From the NCBI GenBank assembly GCA_022828085.1, contig JAJEIY010000074.1, positions 1 to 64,000 of the forward strand: DNA of 64,000 bases, written 5' to 3'. The position numbers and the translations under genes were made by a program. Origin of the DNA: Acidobacteriota bacterium (GTDB lineage Bacteria; Acidobacteriota; Vicinamibacteria; Marinacidobacterales; Marinacidobacteraceae). Position 1 is the stretch's first letter; each line of letters begins with the position of its first letter. The notes beneath the pieces are model-generated. The model made no database searches. It had not been told where the DNA came from and was given only the letters and a program-made list of their open reading frames with translations. Of the stretch, positions 1 through 64,000 are shown piece after piece.

Positions 1-252
1 CCGCACCCGGCGAAGATCAGAACAAGACACACAAACGTAGTGCCAAGCTGCCGGCGCCCGTTCTTCTAACAGGCGACCTGTCAACGGCTTGCAGATCCCG
101 ATACGTCCAAAGTGGCGAAGTCGGGTTCAGACCGGCATCGCGGCCCAAGGCCGCGAAACTCCCACCGTTGCTCCGCTGCATGGCGTCGCGCCATTCCGTG
201 TGGCGCTGCGCCGCGAGGCGACAGGCGATGGGAGTTCGCCCGCTGCGCGGGC

Positions 253-346
253 GATGCCGGTGTGAACACCGGCGCTCCTGGGGCACATGGCGCTGGGAGT
301 TTCGTCCACCGGTGGCGGACGATGCCGCTCCAAAGAGCGGCGCTCC
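253..346. repeat. Two REP-like hairpins of the GATGCC-stem-GGCGCTCC family
   Basis: gatgccggtgtgaacaccggcgctcc (253-278) and gatgccgctccaaagagcggcgctcc (321-346). Confidence 0.75.
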
Positions 347-365
347 TTGCACTCCGCTCCGCGCC

Positions 366-2564
366 CTACTTCTCCCGTTCCTGGCGCGGCTGCGCGCCCC
401 GTTCCGCTTCGGTAACTCGGGTCAATGCTTCCTCGACCTGCGGTTGCTCCGCGTCCAGCGCCAGCGACCGCTGGAACACCTCCCGGGCGCCCTCGAAGTC
501 GGAGACCTGGAAGCGGGCGAGTCCCAGCAGGTTGAGGCTCCGGGTGTCCGGGTTCTCCAGCAGGATGGCCCGCGCGAGCAGGTCTTCCGCTTCTTCGTAG
601 CGGGCGAGGTGGAAGTACGCCTCTCCGAGCACCCGGAGCAGGCCGTAGCGGTCCTGGACATGCTCGTACACCGGCTCGAGCAACTCCACGACCCTCGCCG
701 GATTGCCCGCCTCGACCTCGAGCTGGGCAAGGAGTTCCCGCGCGCGTCCGAGACGGGGCGCCATGGCGACCGCCCGCTCGACCACCGGCCGGGCTTCGTC
801 CTTCCGTTCGAGCGCCATCAACTGCTCGGCGACGGCAAGGCTGGTGAAGCCGGGGTTCTCCGGACCGAACGGAAGCATGGTGCCGTGGAAGCCCGCTTCG
901 AGCAGGTCTCCCCGGGGAGATACCGAGAACTCCGCCCGGCGTGAAGACAGCGTGCCCCCGGCCCGGTCGAGCAACTCCGCCTGAAGTTCGTAGCGGCCCG
1001 CTCCGATATCCAGAAGCGAGAAGTCGAGGGCTACGAGGCCCGTCGCCGCGTCCGGCTCCGCCGGCAGGTCGCTCGTGTAGATCACGTCGCCGTCGCTCAG
1101 CGGTTCGCGGCTCACGATCCGGAAACGGACGGATGCGCCGTCGGGCGCGCTTTCGGGCGCCACCGCGGCGACGAAATTGTCGCCCACCGTGTACACCGCC
1201 TGCGGATTCGGCACCACGCCCGAGAAGCCGAGCCGGAATGGGCGGTACTGTGCCCGGCCGGCCTCGATGCGCCGTCCGAGGACCAGATCGCTGAGGCGCG
1301 GGGTGCCGTCGCGGGGAGGCACGCTGACGTCCGTTTCCACCAGGGTGTAGCTCTTCGCGCAGTCCTCTTCGTCCCGCGAGCCGCACGCCCGGTTCCGGAG
1401 CACGATCCGGATCGTGTGATCCCCCGGGATCAGGGGCAGCACGCCGGACCAGGAGAAGGGGCGCTGCAGGGTCCCGCGGGCCTGTTCGTCGGTCAGGGAG
1501 ACGAAGGACTCCTTCCGGAACTCGGTCACCACCTGTTCCGGATCGTCGCGGAGGACGGCTTCGACGGTGCCGATGAACGAGGTGTCGTAGCTGCCGCGAT
1601 CCTCGTTGCGGATGAAGGCGGTGTACTGGGCGTCCACCTGGACCACCCAGTGCAGGAAGGAGGCGTTCTCGGGACCGGGAAGCACCGCCACCGCCCCGTA
1701 CCCGGGCACGTAGGTGAACAGGTAGTCGGCCTCGATGGCGCCTCGTTCGAAGTCGAGCCGGTCGGCGTAGCTGTCATCCAGCCCCCGGAACGGCACCTCG
1801 TGGATGTCCCCGAGCAAGGACAGCGAGCCGAACGGCACCGCCTGGAACCGGGTGATGTCCTGCTCGTCGGTGCGGAAGGACATGGCGGCGTTCGCGATCT
1901 CGGGGTCGAACTCGTAGAGGATTTCGTAGGCGCGCTCCACCTCGTCCCGGAAGTCGCGCCGCTCCGGCTGGTAGCCGGTCAGGAGCGCCGTTGGTCCGTC
2001 CGATATGGGGTCGTAGAGCTGCAACTCCCCGACTCCGTGGCGCCTCCAGAAGAGCAGGTAGAAGAAGGCGGGAAGCCCGAACCGCTTCAACTCCGAGTTG
2101 TTGTAGAACCAGAGTTCGGTCGGGTAGATCTCGTCGCGGGCCTCGTAGTTCTGGATGGAACGGGGCGGCCCGAGCAGAATGTAGTAGCGGCCGCGGTCGG
2201 TCTGCCAGCCCTCGCGGAAGGTCGAGCGGCCGAACCAGTTGTTCACGTAGTCGAGCCGTTCGTAGTGCTCGATCTGGAACTCGTTCTCCGGCGTGGAGGG
2301 GTTGTGGTCGCGTTTGCGCCAGAAGGCGTCTCGAAACGCGTTGCGCTGGGTTTCGGAGGTCAGGTTCAGGAACACGCGCTTCTCGCGATCCGTGATGAGG
2401 TAGGGCACCTCTTCCTCGAACCACAGCCGCCAAGGCTCCGGGAGAGCGGCGATCCTTTCCTTCTCGCTGAGTTCCTCCTGGGCTGCTGCGGGAACGACCG
2501 CGAAGAGGCCGACAACGACGAGCGCCGCAAGGCGTGGCGAAACTCCAGCGAACTTCGAGAACAT
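366..2564 (-). CDS. GWxTD domain-containing protein with C-terminal TPR-like repeats
   Basis: ORF on minus strand; start chosen at MFSKFAGVSPRL (signal-peptide-like); GWxTD-type region (GWQTDRGRYYILLGPP) and TPR-like C-terminus. Confidence 0.85.
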   Translation of the reverse strand: MFSKFAGVSPRLAALVVVGLFAVVPAAAQEELSEKERIAALPEPWRLWFEEEVPYLITDREKRVFLNLTSETQRNAFRDAFWRKRDHNPSTPENEFQIEHYERLDYVNNWFGRSTFREGWQTDRGRYYILLGPPRSIQNYEARDEIYPTELWFYNNSELKRFGLPAFFYLLFWRRHGVGELQLYDPISDGPTALLTGYQPERRDFRDEVERAYEILYEFDPEIANAAMSFRTDEQDITRFQAVPFGSLSLLGDIHEVPFRGLDDSYADRLDFERGAIEADYLFTYVPGYGAVAVLPGPENASFLHWVVQVDAQYTAFIRNEDRGSYDTSFIGTVEAVLRDDPEQVVTEFRKESFVSLTDEQARGTLQRPFSWSGVLPLIPGDHTIRIVLRNRACGSRDEEDCAKSYTLVETDVSVPPRDGTPRLSDLVLGRRIEAGRAQYRPFRLGFSGVVPNPQAVYTVGDNFVAAVAPESAPDGASVRFRIVSREPLSDGDVIYTSDLPAEPDAATGLVALDFSLLDIGAGRYELQAELLDRAGGTLSSRRAEFSVSPRGDLLEAGFHGTMLPFGPENPGFTSLAVAEQLMALERKDEARPVVERAVAMAPRLGRARELLAQLEVEAGNPARVVELLEPVYEHVQDRYGLLRVLGEAYFHLARYEEAEDLLARAILLENPDTRSLNLLGLARFQVSDFEGAREVFQRSLALDAEQPQVEEALTRVTEAERGAQPRQEREK

Positions 2565-2695
2565 TGCCGGTTCATGGTAGTGCCCGCGAAACCGGCGCGC
2601 AAAGCGGCAAGAGCGAACCCGTCCCGCAACAGCCCGCCGTCTTCGGGACTCCGCGGCCCGCAATGCGGTCTTGCGATAATTCGGCCGCTGAACCC

Positions 2696-4231
2696 ATGAG
2701 AACCGGACGGGAGGCGCCCTGCCGCCGCCATCTCGCTGGAGCAGCCCTGCTCCTCGTCTCCGTCCTCGCGGCGGCCGCCGGCGCCCAGACGGATCCTCTC
2801 GTCATCGCCCGGGAACTCGTCGAAGAGGGACGCATCGAGGAAGCGGTCCCGCATCTCGAGCGGGCGCGGAGCGCCGATCCCACGAATCCGCAGGCACTCT
2901 GGATGCTCGCGGTGGCCCGGCTGCGGCTCGGCGATTTCCCGGAGGCCGCGGCCCTTGCCGAAGAGTTCGGCCGGCTGGTTCCGGAAAACACGACGGGACC
3001 GCTGCTCCGCGCGGGCGCGTTGACCGCCCTCGGGCGGTTTCCCGAAGCCGAAGCCGCCCTCCGCGAGGTCCTGGCGCTCGATCCCCGGCACCCCGAGGCG
3101 CGCCGGGACCTGGCCGTCCTGCTCGGCAGGATGGGAGAACGGGAGGAAGCGATTCGACGTTTGGAGGAGCTTCGGAGCGAGTATCCGGGACGACCCGAGG
3201 TGCTGGCGCCCCTCGGCGTGCTCCTGGTGCAGGCCGGGCGCAGGCCGGAGGGGATTTCGGCGCTGCAGCAGGCGGCGCAGGCGAATCCCGATTCCTTCGA
3301 GGCGCGTCACCATCTGGGCGCGCTCTACTCGGAACTCGGACAGTACGAGATGGCCGAACCCCATCTGGCCGCCGCGCTGAGGCTCCAGCCGGGCAATCCC
3401 GGCACGCTGTTCGAGACCTGCCTCCTGCGTTCGCGGGAGGAGCGGCTCGAGGAGGCCCGGGAGGCGTGCGGCGAAGCCGCCCGGACAGCTCCCGAGAACG
3501 CGGAGGCGCAGTTTGCGAACGGCGACGTCCTGCACTACCTCCAGCAGGGAGAGGAAGCGGAGCGGGCCTACCGGGAGGCGATCCGACTGGACCCGCACCA
3601 CTCCGGGGCCCGGTTCCGCCTCGGCCTGCTGCTCCACGAGGCGGGCCGCAGCAGCGAGGCGATCCCGGTGCTGACGCCGGCGGTCGATGAGGCCGGCGCC
3701 GCCCCGGACCCGGAGCAACTCGCGGGCGGTTTGACGACGCTCGGGCAGGCTCTGGCGGCCGTCGACGATCCGGACGAAGCCGCCCGGCGGCTGGAAGCGG
3801 CCATCGCGGCCGCCCCCACCCTGCCGGAACCCCACCTCCACCTCGGGAACCTGCTCGCGCGAAGCGGCGATCCCGCCCGGGCGGAGAGGGGCCGCGGACA
3901 CCTCCGGCGATTCGCCGATCTCCGGCAGTTCTCCGATCGGACGAACGAACTGAAGGCGATGGTCAACGCGAACCCGGGCGCCCGCGAGCCCAAGACGGCG
4001 CTGATCGCCCATCTCATCGTCGGGGGAGCGCCCGGCCTCGCGGTCGAGGAATCCGGCCGGCTGCTGACCCTGGCTGCCGCGGAACCCGTGCACCACCTGC
4101 TCTACGCCGAGTCGCTGGCCGCGAGCGGCCGGCCGGAGGAGGCACTCGGCGTGCTCGAAGCCGCGCTCTCAGACTGGCCGGACAACGTCGAACTCCGGGA
4201 AGCGGCGGCGCGCCTCGGCCGGAACCGGTGA
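2696..4231 (+). CDS. Tetratricopeptide repeat protein (secreted)
   Basis: Repeated TPR helices (ADPTNPQALWMLAVARLRLGDF...); start chosen at MRTGREAPCRRH; overlaps the next gene's GTG start. Confidence 0.85.
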   Translation: MRTGREAPCRRHLAGAALLLVSVLAAAAGAQTDPLVIARELVEEGRIEEAVPHLERARSADPTNPQALWMLAVARLRLGDFPEAAALAEEFGRLVPENTTGPLLRAGALTALGRFPEAEAALREVLALDPRHPEARRDLAVLLGRMGEREEAIRRLEELRSEYPGRPEVLAPLGVLLVQAGRRPEGISALQQAAQANPDSFEARHHLGALYSELGQYEMAEPHLAAALRLQPGNPGTLFETCLLRSREERLEEAREACGEAARTAPENAEAQFANGDVLHYLQQGEEAERAYREAIRLDPHHSGARFRLGLLLHEAGRSSEAIPVLTPAVDEAGAAPDPEQLAGGLTTLGQALAAVDDPDEAARRLEAAIAAAPTLPEPHLHLGNLLARSGDPARAERGRGHLRRFADLRQFSDRTNELKAMVNANPGAREPKTALIAHLIVGGAPGLAVEESGRLLTLAAAEPVHHLLYAESLAASGRPEEALGVLEAALSDWPDNVELREAAARLGRNR

Positions 4232-5928
4232 CAGTCGGGCGGGCACGCGGCCGGCGGAGAGCCCCCGCCGCGCTCGCGGCCCTCTTCCTCCTGCCGGGAC
4301 CGGCCGGCTTCAGCGCCGCCGGCAGCCAGATCCGTCTCGAGGAAGTGACCGGAGCCAGCGGAATCGACTACCGGAACGTGAGCGGAGAGCCGGAAAAGCG
4401 GTTCATCGTCTCGTCCCTGGGGGCGGGCGCCGGCCTGCTCGACTATGACCAGGACGGCGACCTGGACCTCTACCTCGTCAACGGCGCCCCGCTGGAAGAC
4501 CGGACCCCCGGCCCCGGACTGCCGAACCGGCTCTTCCGGAACGAGGGGGGATTCCGGTTCACGGACCAGACCGAGGCCGCGGGCGTCGACGACACCGGCT
4601 GGGGGTACGGAGTCGCGGCGGCGGATGTCGACAACGACGGCTTTCCGGATCTCTACGTCACGAATCTGGGCGAAAACGTCCTCTACCGAAACCGGGGTGA
4701 CGGCACCTTCGCGCGCGTTCCCGCCGCCGGCGGCGCTTCGCACCCCGGTTACTCCACCTCCGCCGCCTTCCTCGACGCCGAGAACGACGGCCACCTGGAC
4801 CTGGTGGTGCTGGGCTACACCGAGGATTCCATCGAGTCCCTCCCGCTCCCGGGCGCCGGGGCGAGCTGCGTCTGGTTCGGACTGCCGGTCTTTTGCGGTC
4901 CCTCGGGGCTGATTCCGGCGGAAGACGGGTTCTTCCGCAACCGGGGAGACGGGACGTTCGAGGACTTCACCGCAGGATCGGGGATTGGCGCCGCCGAACC
5001 CGGCTACGGATTGGGCGTGGTAGCGGGAGACCTGGACGCGGACGGGGACACCGACTTCTACGTCGCGAACGATTCGGTGCCGAACCACCTCTTCGTCAAT
5101 GACGGCCACGGGAGGTTCAGCGAGCAGGCGCTGCTCTCCGGGACCGCCTACAACGTGGACGGCCTCGCCCAGGCGGGCATGGGGGTGGATGCCGGCGATT
5201 TCGACGAGGACGGCCAGCTCGATCTCTTCGTGACGAACTTCTCGCACGACACGAACACCGCCTACCGGAACGCGGGGAGCGGTTTCTTCGAAGACAGCAC
5301 CACCCGGAACGAGCTGCGGATGCCGGGCTGGTTCTATCTCGGCTGGGGGACCCGGTTCACCGATCTGGACGCCGACGGGTGGCTCGATCTCTTCGTCGCC
5401 AACGGGCACGTCTACCCGGACGCGGAGGCTGCCGGAAGCGGCACGCGCTACCTGATGAAGAACCAGGTCTTCCGGAACCAGGGCGGCGGGACGTTTCTCG
5501 AAGAAGCGTGGGACGGGCCGGAACGCTCCAGCCGGGGGGTCGCCTTCGGGGACCTCGACGGGGACGCGCTACCCGACCTGGTGGTCGTGAACGTGGATGA
5601 GGAAGCGGCGCTGTTCCGGAACGCGAGCCGGGGCCGCGGGGTCACCCTGCGGCTCGTGGGGACCCGCGCGCCGCGCGACGGGGCCGGGGCCAGGGTGGCG
5701 TTTTCCACCGCGGACGGAGTGCGGCGGGTCCGCGAAGCGCACCGCAGCGGAAGCTTCCTGTCGTCGAACGATCCGCGGGTGCAGCTCGGGGCCGGGGACG
5801 GCGAGACGGTTCTGGGCGTGGTTGCGCGCTGGCCGGGGGGTGGCACGGAGAGTCTCGGGGACCTCCGGGCGGACGGTCAGGTAGTCGTGGTGCGCGAAGG
5901 CGCGGGCGTGGTTGCAGTCCTGCGCTAG
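4228..5928 (+). CDS. CRTAC1 / ASPIC-UnbV family protein with FG-GAP/VCBS repeats
   Basis: Multiple DxDxDGxxD repeats (DYDQDGDLDLYLVNG) and C-terminal ASPIC/UnbV-like region; GTG start coupled to the upstream TPR gene. Confidence 0.88.
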   Translation: MTVGRARGRRRAPAALAALFLLPGPAGFSAAGSQIRLEEVTGASGIDYRNVSGEPEKRFIVSSLGAGAGLLDYDQDGDLDLYLVNGAPLEDRTPGPGLPNRLFRNEGGFRFTDQTEAAGVDDTGWGYGVAAADVDNDGFPDLYVTNLGENVLYRNRGDGTFARVPAAGGASHPGYSTSAAFLDAENDGHLDLVVLGYTEDSIESLPLPGAGASCVWFGLPVFCGPSGLIPAEDGFFRNRGDGTFEDFTAGSGIGAAEPGYGLGVVAGDLDADGDTDFYVANDSVPNHLFVNDGHGRFSEQALLSGTAYNVDGLAQAGMGVDAGDFDEDGQLDLFVTNFSHDTNTAYRNAGSGFFEDSTTRNELRMPGWFYLGWGTRFTDLDADGWLDLFVANGHVYPDAEAAGSGTRYLMKNQVFRNQGGGTFLEEAWDGPERSSRGVAFGDLDGDALPDLVVVNVDEEAALFRNASRGRGVTLRLVGTRAPRDGAGARVAFSTADGVRRVREAHRSGSFLSSNDPRVQLGAGDGETVLGVVARWPGGGTESLGDLRADGQVVVVREGAGVVAVLR

Positions 5929-6677
5929 GAAGCTCCGCCGACGCTCCACCACTCCCGCAGCCGGATCGGAGGCGATCCGCGGCGGCGCCAGAGCCGGAGC
6001 AGGTTCCGGTGGCCTGAGACGACGGAGTGCGGGCGGAAGTACTGGCTCTCGCCCGCGCGGCGCTCGTGGTGGCTCACTTCCACCTCGGCGAACCGGACGT
6101 CCCGGTCTCCGAGCGCGGCGAGGAATTCCACCACGGCGGTTCCGTCGTCGAAGGTCATCGAGGCCTCGACCCGCAGGTCGCGCCGGAACAGCCGGAAGTC
6201 ACAGTCCCAGTCCCTGAGCGGCGGCAGCCCGAACGTTCCCGCGATCACCCGATGGAAGCGGGGGCCAAGAAGCCGCCGCAGCGGTCCATCCGCCCGCTGC
6301 CGGCGAAAACCGTTCACCAACTGCACGTCGGGAGACAACGCGCCCAGCAGCCGGGTGAGCTCGGTGGGATCGAACTGGCCGTCACCGTCGGTATAGACGA
6401 CGAGAGGGAAGCGGGCAACAGCGAAGAGGTCCCGGAGGGTGGCGCCATAACCCCGGTTCCGCTCGTGCCGGAGCGTCCTCAGCTCCGGAATCTCCCCGGT
6501 CAGGCGCTCGAGGACTTCGGCGGTCTCATCCACACTCCCGTCATCCAGAATCAAGATCTCGAAATCGCCTCCAGTGCTTTCCAGCGCCGCCCGGGCCCGC
6601 CGGGCCACCCAGGCGATGGAGCCCGCGTCGTTGAAGGCCGGGAAACAGGCGCTCACGCCGCGGTCGTCGCTGGTCAT
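5925..6677 (-). CDS. Glycosyltransferase family 2
   Basis: ACFPAFNDAGSIAWV...ILDDGSVDETAEVLE...YTDGDGQFDPTEL motifs of GT2. Confidence 0.88.
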   Translation of the reverse strand: MTSDDRGVSACFPAFNDAGSIAWVARRARAALESTGGDFEILILDDGSVDETAEVLERLTGEIPELRTLRHERNRGYGATLRDLFAVARFPLVVYTDGDGQFDPTELTRLLGALSPDVQLVNGFRRQRADGPLRRLLGPRFHRVIAGTFGLPPLRDWDCDFRLFRRDLRVEASMTFDDGTAVVEFLAALGDRDVRFAEVEVSHHERRAGESQYFRPHSVVSGHRNLLRLWRRRGSPPIRLREWWSVGGAS

Positions 6678-6727
6678 TTCCGCTTCAGGAACCTCTTCCG
6701 GTCAGCGAAGATAGAACAGGAAGTCCC

Positions 6728-7456
6728 GTGGAACGACTCGCGCTGCACCGTTTCGCCTCGCCCTGGCTCCGCAACCAGCACGTGGCCCGCTACCGCTGGG
6801 CGGCCGGCTACGCGGCGGGGAAGCGGGTGCTCGATCTGGCGTCCGGCGCCGGCTACGGATCGGGTCTCCTCAACGCCGGGGACGCTCGGTGGGTCGTCTC
6901 GGCCGATCTTTCCGAGGAGGCGTTCCGGGAGGCCGAACTGCCCGCTTCCGGCGCCGGCGCGCTCCGCGGGGCCCTCGCGGACGCATCGCGCCTTCCCTTC
7001 CGGGACGCGAGCTTCGATCTCTACGCGTCCTTCGAGACGATCGAACACGTGGAGGACGACCGCGCGGTGGTCCGGGAGGCCCGGCGCGTGCTCGCTCCCG
7101 GAGGGATCTTCCTCTGTTCGACGCCGGAACGGGAGGTGATCAGCCCGGGCCGGACGCTCACCGACCGGCCCGACAATCCGTTCCACGTCCGCGAGTACGC
7201 CCGCGCCGAGTTCGAGGCGCTGCTGCGGACCGGGTTCGACCGCTTCGCCTGGTACGGCCAGACACCGGCTTCCGAGGGGCACAAGCTGCGACTGGGGGCG
7301 TTCGCGTCGGTCTCTCCCGTCCTGGCGCGCAAGCTGCACCAGGTACGCAACATCCTTCGCCTTCCCGGCGAGGGCGAGGCGCGGCATGCCCCCTACCCGC
7401 TCGCGGGCGCCGGCGGCTGGCCGGAGGTCCTGATCGCCGTCTGCGGACCCGTCTAG
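6728..7456 (+). CDS. Class I SAM-dependent methyltransferase
   Basis: VLDLASGAGYGSGLL motif I and DLYASFETIEHVEDD; Methyltransf_11-like. Confidence 0.87.
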   Translation: MERLALHRFASPWLRNQHVARYRWAAGYAAGKRVLDLASGAGYGSGLLNAGDARWVVSADLSEEAFREAELPASGAGALRGALADASRLPFRDASFDLYASFETIEHVEDDRAVVREARRVLAPGGIFLCSTPEREVISPGRTLTDRPDNPFHVREYARAEFEALLRTGFDRFAWYGQTPASEGHKLRLGAFASVSPVLARKLHQVRNILRLPGEGEARHAPYPLAGAGGWPEVLIAVCGPV

Positions 7457-8154
7457 CGGGCGACAACGGTCGCCGACTCGATGACGATCGGCGTCTCCGG
7501 CACGTCGTTGTGCCCGGCCCGGCTCACCACCCGGGAAGCTTCGATCTGGTCCACGGTTTCCATCCCCGAGATCACCATGCCGTAGACGGCGTAGCCCCAT
7601 CCCCTCGTGGTGGGTTCCGTGTGATCCAGCATGGCGTTGTCCTTCGTGTTGATGAAGAACTGCGAGGTCGCGCTGTGCGGATCCATGGTCCGCGCCATCG
7701 ACAGTGTGCCCCTCAGGTTCATGAGACCGTTCCGGGCCTCGTTCTCGATGGGGTCGCGGGTCTCCTTTTCCACCATCTCGGCGGTAAACCCGCCGCCCTG
7801 GATCACGAACCCGCGGACCACCCGGTGGAAGATGGTGCCGTCGTAGAAGCCGTCTTCCACGTACTGGAGGAAGTTCTCGACGGTCCGCGGCGCTTCGTTC
7901 GGGTACAGCTCGATGGTCAGGTCGCCGGCGCTCGTGCGCATCAGCACCGCGGACGGACCGGGCGTGGGCAGGTCGGACTCGGGATCGGTTGGAGGCATGG
8001 TGGTTTCCATCGGGGTCGTTTCGGCGGCGGGTTCGGACTCGGGCGAAACCGCATCGCCGCCACCTCCGCAGGCGGGGAGAAAGAGAGCGAGCGTCAGCGC
8101 CGCCCAGCGGTACAGGCGGTGCGCCGGAGTGGGAGAGATTGGAAGCGCAGTCAT
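7453..8154 (-). CDS. Peptidylprolyl isomerase, cyclophilin type, lipoprotein
   Basis: Lipobox LPACGGGG; cyclophilin motifs FHRVVRGFVIQGG and TSQFFINT. Confidence 0.92.
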   Translation of the reverse strand: MTALPISPTPAHRLYRWAALTLALFLPACGGGGDAVSPESEPAAETTPMETTMPPTDPESDLPTPGPSAVLMRTSAGDLTIELYPNEAPRTVENFLQYVEDGFYDGTIFHRVVRGFVIQGGGFTAEMVEKETRDPIENEARNGLMNLRGTLSMARTMDPHSATSQFFINTKDNAMLDHTEPTTRGWGYAVYGMVISGMETVDQIEASRVVSRAGHNDVPETPIVIESATVVAR

Positions 8155-8183
8155 GTCAGTCGGGGGAGAGAGGGTGGACCCGT

Positions 8184-8714
8184 TCAGGATGCCAGGGCGA
8201 GACGGGCCGGGGATTCCAGGGAGAGCAGCCAGAGCTTGGCGTCGAGGCCGCCGCCGTATCCGGTCAGCTTGTTGGACGCGCCGACGATCCGGTGGCACGG
8301 GATGACGAGCGGCAGGGGATTCGCGCCGTTCGCCGCGCCGACCGCCCGGCAGGCCGCAGGACTCCCCACCGCCCGGGCGATGTCCTGGTAGCTGGCGCGC
8401 GCGCCGTACGGCACGCTCGCCACCGCATCCAGGACAGCGTGCTGGAACGGGGTGCCGGTCCGGTGCAGCGGAATCGTGAACTCGCGGCGGTCGCCGGCAA
8501 GGTATTCGCGAATCTCGCGTGCGTAGAGGTCGTGTTCCCCGGGGGTTGCCGGGACTGCGGACCCGACGTTCCGCCCGCGCCAGGCCGCCGAAGCGCGGGA
8601 ACGGCGTTCGCCGCAGAACAGGATGGCCGCGAGACCGTGGTCGGTATTCAGCAATTCCAGGCGGCCGATCGCCGGAATTCCGGTCTCCAGGAAGGAGGCG
8701 CGGCACGTCAGCAT
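8184..8714 (-). CDS. ogt: Methylated-DNA--[protein]-cysteine S-methyltransferase
   Basis: PFQHAVLDAVASVPYGARASYQDIARAVG...NPLPLVIPCHRIVGA active-site PCHR motif. Confidence 0.93.
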   Translation of the reverse strand: MLTCRASFLETGIPAIGRLELLNTDHGLAAILFCGERRSRASAAWRGRNVGSAVPATPGEHDLYAREIREYLAGDRREFTIPLHRTGTPFQHAVLDAVASVPYGARASYQDIARAVGSPAACRAVGAANGANPLPLVIPCHRIVGASNKLTGYGGGLDAKLWLLSLESPARLALAS

Positions 8715-8791
8715 CGGCGCGGATTCTACCCGTCGGGAAGGGACGCGGGGCCGCTCATTCCTGGGGTAGGCTCGCTCCGCTCCCGCGTCGC

Positions 8792-9448
8792 ATGCCCACC
8801 GTCTCCGCCGTCCTCTTCGACTGGGACGGCACCCTGGTGGACAGCTTCGCCACCACCCGCTACGCCTCGCTTTCGGTGTTCGAGCATTTCGGAATCCGGA
8901 TGGACGAAGCGCGCTACCAGGCCACCTACCGGCCCGACTGGCACGAGACCTACCGGCAGCTCGGGATTCCGGAGAGCCGCTGGGGCGAAGCCGGCGCCAT
9001 CTGGAGCGAGAAGTACCTCGAGCGCAGCCACCTGGTGGATCTGTTGCCGCACGTCTCCGAGACCCTGGACGCCCTCGCGCGCCGGGAACTCCGGCTCGGG
9101 GTGGTCACGAGCGCCGACCGGCAGCGGTTTCACGAGGACCTCGACCGACTGGGACTTGCGGATCGCTTCGGAGCTCTGGTGGCTTTCGAGGACACGCGGA
9201 ACAAGAAGCCCCATCCCGAGGGACTTCTCCTCGCCCTTTCCCGGCTCGGTGTGGAGCCGCGGAACGCGCTCTACGTGGGGGACCGGCCGGAAGACGTCAC
9301 CATGGGAAAGAGCGCCGGCGCGCAGACCGCCGCCATCGTGAGCAACTTCAGTCACGAGGCGATGCTCCGGTCGGCGACCCCGGACGTGTTGCTGCCCACC
9401 ATCGGGGACCTCCCCGCCTTCCTGCTGGAAGCGGGCGCCGCACCATGA
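8792..9448 (+). CDS. HAD family hydrolase (phosphoglycolate phosphatase-like)
   Basis: VLFDWDGTLVDSF motif I; LYVGDRPEDVTMGKSAGAQTAAIVSNF. Confidence 0.9.
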   Translation: MPTVSAVLFDWDGTLVDSFATTRYASLSVFEHFGIRMDEARYQATYRPDWHETYRQLGIPESRWGEAGAIWSEKYLERSHLVDLLPHVSETLDALARRELRLGVVTSADRQRFHEDLDRLGLADRFGALVAFEDTRNKKPHPEGLLLALSRLGVEPRNALYVGDRPEDVTMGKSAGAQTAAIVSNFSHEAMLRSATPDVLLPTIGDLPAFLLEAGAAP

Positions 9449-10758
9449 CCGCGTCCCCCGAAGAAGCCCCAGTCTTCCGGTATCCGGACAGCTCCGTCTT
9501 CTACCGGGATCTCGAGCGCGCCTATCGAGTCGCGAAGCGCGCGGCCGGCGCCTGGATCGAGGCGGACGACGGCAGCCGGTGGCTCGACGCCTGCGGCGGC
9601 GCGCTCACGATCACCGTGGGACACGGACGGCCGGAGGTAGTCCAGGCCGCCGCAGACCAGCTCACCGACGTGGCGTACGTGCACGGCGCCCAGTTCACCA
9701 CCGCGGCCATGGAGGAAGCCGCGGCGCTCCTCGTCGATTCGCTGCCTCCGGCCTACCGGGACGCCAAGGTCTACCTGACTCCCGGCGGCGCGGAAGCGGT
9801 CGAGACCGCGATCAAGCTGGCGCGCGCCCACGCGCTGGCCATTGGCCGGCCCGAGCGCCACCGGATCATCTCGCAGTCGCCCGGGTACCACGGCAACACC
9901 CTCGGGGCGCTGGCAGTTTCGGGACGGGATTCGCTCCGGACTCCTTACCTGCCGCTGCTCGCGGACATGCCGCTCGTCGCGGCGCCCTGGTGCCCGCGCT
10001 GCCCACTCGGCCTCCGCTATCCGGAATGCGAGATCGCCTGCGCAGCCGAAGTGGACCGGGCGGTCGAGCGCACGGACGGAAGCGCCGCCGCGGTCCTCGT
10101 GGAACCGGTGCTCGGCGCTTCCGCGGGCGGATTCGCACCGCCCGCGGACTACCTGCGAGCGGTCCGCCGCACGACCGCCGAAGCGGGCCTCCTTCTCATC
10201 GCGGACGAGGTCCTCAGCGGATGCGGCCGGACCGGGCGCTTCCTGGCGTTGGAGCATGCCGGCGTGGACGCGGACATCGTGGTGCTCGGCAAGGGCCTGA
10301 CCTCCGGCTTCCTCCCCGGGGGCGCGGTCGTCGCGAAACCGGAGGTGGTCGAGGCGGTCGCCCCCGAGTTCCGGCACGGGTTCACGTTCTCGCACCATCC
10401 GGTGGTCGCCGCAGTCGTCCGGGAAGTCCTGCGGGTCATCCGCGACGAAGGACTGGTGGCGCGCGCGGCGTCGCTGGAGGACGCGTTCCGCACCGCTCTC
10501 GAACCCCTCGGAGGCGAACCGGCCGTCGAAGGGTGGTGGGTCCGCGGGCTGCTCGCGGGCATCGCGCTTCGTCCGGAAGGCGCCGGCGGGCGTTCGGCCC
10601 GGCAGTTCGCCGCATCCGCCTGGGAACGCGGCCTACTGGTGTACCCGGTCGGCGGACCCGAGGGACAGGGGGACCTGGTGGTGCTCGCTCCCCCGCTCGC
10701 AATCCCCCGTGACGACCTCGCGGAGATCGGCCGCCGCCTGCTCTCCGCGTTTTCCTAG
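9445..10758 (+). CDS. Class III (PLP-dependent) aminotransferase
   Basis: LTPGGAEAVETAIKLARA, LLIADEVLSGCGRTGRF, VLGKGLTSGFLPGGAVV. Confidence 0.92.
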   Translation: MTASPEEAPVFRYPDSSVFYRDLERAYRVAKRAAGAWIEADDGSRWLDACGGALTITVGHGRPEVVQAAADQLTDVAYVHGAQFTTAAMEEAAALLVDSLPPAYRDAKVYLTPGGAEAVETAIKLARAHALAIGRPERHRIISQSPGYHGNTLGALAVSGRDSLRTPYLPLLADMPLVAAPWCPRCPLGLRYPECEIACAAEVDRAVERTDGSAAAVLVEPVLGASAGGFAPPADYLRAVRRTTAEAGLLLIADEVLSGCGRTGRFLALEHAGVDADIVVLGKGLTSGFLPGGAVVAKPEVVEAVAPEFRHGFTFSHHPVVAAVVREVLRVIRDEGLVARAASLEDAFRTALEPLGGEPAVEGWWVRGLLAGIALRPEGAGGRSARQFAASAWERGLLVYPVGGPEGQGDLVVLAPPLAIPRDDLAEIGRRLLSAFS

Positions 10759-10770
10759 TTCCTCCGCCGC

Positions 10771-11778
10771 ATGCCCGACAGACCCCTCCGCGACCAGGTA
10801 GCCGTCGTGGCCGGCGCCACCCGCGGCGCCGGACGCGGGATCGCGCGCATGCTGGGGGCCGCCGGGGCCACGGTGTACTGCACCGGCCGCAGCGTCCGGG
10901 GCCGGCCCGCGACACCCGGACGACCGGAGACGCTCGAGGAAACCGCGGAACTGGTCACAGCCGAGGGCGGCCACGGGATCGCGGTGCGGACGGACCACAC
11001 CGTCGAGGAGGAGGTCGAAGCGCTCTTCGCGCGCGTCCGCTCGGATTCCGGCCGCCTCGACATCCTGGTGAACGACATCTGGGGCGGCGACCCCCTCACC
11101 GAGTGGGGAACGCCGTTCTGGGAGCTCTCCACTTCCCGGGGGAAGACCCTGCTCGAGCTCGCCGTCCACACCCACATCAATACGAGCCGCCACGGGGCGC
11201 CGCTCATGGTGGAACGAGGCTCCGGGCTGATCGTCGAGGTGACCGACGGGGACACTCTCGGGTACCGCGGCAATCTCTTCTACGACCTCGCGAAGAACGC
11301 GGTCATCCGGCTCGCCTACGCGATGGCGGCCGACCTCTGCGCGCATCGGGTGACCGCGCTCGCCCTCACTCCCGGGTTCCTTCGTTCCGAGGCCGTGCTC
11401 GACCACTTCGGGGTGACCGAGGAGACCTGGCGGGACGCCATCGCGAAGGACCCCTACTTCGCGGAATCCGAGACGCCCGCCTTCGTCGGCCGCGCGGTGG
11501 CGGCGCTGGCCGCCGATCCGAACGTGGGAGAGAAGAGCGGCGGGCTCTACTCCAGTTGGGAGCTGGCCCGGGAATACGGCTTCACGGACGTCGACGGCCG
11601 CCAGCCGCACTGGGGCGAGTTCTTTCGCCGGCAGGTCCGCCGCATCCTCGAACAGGAAACTCCGCCGGACGACATGGACCGCTTCGTGGTCCAGACCCGG
11701 CTCTGGCAGACGGAGCGCGACCCCGGCGCCGCCGAAGAGACGCACCGACTGAGGGCATGGCTGAAGCGGCACGGGTAG
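10771..11778 (+). CDS. SDR family oxidoreductase
   Basis: VAVVAGATRGAGRGIARMLGAAGATVYCTGRS Rossmann motif; YDLAK catalytic motif. Confidence 0.9.
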   Translation: MPDRPLRDQVAVVAGATRGAGRGIARMLGAAGATVYCTGRSVRGRPATPGRPETLEETAELVTAEGGHGIAVRTDHTVEEEVEALFARVRSDSGRLDILVNDIWGGDPLTEWGTPFWELSTSRGKTLLELAVHTHINTSRHGAPLMVERGSGLIVEVTDGDTLGYRGNLFYDLAKNAVIRLAYAMAADLCAHRVTALALTPGFLRSEAVLDHFGVTEETWRDAIAKDPYFAESETPAFVGRAVAALAADPNVGEKSGGLYSSWELAREYGFTDVDGRQPHWGEFFRRQVRRILEQETPPDDMDRFVVQTRLWQTERDPGAAEETHRLRAWLKRHG

Positions 11779-11807
11779 CCGAGGCGTTTCGCCTCGCTAC
11801 GCTCGGC

Positions 11808-11832
11808 GATGCCGGCCGGAGGCCGGCGCTCC
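11808..11832. repeat. REP-like hairpin
   Basis: gatgccggccggaggccggcgctcc. Confidence 0.75.
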
Positions 11833-11886
11833 GACGATAATCCGGTCCCGGAAGTCCCGATCCTGTCCGAGTCCAAGGTCCTGACC

Positions 11887-12783
11887 ATGCGCGAGGCGGT
11901 GAGCCGCTTCGTGCGCGACGGGGACACCGTGGTGCTGGAGGGGTTCACGCACCTGATTCCGTTCGCGGCCGGCCAGGAGATCATCCGCCAGCGGCGGCGG
12001 GATCTCGCGCTCGTCCGTCTGACGCCGGACCTGCTCATGGACCAGATGGTGGCCGCCGGCACCGCCCGCAAACTCATCTTCGGGTGGCTCGGCAATCCGG
12101 GCGTGGGCTCGCTGCACGCCGTGCGGCGGGCGGTCGAACGGGCCTATCCGGGGCCTCTCGCAATCGAGGAGTACTCCCACTTTGGACTGCTCTGCCGGTA
12201 CAAGGCAGCCGCTTCCGGCCTTCCCTTTTTCCCGCTGCGCGGTTATCGGGGGACCGACCTGCCCCGGGTGAATCCGCACCTGAAGCAGGTCAAGTGTCCC
12301 TTCACCGGGGAAACGCTCGACGCGGTTTCGGCGCTTCATCCCGACGTCGCCATCGTGAACGCCCAGCGCGCCGACTCGCAGGGCAACACCCAGATCTGGG
12401 GTCTGGTGGGAGCCCAGCGGGAAGCCGCCTTCGCCGCCCGGCGGGTGATCGTGGTGGTCGAGGAAGTCGTCCCGGAGGACGTGGTGCGCGCCGATCCCAA
12501 CCGCACCCAGATTCCCTCGGTCGTGGTGGACGCGGTCGTGGAAGAGCCGTGGAGCGCCCACCCCAGTTTCGTCCAGGGCTACTACGACCGCGACAACGCC
12601 GCCTACCTGGCGTGGGACCGCATCACCCGCGATCCGGCGAGGCTCGAGCGCTACCTCGACGAGTGGGTGCACGGCCTCCCGGACCGGGCCGTCTATCTCG
12701 ACCGTCTCGGCGAAGAAACGCAGCGCCGCCTCCGCCCGGGCCCCCGCCTCGCGGGCCCGGTGGACTACGGGGACTACCGGTGA
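11887..12783 (+). CDS. CoA-transferase subunit A (glutaconate CoA-transferase/IpdA-like)
   Basis: MREAVSRFVRDGDTVVLEGFTHLIPFAAGQEIIRQ; start within ORF 11809-12783 is uncertain. Confidence 0.87.
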   Translation: MREAVSRFVRDGDTVVLEGFTHLIPFAAGQEIIRQRRRDLALVRLTPDLLMDQMVAAGTARKLIFGWLGNPGVGSLHAVRRAVERAYPGPLAIEEYSHFGLLCRYKAAASGLPFFPLRGYRGTDLPRVNPHLKQVKCPFTGETLDAVSALHPDVAIVNAQRADSQGNTQIWGLVGAQREAAFAARRVIVVVEEVVPEDVVRADPNRTQIPSVVVDAVVEEPWSAHPSFVQGYYDRDNAAYLAWDRITRDPARLERYLDEWVHGLPDRAVYLDRLGEETQRRLRPGPRLAGPVDYGDYR

Positions 12784-13562
12784 CGGGCGGCCCGGGCGCG
12801 CCCACGCGGGCCGAAATCATGGTGTTCGCTGCGTGCCGCGAGGTGCGGGACGGGGACTGCGTGTTCGTCGGGGTCGGACTTCCCAACCTCGCGGTCCAGC
12901 TCGCGCTCCGCCTCCACGCGCCGCGTTGCCACCTCATCTACGAGTCCGGCGTCTTCGGGGCCCGGCCCGTCCGGCTGCCGATCTCGATCGGCGATCCGTG
13001 CCTGGTCAGCGGCGCCGCCCAGGTGCTCCCCATGGCGGAAACGTTCCTCTACTTCCTGCAGGGCGGGCGCACCGACCTGGGCTTTCTGGGCGCCGCCCAG
13101 ATCGACCGCCACGGAAACCTCAACACGACGGTGGTGGGGCGTGACTACGGCCATCCCAAGGTGCGGCTTCCGGGCGCCGGGGGGGCTCCCGACATCGCCC
13201 TGAACGCGCGCCGGACCGTGGTCATCGCCCGGCAGGACCGGAGGAAGTTCGTGGAGCGGCTGGACTTCCGCACCACCGTGGGGTGGGCCGAGGGCGGGAC
13301 CAGCCGCCGGGCGATGGGCGCTCCCGGCGGCGGGCCGGCCCGGGTCATCACCGATCTCGGCGTCTACGGCTTCGACGCCGGGACCCGGGAGATGACGCTC
13401 GAATCGGTTCATCCCGGCGTGACGCTGGAGCAGGTGCGGGAGGCGACCGGCTGGGATCTCAAGGTGGGTTCGCCGCTTGGAACCACGGAGGCTCCGGACG
13501 CGGCGATGCTCCGCCTGCTCCGCGAGGAGCTCGACCCGGACCGGATCTATCTGAAGGGCTGA
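12780..13562 (+). CDS. CoA-transferase subunit B
   Basis: CVFVGVGLPNLAVQLALRLHAPRCHLIYESGVFG; GTG start overlaps the subunit A stop. Confidence 0.87.
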   Translation: MTGGPGAPTRAEIMVFAACREVRDGDCVFVGVGLPNLAVQLALRLHAPRCHLIYESGVFGARPVRLPISIGDPCLVSGAAQVLPMAETFLYFLQGGRTDLGFLGAAQIDRHGNLNTTVVGRDYGHPKVRLPGAGGAPDIALNARRTVVIARQDRRKFVERLDFRTTVGWAEGGTSRRAMGAPGGGPARVITDLGVYGFDAGTREMTLESVHPGVTLEQVREATGWDLKVGSPLGTTEAPDAAMLRLLREELDPDRIYLKG

Positions 13563-13570
13563 CGTACGGG

Positions 13571-14341
13571 GTGTACGGCGCGGTCATCGGCGACTTCGTC
13601 GGCTCCCGCTACGAGTTCGGGGACTTCCGTTCCACGGAGTTCGACTTCTTCGGCCCCGGGTGCCGTTTCACCGACGACACGGTCTGTACCGCCGCCGTTG
13701 CCGACATCCTGCTCAACGGGCGCGATCCCGCGGCCACGATGCAGGCCTGGTGCCGCCGCTATCCGGACTGCAGTTGGGGCGGCCGCTTCGGCCGGTGGAT
13801 CCACGAGGAAACGCCGGTCCCCTACGGAAGCTACGGGAACGGAGCGGCCATGCGGGTCTCGCCGGCCGCGTTCGTGAACCGCCGCCGGCCCCTGGCCAAC
13901 GCCCTCGACGCCGCCGACCGGGTCACGAGGATCACCCACGATCATCCCGAGGGCATGAAGGGCGCCCGGGCGACCACCCACGCGATCTGGCTTGCATTCC
14001 AGGGAGAGATGACCGAATCGATCGCGGCCGCGGTCGCCGGGACCTACGGATACGACCTCTCGCGGGACGTCACGACGATCCGCGAGGCCTACGAGTACAA
14101 CGAGACGTGCCAGCGCACGGTGCCGGAGGCGCTCGTCTGCGCCCTCGAGGCGGCGGACTTCGAGGCGGCCGTCCGGAACGCGGTCTCCCTGGGTGGGGAC
14201 GCCGACACCCTGGCCGCGATCGCCGGCTCGGTGGCGGAAGCCCTCTACGGAATCCCGCCGGACTTCGTCTCCTTCGCCGAGACCGGGATCCTCCGCGGCG
14301 CGCCGGACATCCGGGACGTCCTCCGCGCGATGTACGCGTAG
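13571..14341 (+). CDS. ADP-ribosylglycohydrolase family protein
   Basis: GAVIGDFVGSRYEF...RFTDDTVCTAAVADILL...VSLGGDADTLAAIAGSVAEALYG (DraG/ARH motifs); GTG start proposed. Confidence 0.88.
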   Translation: MYGAVIGDFVGSRYEFGDFRSTEFDFFGPGCRFTDDTVCTAAVADILLNGRDPAATMQAWCRRYPDCSWGGRFGRWIHEETPVPYGSYGNGAAMRVSPAAFVNRRRPLANALDAADRVTRITHDHPEGMKGARATTHAIWLAFQGEMTESIAAAVAGTYGYDLSRDVTTIREAYEYNETCQRTVPEALVCALEAADFEAAVRNAVSLGGDADTLAAIAGSVAEALYGIPPDFVSFAETGILRGAPDIRDVLRAMYA

Positions 14342-14364
14342 CGGATTGCCGGTCCCGAACCCCC

Positions 14365-16986
14365 TCAGTGTTCCCAGGAGTCCGCGATGGTGACATCGGC
14401 GACCAGGGGGACGCGAAGCTCCGCGACGGACTCCATTTCACGGCGGACGAGTTCGCCGACGGCTTCCGCCTCGCCCGGTTCCACCTCGATCAGCAGTTCG
14501 TCGTGGACCTGGAGCAGGACGACTCCCGAGGTCGGCAAGAGCGCCCGGTCCACGCCGAGCATCGCGATCTTGATGAGATCGGCGGCGGTCCCCTGGATCG
14601 GGGCGTTCACCGCCATGCGCTCGGCGGCCTCGCGGCGGGCGCGCTGGGTGGTGCGGATCTCGGGGATGTGCCGCTGGCGGCCGAAGAGCGTGGTGACGCG
14701 GCCGGTCGTGCGCGCCTCCTCCCGGATGGACTCGATCAGGTCCCGGACCCGGGCGTAGCGGTCGAAGTACGCGTCGATGAAGGCCTTCGCCTCTCCCGTG
14801 GAAACGCCGATCTCCTTGGCGAGGGTGAATGCGGTCTTGCCGTAGATGACCGAGAAGTTCACGATCTTGGCCCGCCGGCGCGCTTCTCCCGGGCTGAGTC
14901 CGAAGTCGGCGAAGACTTCGTTCGCAGTCCGGGCATGGATGTCTTCCCCGGACCGGAACGCCTCGATGAGCACCGGATCGCCGCTCAGGTGCGCCAGGAT
15001 GCGCAGCTCGATCTGGGAGTAGTCCGCGGACAGGAGGCGCTTCCCGGGAGCGGCGACGAAGGCCTTCCGGACCTGGCGGCCGAGGTCCGAGCGGACCGGA
15101 ATGTTCTGGAGGTTGGGGTCCGAACTCGAGAGCCGCCCGGTGGCGGCCACCGCCTGGTGGAGCCGGGTGTGGAGCCTCCCCGTCCCCGGCGCCACCAGTT
15201 CCGGCAGCGGGTCCACGTAGGTGCTCTTCAGTTTGGCGACCTCGCGGTACTCGAGCACGAGACGGGGCACCTCGTGGTAGTCCGCCAGCTCTTCAAGCAC
15301 GCCGGCCCTCGTCGAAGCGCGCTTGGTCTTCTGCGTCTTCGCGGTCTGGGGGAGCTGCAGTTTGTCGAAGAGGATCTCCCCGAGCTGCTTGGGACTCTGG
15401 ATGTCGAACGGGGTCCCCGCCAGCTCGTGGATCCGCGCCGTCAGCTCCTCGAGCCGGGACTGGAGGTTCCTGCTGAGGCCGCGCAGCGCCTCGCTGTCGA
15501 GGCGGATGCCGCGCGTTTCGATACGGGCGAGCACCGGCAGGAGCGGCATTTCGATGTCCCGGAAGACACCGGTGAGCTGCTCGGCTTCGAGGAGGCCGTC
15601 CAGCTTCTCGGCCAGGCGGTGCTGCCAGGCCGCCGCGATCGCGATTCGCCGGTCGGGCGCCGCAGTCCCGAACAGGGTCGCCGGTGACGCCTCCGCTTCC
15701 GGAAGCGAGAGGCCGACGTAGTCGCGGAGCACGTCGCCGAACCCCTGCGCCCGGCGGGTGGTGTTGAGGAGCCAGGCCGCCACCTGCGAGTCATGCGCCA
15801 CCGCGGGCAGGGTTCCGCCCTGCTCCAGCCACCAGCGAACGAAGGGCTGGACCTCGTGTCCGACGAGCGCCGGGCCGTCCGCGAGCGCGGGCCGGAGCGC
15901 CTCCACGAGATCCCGCTCGCCGATGCGCTCTCCGACCGCCACCAGCAGGCCCTCTCCCGCGGTGGAGGCGAGCCCCAGCGCGGCGAGCGGCGCCGGATCG
16001 CGGCCGCGCGCGGGACCGAACGTCGCGTGCACCGCAAGCCGCCCGGCGTCGCGGGCGCGGTCCAGGAGCCGAATCACGTCGCCGGCGCCGGCGGCCGTCC
16101 GTACTTCGGGGAGGCGCGCGGCCGGGGCCGGCGACAGGTCCCGGGCGTGGGTACGGAGTTCGAGCTCCTCGAGGAGCTGGCGGGCGTCTTCCACCCGGGG
16201 GCCTCGGTAGCGGAGCCCCAGGAGTCCCTCTCCCGCTTCGGGAACCGGCACGTTCAGGCGAAGCAGGGCAAGCTCCCGCGAAAGCCGCGCCGAGGCGGCG
16301 TGCTCGTCGAGCAGGGTCGCCGTCCGCTTGCGGGCGATCTCGCCCGTGTGCGCCAGGATGTCCTCGACCCCGCCGAAGGAAGCGATGAGGGTCTTGGCGG
16401 TCTTGGGACCGATTCCCGGAACCCCGGGAATGTTGTCCACGGAGTCGCCGACGAGCCCGAGGTAGTCCGGAACCCGCTCCGGGGGCACGCTGAGCTTCGC
16501 CTCCACGCCGGCGCGATCGAGCCGCTGGGCGGTGTCCGCCGGCGGCACGACGCTGATCCGGTCGTCCACGAGCTGGAGCAGGTCCTTGTCGCCGGAGACG
16601 ACCAGCACCCGGTACCCTCTGCCGCTTCCGGCCCGCGCCAGGGTTCCGATCACATCGTCCGCTTCCACCCCGGCGATCTCGACCACCGTCACTCCCAGCA
16701 CCCGCGAAAGATCCCGCGTGAACGGCACCTGTTGCGCCAGTTCCGGCGGCATCTCCGGCCGGTTCGCCTTGTATTCGGGATAGGCCTTGTGACGGAAGGT
16801 GGGGCCCGGGGCGTCGAAGGCCACCGCGGCGTACTCGGGAGCCTCCTCGCGCAGGATCTTCCTCAGCGTCGCCACGTAGCCGTGCAGGGCGCCGTTCGGC
16901 AGGCCGTCCGAGCGGGTCAGCCGGGGCATCGCGAAGAACGACCGGAACAGCAGGTTGTTGCCGTCCACCAGCAGCAGGGTCGCCAT
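14365..16986 (-). CDS. polA: DNA polymerase I
   Basis: N-terminal 5' nuclease (VDGNNLLFRSFFAMPRL; GDSVDNIPGVPGIGPKTA) and Pol A domain (SADYSQIELRILAHLSGD; VLLQVHDELLIEV). Confidence 0.96.
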   Translation of the reverse strand: MATLLLVDGNNLLFRSFFAMPRLTRSDGLPNGALHGYVATLRKILREEAPEYAAVAFDAPGPTFRHKAYPEYKANRPEMPPELAQQVPFTRDLSRVLGVTVVEIAGVEADDVIGTLARAGSGRGYRVLVVSGDKDLLQLVDDRISVVPPADTAQRLDRAGVEAKLSVPPERVPDYLGLVGDSVDNIPGVPGIGPKTAKTLIASFGGVEDILAHTGEIARKRTATLLDEHAASARLSRELALLRLNVPVPEAGEGLLGLRYRGPRVEDARQLLEELELRTHARDLSPAPAARLPEVRTAAGAGDVIRLLDRARDAGRLAVHATFGPARGRDPAPLAALGLASTAGEGLLVAVGERIGERDLVEALRPALADGPALVGHEVQPFVRWWLEQGGTLPAVAHDSQVAAWLLNTTRRAQGFGDVLRDYVGLSLPEAEASPATLFGTAAPDRRIAIAAAWQHRLAEKLDGLLEAEQLTGVFRDIEMPLLPVLARIETRGIRLDSEALRGLSRNLQSRLEELTARIHELAGTPFDIQSPKQLGEILFDKLQLPQTAKTQKTKRASTRAGVLEELADYHEVPRLVLEYREVAKLKSTYVDPLPELVAPGTGRLHTRLHQAVAATGRLSSSDPNLQNIPVRSDLGRQVRKAFVAAPGKRLLSADYSQIELRILAHLSGDPVLIEAFRSGEDIHARTANEVFADFGLSPGEARRRAKIVNFSVIYGKTAFTLAKEIGVSTGEAKAFIDAYFDRYARVRDLIESIREEARTTGRVTTLFGRQRHIPEIRTTQRARREAAERMAVNAPIQGTAADLIKIAMLGVDRALLPTSGVVLLQVHDELLIEVEPGEAEAVGELVRREMESVAELRVPLVADVTIADSWEH

Positions 16987-17019
16987 CGAGAGTGGCCCGG
17001 ATTCTACGGGCGGGCCGGA

Positions 17020-17673
17020 TCGGCACTGATCCTGGCGGCCGGCCTCGGGTGCGCGCCGGCGGCGTGGGAAGAGCACCACCGGCTCGCCCTCGACGGGTCG
17101 GGGACTTCGGTCATCCGTCTTTCGGCGGACCTGCTTCCGGACGGTGGCGCAGAGGATGCCTCGCTGGCCCTTTCGAACGAGCTCGCCGCGGAAGGGCTGA
17201 CCGTGGTCCGGACCCGCGCCAGACGACGCAGCCAGGTCGAAGCGGAGGTCCGGTTCGACGCCGTCACGTCGCTCTGTGAGGCGCCGCTCCTCCGCCGGGA
17301 CTGCACCTACCGGGAAACCGGGGACGGCGGCTTCGACCTCGCGATGACCATCGCGCCGCGGCCGGCCGCTTCGCCGCAACCCGGAAGAGACATCGAAATC
17401 CGCGTGCGCACCGAAGGCAGGATCATGGAGCACAACAGCGACGGTCCCCTCCAGCGCGGCAACGTGATCTCCTGGGGCCGCCCGCTCGATGAGTTCCTGG
17501 GCGACGGACTCGAAGTCCGCGTCCGGACGGACGGGACCAGCGTCTTCGCCGCCACCACCCGCATCGTTCTGCGCAGCGCGCTCATCGCGGCCGGGATCGT
17601 CGGGATCGGTCTGACGCTGCTGGTGCTGGAGGGACGGCGGCGCCTGCGGCGGGAGCGCACCGAGGGGGGGTAA
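17020..17673 (+). CDS. Hypothetical membrane-anchored lipoprotein-like protein (start uncertain)
   Basis: SALILAAGLGCAPA lipobox-like N-terminus and C-terminal TM (ALIAAGIVGIGLTLLVLEGRRRLRRE); no obvious ATG/GTG/TTG start before the signal segment. Confidence 0.5.
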   Translation, partial: SALILAAGLGCAPAAWEEHHRLALDGSGTSVIRLSADLLPDGGAEDASLALSNELAAEGLTVVRTRARRRSQVEAEVRFDAVTSLCEAPLLRRDCTYRETGDGGFDLAMTIAPRPAASPQPGRDIEIRVRTEGRIMEHNSDGPLQRGNVISWGRPLDEFLGDGLEVRVRTDGTSVFAATTRIVLRSALIAAGIVGIGLTLLVLEGRRRLRRERTEGG

Positions 17674-17676
17674 TCG

Positions 17677-18579
17677 TCAGCCCACCAGGGTCTCGAAGAA
17701 CTCGGCGGCGACGTCCGCCGGCTGCTCGCCGTCCACGTCCACGCGGCGGTTGAGCGACCGCATGGTCTCGGTGCTGATCGCGCCGCCGAGCCGCTCGGCC
17801 AGGTCCGCCACCGCGGGGTGGGCGTCCGGACGGTAGACCAGGGCGGACTCGTACGGCGGGAACCAGCCGAGGTCATCCTCGAGGACGAGCAGGTCCAGCT
17901 TGGCGATCCGGCCGTCGGTGGAGTTCCCCACCGCCACGTCCGCCTGACCGGCCTCCATGACCTGGAAGACCATGTCCACCTCGACCTCGATGGACTCCGG
18001 CATCTCGGTGAAACCGTAGTGGTCCATCATCCCGCGGAGCCCGTCGGCCCTTTCGAAGAACGGGTAGCCGGCGACGAAGAGGTAGTCCGAGATCCGGGCC
18101 AGATCGGAGATCGTCCGCAGGTTCCTTTCCCTCGCGAAGTCGCGCGGGACGGCGATGACGTAGTCGTTCGCGAAGCCGATCGGGGGGCCGAGCCGCAGGT
18201 CGAAGCGCTCCCGGTAGAGCTCCTTCACCCGCTCGTAGATCTCTTCCGCGGTCTGCCCCGCCACGAACGTCTCGTGCATGATCGCCGAGTAGGACGTTCC
18301 CGTGTACTCGATGTAGCAGTCGAGATCCCCGTTCGCGATGGCGCTGTGGAGGACGAACGTCTGCATCTGGAACCGCTCGGTCACCGCCAGTCCCGAAGCC
18401 CGGAGCAGCCGCGCCAGCAGTTCGCCCAGGATGATCTGTTCCGAATACGTCTTCGCGCCGAGGACCGCCGACGGACCGCCGGGGGCGCACCCCGCGCCGC
18501 CCGGCCCGGAGGCCAGGAACGCCGCCGGCGCGCCGATGGTCCCCGCGAGAAAACGGCGGCGGCGCATTGTTTCCTTCAC
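17677..18579 (-). CDS. Glycine betaine/osmoprotectant-type ABC transporter substrate-binding protein
   Basis: MRRRRFLAGTIGAPAAF signal; VLGAKTYSEQIILGELLARLLRASGL...YIEYTGTSY, OpuAC/ProX-like. Confidence 0.88.
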   Translation of the reverse strand: MKETMRRRRFLAGTIGAPAAFLASGPGGAGCAPGGPSAVLGAKTYSEQIILGELLARLLRASGLAVTERFQMQTFVLHSAIANGDLDCYIEYTGTSYSAIMHETFVAGQTAEEIYERVKELYRERFDLRLGPPIGFANDYVIAVPRDFARERNLRTISDLARISDYLFVAGYPFFERADGLRGMMDHYGFTEMPESIEVEVDMVFQVMEAGQADVAVGNSTDGRIAKLDLLVLEDDLGWFPPYESALVYRPDAHPAVADLAERLGGAISTETMRSLNRRVDVDGEQPADVAAEFFETLVG

Positions 18580-19226
18580 GGCGTGGGGGCTCCGCGTGAC
18601 GCCACGAGCCGCGCCTCGAGCATCGCGAGCCCGGCGTCCGCGAGCAGCGCGAGGATCGCCGAGGGTATCGCCCCGGCGAAGAGGAGCCGGGAATCGAGCA
18701 TGGCGAGACCCCGGAAGATCAGCGATCCGAGCCCGCCGGCGCCGACCGCGGCGGCGATGGTCACGAGGCCCACCCCCACCACCGTCGCGATGCGGATCCC
18801 GGAGAAGATGGACGGCAGCGCAAGGGGGACCTCGACGAGCGTGAGCCGCTGCCAGTCGGTCATGCCCATCCCGTTCGCCGCGTCCAGGATGGCCGGATCC
18901 ACCTGGCGCACCCCGGTCACCGTGTTCCGGAGGATGGGCAGCAGCGCGTAGAGGACGAGCGCGATGATCGCGGTCCGGCTGCCGATGCCGCCGATGAAGG
19001 GCAGCGGGATGAGGAGCCCGAAGAGCGCGAGCGAGGGCACGGTCTGGATGACCCCCGCGAATCCGAGCACCGGGCGGCCGAGGGCGGGGATGCGGGTGAT
19101 CGCCAGCCCGAGGGGCACGGCGATCAGCACTCCGGCGACCGTGGAGATCACCACCAGCACCACGTGTTCCAGCGTGAGGCCGAGGATCTCGGTCCAGCGG
19201 CCGGCGAGGAACTCGAGGAAGCTCAT
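18576..19226 (-). CDS. ABC transporter permease (OpuBB/ProW-like)
   Basis: TM-rich; GFAGVIQTVPSLALFGLLIPLPFIG, EVPLALPSIFSGIRIATVVGVG. Confidence 0.9.
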   Translation of the reverse strand: MSFLEFLAGRWTEILGLTLEHVVLVVISTVAGVLIAVPLGLAITRIPALGRPVLGFAGVIQTVPSLALFGLLIPLPFIGGIGSRTAIIALVLYALLPILRNTVTGVRQVDPAILDAANGMGMTDWQRLTLVEVPLALPSIFSGIRIATVVGVGLVTIAAAVGAGGLGSLIFRGLAMLDSRLLFAGAIPSAILALLADAGLAMLEARLVASRGAPTP

Positions 19227-19957
19227 GCGGCGCCTTCGATCAGGCCCCGCACCAGTGCGTCGGCGGGGGAGTCGCGGATCTCACCCGGAGTGCCGACCTG
19301 GCGGATACCGCCGTCGGCCACCACCGCGATCCGGTCGGCCAGCCGGAAGGCCTCCGACACGTCGTGGGTGACGAAGAGCACCGTCTTCCCGAGCTCCCGG
19401 GACAGCGAGCGGAACTCCTCCTGCAGGCTCCGGCGCCCGATCGGGTCCACGGCGCCGAAGGGTTCGTCCATGAGCAGCGCCTGCGGATCGGCCGCCAGGG
19501 CGCGCGCCACGCCCACGCGCTGGCGCTGTCCGCCCGAGAGCTGGTCCGGACGGCGGCCCCCGTGCTCCCGGGGATCGAGGCCGACGAGCCGCAGCATCTC
19601 CGCGGCGCGTTCCCGGCGGCGCTCCGCGTTCCAGCCGAGCAACCGCGGCACGAGGGAGACGTTGTCGCCCACGCTCAGGTTGGGCAGCAGCCCCACTCCC
19701 TGGATGGCGTACCCGATCCCCCGCCGGAGCTCGACCGGGTCCCAGTCGGCGACTTCGCGCCCGCCGACGTACACCCCGCCGGCATCGGCGTCCACCAGCC
19801 GGTTGACGAGCCGGAGGAGGGTCGTCTTGCCGCAGCCGCTCCGGCCGAGCAGGACCAGGACCTCGCCGGGCGACACTTCGAGCGACACCCGGTCCAGAAC
19901 GATCTTTTGGTCGAAGCTCTTCGTGACCTCGCGAAACGAGATCGCGACGCCCTTCAC
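19223..19957 (-). CDS. ABC transporter ATP-binding protein (OpuBA/ProV-like)
   Basis: Walker A GRSGCGKTTLL, signature LSGGQRQRVGVARAL, Walker B LLMDEPFGAVD; GTG start proposed. Confidence 0.92.
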   Translation of the reverse strand: MKGVAISFREVTKSFDQKIVLDRVSLEVSPGEVLVLLGRSGCGKTTLLRLVNRLVDADAGGVYVGGREVADWDPVELRRGIGYAIQGVGLLPNLSVGDNVSLVPRLLGWNAERRRERAAEMLRLVGLDPREHGGRRPDQLSGGQRQRVGVARALAADPQALLMDEPFGAVDPIGRRSLQEEFRSLSRELGKTVLFVTHDVSEAFRLADRIAVVADGGIRQVGTPGEIRDSPADALVRGLIEGAA

Positions 19958-20631
19958 GAAGTTGCCGCGCCCGCGGACGAAAGCGCCTGCTGACCCTCGA
20001 CCAGGACTTCGTCGGCCATTCCGGCGAAGAGCCCCGAATCGAGGACCCCCGGGATGTCCCGAATCTCCCGGTGCAGCGCCGCGGGATCGGCGATCTCGCC
20101 GAAGGAGGCGTTCACGAGCAGGTTCCGGTTGTCGGTGACGAACGGATCCCCTGCGGACCCGATGCGGATCGCGGACTCGGCGCCCATCCGTTCGAGGGCC
20201 CTTCGCACCTGGGGCGCCGCGAAGGGGATCGCTTCCACCGGGACCGACCGTTTCGCGCCGAGCCGGTGCGAGAGCTTCTCCGGACCCACCAGCACCACGA
20301 ATCGGGAAGCCGCGGCCGCCACCACCCGCTCCCGCACCAGCGCCCCGCCGTGGCCCTTGATCAGGTTGAGGTCCGGGTCCACCTCGTCGGCGCCGTCCAC
20401 CGCCAGATCCACGGCGGCCACCTCGTCGAATCCGACCAACGGGATGTCCAGCGAGCGGGCCAGCGACTCGGTGGCGCGGGAGGTGGGGATTCCGCGGACC
20501 TGCAAGCCGCTGCGCACCCGTGCCCCGAGCTCCCGCACGAAGCCGGCCGCCGCCCGGCCGGTCCCGAGCCCGATCACCATGCCGGGCTGTGCCCACGAGG
20601 CGGCCCGCACGGCGATTTCCCAGTTGCTCAA
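19954..20631 (-). CDS. rpiA: Ribose-5-phosphate isomerase A
   Basis: VIGLGTGRAAAGFV, DLAVDGADEVDPDLNLIKGHGGALVRE. Confidence 0.94.
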   Translation of the reverse strand: MSNWEIAVRAASWAQPGMVIGLGTGRAAAGFVRELGARVRSGLQVRGIPTSRATESLARSLDIPLVGFDEVAAVDLAVDGADEVDPDLNLIKGHGGALVRERVVAAAASRFVVLVGPEKLSHRLGAKRSVPVEAIPFAAPQVRRALERMGAESAIRIGSAGDPFVTDNRNLLVNASFGEIADPAALHREIRDIPGVLDSGLFAGMADEVLVEGQQALSSAGAATS

Positions 20632-20665
20632 GGCGGCGGAAAGATACCAACGGTAGAGTGGGTGA

Positions 20666-22507
20666 ATGGCCCCTCTGGACGATCCCGTCGCGCGGCTGCT
20701 GCCCTCGCCGCGCCGGGTGGAACGCCTGCCGGGATTCCTTCAACTGGACCGCGGCGATCAGCTCGTCCTCGATTCCGGCTCCCCCGCGGAACGGCAGGCG
20801 GCGGCGTTCCTGGCCGGCCGCCTCGGCGAACGCGTCTCCCTCGATCCGGGCGTCACCGCTGCTCCGGCGACCCCCGTCGGGAACGTGGTCCTCGCGGAAG
20901 CCGGTTCGGATCCGGAGAGCTTCGAGCTCCGGGTGAATACGGCAGGCGCCCGACTTCAGGGTGACCCCGCCGGACTCCGCTACGGGGCCGAAGCGCTGGC
21001 CCAGCTCACCGCCCCCGACGGCCGGGTTCCCGCCGTTCACCTCCGGGACGCGCCCGCCCTCCGCCGCCGCGGCTTCCTGCTCGACATCTCGCGCGGGAAG
21101 GTGCCCCGCCCGGAGACCATCCGCTGGCTCCTCGAGGTACTGGCCCGCCTCCGCTACAACGAACTGTTCCTCTACACCGAGCACACCTTCCAGTTCGAGA
21201 ACCATCCGGAGATCGGTGCGGATTCGGGGGGGTACTCGGCGGCGGAGATCCGGGAGCTGGACACGTGGGCCCGCGGGTGTGGCGTTGAGCTCGTCCCCTG
21301 CCTCCAGACGTTCGGACACTTCCGGCGCATCCTGGAGAAGGCTCCCTACCGGCGCCTCGCGGAATCGGACCGGCTGTGGTCCGTCTCGCCGGAGGCCCCG
21401 GGAACGTACCCCCTGCTCCGGGACCTGCTCCGGGAATATCTGCCCAACTTCGCCTCGGGGTGGGCGCACCTCAACTGCGACGAACCGGTCGATCTCGGGA
21501 AGGGGCTCTCGAGCGCACGGGCAGGCCGCGAAGGTCCGGCGGCGGTCTTCGCGGGGCACGTCAACCGGGTCGCGGGAATGGCGCGCGAGCTCGGGAAACG
21601 CCCCATGATCTGGGCCGACGTCATCGCCGACCACCCGGAAGCTCTCGAGCTGCTCGATTCCTCCATCACGCTGGCCGACTGGTGGTACGAGCCGGATCAC
21701 GACTTCGACCGGGTGCGGCGCTTCCGGGACGCGGGCCGCGACTTCCTGACCGTGGCGGGCACGTCGTCCTGGACGAGCCTGTTTCCGCGCCTTGACACCT
21801 CGCTCCCCAACATTCGGGGACATGCCCGCGCCGCGAAGCGCTTCGGGGCTTCGGGGTTCATCGTCACCGACTGGGGGGACGGCGGCCACTACAACCTGTT
21901 CGGGGGCTCGCTCTTCCCGATCGCGGCGGGCGCCGAAGCGGCCTGGGGCAACGAGGACCGTCCCGAGGGGGAACTCGCCGCGGCGTTCTCCGAACACGTC
22001 GCGGCGGACGCGTCCGGGTTCTCCGGAGAGTTCGCCACCCGGCTCGGAAGGCTGCACGACACCGGGTTCCCGCACTTCAACCATTCGCCGCTCAAGACCG
22101 TGTTCTTCGAGACCCGCCTGCGAAGGGGTGCCCGGATGCCGACGCGCGAAGCGCTGGAAGCGACGCTCGAAGCGCTGCGCCGCCTCGCCGCCGAGACCGA
22201 GGCTCGCGGCCTGCCCCCGGGGCGCTCGGGCGCCGAGTGGCGCTTTGCGTTGGACGCTTCGCTGCTCGCGGCCGAACGCGGCCTCGCTACGCTCCGCTTC
22301 CGTCAGTCGGAGCGGAGCGGCTCGCCCGACGACCGCCGGCTGGCCGGAGAACTGGCGGCGCTCGCCGGCCGGCAGCACGAACTCGCCCGCCGGTTCCGCG
22401 AACTCTGGCTACGCGCGAATCGGCCGGAGGGCATCGGAACCGCGCAGAAGCGCTTCCGCGACGCGATCACGGCGCTCCGGCGAGCGGCGCGCGCCCTCGG
22501 TTCGTAG
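20666..22507 (+). CDS. Glycoside hydrolase family 20-like (beta-N-acetylhexosaminidase)
   Basis: RRRGFLLDISRGKVPRPETIRWLLEVLARLRYNELFLYTEHTFQF; HLNCDEPVDLGKG. Confidence 0.82.
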   Translation: MAPLDDPVARLLPSPRRVERLPGFLQLDRGDQLVLDSGSPAERQAAAFLAGRLGERVSLDPGVTAAPATPVGNVVLAEAGSDPESFELRVNTAGARLQGDPAGLRYGAEALAQLTAPDGRVPAVHLRDAPALRRRGFLLDISRGKVPRPETIRWLLEVLARLRYNELFLYTEHTFQFENHPEIGADSGGYSAAEIRELDTWARGCGVELVPCLQTFGHFRRILEKAPYRRLAESDRLWSVSPEAPGTYPLLRDLLREYLPNFASGWAHLNCDEPVDLGKGLSSARAGREGPAAVFAGHVNRVAGMARELGKRPMIWADVIADHPEALELLDSSITLADWWYEPDHDFDRVRRFRDAGRDFLTVAGTSSWTSLFPRLDTSLPNIRGHARAAKRFGASGFIVTDWGDGGHYNLFGGSLFPIAAGAEAAWGNEDRPEGELAAAFSEHVAADASGFSGEFATRLGRLHDTGFPHFNHSPLKTVFFETRLRRGARMPTREALEATLEALRRLAAETEARGLPPGRSGAEWRFALDASLLAAERGLATLRFRQSERSGSPDDRRLAGELAALAGRQHELARRFRELWLRANRPEGIGTAQKRFRDAITALRRAARALGS

Positions 22508-22510
22508 CCC

Positions 22511-22535
22511 GGAGCGCCAGCCTCCGGCTGGCATC
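22511..22535. repeat. REP-like hairpin (reverse orientation)
   Basis: ggagcgccagcctccggctggcatc. Confidence 0.75.
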
Positions 22536-22682
22536 GCGCGGGAGCGCGAAACCCGCGCTGACGGCGCTCCTCACCGTGAACCGGGCGACGTTCGGCTCGT
22601 TGCGGGCGGCGCGGCACCGGTCCCGGCTGGGCTCGCGCCGATGAGAATCGGTTGCGGCGCGCGTTTCGCAACCTGCGACCGC

Positions 22683-22707
22683 GATGCCGGCCAGAGGCCG
22701 GCGCTCC
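22683..22707. repeat. REP-like hairpin
   Basis: gatgccggccagaggccggcgctcc. Confidence 0.75.
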
Positions 22708-22733
22708 GAGGTCGGCGTTCCAAGCCGTTGGGA

Positions 22734-24290
22734 TCAGTCCCGGATCGAGCCGCGGAAGAAGCTGGGGAGGCCCGGTTCCTCACCGGAATCGGTCTCCTCC
22801 TCCTCGCCCGCGCCAACGGGTTCGGAGGGCTCCGGCTCTTCGGCCGAGACGGCCGGCGCTTCCTCCCCGGCCTCGGGCTCCGGCTCGGTTTCCGGCCCCG
22901 CTTCGATCTCGGAAACGTCGTCGGACGCCTCGGCCGGAGAAGGCTCGGCAGCGGCTTCCCCGGTTGTCTCCTCGGGAGACTCGGCAGCCGCCTCGGGCTG
23001 AGCCGGCTCCGGCTCGCCGGGCTCTGCCACGACTTCCGCACCCGCCTCCGGGCCGGTCTCCGACGAGTCCCCTCCCTCGGCTTCAGGACCCGCCGCTTCG
23101 ACAACGTCCGCGGAGCTCGGGAGGGCCGGTTGCTCCGGAGGGGGAGCCGCCTCGACGGCGGGCGTCGCGCCGGCGGCGCCCCGCGAGGGACGGGCGAAGC
23201 TGCGAAAGGCCCGGTCGTAGCGAGCCAGCACCGAGTCCCAATCGTGGTGGGACTCCAGGAATTCGCGGCCGGCCGCACCCATCCGGGGGAACAGGGACGG
23301 ATCCCGCAGGCCGAGTTCGAGAATGAGTTCGAACTCGTCGTAGTTCTGGTAGTAGAGACCACCGCCCGAAGCGCGGCACTCCCCGGTGAGTTCGGTCGCC
23401 GAAGCGTTCACCAGAATCGGGACACCCAGGGAAAATGGCTCCGCCGCCGTTGTCGAGAAGGCGGCGAGGCGCTCGGGGATCACGGCCACGACGGCGCCGC
23501 CCACCGCGTCGAGGCGTTCCCGCGGGCTCGCCGGACGGACGACCCGGATGTCCGGGCGTTCCGGAATCTTGAGGGCCGCCGGCCCGATCAGGACGAGTTC
23601 GAGCGCCGCATCCGCATGGCGGTCCTTGAACGTCGAAAAGAACCGCAGCAGTTCTTCGATGCCGCGGCCCGGCTCCAGTGGTCCGGCTGCCAGCAGATAG
23701 GGCCCGGTCAACCCGGTGCGCCGCCGAAAGGCCGCCGCATCCGCGGTGCGCGGCAGCAGCAGTGTCCCGGGGACGGTTTCGCGCATGCGGCGGTGCACCT
23801 GATAGCGCTTCAGAACCAGGATCTCCTCGGCCTCGCTGCCGAACACGAAGGCGGCGGGGTGCTCGAAGATGTCCGACGCTCGGGGGGTATCCGCCCCCTC
23901 ATCGGTAAAGGGGAGCAGAACGGTTCGTCCCGGGTCCACTTTCGCGGCTTCCGCACAAACGGACGACGCGCCGAACAGCACGACCAGGTCGTAGTCGCCC
24001 GGCCGATCCCGAAGGTACTGGAGCAGGCCGGTAGACGTCAGGTGGCCGGCGCCGGCCGGGCCCTGGGCTTCCGCCTCCGATGGGTCGCCGGCCGGGAATC
24101 GGACCACCCGGACTCCCTGATCCTGGAACTCCCCTTCCCGAAACGTCTCTTCCGATTCTCCCGCCGCGGTCGTGGTAGCCACCGTGGTTCGCCAGCCGCC
24201 AGGCGCCCGGCGGGCCAACTCCGCGGCGAGCAACTCCGGCCGGGTGGCGTCTCCCGCCCCGAACCGCGGAGTTACGAAGACCAGCCGCAT
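22734..24290 (-). CDS. Glycosyltransferase (group 1-like) with long acidic disordered C-terminal tail
   Basis: MRLVFVTPRFGAGDATRPELLAAEL...PYLLAAGPLEPGRGIEELL; C-terminal ~150 aa rich in Glu/Pro/Ala. Confidence 0.8.
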   Translation of the reverse strand: MRLVFVTPRFGAGDATRPELLAAELARRAPGGWRTTVATTTAAGESEETFREGEFQDQGVRVVRFPAGDPSEAEAQGPAGAGHLTSTGLLQYLRDRPGDYDLVVLFGASSVCAEAAKVDPGRTVLLPFTDEGADTPRASDIFEHPAAFVFGSEAEEILVLKRYQVHRRMRETVPGTLLLPRTADAAAFRRRTGLTGPYLLAAGPLEPGRGIEELLRFFSTFKDRHADAALELVLIGPAALKIPERPDIRVVRPASPRERLDAVGGAVVAVIPERLAAFSTTAAEPFSLGVPILVNASATELTGECRASGGGLYYQNYDEFELILELGLRDPSLFPRMGAAGREFLESHHDWDSVLARYDRAFRSFARPSRGAAGATPAVEAAPPPEQPALPSSADVVEAAGPEAEGGDSSETGPEAGAEVVAEPGEPEPAQPEAAAESPEETTGEAAAEPSPAEASDDVSEIEAGPETEPEPEAGEEAPAVSAEEPEPSEPVGAGEEEETDSGEEPGLPSFFRGSIRD

Positions 24291-24291
24291 C

Positions 24292-25089
24292 TCACTTCTC
24301 TCCCGAGGCGCCATTCCCGCTCCGGCGTCCTCCGCCGCGGTTCGGGCGGGACCCCTGCCGGGAGTTCTGACGCGCCGGCGCTCCCCCGCTCTGGCGGGAC
24401 CCCTGACCGGATCCCTGCCGGTCCCGGCGGCCGCCACTCTCCCGGTCCGAGCGGCCGCCGTCACTTCGCCGCCGGTCGCCGCGGCCCCGGTCCGAACGGC
24501 CGCCCCGGTTGTCGGACCGTCCCCGTCCGGATCCGCCGCTCCGCTGCGCCGCTTCGGAGCTCCCGGCCGCGGAGCTGAACGAGAAATCGGCGTGGACGCC
24601 GAGCCGGCGGAGTTCCGACTTGATCACGTTGACCTCGAGACGCGTCAGTTCGAGATCCCGGTTCGTGGCCCACAGGAGCCGGCGGTGGTATTCGTTGATC
24701 TCGGCCTGGCGGGCAGCCTGTTCCACGGCGGGGTGGATGTTGACGAGCAGGCGGGTGAGCGGCGTGAGGAGCCAGCGCACCATCCGCACGAGACCGAACC
24801 GAGAACCGCGAAACGCCTGCTTCGAGAGCCGGATGTTCCAGCGGGAGGTGTCGCGGGAACGGATCCGCTCCGCGAACTCCTCGCTGAAGCCGCGCGATCC
24901 GAGCGGCGACAGCATCCGCTTCTTGACGTCGGCCTTGAATTCACGTTCGCTCTTCGCTCCTTCTTCCGCCCGCTCACGGGCAACCCGGCGGATGTCCGCC
25001 ATGATCTTCTCGACGTCCGGCTTGAGAGCGGACACGGCCTTCTGGGAAGTTCCCTTCCCGGCCTTTTCGTTGGCTATGGAAATCGCCAT
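24292..25089 (-). CDS. Hypothetical helical protein with RG/RGG-like basic C-terminal tail
   Basis: ORF 265 aa; tail GRGRSDNRGGRSDRGRGDRRRSDGGRSDRESGGRRDRQGSGQGSRQ; stop is 1 bp from the GT start. Confidence 0.75.
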   Translation of the reverse strand: MAISIANEKAGKGTSQKAVSALKPDVEKIMADIRRVARERAEEGAKSEREFKADVKKRMLSPLGSRGFSEEFAERIRSRDTSRWNIRLSKQAFRGSRFGLVRMVRWLLTPLTRLLVNIHPAVEQAARQAEINEYHRRLLWATNRDLELTRLEVNVIKSELRRLGVHADFSFSSAAGSSEAAQRSGGSGRGRSDNRGGRSDRGRGDRRRSDGGRSDRESGGRRDRQGSGQGSRQSGGAPARQNSRQGSRPNRGGGRRSGNGASGEK

Positions 25090-25400
25090 TGTTCTCCTTC
25101 GCGCCCGCCGGCGGGGGCGGGACTTTGTTGGGCGCGGAAGGGATCAGCGGATTCGTCGGCGGTGGGTCCCCCGGCGGGAGCCGGTGGGACGAGTCTCAGG
25201 CACAACGCGCCCGAGAGCGATCTGGCGTCGCAGGTTTGCCGTCACCCGAATCCGATCCCTTCCGCGAGCGCGTCACCCGGAGAGGCAACGCACAGCGGGA
25301 GCCGGAGCGCGCGGACAGGCCCCTTCAGGCGTCGTTCAGAAACGAAGGGCGATACGAATCGACCGTCTTTCCATTTGCGCCGGGACCCTCCGCGCCTCCC

Positions 25401-25736
25401 TCAGAAGCTCCCGACTGCGGAGTCTTCCGACTCGAAGGACTCGAATACGGTGGCCAGCTTCGTAATCGAGAGCAGGTCCTGCATCCGCGCGGTCAGGTTG
25501 AGCAGCTTGACGCTCCCCCCGGCCTGCACCATGCGCGTGTGGCAGCGGACCAACTCGCCGAGCCCGGCGCTGTCCACGTGCGGGACGGCCGCCAGATTCA
25601 GCAAGAGCTTGCGGGTGCCGCCCGCGATCAGACTGCGCACCGTGTGCCTGAGGACCTCATCGCCTTCACCGAGCAGGATCTTTCCGTCCAGATCCAGTAC
25701 GGTGACGTCACCTACGCTTCGTTCCGTTATCTCCAT
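25401..25736 (-). CDS. STAS domain anti-sigma factor antagonist
   Basis: VTVLDLDGKILLGEGDEVLRHTVRSLIAGGTRKLLLNLAAVPHVDSAGLGELV. Confidence 0.92.
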   Translation of the reverse strand: MEITERSVGDVTVLDLDGKILLGEGDEVLRHTVRSLIAGGTRKLLLNLAAVPHVDSAGLGELVRCHTRMVQAGGSVKLLNLTARMQDLLSITKLATVFESFESEDSAVGSF

Positions 25737-25965
25737 TTGCTTCCTCCCTCTCCCGGGATGTCTGGGTCTCCGCGATCCCCGGAGTTGGGGATGCCGCCAC
25801 GCGGGCGGGCAGGGGCCGTTGTCCGGCCGGAGTCTGCGTTGGCCGCGGAAACCGTAATGACGCCCGCTTCGAGACCCTGGTCAATCCCCGCTTGCGGGGT
25901 TGCGGGTCCCGAGAATCCGGGCGCCGCTTGGTCCCGGTATCCTATCCCGTAACACACAGCACTCC

Positions 25966-27066
25966 GTGGAAAAAGTCACGCGGCGGCCGCGGATCGCATT
26001 CCCGGAATCGCGAGACCGGCGCGTCGCGGAGGCGGTCCGGGCGCTTCGGGACGGCCCGGAACTGGAGCCGCTGCTGGTCGGGCGTCCGGCCGCGCCCCCC
26101 GACGATCCGCGACCCGACTCCCTGGGGGGCGTCCGGACGGTGGAGCCCCGCGGAGCGGCTCTCGAGCAGGCCGCCGAACTGCTCTGGAGGAAGCGGCGCG
26201 CCCGCGGGATGACACGGACCGAGGCGCTCGAAACCGCCCGCGACCCCCTGGTCTTCGCGAATCTGCTCATCGCCGCCGGAGAGGCGGACGGCTCGGTCGC
26301 GGGCGCCGCCACCACCACCGCGGACGTGATCCGCGCCGGCCTGCTCGCCGTCGGCACCCGGCCGGGAGTCTCCCGCGTTTCCGGCGCCTTCGTGATGGAG
26401 TTTCCGGACGGCCGGGCTCCGCTCCTGTTCGCGGACGGCGCCGTGATCCCGCGGCCTGATCTCGGCGAGCTCGTCGAAATCGCGCTCCTGTCCGCCGAGA
26501 CGGCCAGCGACCTGCTCGACATGGAGCCCCGCATCGCCTTCTTGTCGTTTTCGACCAGGGGCAGCGCCGATCACCCCGACGCCCGGCGGATGGCGGACGC
26601 GGCGCGGCGGGTGCGCGAACTCCGGCCCGAACTGGCCGTGGACGGGGAGCTCCAGGTGGACGCGGCGGTCGTCCCTTCCATCGGGAAGAGCAAGGCGCCG
26701 GAGAGTCCGGTAGCGGGAAGCGCGAACGTGCTCATCTTCCCCGACCTGGCCGCCGGGAACATCGCCTACAAGCTGGTCGAACGCCTCGCCGGGGCCTCCG
26801 CGACGGGACCGATCCTCCAGGGACTCGCAGCCCCGGTGAACGATCTCTCCCGGGGGGCGAGCGTCCCGGACATCATCCGGCTGGCGCGGCTGACGGCGCG
26901 CGCCGCGCGGAATCGGGCGTCGCAGCGGGTAGCCGGTGGTGGAACTGACGCGGCATTCCCGAGCTACGAACCATGCGGGCCGGCTCTCGCCGTCCCCCAT
27001 GGTCCGTGCTCAAGGGGTCTACGCGGGGCTCGACTCTCGCCCCGCTCCGGAAGCGACACCCGCTGA
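25966..27066 (+). CDS. Phosphate acetyltransferase/phosphotransacetylase-like (PTA_PTB fold), C-terminus extended into a repeat element
   Basis: [21 protein letters not shown]...[17 protein letters not shown]...[50 protein letters not shown] start proposed. Confidence 0.85.
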
Positions 27067-27206
27067 ATCCTCCCTGAACCGCTCGCCTCTGGCTCGCTCA
27101 TCGTTGCGCTTCGGTCGGAATACGCCCGGTATTCCTCCCTCGCGCGCCTTGTCAGCGAGGCCCAGCGGGAGTCTCGGTGTTCACGCCGGTTCCACCACCG
27201 GCTGCC
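26930..27206. mobile_element. Diverged MITE-like element, copy 2 (related to 45094-45280)
   Basis: Ends AGCCGGTGGTGGAAC / GTTCCACCACCGGCT are inverted repeats; internal 54 bp (27103-27156) matches 45175-45228 with 4 mismatches. Confidence 0.65.
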
Positions 27207-27309
27207 AACCCTTTGACAGTGCCCGAGCCGGGCGCGTATGTTCCGAACGCTGTCCCGGCGGAGCCCTTCCGCGGCTGGCCGCCACGCGACGGCGAAGGAG
27301 ACGAAGGCG

Positions 27310-28965
27310 ATGCGCAACCGGAGAGTCTTGACCCTGTCCCCGTACCTCCTCGCGGGGCTCCTGCTGACTGCCTGCGGCGGCGGATCGGACATGGGAGCGG
27401 ACCCGGTCCCGACCACCGTGGATCTCGGCGTCCGCCCGGAGGGAGACACCACGCTGAGTCCGGACCTGTCCCGGATCCCCGAGGAGCTCCAGCGGGTCTT
27501 CCAGCACATCGACGACAACGCCGACGAGCACGTGATGAACCTGCGGCGCTGGATCCAGCAGCCGAGCATCTCCAACTCCGGCGAGGGCATCCCGGAATCC
27601 GCCCAGATGGTGAAGGGCTTCTTCGACCAGCTCGGCTGCCAGCACTCGCAGGTGTACGAGGTCCCGATGACCGAGTGGGGACAGCCCGGCAACCCGGTGG
27701 TGTACGCCGACTGCGACTACGGCAAGGAACAGACGCTCCTCATCTACTGGATGTACGACACGATGCCGATCACCCAGCCGGAGGCCTGGGTCTTCCCGCC
27801 GTTCGACGGAGAGTTCACCGAGTTCGGCCCCTTCAAGAAGGTGATGATCGGCCGCGGCACCACGAACTCCAAGGGTCCGCAGATGACCATGTGGAACGGG
27901 ATGCACGCGATCTACGAGGTGACCGGTTCCATGCCGGTGAACCTGATCTTCATCGCCGAGGGGGACGAGGAGCGGATGTCCATCGGCCTGCGCCAGTTCG
28001 TCCGCGAGAACCCGGAACTCTTCCGGCACGCGGACGCGATGTACCGCACCGGCCGCCAGGCGCGGAGCGGGGCGGCGGGTTTTTCCGGAGGCTCCGAGGG
28101 CTGCGTCTATATCGAGCTGACCACCAGCGGTGAGAGCTGGGGACGCGGACCCGTCCCGTCGAACATTCACGGCATCCACAAGCGCTCGACCGATTCGCCG
28201 GTGCTGCGGCACATGAAGATGATCGACTCGCTGATCACCGACGACGGGAACCGGGTGCTGGTGCCCGGCTTCTACGACGGCGCCGCGCCGCTGTCCCCCG
28301 CGGAAGAGGAGATGTTCCGCAGTTCGGCGGAGAACCTCGACCTCGCGATCGCCGCCGAGAACATCGGGGTGGCGCGCTTCATGACCGACGATCCCCTCCA
28401 GCACCTGAAGAACGCCCGCTACGGGATCTCCTTCAACATGGACGGCATCTGGTCCGGCAACATGTATCCGGGCGGCGCGGGAGCCATCCTGCCGAACCGG
28501 GTCACCTCGAAGCACAACATGCGCTACGTCCCGAACATGGACGGGCTCGAGATGGTCCAGAAGATCCGCGACTACCTCGACGAGCAGGGTTACGAGGACG
28601 TCGAGATGACGATCATCGGCGACGTGCCCTGGTCGAAGAGCAACTACAACAACGCGCTCGCGGACTCGGTCCGGGAGATGTTCTCCATCTTCGGGGTCCG
28701 CTACCGGGACCCGGTCGCGGAGGATTCCATCCTGGGCGGCGGCTACTGGCCGGCCTACCTCTTCAGCGGCCGTGACGGCACGCTGCCGGGCGGGACCGAT
28801 CTCGCGATGCCGATCGTGGGCGGAGCGGTCGGCCACGGCGGCGGCGCCCACGCCGCGAACGAGTTCTGGGTGATCGAGGGAGCGGGTGAGGTCTACGGCA
28901 TGATCGGCGGCGAGAAGTCGGTGGCGACCGTGCTCTACTCCTACGCGGGACTGCTGGACGAGTAA
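27310..28965 (+). CDS. M20 family metallopeptidase, lipoprotein
   Basis: Signal LLLTACGGG; IYWMYDTMPITQPEAW, MIGRGTTNSKGPQMTM, FIAEGDEERMS; start at MRNRRVL. Confidence 0.88.
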   Translation: MRNRRVLTLSPYLLAGLLLTACGGGSDMGADPVPTTVDLGVRPEGDTTLSPDLSRIPEELQRVFQHIDDNADEHVMNLRRWIQQPSISNSGEGIPESAQMVKGFFDQLGCQHSQVYEVPMTEWGQPGNPVVYADCDYGKEQTLLIYWMYDTMPITQPEAWVFPPFDGEFTEFGPFKKVMIGRGTTNSKGPQMTMWNGMHAIYEVTGSMPVNLIFIAEGDEERMSIGLRQFVRENPELFRHADAMYRTGRQARSGAAGFSGGSEGCVYIELTTSGESWGRGPVPSNIHGIHKRSTDSPVLRHMKMIDSLITDDGNRVLVPGFYDGAAPLSPAEEEMFRSSAENLDLAIAAENIGVARFMTDDPLQHLKNARYGISFNMDGIWSGNMYPGGAGAILPNRVTSKHNMRYVPNMDGLEMVQKIRDYLDEQGYEDVEMTIIGDVPWSKSNYNNALADSVREMFSIFGVRYRDPVAEDSILGGGYWPAYLFSGRDGTLPGGTDLAMPIVGGAVGHGGGAHAANEFWVIEGAGEVYGMIGGEKSVATVLYSYAGLLDE

Positions 28966-29109
28966 TCCTGACCCGCCTTCCGGAATCCGACGCCATCTTG
29001 ACACGGGGGGCCGCGGGGACTAGCGTTCCCGCTTCTCCCCGGGCCGGAAGCGCCCGGGTTTTCCCAATTCGATAGAGCAGACACACCGGCAGTCACAACC
29101 GAGGATCCC

Positions 29110-29304
29110 TTGGCGGAAATCGTCGTCCAGGAAGGCGAAACGATCGATGTGGCCCTCCGCCGCTTCAAGCGGCGGGTCCAGGCCGAGGACATCATCAAGG
29201 AAATCAAGCGCCACTCGTTCTATGTGAAGCCCGGCGACAAGCTGCGCGCCAAGCGGGCCGCAGCACGCAAGCGGGCCCGCAAGCGCCGGCGTCGCACCCG
29301 GTAG
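29110..29304 (+). CDS. rpsU: 30S ribosomal protein S21
   Basis: AEIVVQEGETIDVALRRFKRRVQAEDIIKEIKRHSFYVKPGDKLRAKRAAARKRARKRRRRTR; TTG start. Confidence 0.93.
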   Translation: MAEIVVQEGETIDVALRRFKRRVQAEDIIKEIKRHSFYVKPGDKLRAKRAAARKRARKRRRRTR

Positions 29305-29322
29305 GCAACCACCCGACCGACC

Positions 29323-30594
29323 ATGCGGGTTCTGCTGGTCGGCGGCGGCGGACGGGAACACGCGCTGGCGTGGGCCATCTCGCGGAGTCCTGAACTCACG
29401 GAACTGATCGCCGCGCCCGGGAACCCCGGAATGGGCCGGCTGGCCCGCCTCGCGCCGGTGGGCGCGGAGGATGTGGGCGGGTTGACCGACCTTGCGGCCG
29501 GCGAAGCTGTGGACCTGGTGGTCGCCGGCCCGGAGGCGCCGCTCGCCGCGGGGCTGGCCGATCGGCTCGCCGAGCGGAACATTCCCTGTTTCGGGCCGCG
29601 GCAGAACGCCGCCCTCCTCGAGGCCTCCAAGGAGTTTGCGAAGGACTTCATGGGACGGCACGGGATTCCGACGGCCCGGCATACCGTGGTCCGGGACGCG
29701 GAGGCGGCGCGCCAGGCCCTTCGGTCCGGGGACTACGGCGGGCAGCCGGTCATCAAGGCGAGCGGCCTCGCCGCCGGCAAGGGCGTGTTCCTGCCCGGGG
29801 ATCTGGACGCGGCCGAGCGGGACGCAACGAAGTTGCTCGAAGGCGGCCTCGGCGAGGCCGGCAAGGCGGTGGTCATCGAGGAGCGGCTGGCGGGCCCCGA
29901 ACTCAGCGTCTTCGCGATCAGCGACGGGACCCGGGTGGTCGCCTGCGGGACCGCCCAGGACTACAAGCGGCGCTTCGAGAACGACGAGGGGCCGAACACC
30001 GGGGGCATGGGGAGCCTGAGCCCGGGTCTCGGGGACACCGAGGCGACCATGGACCGCGTGCGCCGCGAGATCGTGGAGCCCACGATCGCCGGACTCCGCG
30101 CCGAGAGCCGCGAGTACCGGGGCGTGCTCTACGCCGGGCTGATGCTGACCGCGGACGGGCCCAGGGTGCTCGAGTTCAACGTGCGCTTCGGCGACCCCGA
30201 GGCGCAGACCCTGATGCCGCGGCTCGACTGCGACCTGCTTCCCCTGTTCTTCGGGGCGGCCACGGGGCGGCTCCCGGAGCAGGCTGTCCGCTTCCGGCCC
30301 GAGCGCGCCGTCACCGTGATCCTGGCATCGGACGGGTATCCGGGGGCCTACCGGAAGGGCGTCCCCATCGGGGGTCTGCCCGACGCGGTGGAAACCGGCG
30401 ACGCCTTCGTGTTCCACGCCGGCACCCGCGCCGGCGCGGACGGGATCGAGACCGCCGGGGGGCGCGTGATCGCCGTCACCGGACTGGGCGCCGACTGGGC
30501 GGGCGCGCGGAGCGCGGCCTACCGGTGCGCCGATTCGATCACCTGGGACAAAAAGGCATTCCGCCGCGACATTGCAAACACCGCCATCCAGTAA
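29323..30594 (+). CDS. purD: Phosphoribosylamine--glycine ligase
   Basis: MRVLLVGGGGREHALAWAI...GRHGIPTARHTV...VLYAGLMLTADGPRVLEFNVRFGDPEAQ. Confidence 0.96.
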   Translation: MRVLLVGGGGREHALAWAISRSPELTELIAAPGNPGMGRLARLAPVGAEDVGGLTDLAAGEAVDLVVAGPEAPLAAGLADRLAERNIPCFGPRQNAALLEASKEFAKDFMGRHGIPTARHTVVRDAEAARQALRSGDYGGQPVIKASGLAAGKGVFLPGDLDAAERDATKLLEGGLGEAGKAVVIEERLAGPELSVFAISDGTRVVACGTAQDYKRRFENDEGPNTGGMGSLSPGLGDTEATMDRVRREIVEPTIAGLRAESREYRGVLYAGLMLTADGPRVLEFNVRFGDPEAQTLMPRLDCDLLPLFFGAATGRLPEQAVRFRPERAVTVILASDGYPGAYRKGVPIGGLPDAVETGDAFVFHAGTRAGADGIETAGGRVIAVTGLGADWAGARSAAYRCADSITWDKKAFRRDIANTAIQ

Positions 30595-30603
30595 GGAGAC
30601 AAC

Positions 30604-31110
30604 ATGACTTCCACCGGCAACCCCAAAGTCCTCATCGTGATGGGCAGCCCCTCCGACACCGACGTCATGCGGGAGGCCAAGAAGGTCCTGCAGTCGCTCG
30701 GCGTTTCCTGCCGGATGGGCATCTACTCGGCCCACCGCACGCCCGGCCGGGCAGCCGCGCTCGCGGAGAGCGCGCGCGACAGCGGGGTCGTCGCGATCAT
30801 CGCCGGCGCCGGGATGGCGGCCCACCTGGCGGGGGCGATGGCCGCCCGGACCATCCTGCCGGTCATCGGCGTTCCGCTGGCGGCGTCCCTGAGCGGGCTC
30901 GACGCCCTGCTCGCCACCGTCCAGATGCCCCCCGGGTTCCCGGTGGGCACCGTGGCGGTCGGCAAGGCGGGCGCCCAGAACGCCGCCCACTTCGCGGCCC
31001 AGATCGTGGCGCTCAGCGATCCCGAGGTCGCCGACAAGATCACCGCCTGGCGCCGCGCCAAGGCCGCCGCCGCCGAAGCCGCCTCCGACGAACTCGAAGC
31101 CGAAGACTGA
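30604..31110 (+). CDS. purE: 5-(carboxyamino)imidazole ribonucleotide mutase
   Basis: [17 protein letters not shown]...SAHRTPGRA...[29 protein letters not shown]. Confidence 0.95.
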
Positions 31111-31228
31111 CGGCGGGGACCGCCGATCTTCAGACCGGCACCGCGGCCCGACAGGGCCGCAAAACCGTACGAACGTCGGGCCCGACAAAGAGCGCGAGCC
31201 ACTGGAAGACGTCCATCGGGAATCACGT

Positions 31229-31269
31229 ATCCCTGAAGTTCGGTCATCGGATGTCCGATCTTCAGGGAT
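31229..31269 (+). other. Strong imperfect hairpin in purE-TonB receptor intergenic region
   Basis: ATCCCTGAAGTTCGGTCAT cgg ATGTCCGATCTTCAGGGAT: arms complementary with 2 mismatches. Confidence 0.6.
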
Positions 31270-31330
31270 ACATCGCGCCTTGGGGAGAGAGCCGCCCTGG
31301 TCCGATGCACGAGCGGCACGGACCCCTCCC

Positions 31331-31350
31331 GGGTTCCGCCAGCGGAACCC
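31331..31350 (+). other. Perfect short hairpin upstream of TonB-dependent receptor
   Basis: GGGTTCCGC CA GCGGAACCC. Confidence 0.6.
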
Positions 31351-31552
31351 GACCCGGATGGTGACGTGTGGTGGCCAGCGATGCGGGTTAGATTTCTGGC
31401 GCGCAACACTGCGCGTTCCGACGGCTCGACAGGGATGGCGCCGGCGGAATCGCGGCGCAACACCTCACGGTTCATCCGGACAACTGCCCGAACAACAGGG
31501 ACGACCGGCCATGGGTCGTGGGGATCCGTGAGCCCCGGCAGGAGGACGAACA

Positions 31553-34168
31553 ATGCTCAAGGCACCGGCCCGACCACCGCAATGCGCCCGCCTGGCGACG
31601 CTCCTGGCGCTTCTCCCTTCGCTGCTCGCCGCCCAGCCCACGGGTTCGATCGCGGGCCGGGTGGTGGACTCGACCGGCAGCGCGCTTCCCGGGGCGACGG
31701 TGTCGCTGATCGGGGCCGGGCCGGCGGCCGAAGGACCACAGATCACGGCGGCCGACGGCAGCTTCGCGTTCGAGAACGTCCCGGCCGGCGAGTACCTGGT
31801 CGAAGCCGCCCTGTCCGGCTTCGAACCTCGCGGTGAGCCGGTCTCGGTCGAGGCGGACGCGGTAGCTCGCCTCGATCTGATGCTCGAGATCAGCCGCCTG
31901 ATGGAGTCCATCACTGTCGTGGCCGAGGAGCCGCGCAGCTTCGCCACCAACGTGGTGGCGGAACCGATGGTCGCCCAGCAGTCCCCGATCTCGAGTGTGC
32001 TGGCCGTGGTGGACAACGTCCCCGGCGTCTCCATCCAGGAGGGGGACGCCTACGGCACCGACGACTGGTCCACCAGCATCTCCATGCGCGGATTCCAGGT
32101 CAATCTCGACGAAGCCCAGATCGGCACCACGATCGACGGCATGCCGAACGGCACCTCGGACTACTGGAGCGGCTCCAAGGCGAACCGCTTCGTGGACCCG
32201 GCCAACATGGGAGGAGTCACCGTCTCGCAGGGGACGGCGGACATCGCGTCCCGTTCCATCGAGGCGCTCGGCGGGACGCTCGATTTCACCACCGACGAAC
32301 CGGAGCACGAGCGGAAGTTCACGGCGGCGGTGGACCTCGGATCGGACGACGGCCAGCGCTTCTACCTGCGGATGGACACCGGACACCTGTTCGGCCGGGA
32401 GGCCCGCGCCTGGGTTTCCGCGGTGCGCCAGGAAAGCAGCGACTGGATGCAGGGTTTCGCGCGCAGCGAGCGGGATCACCTCGCCGGAAAGATCCGGGCC
32501 GCGGTTGGCCGGCTCGACCTGTCGGCGTACGTCTCGTACGACGACACCGACAACGCCTCCTACCAGCGGCTCACTTCCGAGGCCGAATACCGCAGCGACC
32601 CCCGCTGGGACCGCCTGACCGACACCTGGACCGATACGCCCTGGATCAACCAGTTGTACCGTCTCGGTTGGGCCATTCCGCGACAGAACGCCTTCGGCTA
32701 CCTGAAGGCCGACTTTGCCGCCACGGACGTGTTGTCGATCACCGGCGGCGCCTACTACCACCGGCAGTGGGGCCGCGGCGACTGGCTGCCCCCCTACCTG
32801 GTGGACGTGACCGCCGACGGGGGAGGCGCGGAGTCCGAACTGGCGTCCGGGTTCACCGCTCTCGGTGGCAGTCCGCTCGGCCAGGTCCATTTCGTGGATC
32901 CGGAGGGAGTCCCGCTGACGCCCCGGGCCGGATGCGTCTCCTCGCTCCAGTTCCCCTATGGCGGCGCCGGTCCGGAGTTCGACCCCGCGTGCTATCCGTC
33001 AGAGGCGATCCCGGTGCAGTCCTACCGGCACAGTCACTACGGGAAGGAGCGGGTCGGCCTCACCCTCGACGGGGACTGGTTCGGCGAACTGGCGATGGGC
33101 GGCAACCGGCTGCGCGCCGGGCTCTGGGCCGAGGACGGCCGGCGCGACCTCGGCCGCGACTGGCACAAGATCATGGATGCCCGCGTCTCGCATCGCTACG
33201 ACGACACCCCCTACTGGCGCCAGTACGACTGGGAGTTCCCGCAGTCGATCATCAAGTGGTACGTCGAGGACACGCTCTTCGCCGGTCCGCTGGCGATCAA
33301 CGCGGGCGTCCGCCAGTACCTGGTCGAGGTGGGCCGAAGGGACCATTTCGGAGAGACGGCGGAACTGTCCGTCTCCTCCGACTCGGACCTGCTCCTCTCC
33401 GGGGGATTCACCTACACCGCGCCCATCAGCGGGCTCGAACTCTTCGCCGGGTATGCACAGAACTTCAAGTCGCTGTCGGACCGCCTGCTCGAGGTGCCGG
33501 GCCGGAGTCTCGAGGGACTCGAGCCCGAGACCGCGGACAACCTGGACTTCGGGCTCCGGTACACCGGAGATCGCCTGGCGGCCACCGCCACCTACTACCG
33601 GATCGATTTCCAGAACCGGATCTTCTTCCTCTCACCCCAGACGGCTGCCGGCCCGAACTACCTGATCGCCGGAGGGGGCTCGTACTTCAACGCGGGCGGC
33701 ATCGACTCCCGCGGGCTGGAGCTGTCGGCGACGCTCCGGGTCACGGCCTCCACGTCGTTCTACACCGCCTGGACCCGAAACGACGCGACCTACGTCGGCA
33801 CCGGCGATCCGCTCGTATCGGCCTCTCAGGGCATCCGGCCCGGCAGCCAGGTCGTCGGCGTCCCCCGCACCCTGGTGGTGGTCTCCGCCGATCACAGCGG
33901 GGAACCGGTCGCCGCCGGCATCTCGGCGAAGTACACCGGACCGCGCGGCATCACGCTGGACGGGTCGTGGAGCGCGGATGCCTACTGGCTGGTGGACGCC
34001 TATTTCCGGTGGTCGGCCGGCCGGATCAGCCAGCGCTTTCAGGGTCTCGAAGTGGCCCTGATCGGCAACAACCTGCTCGACCGGGCCTACCTCGGCACCA
34101 TCGGCGGCCAGGCCGCGTTCCTGGGCGCCCCGCGCACGGTCTCGCTGAACGTGACGACGTCGTTCTGA
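31553..34168 (+). CDS. TonB-dependent receptor with N-terminal carboxypeptidase-regulatory-like domain
   Basis: [22 protein letters not shown]...[22 protein letters not shown]; plug [32 protein letters not shown]-terminal aromatic Phe (NVTTSF). Confidence 0.92.
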
Positions 34169-34222
34169 GCGGCTGGACGCCGGATCGGGTCTGACCCCGG
34201 CGCCACTCGCCGCCCGGCCGAT

Positions 34223-35329
34223 TCAGGCGGGCGTGGCGGCCAACTGGCCGCAGGCAGCCAACACGTCCCGGCCGCGGCTGCGGCGGAGGGTGGCGACGAA
34301 CCCCGCGGCCGAGACCTTCCCCAGGAAACGTTCGGCGTCCTCCTCCGTGCCCGGGCGGTGCGGCGGGCCGGGGGCCGGATCCTCCCAGGGGTTGAAAGCG
34401 ATCAGGTTCACGTGAGGACGGATCCCGGACGCGGCCAGGCGACGCAGTTGCCGAAGCAGTTCCCGGGCGTCCCGCGGACGGTCGTTCTCGCCACCGAGGA
34501 GGACGTACTCGACCGTGACGCGGCGGTTCGAGGGCGGCAGGTTCTCCAGCGCCTCGAAGATCTCCGGCATGCGGTGACGCCGCCCGATGGGCATGAAGCG
34601 GCCGCGCGTTTCATCGTCGCCGGCGTGGAGGCTGATCGCGATCCCCACCTGCGGCGCCGCGGCGCCCAGGCGGGCAATCTCTTCCGGCAGGCCCACCGTG
34701 GACACGGTGATCCGGCGCGGCGGAATGCCGAAGCCCTCGGGATCGGTCAGGAGGGCGAGCGAAACAGTCACTCCGTCGGTATTGAGGAGGGGTTCGCCCA
34801 TTCCCATGTAGACGACGTTGCGACGCCCCCTGGCGGCCTCCGGGGCGGCGCGTTCCGCGAGCAGTACCTGGGCCGCGATCTCGCCGGGGGTGAGATTCCG
34901 GCGGAACGGAATGGCGCCGGAGCGGCAGAAGGTGCACGCCAGCGGACAGCCGACCTGGGTGGAGACACAGACCGTCAGGTCCGACGCCTCGCCGCCGGCC
35001 CCCTGCGCTCTCCCTGACTTTCCCCCCGCCGCGTCCCGCCGGCTGCCGATGGCCACGGTCTCGACCAGCAGGCCGTCCTCGAGTTCGATCAGCAGCTTGA
35101 CGGCGCCGTCGCCGGACTGCGAGGACTCCACGATGCGGGGGTGCGCAATCCGGAAGCGCGAGGCGAGTTCCGCCCGGAGGGAGGCGGAGAAGTCGGTCAT
35201 CTCGCGGAAGTCGACCTGCCCGTGCCGGTAGAGGTGGCGGAAGAGCTGGCGGCCCCGGTAGGGCGGGAGACCGAGGTCTTCGGTGAGCTGGATCAGCTCG
35301 GCGTGGGAGAGGCCGTAGAGGTTTTGCAC
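34223..35329 (-). CDS. rlmN: 23S rRNA (adenine(2503)-C(2))-methyltransferase
   Basis: CVSTQVGCPLACTFCRSG radical-SAM motif; NVVYMGMGEPLLNTDGV; GTG start proposed (VQNLYGLSHAEL). Confidence 0.92.
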   Translation of the reverse strand: MQNLYGLSHAELIQLTEDLGLPPYRGRQLFRHLYRHGQVDFREMTDFSASLRAELASRFRIAHPRIVESSQSGDGAVKLLIELEDGLLVETVAIGSRRDAAGGKSGRAQGAGGEASDLTVCVSTQVGCPLACTFCRSGAIPFRRNLTPGEIAAQVLLAERAAPEAARGRRNVVYMGMGEPLLNTDGVTVSLALLTDPEGFGIPPRRITVSTVGLPEEIARLGAAAPQVGIAISLHAGDDETRGRFMPIGRRHRMPEIFEALENLPPSNRRVTVEYVLLGGENDRPRDARELLRQLRRLAASGIRPHVNLIAFNPWEDPAPGPPHRPGTEEDAERFLGKVSAAGFVATLRRSRGRDVLAACGQLAATPA

Positions 35330-35394
35330 TGCGGGATCACGATAACGCCGGAAGGTGGGACGGGCATCGACACAAGGGTGTTTGAGGCCGCGCC

Positions 35395-35535
35395 GTTGCG
35401 CCGGCCTGCGGCCGGCGCGTGCCGACCAGAGGTCGGCGTTCCAAGCCGTACGCGTCCCGAGGGCAGGTGGGGTTGGGACGTGCGCGGCGCGGAGCGCCGC
35501 GCGTGCCGGTCTGGAGACCGGCGTTCCAGGCCGGT
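35395..35535. repeat. Cluster of REP-like hairpins (CGTGCCGG...CCGGCGTTCC subtype) near rlmN / MBL gene divergent region
   Basis: gcgtgccgaccagaggtcggcgttccaagccgtac ... gggacgtgcgcggcgcggagcgccgcgcgtgccggtctggagaccggcgttcc. Confidence 0.75.
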
Positions 35536-35676
35536 GCGCCACAACCCGTTGTGGTGCGTGTCCCCGTCACCCCCAATATCTTGGGGTTCGGGCGTTGACC
35601 CAACGCGCGGGCGGGTGCTACGCTCGGGTCCTTCCCGCCACGGTGGCCGCCACCCTCTTCCGACCCGGTTTTCGTC

Positions 35677-36549
35677 ATGGAAATCAGCCTGCGCGTCCTT
35701 GGTTCCGGTAGCTCCGGAAATGCGGCGCTGGTCTCCGGGGGGCCCACCACCCTGCTCGTGGAAGCGGGGCTTTCCTGCCGCGCACTGGAGAAACGGATCG
35801 CGGAGGCCGGACGCACGCCCTCCGACATCGCCGCCGTGCTCGTCTCCCACGAACACGGGGACCACTGCCGGAGCGCCACCACCTTCGCGGTACGCCACGG
35901 GATCCCGGTCGCCTGCACCGAAGGCACCTGGAACTGCCTGATCTCGCGGAACGGGGCCGAGACTCCCGATTGGCTTCCCCTCGTCCCGCGGGAGAGCCGC
36001 CGCATCGGAACGATCACCGCCACCCCGTTCCGGACCCCGCACGACGCGGTGGACCCCATCGGCTTCCGGTTCGAGCGCGGCGGCGCCGTCCTCGTCCACG
36101 CGACCGATTTCGGCCACCTCTCCGAAGAGATGGAAGAAGCCATCGAAGGCGCCTCGGTGTTGCTGATCGAGTCCAACTACGACGAGCAGCAGCTCTTCGA
36201 GAGCCGCTATCCGTTCGCCATCCGGCAACGGATCGCCTCCACCCGGGGCCACCTCTCGAACGGCGCCCTCGCCATGTATCTCCGCAGGCGGCTCCCCCTC
36301 TCGGTGAACACGGTGGTGCTCGCCCACCTCTCGGAGAACACCAACACTCCCGAACTCGCACTGCGGACGGCCCGCACGGCCCTCGACGCCGGCGGACGGC
36401 GCGGGGTGCGGCTGCTGGTTGCCCGGCGTCACGACCTGACGGAGGAACTCTGGACCCGGCCGGCGCGCACCGCTCCGAAGGCCCCGCCGATGCCCCGGGT
36501 CAACCGGTTCCTGAACCCGGTACCGCTGCGAGCGCCCACGCTGTTCTGA
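35677..36549 (+). CDS. MBL fold metallo-hydrolase (WalJ/YycJ-like)
   Basis: LGSGSSGNAALVSGGPTTLLVEAGLSCRALEKRI...VLVSHEHGDHCRSA. Confidence 0.87.
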   Translation: MEISLRVLGSGSSGNAALVSGGPTTLLVEAGLSCRALEKRIAEAGRTPSDIAAVLVSHEHGDHCRSATTFAVRHGIPVACTEGTWNCLISRNGAETPDWLPLVPRESRRIGTITATPFRTPHDAVDPIGFRFERGGAVLVHATDFGHLSEEMEEAIEGASVLLIESNYDEQQLFESRYPFAIRQRIASTRGHLSNGALAMYLRRRLPLSVNTVVLAHLSENTNTPELALRTARTALDAGGRRGVRLLVARRHDLTEELWTRPARTAPKAPPMPRVNRFLNPVPLRAPTLF

Positions 36550-36553
36550 TTCG

Positions 36554-37861
36554 GTGCTCACCGATCGCTACGTCCGCCCCGAGATGGGGGCGATCTGGAC
36601 CGACGAAGCCCTCTTCGCTTCCTGGATGGAGGTCGAGGTCGCCGCGGCCGAAGCGATGGCGGCCGAGGGGATCGTCCCGGCAGCCGCCGCGGCCGCGATT
36701 CGGGAGCGGGCCGGCTTCGACATCGCCCGCATCCACGAGATCGAAAAGACCGTCCAGCACGACGTGGTGGCCTTCACCCAGTCCATGGCGGAACACGTGG
36801 GAGCCGAGGGACGCTGGATCCACTTCGGACTCACCAGTTCCGACGTCGTGGACACCGCGCTCGCCACCCGCCTCGTCCGTTCGGCGGACCTGATCCTGGA
36901 GCGGGTCGAGGGAATCCGCGAAGTTCTGAAGCGCCGCGCCGAAGACCACCGGCGGACCGTCATGGTCGGGCGGACCCACGGGGTGCACGCCGAGCCGATG
37001 ACCTTCGGGATGAAGCTCGCCCTCTGGTGGGCGGAGATGGGGCGCAACCACCGCCGCCTCGCCGCGGCCCGGGAAGCCGTCCGGGTGGGCAAGCTCAGCG
37101 GCGCCGTCGGCACCTTCGCCCACCTGCCGCCGAGCGTCGAACAACGCGTCTGCGACGCGCTCGGCCTCCGCCCCGCCGCGATCTCCACCCAGGTCGTCCA
37201 GCGCGACCGGCACGCCGAACTGGCGGCGGCGCTCGCCATCCTCGCGGGCACGCTCGAGAAGATCGCCACCGAGATCCGGAACCTGCAGCGGACGGAGATC
37301 CGCGAACTGGAGGAGCCCTTCGGCCGGGGCCAGAAGGGCTCCTCGGCGATGCCCCACAAGCGGAACCCGGTAGGCTGCGAGCAGGTGTGCGGCCTCGCCC
37401 GGATCATCCGCGCCAACACGATCCCCGCGATCGAGAACATCGCGCTCTGGAACGAACGGGACATCTCCCACTCGTCCGCGGAACGGATGGCGATTCCGCA
37501 GAGCTTCCTGCTCGCCGACCACATCCTCCTGCGCATGACCCGGATCCTCGACGGACTCGTGGTGCGCGCGGACTCCATGCTCGCCAACCTGAACCGGATG
37601 AACGGCATGGTGTTCAGCGGCCAGGTGCTGCTCGACCTCGCCGCCAAGGGGATCTCTCGCGAGGACGCCTACAAGATGGTGCAGGGCGCCGCCATGCGTC
37701 TCTGGGAGAACGGCGGCACGCTGCGGGAGCGGCTCGACGAGGACGAAGGGATCACGTCCCGCCTCACCCGCGAGGAGCTCGACGCCGCGTTCGACCTCGA
37801 TGTCCAGCTTTGCCACCTCGACACGGTCTTCGAGCGGGTCTTCGCGGAAGACAGCGCATGA
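36554..37861 (+). CDS. purB: Adenylosuccinate lyase
   Basis: HVGAEGRWIHFGLTSSDVVDTA; signature GSSAMPHKRNP; GTG start. Confidence 0.96.
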   Translation: MLTDRYVRPEMGAIWTDEALFASWMEVEVAAAEAMAAEGIVPAAAAAAIRERAGFDIARIHEIEKTVQHDVVAFTQSMAEHVGAEGRWIHFGLTSSDVVDTALATRLVRSADLILERVEGIREVLKRRAEDHRRTVMVGRTHGVHAEPMTFGMKLALWWAEMGRNHRRLAAAREAVRVGKLSGAVGTFAHLPPSVEQRVCDALGLRPAAISTQVVQRDRHAELAAALAILAGTLEKIATEIRNLQRTEIRELEEPFGRGQKGSSAMPHKRNPVGCEQVCGLARIIRANTIPAIENIALWNERDISHSSAERMAIPQSFLLADHILLRMTRILDGLVVRADSMLANLNRMNGMVFSGQVLLDLAAKGISREDAYKMVQGAAMRLWENGGTLRERLDEDEGITSRLTREELDAAFDLDVQLCHLDTVFERVFAEDSA

Positions 37862-38109
37862 AGTTCCGGGTCCGTGTTCTCGTCCGCCTGCGTCCCTCAG
37901 TCTATGACCCGCAGGGGCAAGCGATCCGGAAGGCGATCGCGGCCGACCCGCGCCTGAGCGCCGAATCCGTCCGGCAGGGAAAGATGTTCGACCTGGAGGT
38001 GAAGGCCGGTTCGCCAAGCGAGGCGAAGGCGCGCGCCGAGGAGATCGCGTCCCGGGTGCTGGCCAACCCGGTACTCGAGGACTTCAGCGTCCAGGTCCTG
38101 CTCGACTGA
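37858..38109 (+). CDS. purS: Phosphoribosylformylglycinamidine synthase subunit PurS
   Basis: KFRVRVLVRLRPSVYDPQGQAIRKAI...QGKMFDLEV, between purB and purQ with ATGA overlap. Confidence 0.95.
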   Translation: MKFRVRVLVRLRPSVYDPQGQAIRKAIAADPRLSAESVRQGKMFDLEVKAGSPSEAKARAEEIASRVLANPVLEDFSVQVLLD

Positions 38110-38804
38110 TGGCCCGCTTCGCCGTCCTCGTCTTCCCGGGGACGAACTGCGAGGGCGACGTGCTCCACGCCATCGAGGCGGTGACCGGCCAGCCGGCCGC
38201 ACTCGTCTGGCACAAGGAGGGCTCGCTCGACGGGTTCGACGCCGCCGTGGTGCCGGGCGGTTTCGCGCACGGCGACTACCTGCGGGCCGGCGGTCTCGCC
38301 CGCTTTTCGCCGGTCATGGAGCCGCTCATCGAGATGGCGGAGAGCGGCCGGGCGGTGGTCGGAATCTGCAACGGCTTCCAGATCCTCCAGGAAGCCGGCC
38401 TCCTCCCCGGGGCCATGCTGCGGAACGTGTCGCTCTCCTACGTGTGCCGTGACGTCCGGCTGCGCGTCGAAGCGAACTCGTCTCCCCTGACCTGCGGGCT
38501 CGCACCGGGCACCACGCTCCGGATGCCGGTGGGCCATGCCGAGGGGAACTTCCGGGCCGACGACGATGTCCTCGAAGCGCTCGAGGCGGACGAGCAGGTG
38601 ATCTTTCGCTACTGCGACGACGGCGGCGAAGCCAGCGACGCGGCCAACCCCAACGGTTCCCGGAACAACATCGCCGGAGTGCGGAACGCCCGGGGCAACG
38701 TCGCCGCCCTCATGCCCCACCCCGACCGCGCCTACGAGGAGGCGCTCGGCGGCGTGGACGGCTGCCGCCTCTTCGAGAGCCTCCACCGGTTCACGGAGTC
38801 GTGA
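38109..38804 (+). CDS. purQ: Phosphoribosylformylglycinamidine synthase subunit PurQ
   Basis: [18 protein letters not shown]...[14 protein letters not shown]...[18 protein letters not shown]. Confidence 0.96.
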
Positions 38805-41023
38805 GAGACGCCGCGACGCTGGAAGCGGCGCTCGCTTCCGGACTCTCCACCGAGGAGTTCCGGCAGATCGGAACCCTGCTCGGCAGACCCCCCAACCCGA
38901 CCGAACTCGGGATGTTCTCCGCGATGTGGTCGGAGCACTGCTCGTACAAGTCCTCGCGCCGCCATCTCGCCCGCTTCCCCACCGAGTCGCCCCGCGTCAT
39001 CGAGGGACCCGGGGAAAACGCCGGCGCGGTGGACATCGGTCACGGCCTCGCCGCGGTCTTCAAGGTGGAATCGCACAACCACCCGACCTTCATCGAACCG
39101 TTCCAGGGCGCCGCCACCGGCGTGGGCGGCATCCTGCGGGACATCTTCACGATGGGCGCCCGGCCGGTGGCGCTCATGAACTCGCTCCGCTTCGGTCCCC
39201 TGAGTCTTCCGAAGAACCGCGCCCTCTTCACGGGAGCGGTTGCCGGGATCGCCAACTACGGGAACAGCATGGGCATCCCCACCATCGGCGGCGAGGTCTT
39301 CTTCGAGGACTGCTACTCGCTGAACCCGCTGGTGAACGCCTTCGCCCTCGGCATCGCACCCGCGGACCGCATCTTCCGGGCGCGCGCCGAGGCGCCGGGA
39401 AGCCCGGTCTGGTGCGTCGGCAGCAAGACCGGGCGCGACGGCATCCACGGCGCGTCCATGGCGTCGGCGGCCTTCGACGAGGAGGCCGAGGCGAAGCGGC
39501 CGACGGTGCAGGTCGGGGACCCCTTCCTCGAGAAACTCCTCATGGAGGCGTGCCTCGAACTCATGCAGGGGGACGCGCTGATCGCGGTCCAGGACATGGG
39601 GGCCGCCGGGCTCACCTGTTCCACCTCGGAAGTGGCGTCCCGGGGAGGCGCCGGCGTCGAGATCGACCTCGATCACGTCGCCCAGCGCGAGACGGGCATG
39701 AACGCCTACGAGATCATGCTCTCGGAGTCCCAGGAGCGCATGCTCCTCGTGGTCCGGAGCGGCCGCGAGGCGGAGGTGACCCGGATCTTCGACAAGTGGG
39801 ATCTCGACGCGGCCCCCATCGGAAGCGTGAGCGGCGACGGCCTCCTCCGGGTCCGGCACCAGGGGCAGGTCGCCGCCGAAGTGCCCTGCCGGGCGCTGAC
39901 CGACGACGCCCCGGCGTTCGATCGCCCCGCTGCGCGACCGTCGTGGTGGCCCTCTCCCGAGGTCACCCCGGCCGACCTTCCCGAACCCACCGACTGGAAC
40001 GCCGTGGTCCGGGAGCTGGCCGGATCCCCGGAGCTGGCGAGCCGCCGCTTCGTCTACGAGCAGTACGACCACATGGTGCGCAGCGACACGGTCGTCCGTC
40101 CGGGCGGCGACGCCGGCGTGGTCCGGATCAAGGGCAAGGAGCTCGGGATCGCCATGACCCTCGACGGCAACGGCCGCTACACGGCCCGGGATCCCCGCCG
40201 GGGCGGCGCGCTGGCCGTCGCGGAAGCCTGCCGGAACCTGGCCGCGGTGGGGGCCACCCCGGTGGGAGCCACCAACTGCCTCAACTTCGGCAACCCGGAG
40301 CGGCCCGAGATCATGTGGGAGTTCACCGAGGCCATCGCCGGGATGACCGAGGCTCTCGAAGCCCTGGCGGTTCCCATCACCGGCGGCAACGTCAGCTTCT
40401 ACAACGAGACCGAGGGCCAGAACATCTTTCCCACCCCGGTGGTCGGCGTGGTCGGGGTGCTGGACGATGCGACCAGGCGGATCGCGCAGCACTTTGCGGC
40501 AGCGGGGGACCTCCTCTTCCTGGCGGGGCCCGAGGGCGGGGATGCGCTCGGGGCGAGCGCCTTCCTGAAGGAGCACCACGGGCGCACCGATGGCCGGCCG
40601 CCGAAGCCGGACCTCGATGCGGAGGTCCGGCTGGGGGCCTTCCTCCGCGCGGCCGGGGCGGCGGGACTCGCCGCCTCGGCGCGCGATCTCTCCGAGGGCG
40701 GCCTCGCGGCCGCCGCGGTCGAGAGCCTCTTCGCGCCGGACGGCTCCCGGCTCGGCGCCGAGCTACAGGTCGAGTGCGCGGGCCGGCTTGAGGGGACGCT
40801 CCTCGGGGAGGGGCCGGCCCGCGCGCTCCTCAGCGTCCGGCCCGGCGACGCCGAGGCCCTGGCCGCGCTCGCCGCCCGCGAGGGGGTTCCGCTCGCGGCA
40901 GTCGGATCCGTGGGCGGGGATGCGCTCCGGATCCGGGTGAACGGGAGTCGGATCGTCTCCCTCGATCTCGACGGCCTCGCGGACGTCTTCCGGAACAGCC
41001 TCGGCCGCATGGCGCTGGCGTAG
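38801..41023 (+). CDS. purL: Phosphoribosylformylglycinamidine synthase subunit PurL
   Basis: [18 protein letters not shown]...[30 protein letters not shown]. Confidence 0.96.
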
Positions 41024-41032
41024 GATGCGCGG

Positions 41033-42496
41033 GTGAGCCAGATCGAGCTCCCGGTGGTCGATCGCCCCGGTCCTCCCGGCAGGGACGGTGCGGACCGGTT
41101 CCACGAGGAGTGCGGGGTCGTCGGGATCTGGAACCACCCGGAAGCGGCGCGCCTCGCCTACCTGGGGCTCTACGCGCTGCAGCACCGCGGGCAGGAGGCG
41201 GCCGGGATCGTCGCGACCACCCCGGATCGGGGCGGCCTCGTCGGGGTCAACGGCCCGGGACACGTGGCGGACGTCTTCGACGTGGAGAAACTCGACGCCC
41301 TCGCCGGCTGCGCGGCGATCGGGCACACCCGCTATTCGACGGCGGGCGACAGCAGTCCCAAGAACATCCAGCCGATCCAGATCGAGTGCAAGTTCGGGCA
41401 CATCGCGGTCTGCCACAACGGCAACCTGGTGAACGCCCACATCCTGCGGCACATGCTGGTCCAGCGCGGCTCGATCTTCCGCACCACGAGCGATACCGAG
41501 GTGCTCGTCCACCTGTTCGCCAAGTCCGGCCAGACCGAGGAACTCGAAGCGGTGGCCGAGGCGGTGCGCCAGGCCGAGGGGGCCTTCTCGCTCCTGTTCC
41601 TGACCGAGGACGCGCTCTACGCGGTGCGCGACCCGCGGGGTTTCCGGCCGCTGCTGCTCGGCAGGGCCGGCGACGGCTACGTGGTCTGCTCGGAGACCTG
41701 CGCGCTCGACCTGCTCGACGGCGAGTACATCCGCGACATCGAGGCGGGCGAGTTGATCCGGATCGACGGCGACGGGGTCCACTCGCTCAAGGTCTTCGAC
41801 GAGGCGCCGGTTTCCCAGTGCATCTTCGAGCACGTCTATTTCGCGCGGCCCGACAGCCGCGTCTTCGGCCGGGACGTCTACAAGACCCGCATCAAGCTGG
41901 GGGAGAGCCTCGCGAAACACACCGGGGTGGACGCCGACGTGGTGGTGCCGGTCCCGGACTCCGGGCTGATCGCCGCCATCGGCTACGCCCAGGCCACCGG
42001 GATCCCCCTGGAGATGGGGCTCATCCGGAACCACTACGTGGGACGGACGTTCATCGAGCCGCGGCAGTCCATCCGCAACTTCGGGGTGCGCGTGAAGCTG
42101 AATCCCGTGCACGCCGTGCTCAGGGGACGCCGGGTCATCCTCATCGACGACTCGATCGTGCGCGGCACCACCAGCCGCAAGCTGGTGCAGATGGCGCGAA
42201 ACGCCGGCGCCACCGAGGTGCACTTCCGGGTGTCGTCGCCACCGACGACCGGTCCCTGCCACTACGGCATCGATACCCCGCTGCGGTCGGAGCTGATCGC
42301 CGCGCAGCAGAGCGTGGAGGAGATCCGGCAGTACCTCAACGCGGACAGCCTGGCCTACCTGCCGCTCGAGTCCCTCCAGGACTCGGTCGAGGAGGAGCGC
42401 GACCGCTACTGCACGGCGTGTTTCTCGGGCAACTATCCGCTGGCCGTACCCGAGCCCGACCACGCCCGCAGCCTGTTCGGCAAGGAGCGCCACTGA
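41033..42496 (+). CDS. purF: Amidophosphoribosyltransferase
   Basis: EECGVVGIWNHPEAARLAYLGLYALQHRGQEAAGI; RVILIDDSIVRGTTSRKLV PRPP motif. Confidence 0.96.
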   Translation: MSQIELPVVDRPGPPGRDGADRFHEECGVVGIWNHPEAARLAYLGLYALQHRGQEAAGIVATTPDRGGLVGVNGPGHVADVFDVEKLDALAGCAAIGHTRYSTAGDSSPKNIQPIQIECKFGHIAVCHNGNLVNAHILRHMLVQRGSIFRTTSDTEVLVHLFAKSGQTEELEAVAEAVRQAEGAFSLLFLTEDALYAVRDPRGFRPLLLGRAGDGYVVCSETCALDLLDGEYIRDIEAGELIRIDGDGVHSLKVFDEAPVSQCIFEHVYFARPDSRVFGRDVYKTRIKLGESLAKHTGVDADVVVPVPDSGLIAAIGYAQATGIPLEMGLIRNHYVGRTFIEPRQSIRNFGVRVKLNPVHAVLRGRRVILIDDSIVRGTTSRKLVQMARNAGATEVHFRVSSPPTTGPCHYGIDTPLRSELIAAQQSVEEIRQYLNADSLAYLPLESLQDSVEEERDRYCTACFSGNYPLAVPEPDHARSLFGKERH

Positions 42497-42525
42497 GCCG
42501 GCCCCGGCCGCAGGCAGGAGTCGCC

Positions 42526-42831
42526 ATGAGCCCACGACTGCCGATTCAGAGAGATCAGGTGGCCGCGTTTTGCCAGCGGAACGGCATACGGCGTCTCTCC
42601 CTTTTCGGTTCGGTGCTGCGCGACGATTTCGGCCCGGACAGCGATGTGGACGTGCTCGTCGAGTTCGCGCCCGGCGTCCGGTTCGGATACATCGGACTCA
42701 TGGCGATGCAGGAGGAACTCGCGGGGGTCGTGGGACGGCCGGTGGAGATGTACGCCCCTTCCTGGCTGCGTCCGTGGATGAGGGAGGAAGTCGAGGCGTC
42801 GGCGGAGCTGTTCTATGAGTCGGCGGAATGA
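42526..42831 (+). CDS. MntA-type nucleotidyltransferase (antitoxin-like)
   Basis: RLSLFGSVLRDDFGPDSDVDVLVEF (GSxxR...SDxD NTP-transferase motif), 101 aa. Confidence 0.88.
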   Translation: MSPRLPIQRDQVAAFCQRNGIRRLSLFGSVLRDDFGPDSDVDVLVEFAPGVRFGYIGLMAMQEELAGVVGRPVEMYAPSWLRPWMREEVEASAELFYESAE

Positions 42832-42886
42832 CCGCGGCGCACTCCAGGACATGCGCAGTCAGTTGCCCACCATGCTGGACAAGTGA
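42815..42886 (+). pseudogene. HepT/DUF86-like N-terminal remnant (23 codons)
   Basis: MSRRNDRGALQDMRSQLPTMLDK* overlaps the mntA-like stop, as HepT commonly does; no HepT-like continuation in any frame that I could see. Confidence 0.5.
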
Positions 42887-42950
42887 CCCTTCCGCAAAGG
42901 GCAACCCGGGCGACATCCTGCGACTCGCAGGTCGAAGAGAGAGCAAACCG

Positions 42951-44711
42951 ATGAGCAGACGCATCGCACCGACCGTGTTTCCGGCCGCCCTGGCGGCGGC
43001 CCTCGTCCTGGGAGTTCTCGCGGTTCCCCGGGGAGCCCTCGCCCAGGCCGCGCCGGCCCAGGCTCCGATCAACACCTACAACGCCATCCACCACCCGGTC
43101 GTGGGGCGGAACGGGATGGTGGCCAGCCAGAACTTCCTGGCCACCCGGGTCGGCGTGGACATCCTGCGCCAGGGCGGCAACGCCATCGACGCGGGGGTGG
43201 CCGTGGGGCTGGCGCTCGCGGTGACCCTGCCGCGCGCCGGCAATGTGGGGGGCGGCGGCTTCATCCTGCTGCACCTCGCCGAGGAGAACCGCACGGTCGC
43301 GGTGGACTTCCGCGAGACCGCTCCCGCGGCCGCGCACTCCGACATGTTCTTCGGGGAGGACGGCGAGGTCGATGAGGACGAGTACCGCTTCAGCCACAAG
43401 TCGTCCGCGACTCCCGCGTCGGTGGCCGGCTTCGATCACCTGCTGCGGAACTACGGCACGATGAGCTGGCGGGAAGTGGCCGCGCCGGCCATCGAGCTGG
43501 CGCGCGACGGCGTGCCAGTGTGGGAGGACCTGGCCGTGAACCTCGCCCGCAGCAAGGCGCGGCTCACCGCCAACGCCGCCTCGCGGGCCAAGTTCTACAA
43601 GCCCGACGGCTCGAACTACGAGGTGGGCGACGTCTGGCGGCAGCCGGATCTGGCCTGGACACTGGAGCAGATCGCCGAGGGGGGCGCCGACGCGTTCTAC
43701 CAAGGCGAGATCGCGCGCCGCATCGCCGCCGACATGGCGAAGCACAACGGCCTGATCACGATGGAAGACCTGGCGGGCTACCGCGTCGTCGAGCGCGAAC
43801 CGGTGCGCGGCACCTTCCGGGGATACGACATCGCGGCCATGTCGGCGCCCAGTTCGGGCGGGATGCACATCGTCCAGATGCTGAACATCTTCGAGAACTT
43901 CCCGCTGAAGGAGATGGGCTACGGCAGCGCGGACGCCATGCACGTCATGGCCGAGTCGATGCGGCTCGCCTACGCCGACCGCAGCAAGTACCTGGGCGAC
44001 CCGGACCACCTTGATCTCCCGGTCGCCGCGCTCACGAGCAAGGACTACGCGGCGGAACTCGCGAAGGGCATCTCCCTCAGCCGCGCCCGGCCGTCAGCGG
44101 AGGTCGCCCCCGGCAACCTGGCGCCCTACGAGAGCCCGGAGACCACCCACTACTCGGTCCTCGACAGCGAGGGCAACGCGCTGGTCAACACCTACACGCT
44201 GATGTTCTCCTACGGCTCGGGGGTCGTGATCGACGGCACCGGCATCCTCATGAACAACAACCTCGGCAACTTCACGCTGAGGCCCGACATCCCCGACGCC
44301 TTCGGGCTGATGGGAAGCGCGGACAACCAGATCGCGGCGGGACGTCGCCCGGTCAGTTCGATGACGCCGATCATCGTGCTGCGCGAGGGCCGGCCGTTCC
44401 TGCTCACCGGAAGTCCGGGCGGCAGCCGCATCATCACCACCAACCTGCAACTGCTGGTGAACGTGCTCGAACACGGCATGAACATCGCCGACGCCACCGC
44501 GCGGCCCCGGATGCACCACCAGTGGTTCCCGGACCGGCTGGAGGTGGAGAGCGGCTTCAGCCCCGACGTGATCCGCGCGCTGCGGGCCCGCGGCCACGAC
44601 GTGCAGTTCAGCGCCGGCATGGGGAGCCTGCAGACGGTGATGTTCGCCGAAGGATTGTTCTACGGCTACGGCGACCCGCGCCGGCCGGGGGCGATGGCGC
44701 TCGGGTACTGA
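42951..44711 (+). CDS. ggt: Gamma-glutamyltransferase
   Basis: ATRVGVDILRQGGNAIDAGVAVGLALAVTLPRAGNVGGGGFIL; ETTHYSVLDSEGNALVNTYTLMFSYGSGV nucleophile Thr region. Confidence 0.94.
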   Translation: MSRRIAPTVFPAALAAALVLGVLAVPRGALAQAAPAQAPINTYNAIHHPVVGRNGMVASQNFLATRVGVDILRQGGNAIDAGVAVGLALAVTLPRAGNVGGGGFILLHLAEENRTVAVDFRETAPAAAHSDMFFGEDGEVDEDEYRFSHKSSATPASVAGFDHLLRNYGTMSWREVAAPAIELARDGVPVWEDLAVNLARSKARLTANAASRAKFYKPDGSNYEVGDVWRQPDLAWTLEQIAEGGADAFYQGEIARRIAADMAKHNGLITMEDLAGYRVVEREPVRGTFRGYDIAAMSAPSSGGMHIVQMLNIFENFPLKEMGYGSADAMHVMAESMRLAYADRSKYLGDPDHLDLPVAALTSKDYAAELAKGISLSRARPSAEVAPGNLAPYESPETTHYSVLDSEGNALVNTYTLMFSYGSGVVIDGTGILMNNNLGNFTLRPDIPDAFGLMGSADNQIAAGRRPVSSMTPIIVLREGRPFLLTGSPGGSRIITTNLQLLVNVLEHGMNIADATARPRMHHQWFPDRLEVESGFSPDVIRALRARGHDVQFSAGMGSLQTVMFAEGLFYGYGDPRRPGAMALGY

Positions 44712-44840
44712 GGGCGGACGGCAGACGAATCGTCGTTCTGGAATTGATGGTCCCGGCGATGGCCTGCCGGTTGGCTCTGCCGAACTGCGCGGCTTCGCGG
44801 CGACTGCTCCAGGACGCTTAGTTCTAGAATTGCCAAGACC

Positions 44841-45068
44841 ATGCAAGAGGGCCGCTCCCTGAACAGCTACACCGCCATTGTGGAGCGGTGTCCGGATACC
44901 GGTTTGTACGTAGGTTACGTTCCTGGGTTTCCGGGCGCGCACAGCCAGGGGGAAACGCTAGAGGAACTCAACTCGAACCTGAAGGAAGTCATCGCGTTGA
45001 TTCTCGAGGAAGGCGTTCCCGCGATGGCGGGGGAGTTCGTCGGCACCCAGACCGTCGTCGTGGCCTGA
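44841..45068 (+). CDS. hicB: HicB family antitoxin
   Basis: YTAIVERCPDTGLYVGYVPGFPGAHSQGETLEELNSNLKEVIALILEEG, typical HicB-like fold sequence, 75 aa. Confidence 0.85.
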   Translation: MQEGRSLNSYTAIVERCPDTGLYVGYVPGFPGAHSQGETLEELNSNLKEVIALILEEGVPAMAGEFVGTQTVVVA

Positions 45069-45093
45069 GCCGGCATGCCGCCGGTCCCCGTCC

Positions 45094-45280
45094 TTAACAG
45101 CCTGTGGCAAAACTCACGCGGCGTTCGACGGGCGATGCATCCCGGCTGAACCGCGCCTCTCCGAGGCGCTCTGCGTTGCGTTTCGGTCGAAATACACCCG
45201 GTATTCCTCCCTCACGCGCCTTGTCAGCCGGGCGCCTCGCCCGTCTCGGCGCTCACGTGAGTTTCACCACAGGCTGTTAA
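45094..45280. mobile_element. MITE-like element (~179 bp between TTAA copies) with ~25 bp terminal inverted repeats, inserted within hicA
   Basis: TTAACAGCCTGTGGcaAAACTCACG ... CGTGAGTTTcaCCACAGGCTGTTAA, 2 mismatches; flanking TTAA on both sides; no ORF for a transposase. Confidence 0.85.
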
Positions 45281-45290
45281 GCCACGTGAG

Positions 45291-45482
45291 GTGATCGCCA
45301 TCCTGGCCGGACTCGGTTTCGACGAGGTTCGTCAGCGTGGATCCCACAAGCGGTTTCGCCATCCGGACGGCCGTGCGACGACCGTGCCTGTCCATGCTGG
45401 CCGCGATCTGTCGCCGATCCTGCTCCGCCGTATCGCTCGGGATGTCGGCATGAACGTCCGCGAGTTCATCGCGACCCGCTGA
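45291..45482 (+). pseudogene. hicA: HicA family toxin, 5' end separated by an insertion (possible GTG restart)
   Basis: VIAILAGLGFDEVRQRGSHKRFRHPDGRATTVPVHAGRDLSPILLRRIARDVGMNVREFIATR; excising the element joins ATGCCGCCGGTCCCCGTCCTTAAG in frame (MPPVPVLKPREVIAILAGLGF). Confidence 0.8.
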
Positions 45483-45493
45483 CGGGCTGGGTG

Positions 45494-48232
45494 CTACAGC
45501 GGCGCGCCTTCGGCGTCCACCCGGCGCACCGGGCCGAGTCCTTCGAGCGCCGGTCCCAGCCGGTTCTCGTCGCCGACCGCCACCAGCGCGCTGCCCTCGG
45601 GTCCGAGACGGCGGGCCGCGGCTTCCGCGACCTGGTCGCGGGTCACGGCCTCGATCCGGTCCGGATAGTCCTGGATATCGGTTAGCGGGCCGCCCCGCTG
45701 GAGCACGGCGGTGATCACCGCGCCCACCCCGGCGAGGGTCTCGAAGCGCTGCGCGTGGGTCCGGGAGAGGGCGAGCTTCGCCTCCCGGAGTTCCCGCAAC
45801 CGGACCGGACGCTTCCCGGAGGCCAGGCCGTGCACCTCGGACAGGAGTTGGCGGATCGCGGGCGCCGCCTGATCCATGTTCAGCGAGGCGGAGGCCGAGA
45901 GGATCGACCGGCGCGGGAGTTGCCGCACGCCCGCGAACGCCCCGTAGGTGGCGCCCATCCGCTCGCGGAGGTTCAGGTTGAGCCGGCTGGAGAACCCGCC
46001 GCCCAGGATCTGGAGCGCCAGGCGCAGGGCGAGGCGGTCGTCGGAGTCCCGCGCCGGTCCCTGCTTCCGCCAGGCGACGACCGCCTGGGGGCTCTCCTTG
46101 CCGGTCGGGTGGAGCAGCACCCCGGTCTCCGCCGCCGGCGGATCGGCCGGCGGCTTGCGCTCCACCGAACGCCCCGCTTCCCAGGCGCCGAAGAACTCCT
46201 CCATGACCTCCACCGCCCGGTCGGGATCCAGATCGCCGCACAGGATCATCCGGCAACCGTCGGGCCGGAAATGCGCCCGGTGGAAGTCCGCGAGATCGGA
46301 AGTCGCAATGCCCGGGAGCGTTTGTTCGTCCCCGCGCCAGCCATAGGGGTGCCCGTCGGAGTACGCCGTCCGGCGGACGATCCGGCGCAGCACCGAGGTC
46401 GGCTCGGCGCGGGACTCCTTCAGCGCGTCGAGCCGGATGGGCACGATCCGTTCGAGCTCCGCGTCAGGGAACGCCGGATTCAGGAGGAGGTCGGCCGTGA
46501 GTTCGAGGGTGGGATGGAGGTGCTCCGAGAGGCTCGAGAAGGAGACGGAGACGAACTCCGTGCCGGCCTGCGCCCCGATGTCGGCGCCGATCCGGTCGGC
46601 CTCGGCCTCGAACTCGCGGGCGGTCCGGGTCTTCGTGCCCCGGTTCAGCATCTCCGCGGTGAGGCTCGCGAGTCCCGCCAGGTCCCGGGATTCCTCCTGC
46701 TTGCCCCCGTTCATCATGATCGTGCCGACGATCTTGGGGAGGTCGTGGCGCGGGAGCACGTAGAGGCGCACCCCGTTTCCGAGGTCGCGGGTCTCGGGCA
46801 ACGGGGGGTCGAAGTGCCCCCGCCGGCCGCGACGCGGCATCCGGGACCGGTCCGGCTCCGGGGCAAGCCGAGGGTTCTCGGGCGCCGGGGAGGCGGCGGG
46901 CGCCTGCCATTCGCCGGGGCCGACGCGCGCCGGGACGACCGGCGGCTCCCCTTCCGCTTCGGGGTCCCCGTAGAGCAGTTCGACGCGCGGGGTAAGCAGG
47001 TACTTCCGCGCTGCCCGCTGCAGGTCGTCCCGGGTCACTTGCCGGTAGCGGATCCAGTGCTCCGTCAGCTTCTCGGGGTCCCCCGCGAAGGTCGCGTAGC
47101 GGGCGAGCAGGTCGGCCTTGGTCCCGAGCCGCTCGAGCGCCCCCAGGAAGGCGACCTGGGTCGCCGCCTTCACCCGCTGCAGCTCCTCGTCGGTCGGCCC
47201 CTCGTCCGCCATCCGGACGAGCTCCTCGTCCATCTGGTCGCGCAGCCGGGACAGGGGCACCTGCGGCCGGGCCGTCGCCACCACCCCGGTGAGGCCGCCG
47301 GATTCGAGCGAATAGTGAAAGGCGCTGACGTCGGAAGCCGTCCGGTCCTCGTAGACCATGCGCCGATAGAGGCGTGAGTTCAGGCCGTCGGAGAGGATCT
47401 CCGACAGCATGTCGAGGGCCGGTTCGTCCTCGTGGAAGAACGGGACCGTGGACCAGCCGCAGTAGAGGCGCGCGTGGGGCACCGCCTCCGGGACCACGAT
47501 GCGGCGGTGGGAGGCCCGCGCCTCCGGCGGGAACGACGGACGGCCGGGGACCCTGCCCGGCGGGATGGGCCCGAAGTAGCGGCGCACCAGTTCCATCGCG
47601 CGCCGCTCGTCGTAGTCGCCGGCGACCACCAGGACCGCGTTGTTCGGCGCGTACCAGGTGCGGAAAAAGTCGTGCACCTCGCCGAGGTCGGACGCGGCCA
47701 GGTGCGCCATGTCCCCGATCACGTCCCACGAATAGGGGTGTCCGGGCGGGAACAGCGCGTGGAACATCTTCTCCCACGCGGTTCCGTAGGGCACGTTGTC
47801 CATGCGCTGGAAACGCTCGTTCCGGACCACTTCGCGCTGGGTGTCCAGCTTGGTCTGGTCGAGCACGTCGAGGAGATACGCCATCCGGTCCGATTCGGCC
47901 CAGAGCGCGAGGCCGAGCGCCTCCCGCGGCACCGTCTCGTAGTAGTTCGTCCGGTCGTGGCTCGTGGTGCCGTTCACGCCGCCCGCGGACAGGCTGGCGC
48001 CCGCCCGCTCCATCAGCCGGATGAAGTGGCTGTTGTTGTGGCGGGAGCCCTCGAACATGAGGTGCTCGAAGAGGTGGGCGAACCCGGTCCGCCAGGGCTG
48101 CTCGTTCTTGGACCCGACGTGGTACCAGAGCGCCACGTGCACGACCGGCAGGCGCCGGTCCTCGTGGAGCAGCACCCGGAGTCCGTTCCCGAGGGTCCGC
48201 GCCTTGACGGGGACCGAGATGTCGCGGGCCAT
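45494..48232 (-). CDS. M16 family zinc metallopeptidase (two fused M16 modules)
   Basis: FAHLFEHLMFEGS HxxEH motif; second degenerate module GLASLTAEMLNRGTKTR; start proposed at MARDISVPVKARTLGNG. Confidence 0.9.
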   Translation of the reverse strand: MARDISVPVKARTLGNGLRVLLHEDRRLPVVHVALWYHVGSKNEQPWRTGFAHLFEHLMFEGSRHNNSHFIRLMERAGASLSAGGVNGTTSHDRTNYYETVPREALGLALWAESDRMAYLLDVLDQTKLDTQREVVRNERFQRMDNVPYGTAWEKMFHALFPPGHPYSWDVIGDMAHLAASDLGEVHDFFRTWYAPNNAVLVVAGDYDERRAMELVRRYFGPIPPGRVPGRPSFPPEARASHRRIVVPEAVPHARLYCGWSTVPFFHEDEPALDMLSEILSDGLNSRLYRRMVYEDRTASDVSAFHYSLESGGLTGVVATARPQVPLSRLRDQMDEELVRMADEGPTDEELQRVKAATQVAFLGALERLGTKADLLARYATFAGDPEKLTEHWIRYRQVTRDDLQRAARKYLLTPRVELLYGDPEAEGEPPVVPARVGPGEWQAPAASPAPENPRLAPEPDRSRMPRRGRRGHFDPPLPETRDLGNGVRLYVLPRHDLPKIVGTIMMNGGKQEESRDLAGLASLTAEMLNRGTKTRTAREFEAEADRIGADIGAQAGTEFVSVSFSSLSEHLHPTLELTADLLLNPAFPDAELERIVPIRLDALKESRAEPTSVLRRIVRRTAYSDGHPYGWRGDEQTLPGIATSDLADFHRAHFRPDGCRMILCGDLDPDRAVEVMEEFFGAWEAGRSVERKPPADPPAAETGVLLHPTGKESPQAVVAWRKQGPARDSDDRLALRLALQILGGGFSSRLNLNLRERMGATYGAFAGVRQLPRRSILSASASLNMDQAAPAIRQLLSEVHGLASGKRPVRLRELREAKLALSRTHAQRFETLAGVGAVITAVLQRGGPLTDIQDYPDRIEAVTRDQVAEAAARRLGPEGSALVAVGDENRLGPALEGLGPVRRVDAEGAPL

Positions 48233-48333
48233 TTCGGCGGCAGCCGGCCCGCGGGAAGCTGCGAAGGACGTCGGATCAGGCACGAAGGGCCGGGAATATA
48301 CTGCCCCTCTTCCTGACACCAGCGTTCCATTTC

Positions 48334-49497
48334 TTGCGGATAGCCCGGCGATTGACCCTCCGAAGCCTCCCGTTCAGCGGGACGGCTGCCGTCCTCGTTC
48401 TGGGCCTTGGCCTGGCGTGCGGAGCGGCCGCGCAGCCCGAGGACCTCTTCACCGCCGACCGCTCCGTCGAGGAGATGACGGGCAAGCAGGTGGTCTTCGA
48501 GACCACGCACGGGAGCTTCATCGTCGAGGTCCTGCCCGAGAAGGCCCCGAACCACGCCGCCTTCTTCCTGCTGCAGGCCGAGGAGGGCAACTACGACGGC
48601 ACCGCCTTCCACCGGGTCATCGCGCGCGGAATCGTCCAGGGCGGGGACCCGCTGACGCGGGACCCGGAAGCGACCGAGGCCTACGGAACCGGGGGGCTGC
48701 TGCGGCTCGCCCGCGAGCGCAACGACGAACGCCACGTCCGGGGCGCCGTCTCCGCGGTCCAGGTCCCCAGGCGACCAGACAGCGCCGGCTCCCAGTTCTT
48801 TCTCGTGGTGACCGATCAGCCGTCGCTCGACGGCGCCTACACCGTGTTCGCCCGGGTGGTCGAGGGCATCCATGAGGTCACCGTGATCTCCGAGCTCCCC
48901 GCGAACGAGCGCGGGATGCCGCTCGAGCGGGTGGAGGTGCTCCGCGCCACCGTCCGCGACCGCCCCCCGGAACTGCCGCCCCCATTCTCGGAGGAGACCG
49001 CGGCGGAACTGGCCAACTTTCGTGTCGTCCTGGAGACCCCGCACGGGGAGATCGGGATCGAGATGCTGCCGGAGACCGCTCCCGATCACGTGCGGAACTT
49101 CCTGCGCCTCTCGGCGCTCGGGGCCTACGACGGCACCGCGTTCCACCGGGTCGTCCCCGGCTTCGTCATCCAGACCGGCTGGATGGAGACCCGCGACCGC
49201 CCGGTGCCGGAGAGCATCGAGAAGCACATCACGAACCTGGCGCCGGAGTTCAGCGACATCCCCCACGAACCGGGCGTCGTCTCGATGGCGCGGCTGGACG
49301 CGCTCGACAGCGCCATGACCTCCTTCTTCATCGTGACCGGCCGGGCTTCGGAACTCGACGGCGAGTACTCGGTGTTCGGGCGGGTCGTTTCCGGATACGA
49401 GGTCGTGGAGACAATCGAGGCTCTGCCCGCCGGCGAGGACGAGGCGCCCTTCGAGCGCGTGGAGATCCTCCGCGCCCGCGTGGAGCCGATCGAATGA
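48334..49497 (+). CDS. Tandem-cyclophilin peptidylprolyl isomerase (two domains)
   Basis: Domain 1 YDGTAFHRVIARGIVQGGDP...SAGSQFFLVVT; domain 2 YDGTAFHRVVPGFVIQTGW...DSAMTSFFIVTG; TTG start. Confidence 0.88.
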   Translation: MRIARRLTLRSLPFSGTAAVLVLGLGLACGAAAQPEDLFTADRSVEEMTGKQVVFETTHGSFIVEVLPEKAPNHAAFFLLQAEEGNYDGTAFHRVIARGIVQGGDPLTRDPEATEAYGTGGLLRLARERNDERHVRGAVSAVQVPRRPDSAGSQFFLVVTDQPSLDGAYTVFARVVEGIHEVTVISELPANERGMPLERVEVLRATVRDRPPELPPPFSEETAAELANFRVVLETPHGEIGIEMLPETAPDHVRNFLRLSALGAYDGTAFHRVVPGFVIQTGWMETRDRPVPESIEKHITNLAPEFSDIPHEPGVVSMARLDALDSAMTSFFIVTGRASELDGEYSVFGRVVSGYEVVETIEALPAGEDEAPFERVEILRARVEPIE

Positions 49498-50504
49498 GTG
49501 CCGGGGCCGTGCTCGACGTGGCGATCGTCGGGGGAGGGCCGTCCGGACTCGCGACCGCGATCGAGTGCCAGCGGGCGGGGCTGAGCTACGAGGTGATCGA
49601 GAAGGGCAGCCTCGTGGACTCGATCCGCCGTTTTCCGGTCAACATGATCTTCTTCACCACCCCGGAACTGCTCGAGATCGGCGGGATGCCGCTCGTCTGC
49701 CACCGGGAGAAACCGTCGCGCTACGAGGCGCTCGTCTATTACCGGAAGGTCGCGCAGCGCTACGGCCTGCAGCCGCGGCTCTTCACGCGGGTGGAGCGGG
49801 TCGAGCGCGACGGGGCCTCGGATGGGAACGTCTTCACGCTCCACCTGCAGAGCGAGCGGGAGGGGATCCCCGACCCGGGCCCGGTCCAGGCGCGGAACGT
49901 GGTCCTGGCGATCGGCTACTACGAAAACCCGAACCGGCTCGACGTCCCCGGAGCGGAGCTCGACAAGGTCTCCTACCGCTACGTGGAGACCCATCCCTAC
50001 TTCGGGTCGAAAGTCGCCGTCATCGGGGGCGGCAACTCGGCGGCGGAAGCGGCGCTGGAACTCTTCCGGGCGGGGGTGGAGGTCACGCTCATCCACCGGG
50101 GCGAGACGCTCTCCTCGCACCTGAAGTACTGGGTGCGGCCGGACATCGAGAACCGCCTGGCGCGGCGTGAGATCGCCGGCTGGCTCGGCTCGGTGGTCGA
50201 GGAGATCCGGATGGACTCCCTGGTCCTGCGGGACCGCGAGGGTGCGAGGCACGACATCCCGAACGACTTCGTACTGGCGCTCCTCGGTTACCGGCCGCCC
50301 TACCGGTTCCTGGAGTCGCTGGGGGTGCGAAGCGAAGGCGCGGACGGGCGGCCGGTCACCGATCCGGAGACGTTCGCCACCGAGGTGCCCGGGCTCTACC
50401 TCGCCGGCGGGGTGGTCGCCGGACGCCGCACCAACATGGTCTTCATCGAGAACGGCCGCTTCCACGGGGAAGCCATCGTCCGCCACATCTGCGCGACGCG
50501 CTGA
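49494..50504 (+). CDS. YpdA family NAD(P)/FAD oxidoreductase (putative bacillithiol disulfide reductase)
   Basis: [77 protein letters not shown]. Confidence 0.88.
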
Positions 50505-50511
50505 GGCCGGC

Positions 50512-51183
50512 ATGGCGGACAACCCGTGGACCGCCGTCGAGCTCGACTTCCCGGGGTTTCCCCCGGAGGAGATGGTCGAGCGGGCCCGGCGGTTCGCGGA
50601 GCACATGGTCCGCCGGCGGACGGTCCGGGACTTCGACTCCCGTCCGGTTCCCGAGCGCGTGATCGAGGCGGCGCTCCGCACCGCGGCGTCGGCCCCGAGC
50701 GGGGCGAACCTCCAGCCCTGGCGGTTCGTGGTGGTGCGGGACGCCCAGGTCAGGGCGCGGCTCCGCGAGGCGGCGGAAGCCGAGGAACGGGAGTTCTACG
50801 GCGGCAAGGCGCCGCCGGAATGGCTCGCCGCCCTCGCGCCCCTGGGCACCGACACCAACAAGCCGTTCCTCGTGGAAGCGCCGGTGCTCATCGCCATCTT
50901 CATGCAGCGGTACATCGCCCGCGCCGACGGGAAGCGGGTCCGGAACTACTACCACTCCGAATCGGTGGGCATCGCCGCCGGGTTCCTGATCGCGGCGCTC
51001 CACCACGCCGGACTCGCCACCCTCACCCACACGCCGAGCCCCATGGGATTCCTGAACGACCTCCTAGACCGCCCCGCGAACGAGGTTCCCTTCCTGCTCC
51101 TGGTGGCCGGCTATCCCAAGCCCGGCGCCCGGGTCCCCGACATCCAGCGCCTCCCCCTCGACGAGGTCGTCAGCACGAAATAG
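50512..51183 (+). CDS. Nitroreductase family protein
   Basis: [41 protein letters not shown]. Confidence 0.9.
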
Positions 51184-51294
51184 CGCCTCCGGTGGCGCAC
51201 CGGCTTGGAACGCCGGTCTCCGACCGGCACGCGCGGTGCTCCGCACCGCGGACGGCGCGACCCCCATCCACCCCCACGACGCGCACGGCTGCAA

Positions 51295-51345
51295 CCGATA
51301 TCGACCGGAGCTCCCATCACCGACCCCCGATATCGACCGGAGCTT
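51295..51345. repeat. 18 bp direct repeat pair upstream of amidohydrolase
   Basis: CCGATATCGACCGGAGCT at 51295 and again at 51327 (32 bp apart). Confidence 0.7.
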
Positions 51346-51382
51346 CCCCACCGGCATCGGCCAGAATCCCTGCAACCGATTC

Positions 51383-53113
51383 ATGAAACCCGGACCCGCC
51401 CCTCCCAGCCGCCGCCAGTTCACCGGCACCCTCGCCGCCGGACTCCTCGGCGCCGCCTGCGGCCCCGAACGCCCTTTCCACGCGACCTTCCTCGACTACC
51501 GGATCCGGAACGCGCTGGTCGTAGACGGGACGGGCGCTCCCGCTTACCGCGGCGACCTCGGCATCCGTGACGGCCGCTTCGTCCCACCCGCGGGCGAAGC
51601 CCTTCGCGAACTGGACGCCGAGGGCCTCGTCGCCGCGCCCGGCTTCGTGGACATCCACTCCCACGGCGACCTGGTGCTCGCGAGCCCCCGCCCCGACCGC
51701 GCAACGCTGATCGCCGGCCGCCTCGCCCAGGGCATCACTACAGAGGTCATCGGGAACTGCGGACTCGGCGCGGCGCCGCTGTTCGGCGAGGCGCACGACC
51801 TCGCTCCTGCCGTCCATGCCTGGATGACGCCCGAGGGGGCCGACTGGCGCTGGGAATCGCTCGCCGACTACTTCTCGGTGCTGGAGACGCGCGGCCTGCC
51901 GCTCAACGTGGCCGCCCTCGTTCCCCACGGCCTCCTCCGGCTCGGAGCCATGGGACTGCGGCCGGGAGCGCCCGACGCCGGGGAACGGGCCGCGATGGCA
52001 GGCGCGCTGCAACGGAGCCTCGAAGAGGGCGCCTGCGGCCTCTCCGTCGGACTCATCTATCCGCCCGGCATGTTCAGCGCGACCCGGGAACTGCTCGAAC
52101 TGGCGCGTTCGCTGCGCCCCTCGGACGGCGTGTTCACCGCCCACGTGCGCGGATCGAGCGAAACGCTGCTCCCGGCAGTGGAGGAACTGATCGAGATCGG
52201 CCGGAGCGCGGGGGTCCGGGTCCATCACAGCCACGCGGAAGCGGTCGGCCGGGACCACTGGGCGAAGCTCGCCACGTTCCTCGAAATGGAGCGCGAAGCC
52301 CGCCGCGAAGGCGTGCGGGTCTCGGCGGACATGTTCCCCTACCCGGTCGCGGCGACCATGATGTACGCCATCTATCCGCCGTGGGCGCTGGAAGGCGGCC
52401 CGGGCGAGTTGCTCGCCCGCCTGCGCGACCCGGAGACCCGGGCCCGGATCGGGAAGGGCATCGAGGAACGAACTCCGGAGTGGCCACCTTGGGAACCGCA
52501 GGGCTGGCCGCACAACCTGGTCTCGGCGGTGGGTTGGGACCGGATCCGGGTGTCCAGCGTGGCGAGCGAAGCCGGCCGCGACGCGCTCGGACGCTCGCTC
52601 GCCGAACTGGGAAGCGCGGCGGGAACGGAGCCCTTCGAAGTCATCTCCGATCTCATGCTGGCCGAGGACGGAGCCGTCGGGCAGTTCGTGCTCGACATCA
52701 GCGGCGAGGATGGCCTTCGCGAGCTGGCGTCCGATCCCGAGGTGGCCTTCATTACCGACGCGAACGACTACGGGAAGGGCTCGCCCCACCCCGCCGCCTA
52801 CGGCGCGTTCCCGCGGGTGCTCCGGCGCTACGTGCGGGAGGAGGGGACGATCCCGCTCGAAGAGGCGATTCGCCGGATGACCTCGCTGCCGGCGGACATC
52901 ATCGGGCTCGAGGACCGCGGCCGGATCGCGAACGATCTGCCCGCGGATCTCGTTCTGTTCGACAGAGAAGCAGTGACGGACCACGCCACCCTGGAGCAAC
53001 CCCGTGCCCGCGCCACCGGCATCCGGGCCACCTTCGTGAACGGACAACCCGTGATCCACGACGGCCGCTTCACCGGCGCGCTGCCGGGCCGCGTGCTCCG
53101 CCGGTCGGCGTAG
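51383..53113 (+). CDS. Amidohydrolase, N-acyl-D-amino-acid deacylase-like, Tat-type signal
   Basis: SRRQFTGTLAAGLLGAACG; GLVAAPGFVDIHSHGDL; TTEVIGNCGLGAAP; DLPADLVLFD. Confidence 0.88.
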   Translation: MKPGPAPPSRRQFTGTLAAGLLGAACGPERPFHATFLDYRIRNALVVDGTGAPAYRGDLGIRDGRFVPPAGEALRELDAEGLVAAPGFVDIHSHGDLVLASPRPDRATLIAGRLAQGITTEVIGNCGLGAAPLFGEAHDLAPAVHAWMTPEGADWRWESLADYFSVLETRGLPLNVAALVPHGLLRLGAMGLRPGAPDAGERAAMAGALQRSLEEGACGLSVGLIYPPGMFSATRELLELARSLRPSDGVFTAHVRGSSETLLPAVEELIEIGRSAGVRVHHSHAEAVGRDHWAKLATFLEMEREARREGVRVSADMFPYPVAATMMYAIYPPWALEGGPGELLARLRDPETRARIGKGIEERTPEWPPWEPQGWPHNLVSAVGWDRIRVSSVASEAGRDALGRSLAELGSAAGTEPFEVISDLMLAEDGAVGQFVLDISGEDGLRELASDPEVAFITDANDYGKGSPHPAAYGAFPRVLRRYVREEGTIPLEEAIRRMTSLPADIIGLEDRGRIANDLPADLVLFDREAVTDHATLEQPRARATGIRATFVNGQPVIHDGRFTGALPGRVLRRSA

Positions 53114-53120
53114 GGACACC

Positions 53121-53480
53121 ATGCGCCGCATCCGCAATCCCCACCTCCGGAGCCTGATCGCCGGCGGCCTTGTGTTCGCGATCCTGGCGAGCGGCTGTTC
53201 CATCGTGCTGACCCAGGGGCCGCCCAAGCCGGGCGAGAGCGACTACGACGCGACCGGCGCCTACGCGGGCGGCGTCCCGTGCACGAGCAGCCGGATGTGG
53301 CCCCTGGTGGACCTGGGTCTCATGCTGTGGGTCCTCGCCCTCACGGTGAACTACGACAACCGGGACGACCAGATCGACGGCAGTTTGACGGCGGCGGCGG
53401 CCGCGATCTCGACGTGGATCGGCTACCGGCGCACGAAGGCGTGCCGGGATGCCCAGGCGACGGCTGCTGCGCTTCCGTAG
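53121..53480 (+). CDS. Small hypothetical lipoprotein/membrane protein
   Basis: Lipobox ILASGC near N-terminus and one TM-like segment; 119 aa. Confidence 0.6.
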   Translation: MRRIRNPHLRSLIAGGLVFAILASGCSIVLTQGPPKPGESDYDATGAYAGGVPCTSSRMWPLVDLGLMLWVLALTVNYDNRDDQIDGSLTAAAAAISTWIGYRRTKACRDAQATAAALP

Positions 53481-53539
53481 CGTCACTACCCTGGTTCAGG
53501 CCGAGCGTCTCGCGGCCCTGGGGGCCGCGGTGCCGACCG

Positions 53540-53925
53540 GAGGTCCCAGGCGTTCCAAGCCGTACCCGCCACCTCCGCTCTGGAACGCCGCGTCGGGGGG
53601 GAGCCATCTGGTCTCGTTGGAGTTGGGACGTGCGCGGCCCGGAGCGCCGCGCGTGCCGGTCGGAGACCGGCGTTCCAAGCCGTACCCGCCACCTCCTCTC
53701 TGGAACGCCGCGTCGAGGGGGGAGCCACCTGGTCTCGTTGGAGTTGTCACGTGCGCGGCGCGGAGCGCCGCGCGTGCCGGTCGGAGACCGGCGTTCCAAG
53801 CCGTACCTGCCATCCCGCTCTTGAACGCCGCGTCGAGGCGGGAGTCACCCTGTCCCGTTGGGGTTGGGACGTGCGCGGCGCGGGGCGCCGCGCGTGCCGG
53901 TCTGAAGACCGGCGCTCCCAGACGT
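53540..53925. repeat. Tandem array of ~120 bp units (about 3.3 copies), REP-like hairpin inside each unit
   Basis: 'cgtacc(c/t)gcca...ctc..gaacgccgcgtcg...gtgccggtcggagaccggcgttccaagc' recurs at 53561, 53681 and 53802 (spacing 120/121 bp). Confidence 0.9.
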
Positions 53926-53926
53926 C

Positions 53927-56353
53927 CTATCGCGGATCCATGGTCGGGGGTATGGCTCCGGAGCCGCCGCCGAGGTAGCGGTCGAAGAAGTCGGTCATGC
54001 GGCGGTAGCTGTCGCGGCGGGTCGGGATCTCGTCCCAGCCGTGGTCCTCCACCGGGTAGACGACCAGGTCGAAGTCCTTCTGCTTCTCGATGAGGATCTG
54101 GGCCAGCCGGAAGGAGTCCTGGATCTGCACGTTGCCGTCCACCAACCCGTGTTGGATCTGGAGCGCGTCCTGGAGCCCGTCGGCGTAGTAGACCGGGCTC
54201 GAGACGCGATAGGCCTCCTCGTCGTCGAGCTGGTCGCCGTTCAGGATCCGGCTCGTGTAGCCCTGGTTGTAGTGGACCCAGTCGGTGACCGGGTAGAGCG
54301 CCACCCCCGCGGCGTACTTGCCCGGATTCCGGAAGAGGGACATCAGGGTGAAGAAGCCGCCGTAGGAGCCGCCGTAGACCCCGATGCGGTCCCGCGCCAC
54401 GCCGTAGCGGTCCACCAGGATGTCGAGCAGCGGCAGCGCGCTGTCGATATCCGAGACCCCCATCTGGCGGTAGGCGTAGGTGCGGTTCCGGTGTCCGTAG
54501 CCGGAGCTGCCCCGGTAGTCCACCGACGCCGCCGCGTAGCCGCGCTGGATCAGGTAGTTGGCGTAGACGATGCTGCCCGAGCGCGCCCAGCCCTTGACCA
54601 CCGCCTGCGCGCACTCGCCGCAGCCGTGGGCGTAGACCACCGCCGGCGTCGCGCCGGGGGTGGCCCCGGCGGGCGCGTCCCAGATCCGGGCCCACGCCGT
54701 CGTTCCGTCCGGCAGGTCGTACTCGACGATCTCGCCGCCCGCCCAGGCGGTCCGGTAGAAGGCGTCGGTGCCGCTCCTGGTGATCCGCACCGGATCGGCC
54801 GCGGCCACCGGATCCATCAGGTAGAGATCGCCCATCTCGGTGAGCGACTGGCTGATCGCCGCGACCCGTCCGCCGTCGGGGGAGACGGCCCAGGAGTGCA
54901 TTCCCTCACCCCCGGTGATCTGCTCGAGCGCCCCGCCGCGCGCCGGCAGCCGGTAGAGGTGTTCCTCCCCGGGATGCTCGCGGCTGGTGGTGACGAGGAA
55001 CGAGTCGCCGCCCGGCGCGAGCTCGGCGCGCCGCACCTCGAACGTTCCCTCGGTGAGCGCCGTAACCTCGCCCTCGAGGTTCGCCAGCATCAGCATGGCC
55101 CAGCCGCTCGCCACCGACCCGAAGGCGAACGCCTGGCTGTCCGCCAGCCACTCCAGGTACCCCGGCGACCAGCGGCCGGTCACCAGCGGCCCGCCGATCC
55201 AGGCCTCCTCCTGCTGGTGATCGACGTGGCGCAGCATTCCCGTTTCGATATCGAGCAGCGAGATCCAGCGCTCCTTGTGGTCCATGGAGAGCACCTGCAC
55301 CACGCCGTGCTTCCCGTCCGGGCTCCACCAGGGGCCGTGCATCACGGTGTCCTTCTCGATTCCGTCCTCCACCCAGCGGATCTCGATGTCCTCGGTGCGG
55401 ACGGAGCGGTCCACCGCCACGATGCCTAGCCGCCACGACGCGAGCGCCTCCCCCACCTTGGGGCGGGCATCCTTCTCGGTGGCCTGTCCGCTCTCGTTCA
55501 CGAACTCCATGAAGCTCGTGCGCTTCGGGTCCGAGGGGTCCTTCCGCGACCGGAAAACGAGGTGCTTCCCGTCGGGCGACACCCGGATGTCCACCGCCTT
55601 CTCGCCCTTCGGAACCGGAATCTCCTGGGGCAGCAGTCCGTTGTGGTGCCGGCGGAGTTCGTCGCGCCGTTCGTCGCGTTCCCTGCGTTCGCGCACCGCC
55701 ACCACCAGTTCGTTCTGCTGCGCCTTGAGCCATTCCTGCTGCTTCGTTTCCTCTTCCTCGGCCGCGACCGCCGCCGCCACCTGGCGGGTCGTCCGGGACG
55801 CGATGTCGTGTTCCCAGAGATCCCCGTTTTCCGGGGCGTTCGCCGAGAGACCCTTGGTCGCGAAGAGCACCCTGCTCCCGTCCGGGCGCAGCCGGAGCTG
55901 GCCGATCTGGCCGGAAACGGCGAATACCGCCCGCGTGCCGCCGTCCGCGGTCCACACGTGCAGCGATCCCTCCGAGCTCCAGGCCGCGGTGTCTCCCGAA
56001 ACGGTGCGGACCATGTTCGAGCCCGGAATGAGTCGCACCTCGTCCGCCGTCAGTTCCCGGAGGGTCGTTCCCTGCCGGTCCACCGCGAACCAGGGATCGT
56101 CGTCGGCAAGGTGTTCCGGCTTGGGGTCTTCATGCCAGCGGAAATAGGCCTCCGACCCATCCGGCGCCCAGCGCACGTCGCGCGGAGCCAGCCCGAAGAC
56201 GCGGTTCCCGCCGCCGAGGTGGTCCAGGGTCAGGCGGAAGCCGGGGTCGGCGTCGGCGGCGGTCAACTGCGACTGGGAGGCGAGCTGCGCGCCGGCCAGC
56301 GCGGGAAGGACGAGAAACAGCGTTGCTTTCGCGAGTGCGGAAACGGGCCTCAT
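53927..56353 (-). CDS. S9 family peptidase (prolyl oligopeptidase/DPP-like)
   Basis: ASVDYRGSSGYGHRNRTYAY...IGVYGGSYGGFFTLMSLFRNPGKYAAGVALYPVTDW GxSxGG nucleophile. Confidence 0.93.
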   Translation of the reverse strand: MRPVSALAKATLFLVLPALAGAQLASQSQLTAADADPGFRLTLDHLGGGNRVFGLAPRDVRWAPDGSEAYFRWHEDPKPEHLADDDPWFAVDRQGTTLRELTADEVRLIPGSNMVRTVSGDTAAWSSEGSLHVWTADGGTRAVFAVSGQIGQLRLRPDGSRVLFATKGLSANAPENGDLWEHDIASRTTRQVAAAVAAEEEETKQQEWLKAQQNELVVAVRERRERDERRDELRRHHNGLLPQEIPVPKGEKAVDIRVSPDGKHLVFRSRKDPSDPKRTSFMEFVNESGQATEKDARPKVGEALASWRLGIVAVDRSVRTEDIEIRWVEDGIEKDTVMHGPWWSPDGKHGVVQVLSMDHKERWISLLDIETGMLRHVDHQQEEAWIGGPLVTGRWSPGYLEWLADSQAFAFGSVASGWAMLMLANLEGEVTALTEGTFEVRRAELAPGGDSFLVTTSREHPGEEHLYRLPARGGALEQITGGEGMHSWAVSPDGGRVAAISQSLTEMGDLYLMDPVAAADPVRITRSGTDAFYRTAWAGGEIVEYDLPDGTTAWARIWDAPAGATPGATPAVVYAHGCGECAQAVVKGWARSGSIVYANYLIQRGYAAASVDYRGSSGYGHRNRTYAYRQMGVSDIDSALPLLDILVDRYGVARDRIGVYGGSYGGFFTLMSLFRNPGKYAAGVALYPVTDWVHYNQGYTSRILNGDQLDDEEAYRVSSPVYYADGLQDALQIQHGLVDGNVQIQDSFRLAQILIEKQKDFDLVVYPVEDHGWDEIPTRRDSYRRMTDFFDRYLGGGSGAIPPTMDPR

Positions 56354-56363
56354 GACGGCCTCC

Positions 56364-57683
56364 TTACCGGATCAGCAGGATCCGGTCGTTGGCGGGATAG
56401 AACCACTCCACGCCCCGCTCGGTGACGATGGCGTCGTCCTCGAGCGGGATGCGGATCTTGGCGCCGCCGAACTCGTCGGCCTTCGTGTAGGCGAAGAGTT
56501 CGATGGAAAACATGTTCGAGGGCACGATCTCGTACTCGAGCCGGGTCGGATTGAACCAGGCGATGGACGGGCCGATCCCGTGCCCGAGGTTCCCGACCGA
56601 GTGGCAGCCGATCACAACGTCGGTGGTGTCGTCATCGGTGGGCTGGTTGAACTCGATCATCTGGAAGCCGGCCGCGGTCAGTTCGGCGCCGAGCTGCTCC
56701 AGCATGGCGCCCGCCGTCGGGCCCGGCTTGATGGTCCGCCGGATCACGTCGCGGGCGGCGCGGCCCCTGTCGAAGGCGTTCTGGATGCCCGGCGGGGTGG
56801 CGATCTCGCCCTCCTTCAGCACGTAGGCGATCCGCTTCATGTCGGTGTAGAAGTTCAGGTACCCGACCCCCCAGTCGATCATCAGCAGGTCGCCGCGCTG
56901 GATGATGCGCTCGTTGGAGGTGGCCTCGATGCCGGCCGGACCGGTGATGTAAATGGACGGCATCCCGAACGAACTGTCGAGGCCGTTCTCCAGCAGTTGC
57001 TGCTCGATCCACCAGGCGACGTCTTCGAGCGCAGTGATGCCCGGCGTGATGACCTCGTTCGAGAAGGCCCGCTCGGCGATCTTCCGCGACCACTCGCCGG
57101 CCTCGCCGAAGGCGACGATCTCGCTCGCCACCCGGCGCGAACGGAAGTCCGAAATCAGTTTCTCGGCCGAGACCAGGCGGTCCGCGTAGGGCTCGCCGAG
57201 CGTCTCCCGGAGGTGCAGCCAGCTCGTGTGCGAGAGCCCGTCCGCCGCCCCGATGCTGCGGGACATGTTCACGCCGATCCGCTCGGGATCCCGCTCCCGC
57301 ACGAACTCGGCGAGATCGGCGCTGCCCATGACCTGGTCGTACACCCCGCACCGCGCGATCTTGTAGCCCGTGACGCCGATGGCAACCCGCTCGATCCGGT
57401 CGCCTCCCCGGTCGGTGAAGACGACGTAGCCGGTGCTCCCCACGTAGCCGTGGCCGAGGTCCGGCCAGAGCGGATCGCGATACCCCTCCTTCATGACCGT
57501 GATCCACATGTCGATCCCGTTCCCGCGCATGGCCTCGGGCAGGATGAGATCGAACTTGTCAGCCCGGATCTGGCACATCCGCTCCCAGCGGATGCGGGCT
57601 TCGGTCTTGGCGGCGGCCTCGGCCGGGACGAACAGGAGAGCGAGAACCGCAACGGCGGCTCCGCGAAGGAAACGGGAACTCAT
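56364..57683 (-). CDS. M24 family metallopeptidase (Xaa-Pro aminopeptidase-like)
   Basis: IQRGDLLMIDWGVGYLNFYTDMKR; CHSVGNLGHGIGPSIAWF; PSNMFSIELFAY. Confidence 0.88.
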   Translation of the reverse strand: MSSRFLRGAAVAVLALLFVPAEAAAKTEARIRWERMCQIRADKFDLILPEAMRGNGIDMWITVMKEGYRDPLWPDLGHGYVGSTGYVVFTDRGGDRIERVAIGVTGYKIARCGVYDQVMGSADLAEFVRERDPERIGVNMSRSIGAADGLSHTSWLHLRETLGEPYADRLVSAEKLISDFRSRRVASEIVAFGEAGEWSRKIAERAFSNEVITPGITALEDVAWWIEQQLLENGLDSSFGMPSIYITGPAGIEATSNERIIQRGDLLMIDWGVGYLNFYTDMKRIAYVLKEGEIATPPGIQNAFDRGRAARDVIRRTIKPGPTAGAMLEQLGAELTAAGFQMIEFNQPTDDDTTDVVIGCHSVGNLGHGIGPSIAWFNPTRLEYEIVPSNMFSIELFAYTKADEFGGAKIRIPLEDDAIVTERGVEWFYPANDRILLIR

Positions 57684-57733
57684 GCAAATCCTCCCGCGCC
57701 AAAGGGTACGCGAGAGGCGCGCGAGCGCCAGTG

Positions 57734-58174
57734 TTATTCGGCGGGAGCTTCGACCGGCGCGTCGGTGCCGCCCGCCTCGGCCGCGGCCGTCTCGCCAGGG
57801 CCGGCTTCCGGCTCCGGCGCGGGCTCGGCGGACTCCTCGGGGGAGGCATCGAGATCCACGTCGCCGCCCGCGGCCTCGGCGAACATCTGCTCGAAGCTGG
57901 CCCGCGCCGCTTCGGCGGCGGCCCGCTCTTCCTCGCTGAGGTCCTCGCTGTCCTCCGCGAGCAGTTCGGCGGCTTCCCTCGGGTCATAGACCTCGAGCTT
58001 TCCCGCCTTCAACTCGGCAAGCGCAATCGCGGTCGGCCGGCGCGACGGGGTCTTCACCTTGGGCGCCGACCCCAGGATCAACTGGCGCACCCGCTGCGCC
58101 ACGGCGTTCGCCTGCAGGAACTGACTCGATTCTTCAATCTTCAAGTGGATCGCCTCCGCAACGAGGACCGGCAT
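57734..58174 (-). CDS. rpoZ: RNA polymerase omega subunit-like protein with acidic C-terminal extension
   Basis: NAVAQRVRQLILGSAPKVKTPSRRPTAIALAELKAGKLEVYDP resembles RpoZ core; Glu/Ala/Pro tail. Confidence 0.7.
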   Translation of the reverse strand: MPVLVAEAIHLKIEESSQFLQANAVAQRVRQLILGSAPKVKTPSRRPTAIALAELKAGKLEVYDPREAAELLAEDSEDLSEEERAAAEAARASFEQMFAEAAGGDVDLDASPEESAEPAPEPEAGPGETAAAEAGGTDAPVEAPAE

Positions 58175-58219
58175 CCCCTCCGGTCGAGCGGCGGAGTCTA
58201 ACGCGGCAGGCCGCGCTTT

Positions 58220-58747
58220 CTATTCCAGAAGTTCCCGGAAGATCTCGAGCGATCCGGGCGCCGCCCAGTCGCGGGCCCCGATGATGTGGGAGGCGAGCGT
58301 CCCGTCGCGGCGGATGATCCAGGTCTCGGGAAACTGGAACACCTCGTAGCGCCGGGAGACGCGTTTGCCGAGGTCGTGGAGCACCAGGAAACGCAGGCCG
58401 TGTTCGGCGACGAACGGCGGGATGTCGGAGTACCGCTCGTCCACCGACACCGCGACCACCTTGAGACCGTCGTCGCCCAGAGAGTCCTGAAGGAGTTGCA
58501 GCGACGGCATCTCCTCGACGCACGGCGGACACCAGGTGGCCCAGAAGTTGAGCACCACCACCTGACCGGCGAAGTCGGAGAGCCGGTGGGTGCGCTCGTC
58601 GAGGTCCAGCAGCTCGAAGGGAGGCGCCGTGGCGTCCGGCGCGGGGGCGTCCGGCTTCTCGGCGCAGGCGCAGGCGAGGGCGGCCACCATCAGGCAGAAC
58701 GCGGCACGCCAGGCTGGCCGCTTCGCGGTGTCGCCGTGGAATCGCAT
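58220..58747 (-). CDS. TlpA family thiol-disulfide oxidoreductase, lipoprotein-like
   Basis: VVVLNFWATWCPPCVEEMPSLQLLQ CPPC motif; signal ALACACAEK. Confidence 0.92.
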   Translation of the reverse strand: MRFHGDTAKRPAWRAAFCLMVAALACACAEKPDAPAPDATAPPFELLDLDERTHRLSDFAGQVVVLNFWATWCPPCVEEMPSLQLLQDSLGDDGLKVVAVSVDERYSDIPPFVAEHGLRFLVLHDLGKRVSRRYEVFQFPETWIIRRDGTLASHIIGARDWAAPGSLEIFRELLE

Positions 58748-58763
58748 CAGAGGTTGGCCCGGC

Positions 58764-59336
58764 TCAGGAGCGGCCGCGTTCCTCCAGGAAGAAGAGCCCG
58801 AGTCCGGCAAGCGTCTTGGCGTCCTCGAAACCGCCCGCCGCCAGCCGCCGGCGCCCCTCGGCGACGGGGATCTCGACCAGGTCGATGTCCTCTCCGAAAT
58901 CCGTGTCCTGCTCGCCCGGAGTGAGGCCTTCCGCCCGGAACAGGTGAATCACCTCGTCGCAGAAACCCGGGGCGCTGAAGAACGACCCGAGCGGGCGCAG
59001 GGTCTCGGCGGAATAGCCGGTCTCCTCGCGCAACTCGCGGCGCGCCGTGTCTTCCGGATGCTCTCCGGGCTCCAGCGTCCCCGCGGGGATCTCGAGCAGG
59101 AATCGGCCGGCGGCGTAGCGGTACTGGCGAACCATCACCAGCCGGCGTTCCGGAGTCACGGCGACGATCGCCACCGCGCCGGGGTGGCGCACCACCTCGC
59201 GGCGGACCTCCGGACCGTATTCGTCCGGTCCCGCGGGCTCCTTCGCCCGATCGAGCTCCACGCGCAGAAGCCGCCCGGAGAACGGGACGCTCCGGTCGAT
59301 CAGTTGGGCGGGAACGGCGCTGGAAGGGTCGGGCAT
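58764..59336 (-). CDS. NUDIX hydrolase (ADP-ribose pyrophosphatase-like)
   Basis: Nudix box GTLEPGEHPEDTARRELREETGYSAE. Confidence 0.92.
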   Translation of the reverse strand: MPDPSSAVPAQLIDRSVPFSGRLLRVELDRAKEPAGPDEYGPEVRREVVRHPGAVAIVAVTPERRLVMVRQYRYAAGRFLLEIPAGTLEPGEHPEDTARRELREETGYSAETLRPLGSFFSAPGFCDEVIHLFRAEGLTPGEQDTDFGEDIDLVEIPVAEGRRRLAAGGFEDAKTLAGLGLFFLEERGRS

Positions 59337-59379
59337 CAGACCGGCAGTGTAAGCGGGCCGGCGTGGAAAAATACGCAGC

Positions 59380-60651
59380 ATGATGATGAGGATTACACTG
59401 GCCACGCCTGCGCGCGTCGGAGCCCTGGCGGGGCTGATTCTGCTCGCGCCCGGCCTCGCCCGCGGACAGCCGCCGGACATCGTCCAGGGATCGTCACGGG
59501 CCTACGGGGATGAAGCGCTGCCGCTGGAGACGGAGGCGTATCAGCACCTCTTCAACTACGACTTCGAGGCGGCCGAGGAGATCTTCGAGCGCCTCGATGA
59601 CCAGTTCCCCGACTTCGCCGCCGGGCCCTACGGCCACGCCGCCGTCATCTGGACGAAGGTAGCCCAGCGCGTGGGAGCGATGCGGGGGTCATCGCACCGG
59701 GGCGACCGGTATTGGGAGCAGAGCGGCATCTCGCTGGTGACCGACGAGGAGGAACAGTTCTTTGAGGACCAACTCGAGGAGGCGAAACGACGCGGTGAAC
59801 GGGTGCGGCAGCGCGACCCCGGGGACCTGCTGAACCTCTACTACCTCGGCGCCGTCGAATCAATCAGGGCCGCGTGGGACGGCACCGTGCAACGCGCCTA
59901 TTTCTCCGCGGGGCGAGCCATGCGCCGGGCGGCCGGCCTCCACCGCGAGGTCCTGGCAGCGGATCCTGATTTCGCCGACGCCTACCACGCCCCGGGCGCC
60001 CAGGACTACGCGATCGCCACCCTGCCGCGCGCCCTCCGCATGCTCGCGTTCCTCTTCGGCATGCGGGGCGAGAAGGAGAGGGGTCTCGACTGGGTCGCCC
60101 GCACCGCCCGCGAAGGACAACGCTCGCGCTGGGGCGCCCTCTGGGCGCTCGTACTCTTCATGCAGCGGGAGGAACGGCCGGACGACGCCCTCACCGCCGT
60201 AAGGACGCTCCGGGAGCAGTTCCCGAGGAATCCGGACTTCGCCCTGGAAGAGATCGGGATCCGCCTGCACCACGGAGAAACTGCCGAAGCGCGCGACGCG
60301 CTGCTGGTGTTCATCGAACGGCGGGATGCCGGCTTCGGGAACTACCACCTGACCACGCGCGGCATTCCGGAACTCAGGCTGGGCGAGTCCTGGCTGTTCG
60401 AAGAGAGCTGGGAAGAGGCCGAGGCCGCCTTCTCGCAAGGCCTCCAGTCTTCCCCGCCCCCCGATGTCCGCCTGATGCTGCACTTCCGGCGCGGCAATGC
60501 CCGCGACGGCCTGGGTCAGCGCCAACCGGCGCTCTTCGACTACAACCGGGTCCGGCAGCTCGGCGGCGACAAGGTGCTCGAACGCTGGGCCAAGGATCTG
60601 CGCAAGACGCCCTGGCCCGAAGGGGCTCCGGAGGGATCCCGGCCCCACTGA
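59380..60651 (+). CDS. TPR-like secreted protein of unknown function
   Basis: Signal peptide MMMRITLATPARVGALAGLILLAPGLARG; YDFEAAEEIFERLDDQFPDFAAGPYGHAAV helical repeats. Confidence 0.72.
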   Translation: MMMRITLATPARVGALAGLILLAPGLARGQPPDIVQGSSRAYGDEALPLETEAYQHLFNYDFEAAEEIFERLDDQFPDFAAGPYGHAAVIWTKVAQRVGAMRGSSHRGDRYWEQSGISLVTDEEEQFFEDQLEEAKRRGERVRQRDPGDLLNLYYLGAVESIRAAWDGTVQRAYFSAGRAMRRAAGLHREVLAADPDFADAYHAPGAQDYAIATLPRALRMLAFLFGMRGEKERGLDWVARTAREGQRSRWGALWALVLFMQREERPDDALTAVRTLREQFPRNPDFALEEIGIRLHHGETAEARDALLVFIERRDAGFGNYHLTTRGIPELRLGESWLFEESWEEAEAAFSQGLQSSPPPDVRLMLHFRRGNARDGLGQRQPALFDYNRVRQLGGDKVLERWAKDLRKTPWPEGAPEGSRPH

Positions 60652-60677
60652 CGTCGAGCGGTCCGGGAACGGTGGCG

Positions 60678-61463
60678 CTACTCGGCGGCGCTGTAGGTGA
60701 AGCTGGCGTCCGCGGTGGCCATCTCGCCGACCGTGACCGCCATCTCCATCTCACCGAGGCGCTCGTGCCAGACGCCGACCGTGTAGTCGCCCGGCGGCAC
60801 GTTGCCAATGCTGAAGGAGCCGTCCATGCTGCTCACCGCGAAGTAGGGGTGGTCGAGGACGCCCGCGTAGCTGTTCATCCAGCGGTGCACGTCGCACTTG
60901 AACGGAACCATGACCTCGACGGTGTCGAAGGTCCGGGTGGTGCTCATGTTGGCGACCGGCTGGCCGATGTTGAACTCCTGGTTCGCCGTCGGGGTGGCGT
61001 GGATGTTGTGGAGCGTCGCGTCGCTGTTCAGGATGTTGAGTTCCTGTCCGACCTGGATGCCCAGCACGTGCGGCACGTAGACGCAGCCCTCCTGGTTCAG
61101 GACGACCGGCTCGGACGGGACGGGAAAGCTCATGCCGTCGAGGCCGCCCTTGATGTACACGAAGGCGTTCTGCAGGCCGCCCTCCATGTCGGTGATCACG
61201 AACTCGGTCATCACCGGGCTGTCGTGCATGCGGGCGCAGTTCGGGTCGGCGGCCATCTGGATGGCGTCGGCCGGCGGAGCGTCGCCGTCGAGCATGATCT
61301 TGCCGCTGATGGTCCCGGCGGTGGCCGGGTCCACGGTGGTCATGGTGGCGGCCGGGACGGCCTCCATCGCGGTGTCCGATTCGCCGCCGCCGCAACCGAC
61401 CATCAGGGCGGCGGCAAGGGGAATCGCGACCAGAATGAGCGTGCGAGGGGCTCTGTGAAGCAT
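60678..61463 (-). CDS. Cupredoxin-like lipoprotein fused to carboxypeptidase regulatory-like domain
   Basis: Lipobox LMVGCGGG; NSDATLHNIHATP...VPFKCDVHRWMNSY type-1 Cu ligand pattern; SSMDGSFSIGNVPPGDYTVGVWHE. Confidence 0.83.
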   Translation of the reverse strand: MLHRAPRTLILVAIPLAAALMVGCGGGESDTAMEAVPAATMTTVDPATAGTISGKIMLDGDAPPADAIQMAADPNCARMHDSPVMTEFVITDMEGGLQNAFVYIKGGLDGMSFPVPSEPVVLNQEGCVYVPHVLGIQVGQELNILNSDATLHNIHATPTANQEFNIGQPVANMSTTRTFDTVEVMVPFKCDVHRWMNSYAGVLDHPYFAVSSMDGSFSIGNVPPGDYTVGVWHERLGEMEMAVTVGEMATADASFTYSAAE

Positions 61464-61699
61464 CTTGCGGGGAACCTCCGTTCCGTGTGCGGGGGAATGA
61501 CCTGCGGTCCACAACCGGTCGGCCTGACAGACTCGGGCCGCAACTGACAGCCGGGAAACCGACTCGGCGGGGCGGTTTCGCCCCGATTCGAGCCGGGAAT
61601 TGTAGCAGCAGCCGCGGGGGAGCCCGGCGGCGCTCTTGCTGTGATCCGCTCCCGTCGGGGAGTTGTGGGGCGGGTGGGTCCGATGCCGCACTTCGGTTG

Positions 61700-61725
61700 G
61701 ACTTAGTTTAGTAAGTCAATAGACT
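61700..61725 (+). promoter_or_regulatory. Candidate autoregulatory operator of HTH gene
   Basis: GACTTA-GTTTAG-TAAGTC perfect inverted repeat overlapping AGTC-AATA-GACT; AT-rich island 6 bp upstream of the ATG. Confidence 0.5.
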
Positions 61726-61731
61726 CCCCGG

Positions 61732-62298
61732 ATGGAAGTGATCGGTACCGTCCGCCGTCGGCGCGGGGTGTCCCAGCGAGCGCTGGCGCGACGCTCGGGA
61801 CTTTCGTTCCGGGGGGTGCAACTGCTGGAGACGCGCGGGCACGATGCACGCCTGTCGAGCCTGGAACGCGTCGCCCTTGCGCTCGGGCTTCCGCGCACGC
61901 AGATCCGCCGCGTCGTCGCCGGCGCGCTGTCCGAACCGCCGGATTCGCTCTACTGCGCCTCCGTCCGCATTCTGGAGGACGGGGAACCGTCGTGGCGGCG
62001 GCACTTCATGGACTGCGTGGACGCGGTACGCCGTTCGGGGTCGGCGGCGGCGCTGAAGACCCCAGCCGCCCCGGAGCTTCCGGAGTCTCTGCGGGCGATG
62101 GCGGCGGGCATCGCCGAGACGCTGGCAAAAGAGCGTGGGTTCGCCTCCCCCGGATGGACCCGTACGATCGGGCCGCTTGCCAATCCGTGGTTCGTCGCCG
62201 GCTACGAGAACCTCAAGGCGGCGGCGATCGTGGAGAGCCCGGTCGCTTTCCGGTCCCGCAACGTGTTCGTGCTGGCCAACTTTCTCGAACGGGCCTGA
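61732..62298 (+). CDS. XRE/HTH family regulator with long C-terminal domain (module partner of nucleotidyltransferase)
   Basis: RRRRGVSQRALARRSGLSFRGVQLLETRGHDARLSSLERVALALGL HTH; C-terminal NPWFVAGYENLKAAAIVESPVAFRSRNVFVLANFLERA. Confidence 0.85.
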   Translation: MEVIGTVRRRRGVSQRALARRSGLSFRGVQLLETRGHDARLSSLERVALALGLPRTQIRRVVAGALSEPPDSLYCASVRILEDGEPSWRRHFMDCVDAVRRSGSAAALKTPAAPELPESLRAMAAGIAETLAKERGFASPGWTRTIGPLANPWFVAGYENLKAAAIVESPVAFRSRNVFVLANFLERA

Positions 62299-62300
62299 CG

Positions 62301-62870
62301 TTGCTGGGCGCCACCCGTATTCGAGAGCTGTTCGAGGCGCTCGATCAGGAGCTTGCCGGGCGTTCGGTCGTCGGGGAGATCGGGTTGCTCGGCGGCGCGG
62401 TCATGTGCCTCGTGTTTCAGGCACGGGAGGCCACCCGGGACGTGGATGCGATCTTCGCACCGACCCGCGAGATTCGGCAGGCCGCCGGAGCGGTCGCCCG
62501 CGCGTACGGGCTGCCGGCGGATTGGCTGAACGACGCGGCGAAGGGCTTCGTTCTTTCAGCGCCTCCCCGTACTGACGTACTGGATCTGCCCAACCTGCGG
62601 GTCTGGGCCCCGACGGCCGAGTACCTGCTCGCGATGAAGTGTGTCTCCGCGCGCTACGACACCCACGATGCAGACGATGTCGCCTTCCTGGTCCGGCATC
62701 TCGGCCTGGTTTCGCCCGAGGAGGTGTTCGAGCGGATCACCCGCTACTACCCGCTCGAACGGGTGCCGGCCAGGACCCGCTTTCTCGTTGAGGAACTGCT
62801 GGGAGCAAGCGGGGACATGGGAACTGAGGACCGGCCCGGGACTTCCGCCGGGTCCGCGGGCGAGCGGTAG
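62301..62870 (+). CDS. DUF6036-like nucleotidyltransferase
   Basis: VGEIGLLGGAVMCLVFQAREATRDVDAIFAP (GG...RDVDA nucleotidyltransferase motif); AEYLLAMKCVSARYDTHDADDVAFLVRHLGL; TTG start 2 bp after the HTH stop. Confidence 0.82.
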   Translation: MLGATRIRELFEALDQELAGRSVVGEIGLLGGAVMCLVFQAREATRDVDAIFAPTREIRQAAGAVARAYGLPADWLNDAAKGFVLSAPPRTDVLDLPNLRVWAPTAEYLLAMKCVSARYDTHDADDVAFLVRHLGLVSPEEVFERITRYYPLERVPARTRFLVEELLGASGDMGTEDRPGTSAGSAGER

Positions 62871-62895
62871 GATTCCGGCTCTTCCGACGCGCATC

Positions 62896-63846
62896 ATGTT
62901 CCTCCGGCTGGCATCGCCGCTCCGCCGAGCCCGGCGCCCGGGAAGTTGCTTTCCTTCGGCAGCGGCCCTCGTTGCCGCGCTGCTGTTCGCCGGCGGATGG
63001 AGCGCTCAGGACCCCTTCCGCATTCAGGTGCAGGTGGAGGCGGTCAACCTTGGGGTGGCGGTCAGCGACGAGCGCGGCCGCTTCGTCTCCGGCCTGACCG
63101 CTGACGACTTCGTGGTTCGCGAGGACGGGGTTCCCCAGCAGATCAGCTTCTTCGCGGCCGAAGCGGCCCCGCTCACGATCCTGGTGCTTCTCGACGCCTC
63201 GCTGAGCATGAGGGTGAGCCTCGACTACGTGAAGGAGGCGGCCGCCACCTTCGTGGATCGGCTCTGGGAGGGTGACGTCGCCATGATCGGCGAGTTCAAC
63301 GACCGGGTCCGGTTCGGGGGCGAGTTCACCGACGACCGGTTCCGGCTCACGGCGAACATCATGGCTCTCGACCCCCTGGGGCCGACCGCGCTCTACGACG
63401 CCTCGATCATGGCCCTCGAGCGGCTCCATTTCTCCGACGGGGACCGCAAGGTGCTGCTGATCTTCACCGACGGCGACGACTCGCGAAGCATGGGGTTTGG
63501 AAGCGAGATGAGCGCCGGCGACGCGATCGAAGCCGCCCGGCTCACCGATGCCGTCGTCTACGCGATCGGGTTCGAAGGAAACGGCGCCCGGGTCAACAAG
63601 CGGTTCCTGCGCCGGCTCACGGAGGAGACCGGCGGTCAGGCGCTCTTCCCGGAGCGGACCGGCGATCTCATCGGCAGCTTCGCGCGGATCGAGGCCGACA
63701 TGCACGCCCAGTACCGGCTCGCCTACATCCCGCGAGAGGCGGAGAGGGACGGCGAGTGGCGCGAGATCGAGGTGTCGGTCCGGGGGCGCCGCGACCTCCT
63801 GGCCAGAACCCGGAACGGCTACTACGCGTTCCCGAGCGAGGAGTAG
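62896..63846 (+). CDS. VWA domain-containing protein (VWFA-related type)
   Basis: VAVSDERGRFVSGLTADDFVVREDGVPQQISFFAAEAAPLTILVLLDASLSMRVSLDYVKEAAATFV MIDAS-like DxSxS. Confidence 0.92.
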   Translation: MFLRLASPLRRARRPGSCFPSAAALVAALLFAGGWSAQDPFRIQVQVEAVNLGVAVSDERGRFVSGLTADDFVVREDGVPQQISFFAAEAAPLTILVLLDASLSMRVSLDYVKEAAATFVDRLWEGDVAMIGEFNDRVRFGGEFTDDRFRLTANIMALDPLGPTALYDASIMALERLHFSDGDRKVLLIFTDGDDSRSMGFGSEMSAGDAIEAARLTDAVVYAIGFEGNGARVNKRFLRRLTEETGGQALFPERTGDLIGSFARIEADMHAQYRLAYIPREAERDGEWREIEVSVRGRRDLLARTRNGYYAFPSEE

Positions 63847-63906
63847 TCCGCCGCGAGCGCCATCCGGGCTGAACCGCCCGGCATGTTTCGCTCCCCGATG
63901 GGGAGC

Positions 63907-63931
63907 GATGCCGGCCAGAGGCCGGCGCTCC
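63907..63931. repeat. REP-like hairpin
   Basis: gatgccggccagaggccggcgctcc. Confidence 0.75.
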
Positions 63932-64000
63932 AGAGCGCGCGACGGCGATCGGACGTTACGGCGCCCGCCACTTTCCGCGGCGCAGCAGCTCGCCGCTGCC

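Follow-up and report, generated by a model that had tools for sequence, protein, structure and literature searches.

Two adjacent genes of an Acidobacteriota genome encode proteins ending in disordered tails of opposite charge, and this charge pairing is kept in all 14 compared genomes of the order (ten from the same family and four from its sister family, several of them incomplete). In each of them, a protein with a basic RG-rich tail (net charge +11 to +15) co-occurs with a cognate glycosyltransferase whose tail is acidic (-10 to -47). In the window, as we call the whole 64,000-nucleotide stretch of DNA analyzed here, this second protein is probably a pseudo-glycosyltransferase which has lost catalysis. 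The sequences and structural models suggest a membrane-associated scaffold docking a glycosyltransferase by charge and by an aromatic peptide; in the window, this scaffold would have been kept together with an enzyme that is no longer active. We give this reading an even chance.

The source assembly comprises 3.57 Mb in 93 contigs, the window being contig C68. The features discussed below are the following (window coordinates):

22734..24290, minus strand: GT4-like pseudo-glycosyltransferase (probable), 518 aa, cognate of the GT4 of the relatives' cluster
22737..22769, minus strand: C-terminal peptide LPSFFRGSIRD, candidate docking motif
22770..23195, minus strand: E/P/A-rich acidic disordered tail (pLDDT <45)
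23196..24290, minus strand: degenerate GT-B core, residues 1-365 (pLDDT about 90)
24292..25089, minus strand: RG-tailed helical protein, 265 aa
24292..24582, minus strand: basic disordered RG/GRSD tail, residues 170-265 plus stop (net +14, pLDDT about 44)
24583..25089, minus strand: helical core of the RG protein, residues 1-169 (alignments A1 and A2; AlphaFold2)
24745..24795, minus strand: amphipathic basic helix, residues 99-115, with a long helix next to it (AlphaFold2); candidate membrane-interface segment
25401..25736, minus strand: STAS-domain protein, 111 aa, at the start of the conserved cluster (Pfam STAS, E=1.4e-13)
25900..27066, plus strand: divergent phosphate acetyltransferase, syntenic anchor of the cluster (Pfam PTA_PTB, 3.1e-95)

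Rechecking of the gene positions bore out the coordinates, the lengths and the one-base gap reported for the pair in the preliminary description, this gap being 1 nt in all eight members of the genus and 2 nt in both remaining genera of the family. The oppositely charged, disordered tails it reported are likewise confirmed: in the window, their net charges are +14 for the RG protein and -38 for the glycosyltransferase, and AlphaFold2 assigns both a pLDDT of about 35-47, i.e., no structure. As a background, 384 kb of the same genome were passed through a simple codon-position filter, which yielded 238 gene calls of 150 aa or more. The final 80 residues of the glycosyltransferase (-25) are the most acidic of this set, the runner-up reaching -13, while those of the RG protein (+14) rank second among the basic ones, behind an entry (+16) which looks like a spurious ORF. 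Since both tails are extreme in this genome sample and kept among relatives, a chance or composition artefact could be ruled out. A wrong frame or an antisense ORF was also discarded on the basis of the low dN/dS or constant charge of the tails and of the retention of both frames in 14 genomes. Loss of the tails or of their co-occurrence among relatives, named beforehand as the result that would speak against the pairing, was sought in these 14 genomes and was not found. A single-protein search of the genome collection returned close relatives only, from Acidobacteriota metagenome assemblies; one close relative, bin61, shares its name with a bin from a study of the sponge Aplysina aerophoba (PMC5649159).

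Other observations were made in the same genome. Antisense to the glycosyltransferase and the RG tail lies an open frame of 928 codons (window 21792-24578, plus strand), which looks like a by-product of high G+C content, and an ORF call with Val-Arg-Pro-like repeats (VVVPRVVV...; L179, 2003-2452, minus strand) may be spurious. ARAGORN located a selenocysteine tRNA in the window (62381-62468, plus strand) and this lineage may thus make selenoproteins.

Neither Pfam nor, near the cut-off, NCBIfam gave a match for the RG protein. Its core, which is present in 179 of the 193 genomes of the class and only sparsely distributed in the rest of the phylum sample, was not covered by a family model in either database. 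The window protein matches profile A1, which includes its own sequence, with E=3.6e-63, and is recovered with E=2e-20 by a single-sequence search from a relative of the sister family. The AlphaFold2 model, of moderate confidence (mean pLDDT 54), places helices at residues 26-65, 70-77, 99-115, and 118-162, and a PDB fold search with this modest-confidence model of the core returned no match. With a hydrophobic moment of about 0.6 and a net charge of +3, the 99-115 helix probably lies on the inner membrane. The tail which follows the core contains 22 Arg and 25 Gly among its 96 residues. The core and the tail have dN/dS values of 0.18 and 0.19, respectively, within the genus; the charge of the tail is no more constant than under neutral simulation, though its sequence is conserved.

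The second gene had been described as encoding a glycosyltransferase, an assignment which stands for the fold and is doubtful for the activity. Its core adopts a predicted GT-B fold, with Foldseek E-values down to 1e-14 against GT-B/GT4 enzymes, and the best PDB matches include MshA, PimB', and PimA-type GT4 enzymes. The Pfam Glycos_transf_1 score is only 14 bits (E=0.036), under the 26.4-bit cut-off, whereas a relative from the sister family reaches 49.8 bits. Among the cluster enzymes, the protein is nearest to GT4 (E 3e-58, vs 5e-33 for GT1 of the same sister-family locus). The active sites of 34 relatives (four from the sister family and 30 other class members) were compared with those of ten members of the window's family. 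Several residues near-invariant in these relatives have been lost from every one of the ten family members. They comprise the GG loop, the AHDEP His, the GRIDxGK Lys, the first EX7E Glu, and a Trp and a Tyr from the acceptor half. The GRIDxGK Arg survives in just one of the ten. The Arg/Lys pair and the EX7E motif are known donor-binding residues of GT4 enzymes (PMC3898925). In the window protein, the Arg is replaced by Pro204, the Lys by Arg209, and the first Glu by Ala276. The donor-phosphate pair is Pro and Arg across the genus, compared with Arg in 34/34 and Lys in 33/34 relatives. Similarly, the first EX7E Glu, found in 4/4 sister-family and 29/30 class relatives, is Ala in all ten family members, which retain the second Glu. 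An active glycosyltransferase is thus judged unlikely, the active-site residues being gone, and the core nonetheless evolves under purifying selection (dN/dS 0.17 within the genus).

The whole glycosyltransferase tail (153 aa, 42 Asp/Glu, net -38) evolves in a different manner. Its acidic part, with a dN/dS of 0.50 within the genus, differs from the window copy at 31-77 aligned residues in other members, with a net charge shift of just -1 to -3. Neutral simulation predicts a shift of +10 to +20, and none of the 400 runs per comparison was as acidic as the observed tail. The sequence of the acidic tail thus changes fast while its charge is held beyond neutral expectation; with a simple mutation model and related genomes, this evidence is strong and not exact. 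The hydrophobic-basic peptide closing the tail, which the preliminary description had singled out, is real and not incidental: this is where conservation within the tail lies, 9 of its 11 columns being invariant in the genus, vs 31 of 165 in the remainder. Genus members have it as LPSFFR(G/S)SIR, and the family's other two genera as LPSFFRSPIRR and LTGFFGSSIRR; the sister family has LPSF(F/Y)(Q/R)xx(I/V) as well as a second LPxF(F/Y). A strict DNA pattern for the LPSFF peptide occurs once in the genome, which speaks against a motif common to other proteins of the organism.

In relatives, the gene pair is part of a larger cluster encoding a STAS protein, a UbiA-family prenyltransferase, the RG-core protein and four glycosyltransferases (GT1-GT2-GT3-GT4), beside the divergent phosphate acetyltransferase. 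The UbiA protein, whose Pfam assignment is UbiA only, presumably resembles decaprenyl-phosphate phosphoribosyltransferases, judging from its sequence. The complete cluster is found on a single contig in one class member (G032, contig C1, 7,480,314 bases, locus L059). The STAS gene upstream of the RG gene and the phosphate acetyltransferase are at the same place in 14/14 order genomes. In the window's family, the order phosphate acetyltransferase, STAS, RG is unaltered and GT1-3 are missing from the locus. No UbiA or GT2/GT3 orthologue was found at the locus or in the genome in any of the ten family members, GT1 is absent from the locus, and the GT4 query that recovers GT1 in the sister family finds none. 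Glycos_transf_1 matches number 2-4 per genome in this family and 33-42 in the sister family, where the tailed GT4 lies about 3.45 kb downstream of the RG protein. Adjacency as the general arrangement of the pair is thereby ruled out. Since UbiA and GT1-3 were lost in the window's family, the RG/GT adjacency is secondary, and would most simply have arisen through deletion of the intervening genes. The co-translation which had been read from it is consequently a derived state, or at least not a general one. The idea of a working surface-polysaccharide machine finds no support in this family either, where the pathway genes are gone and the glycosyltransferase active site is destroyed.

The comparison of tail patterns covered 91 loci in 17 families. 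All 14 loci of the order have a basic RG tail that lacks an acidic stretch, the acid being carried by GT4. In two other families, f3 and f7, the RG protein is tailless and GT4 has no acid; one more f3/f7 locus is a masked, fused frame. In the remaining families, an Arg block is present in 63 complete RG proteins and is followed in cis by an acidic stretch in 61 of them; an acidic tail is found on GT4 in 0/56. In a comparison set up after the data had been seen, an LPG[WF] motif ends GT1 in 60/60 readable cases outside the order and f3/f7, while shuffled tails predict 2.9; an LPGW-type peptide occurs on GT4 in 0/56 loci of the same families, and f3/f7 have no peptide on GT1 (0/6) or on GT4 (0/8). 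The GT1 consensus is E-P-L-P-G-W-F-x-R-R-R, also written LPGW[F/L/W]xRRR, and is of the same type as LPSFF. The two forms differ (LPSFFRGSIRD vs EPLPGWFARRRR) and may be non-homologous. At the C-termini of GT1 (L052-L061, L114-L167), the conserved stretch reads EPLPGW(F/L/W)xRRR..PPA..V...LPxGP, the part after LPGW being likewise conserved; GT1 of the sister family (L041-L044) has no LPGW peptide and ends in GLLARLFG-like sequences instead. Collectively, the basic tail, the acidic counter-stretch, and the aromatic peptide come and go jointly, on different proteins. An unrooted tree of concatenated RG and GT4 cores splits the order, f3/f7, and the others. The shift between cis and trans, in whichever direction, represents one or few evolutionary events and is thus of small statistical weight.

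While conservation, co-occurrence, active-site loss, selection, and predicted disorder were computed directly, it is from these data that we infer membrane contact, physical binding, a scaffold role, and any present function. In the mechanism we propose, the RG protein would be the scaffold, combining a helical core, whose amphipathic helix would lie on the membrane, with a basic disordered tail. Its partner, a glycosyltransferase from the same operon, would be held by two contacts: 1) a conserved aromatic peptide of the LPxFF/LPGWF type and 2) an acidic stretch neutralizing, or competing for, the basic tail of the scaffold. The scaffold itself bears the acidic stretch in most of the class, where the peptide is on GT1; in the window's order, GT4 bears both. 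The window's family no longer has the glycan pathway, the scaffold and a dead GT4 persist there under purifying selection, and the pair would therefore now most likely be a non-catalytic complex. It could still serve the cell envelope, act in regulation by way of the STAS protein, or have taken on a new role.

Other explanations must be weighed against this docking mechanism. Nucleic-acid or lipid binding is a typical property of RG and Arg-block sequences, and the target of the basic tail might accordingly be RNA, polyphosphate, or anionic lipid and not the glycosyltransferase, the acidic stretch being a counter-ion or an autoinhibitory element and the two proteins having no need to touch. 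The acid carried in cis at 61/63 loci outside the order fits such self-shielding; within the order, however, it is never on the RG protein and always (14/14) on the operon's glycosyltransferase, and the distribution of the docking-like peptide follows that of the clusters which have tails, so that we regard this explanation as rather unlikely. The LPxFF/LPGWFxRRR peptides themselves could be membrane-interface anchors of peripheral glycosyltransferases, with no docking to a scaffold. An aromatic pair followed by Arg residues, above all in GT1, does resemble interfacial membrane peptides, but f3 and f7, which have the same cluster and no RG tail, have no such peptide, and in the window's genus the peptide comes after an acidic tail and ends in Asp; we find this quite unlikely.

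The loss of the pathway genes, the destroyed active site, and the long branch in the tree of concatenated RG and GT4 cores could also be taken as signs that the pair is a decaying, functionless relic of a lost pathway. Against this, the pair is intact in 10/10 genomes from three genera, dN/dS is 0.17-0.19 in both cores and in the RG tail, and the acidic tail holds its charge compared with simulation, which makes decay very improbable. Returning to the docking mechanism, a broader formulation would be a modular electrostatic-plus-peptide docking code, in which the counter-tail and the peptide move between scaffold and enzymes while their match is kept, and in which one lineage keeps the complex after losing both pathway and activity. 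We put this forward tentatively and consider it somewhat unlikely. If true, it would provide a natural case of complementary disordered tails under selection between two proteins of one operon, and it would come with its own internal comparison, since the acidic part is in cis in most families and in trans in a single order. The conversion of a glycosyltransferase into a pseudoenzyme with its partner retained would also allow the scaffold function to be separated from catalysis. A search of the open-access literature found no description of the cluster or of the pair.

Several known systems offer partial parallels. EcpK of Myxococcus xanthus, a pseudokinase with an important part in exopolysaccharide synthesis, is likewise, according to the accessible part of that report, a dead enzyme retained in a polysaccharide pathway (PMC12004946). 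It differs by belonging to an unrelated enzyme class and pathway. We know of no charged-tail partner of EcpK. With PimA, MshA, and PimB', the window glycosyltransferase shares the GT-B fold, and it clearly descends from GT4 relatives whose active sites are intact. Unlike these enzymes, it is devoid of the first EX7E Glu, of the Arg/Lys pair, and of other residues, and it possesses a 153-residue acidic tail. WbdD, from Escherichia coli O9a O-antigen assembly, has domains for kinase and methyltransferase activity, and the accessible part of the source (PMC3482155) mentions no disordered tails of opposite charge. Pfam, NCBIfam, and a PDB fold search with the modest-confidence model indicated no sequence or domain relation between the RG protein and WbdD. 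The likeness would instead be one of arrangement: WbdD, a coiled-coil protein, recruits WbdA to the membrane via its non-catalytic C-terminal region, thus bringing a glycosyltransferase of the same cluster there by protein-protein contact, as that part of the source reports (PMC3482155), and the RG protein, which co-occurs with its glycosyltransferase, may act similarly.
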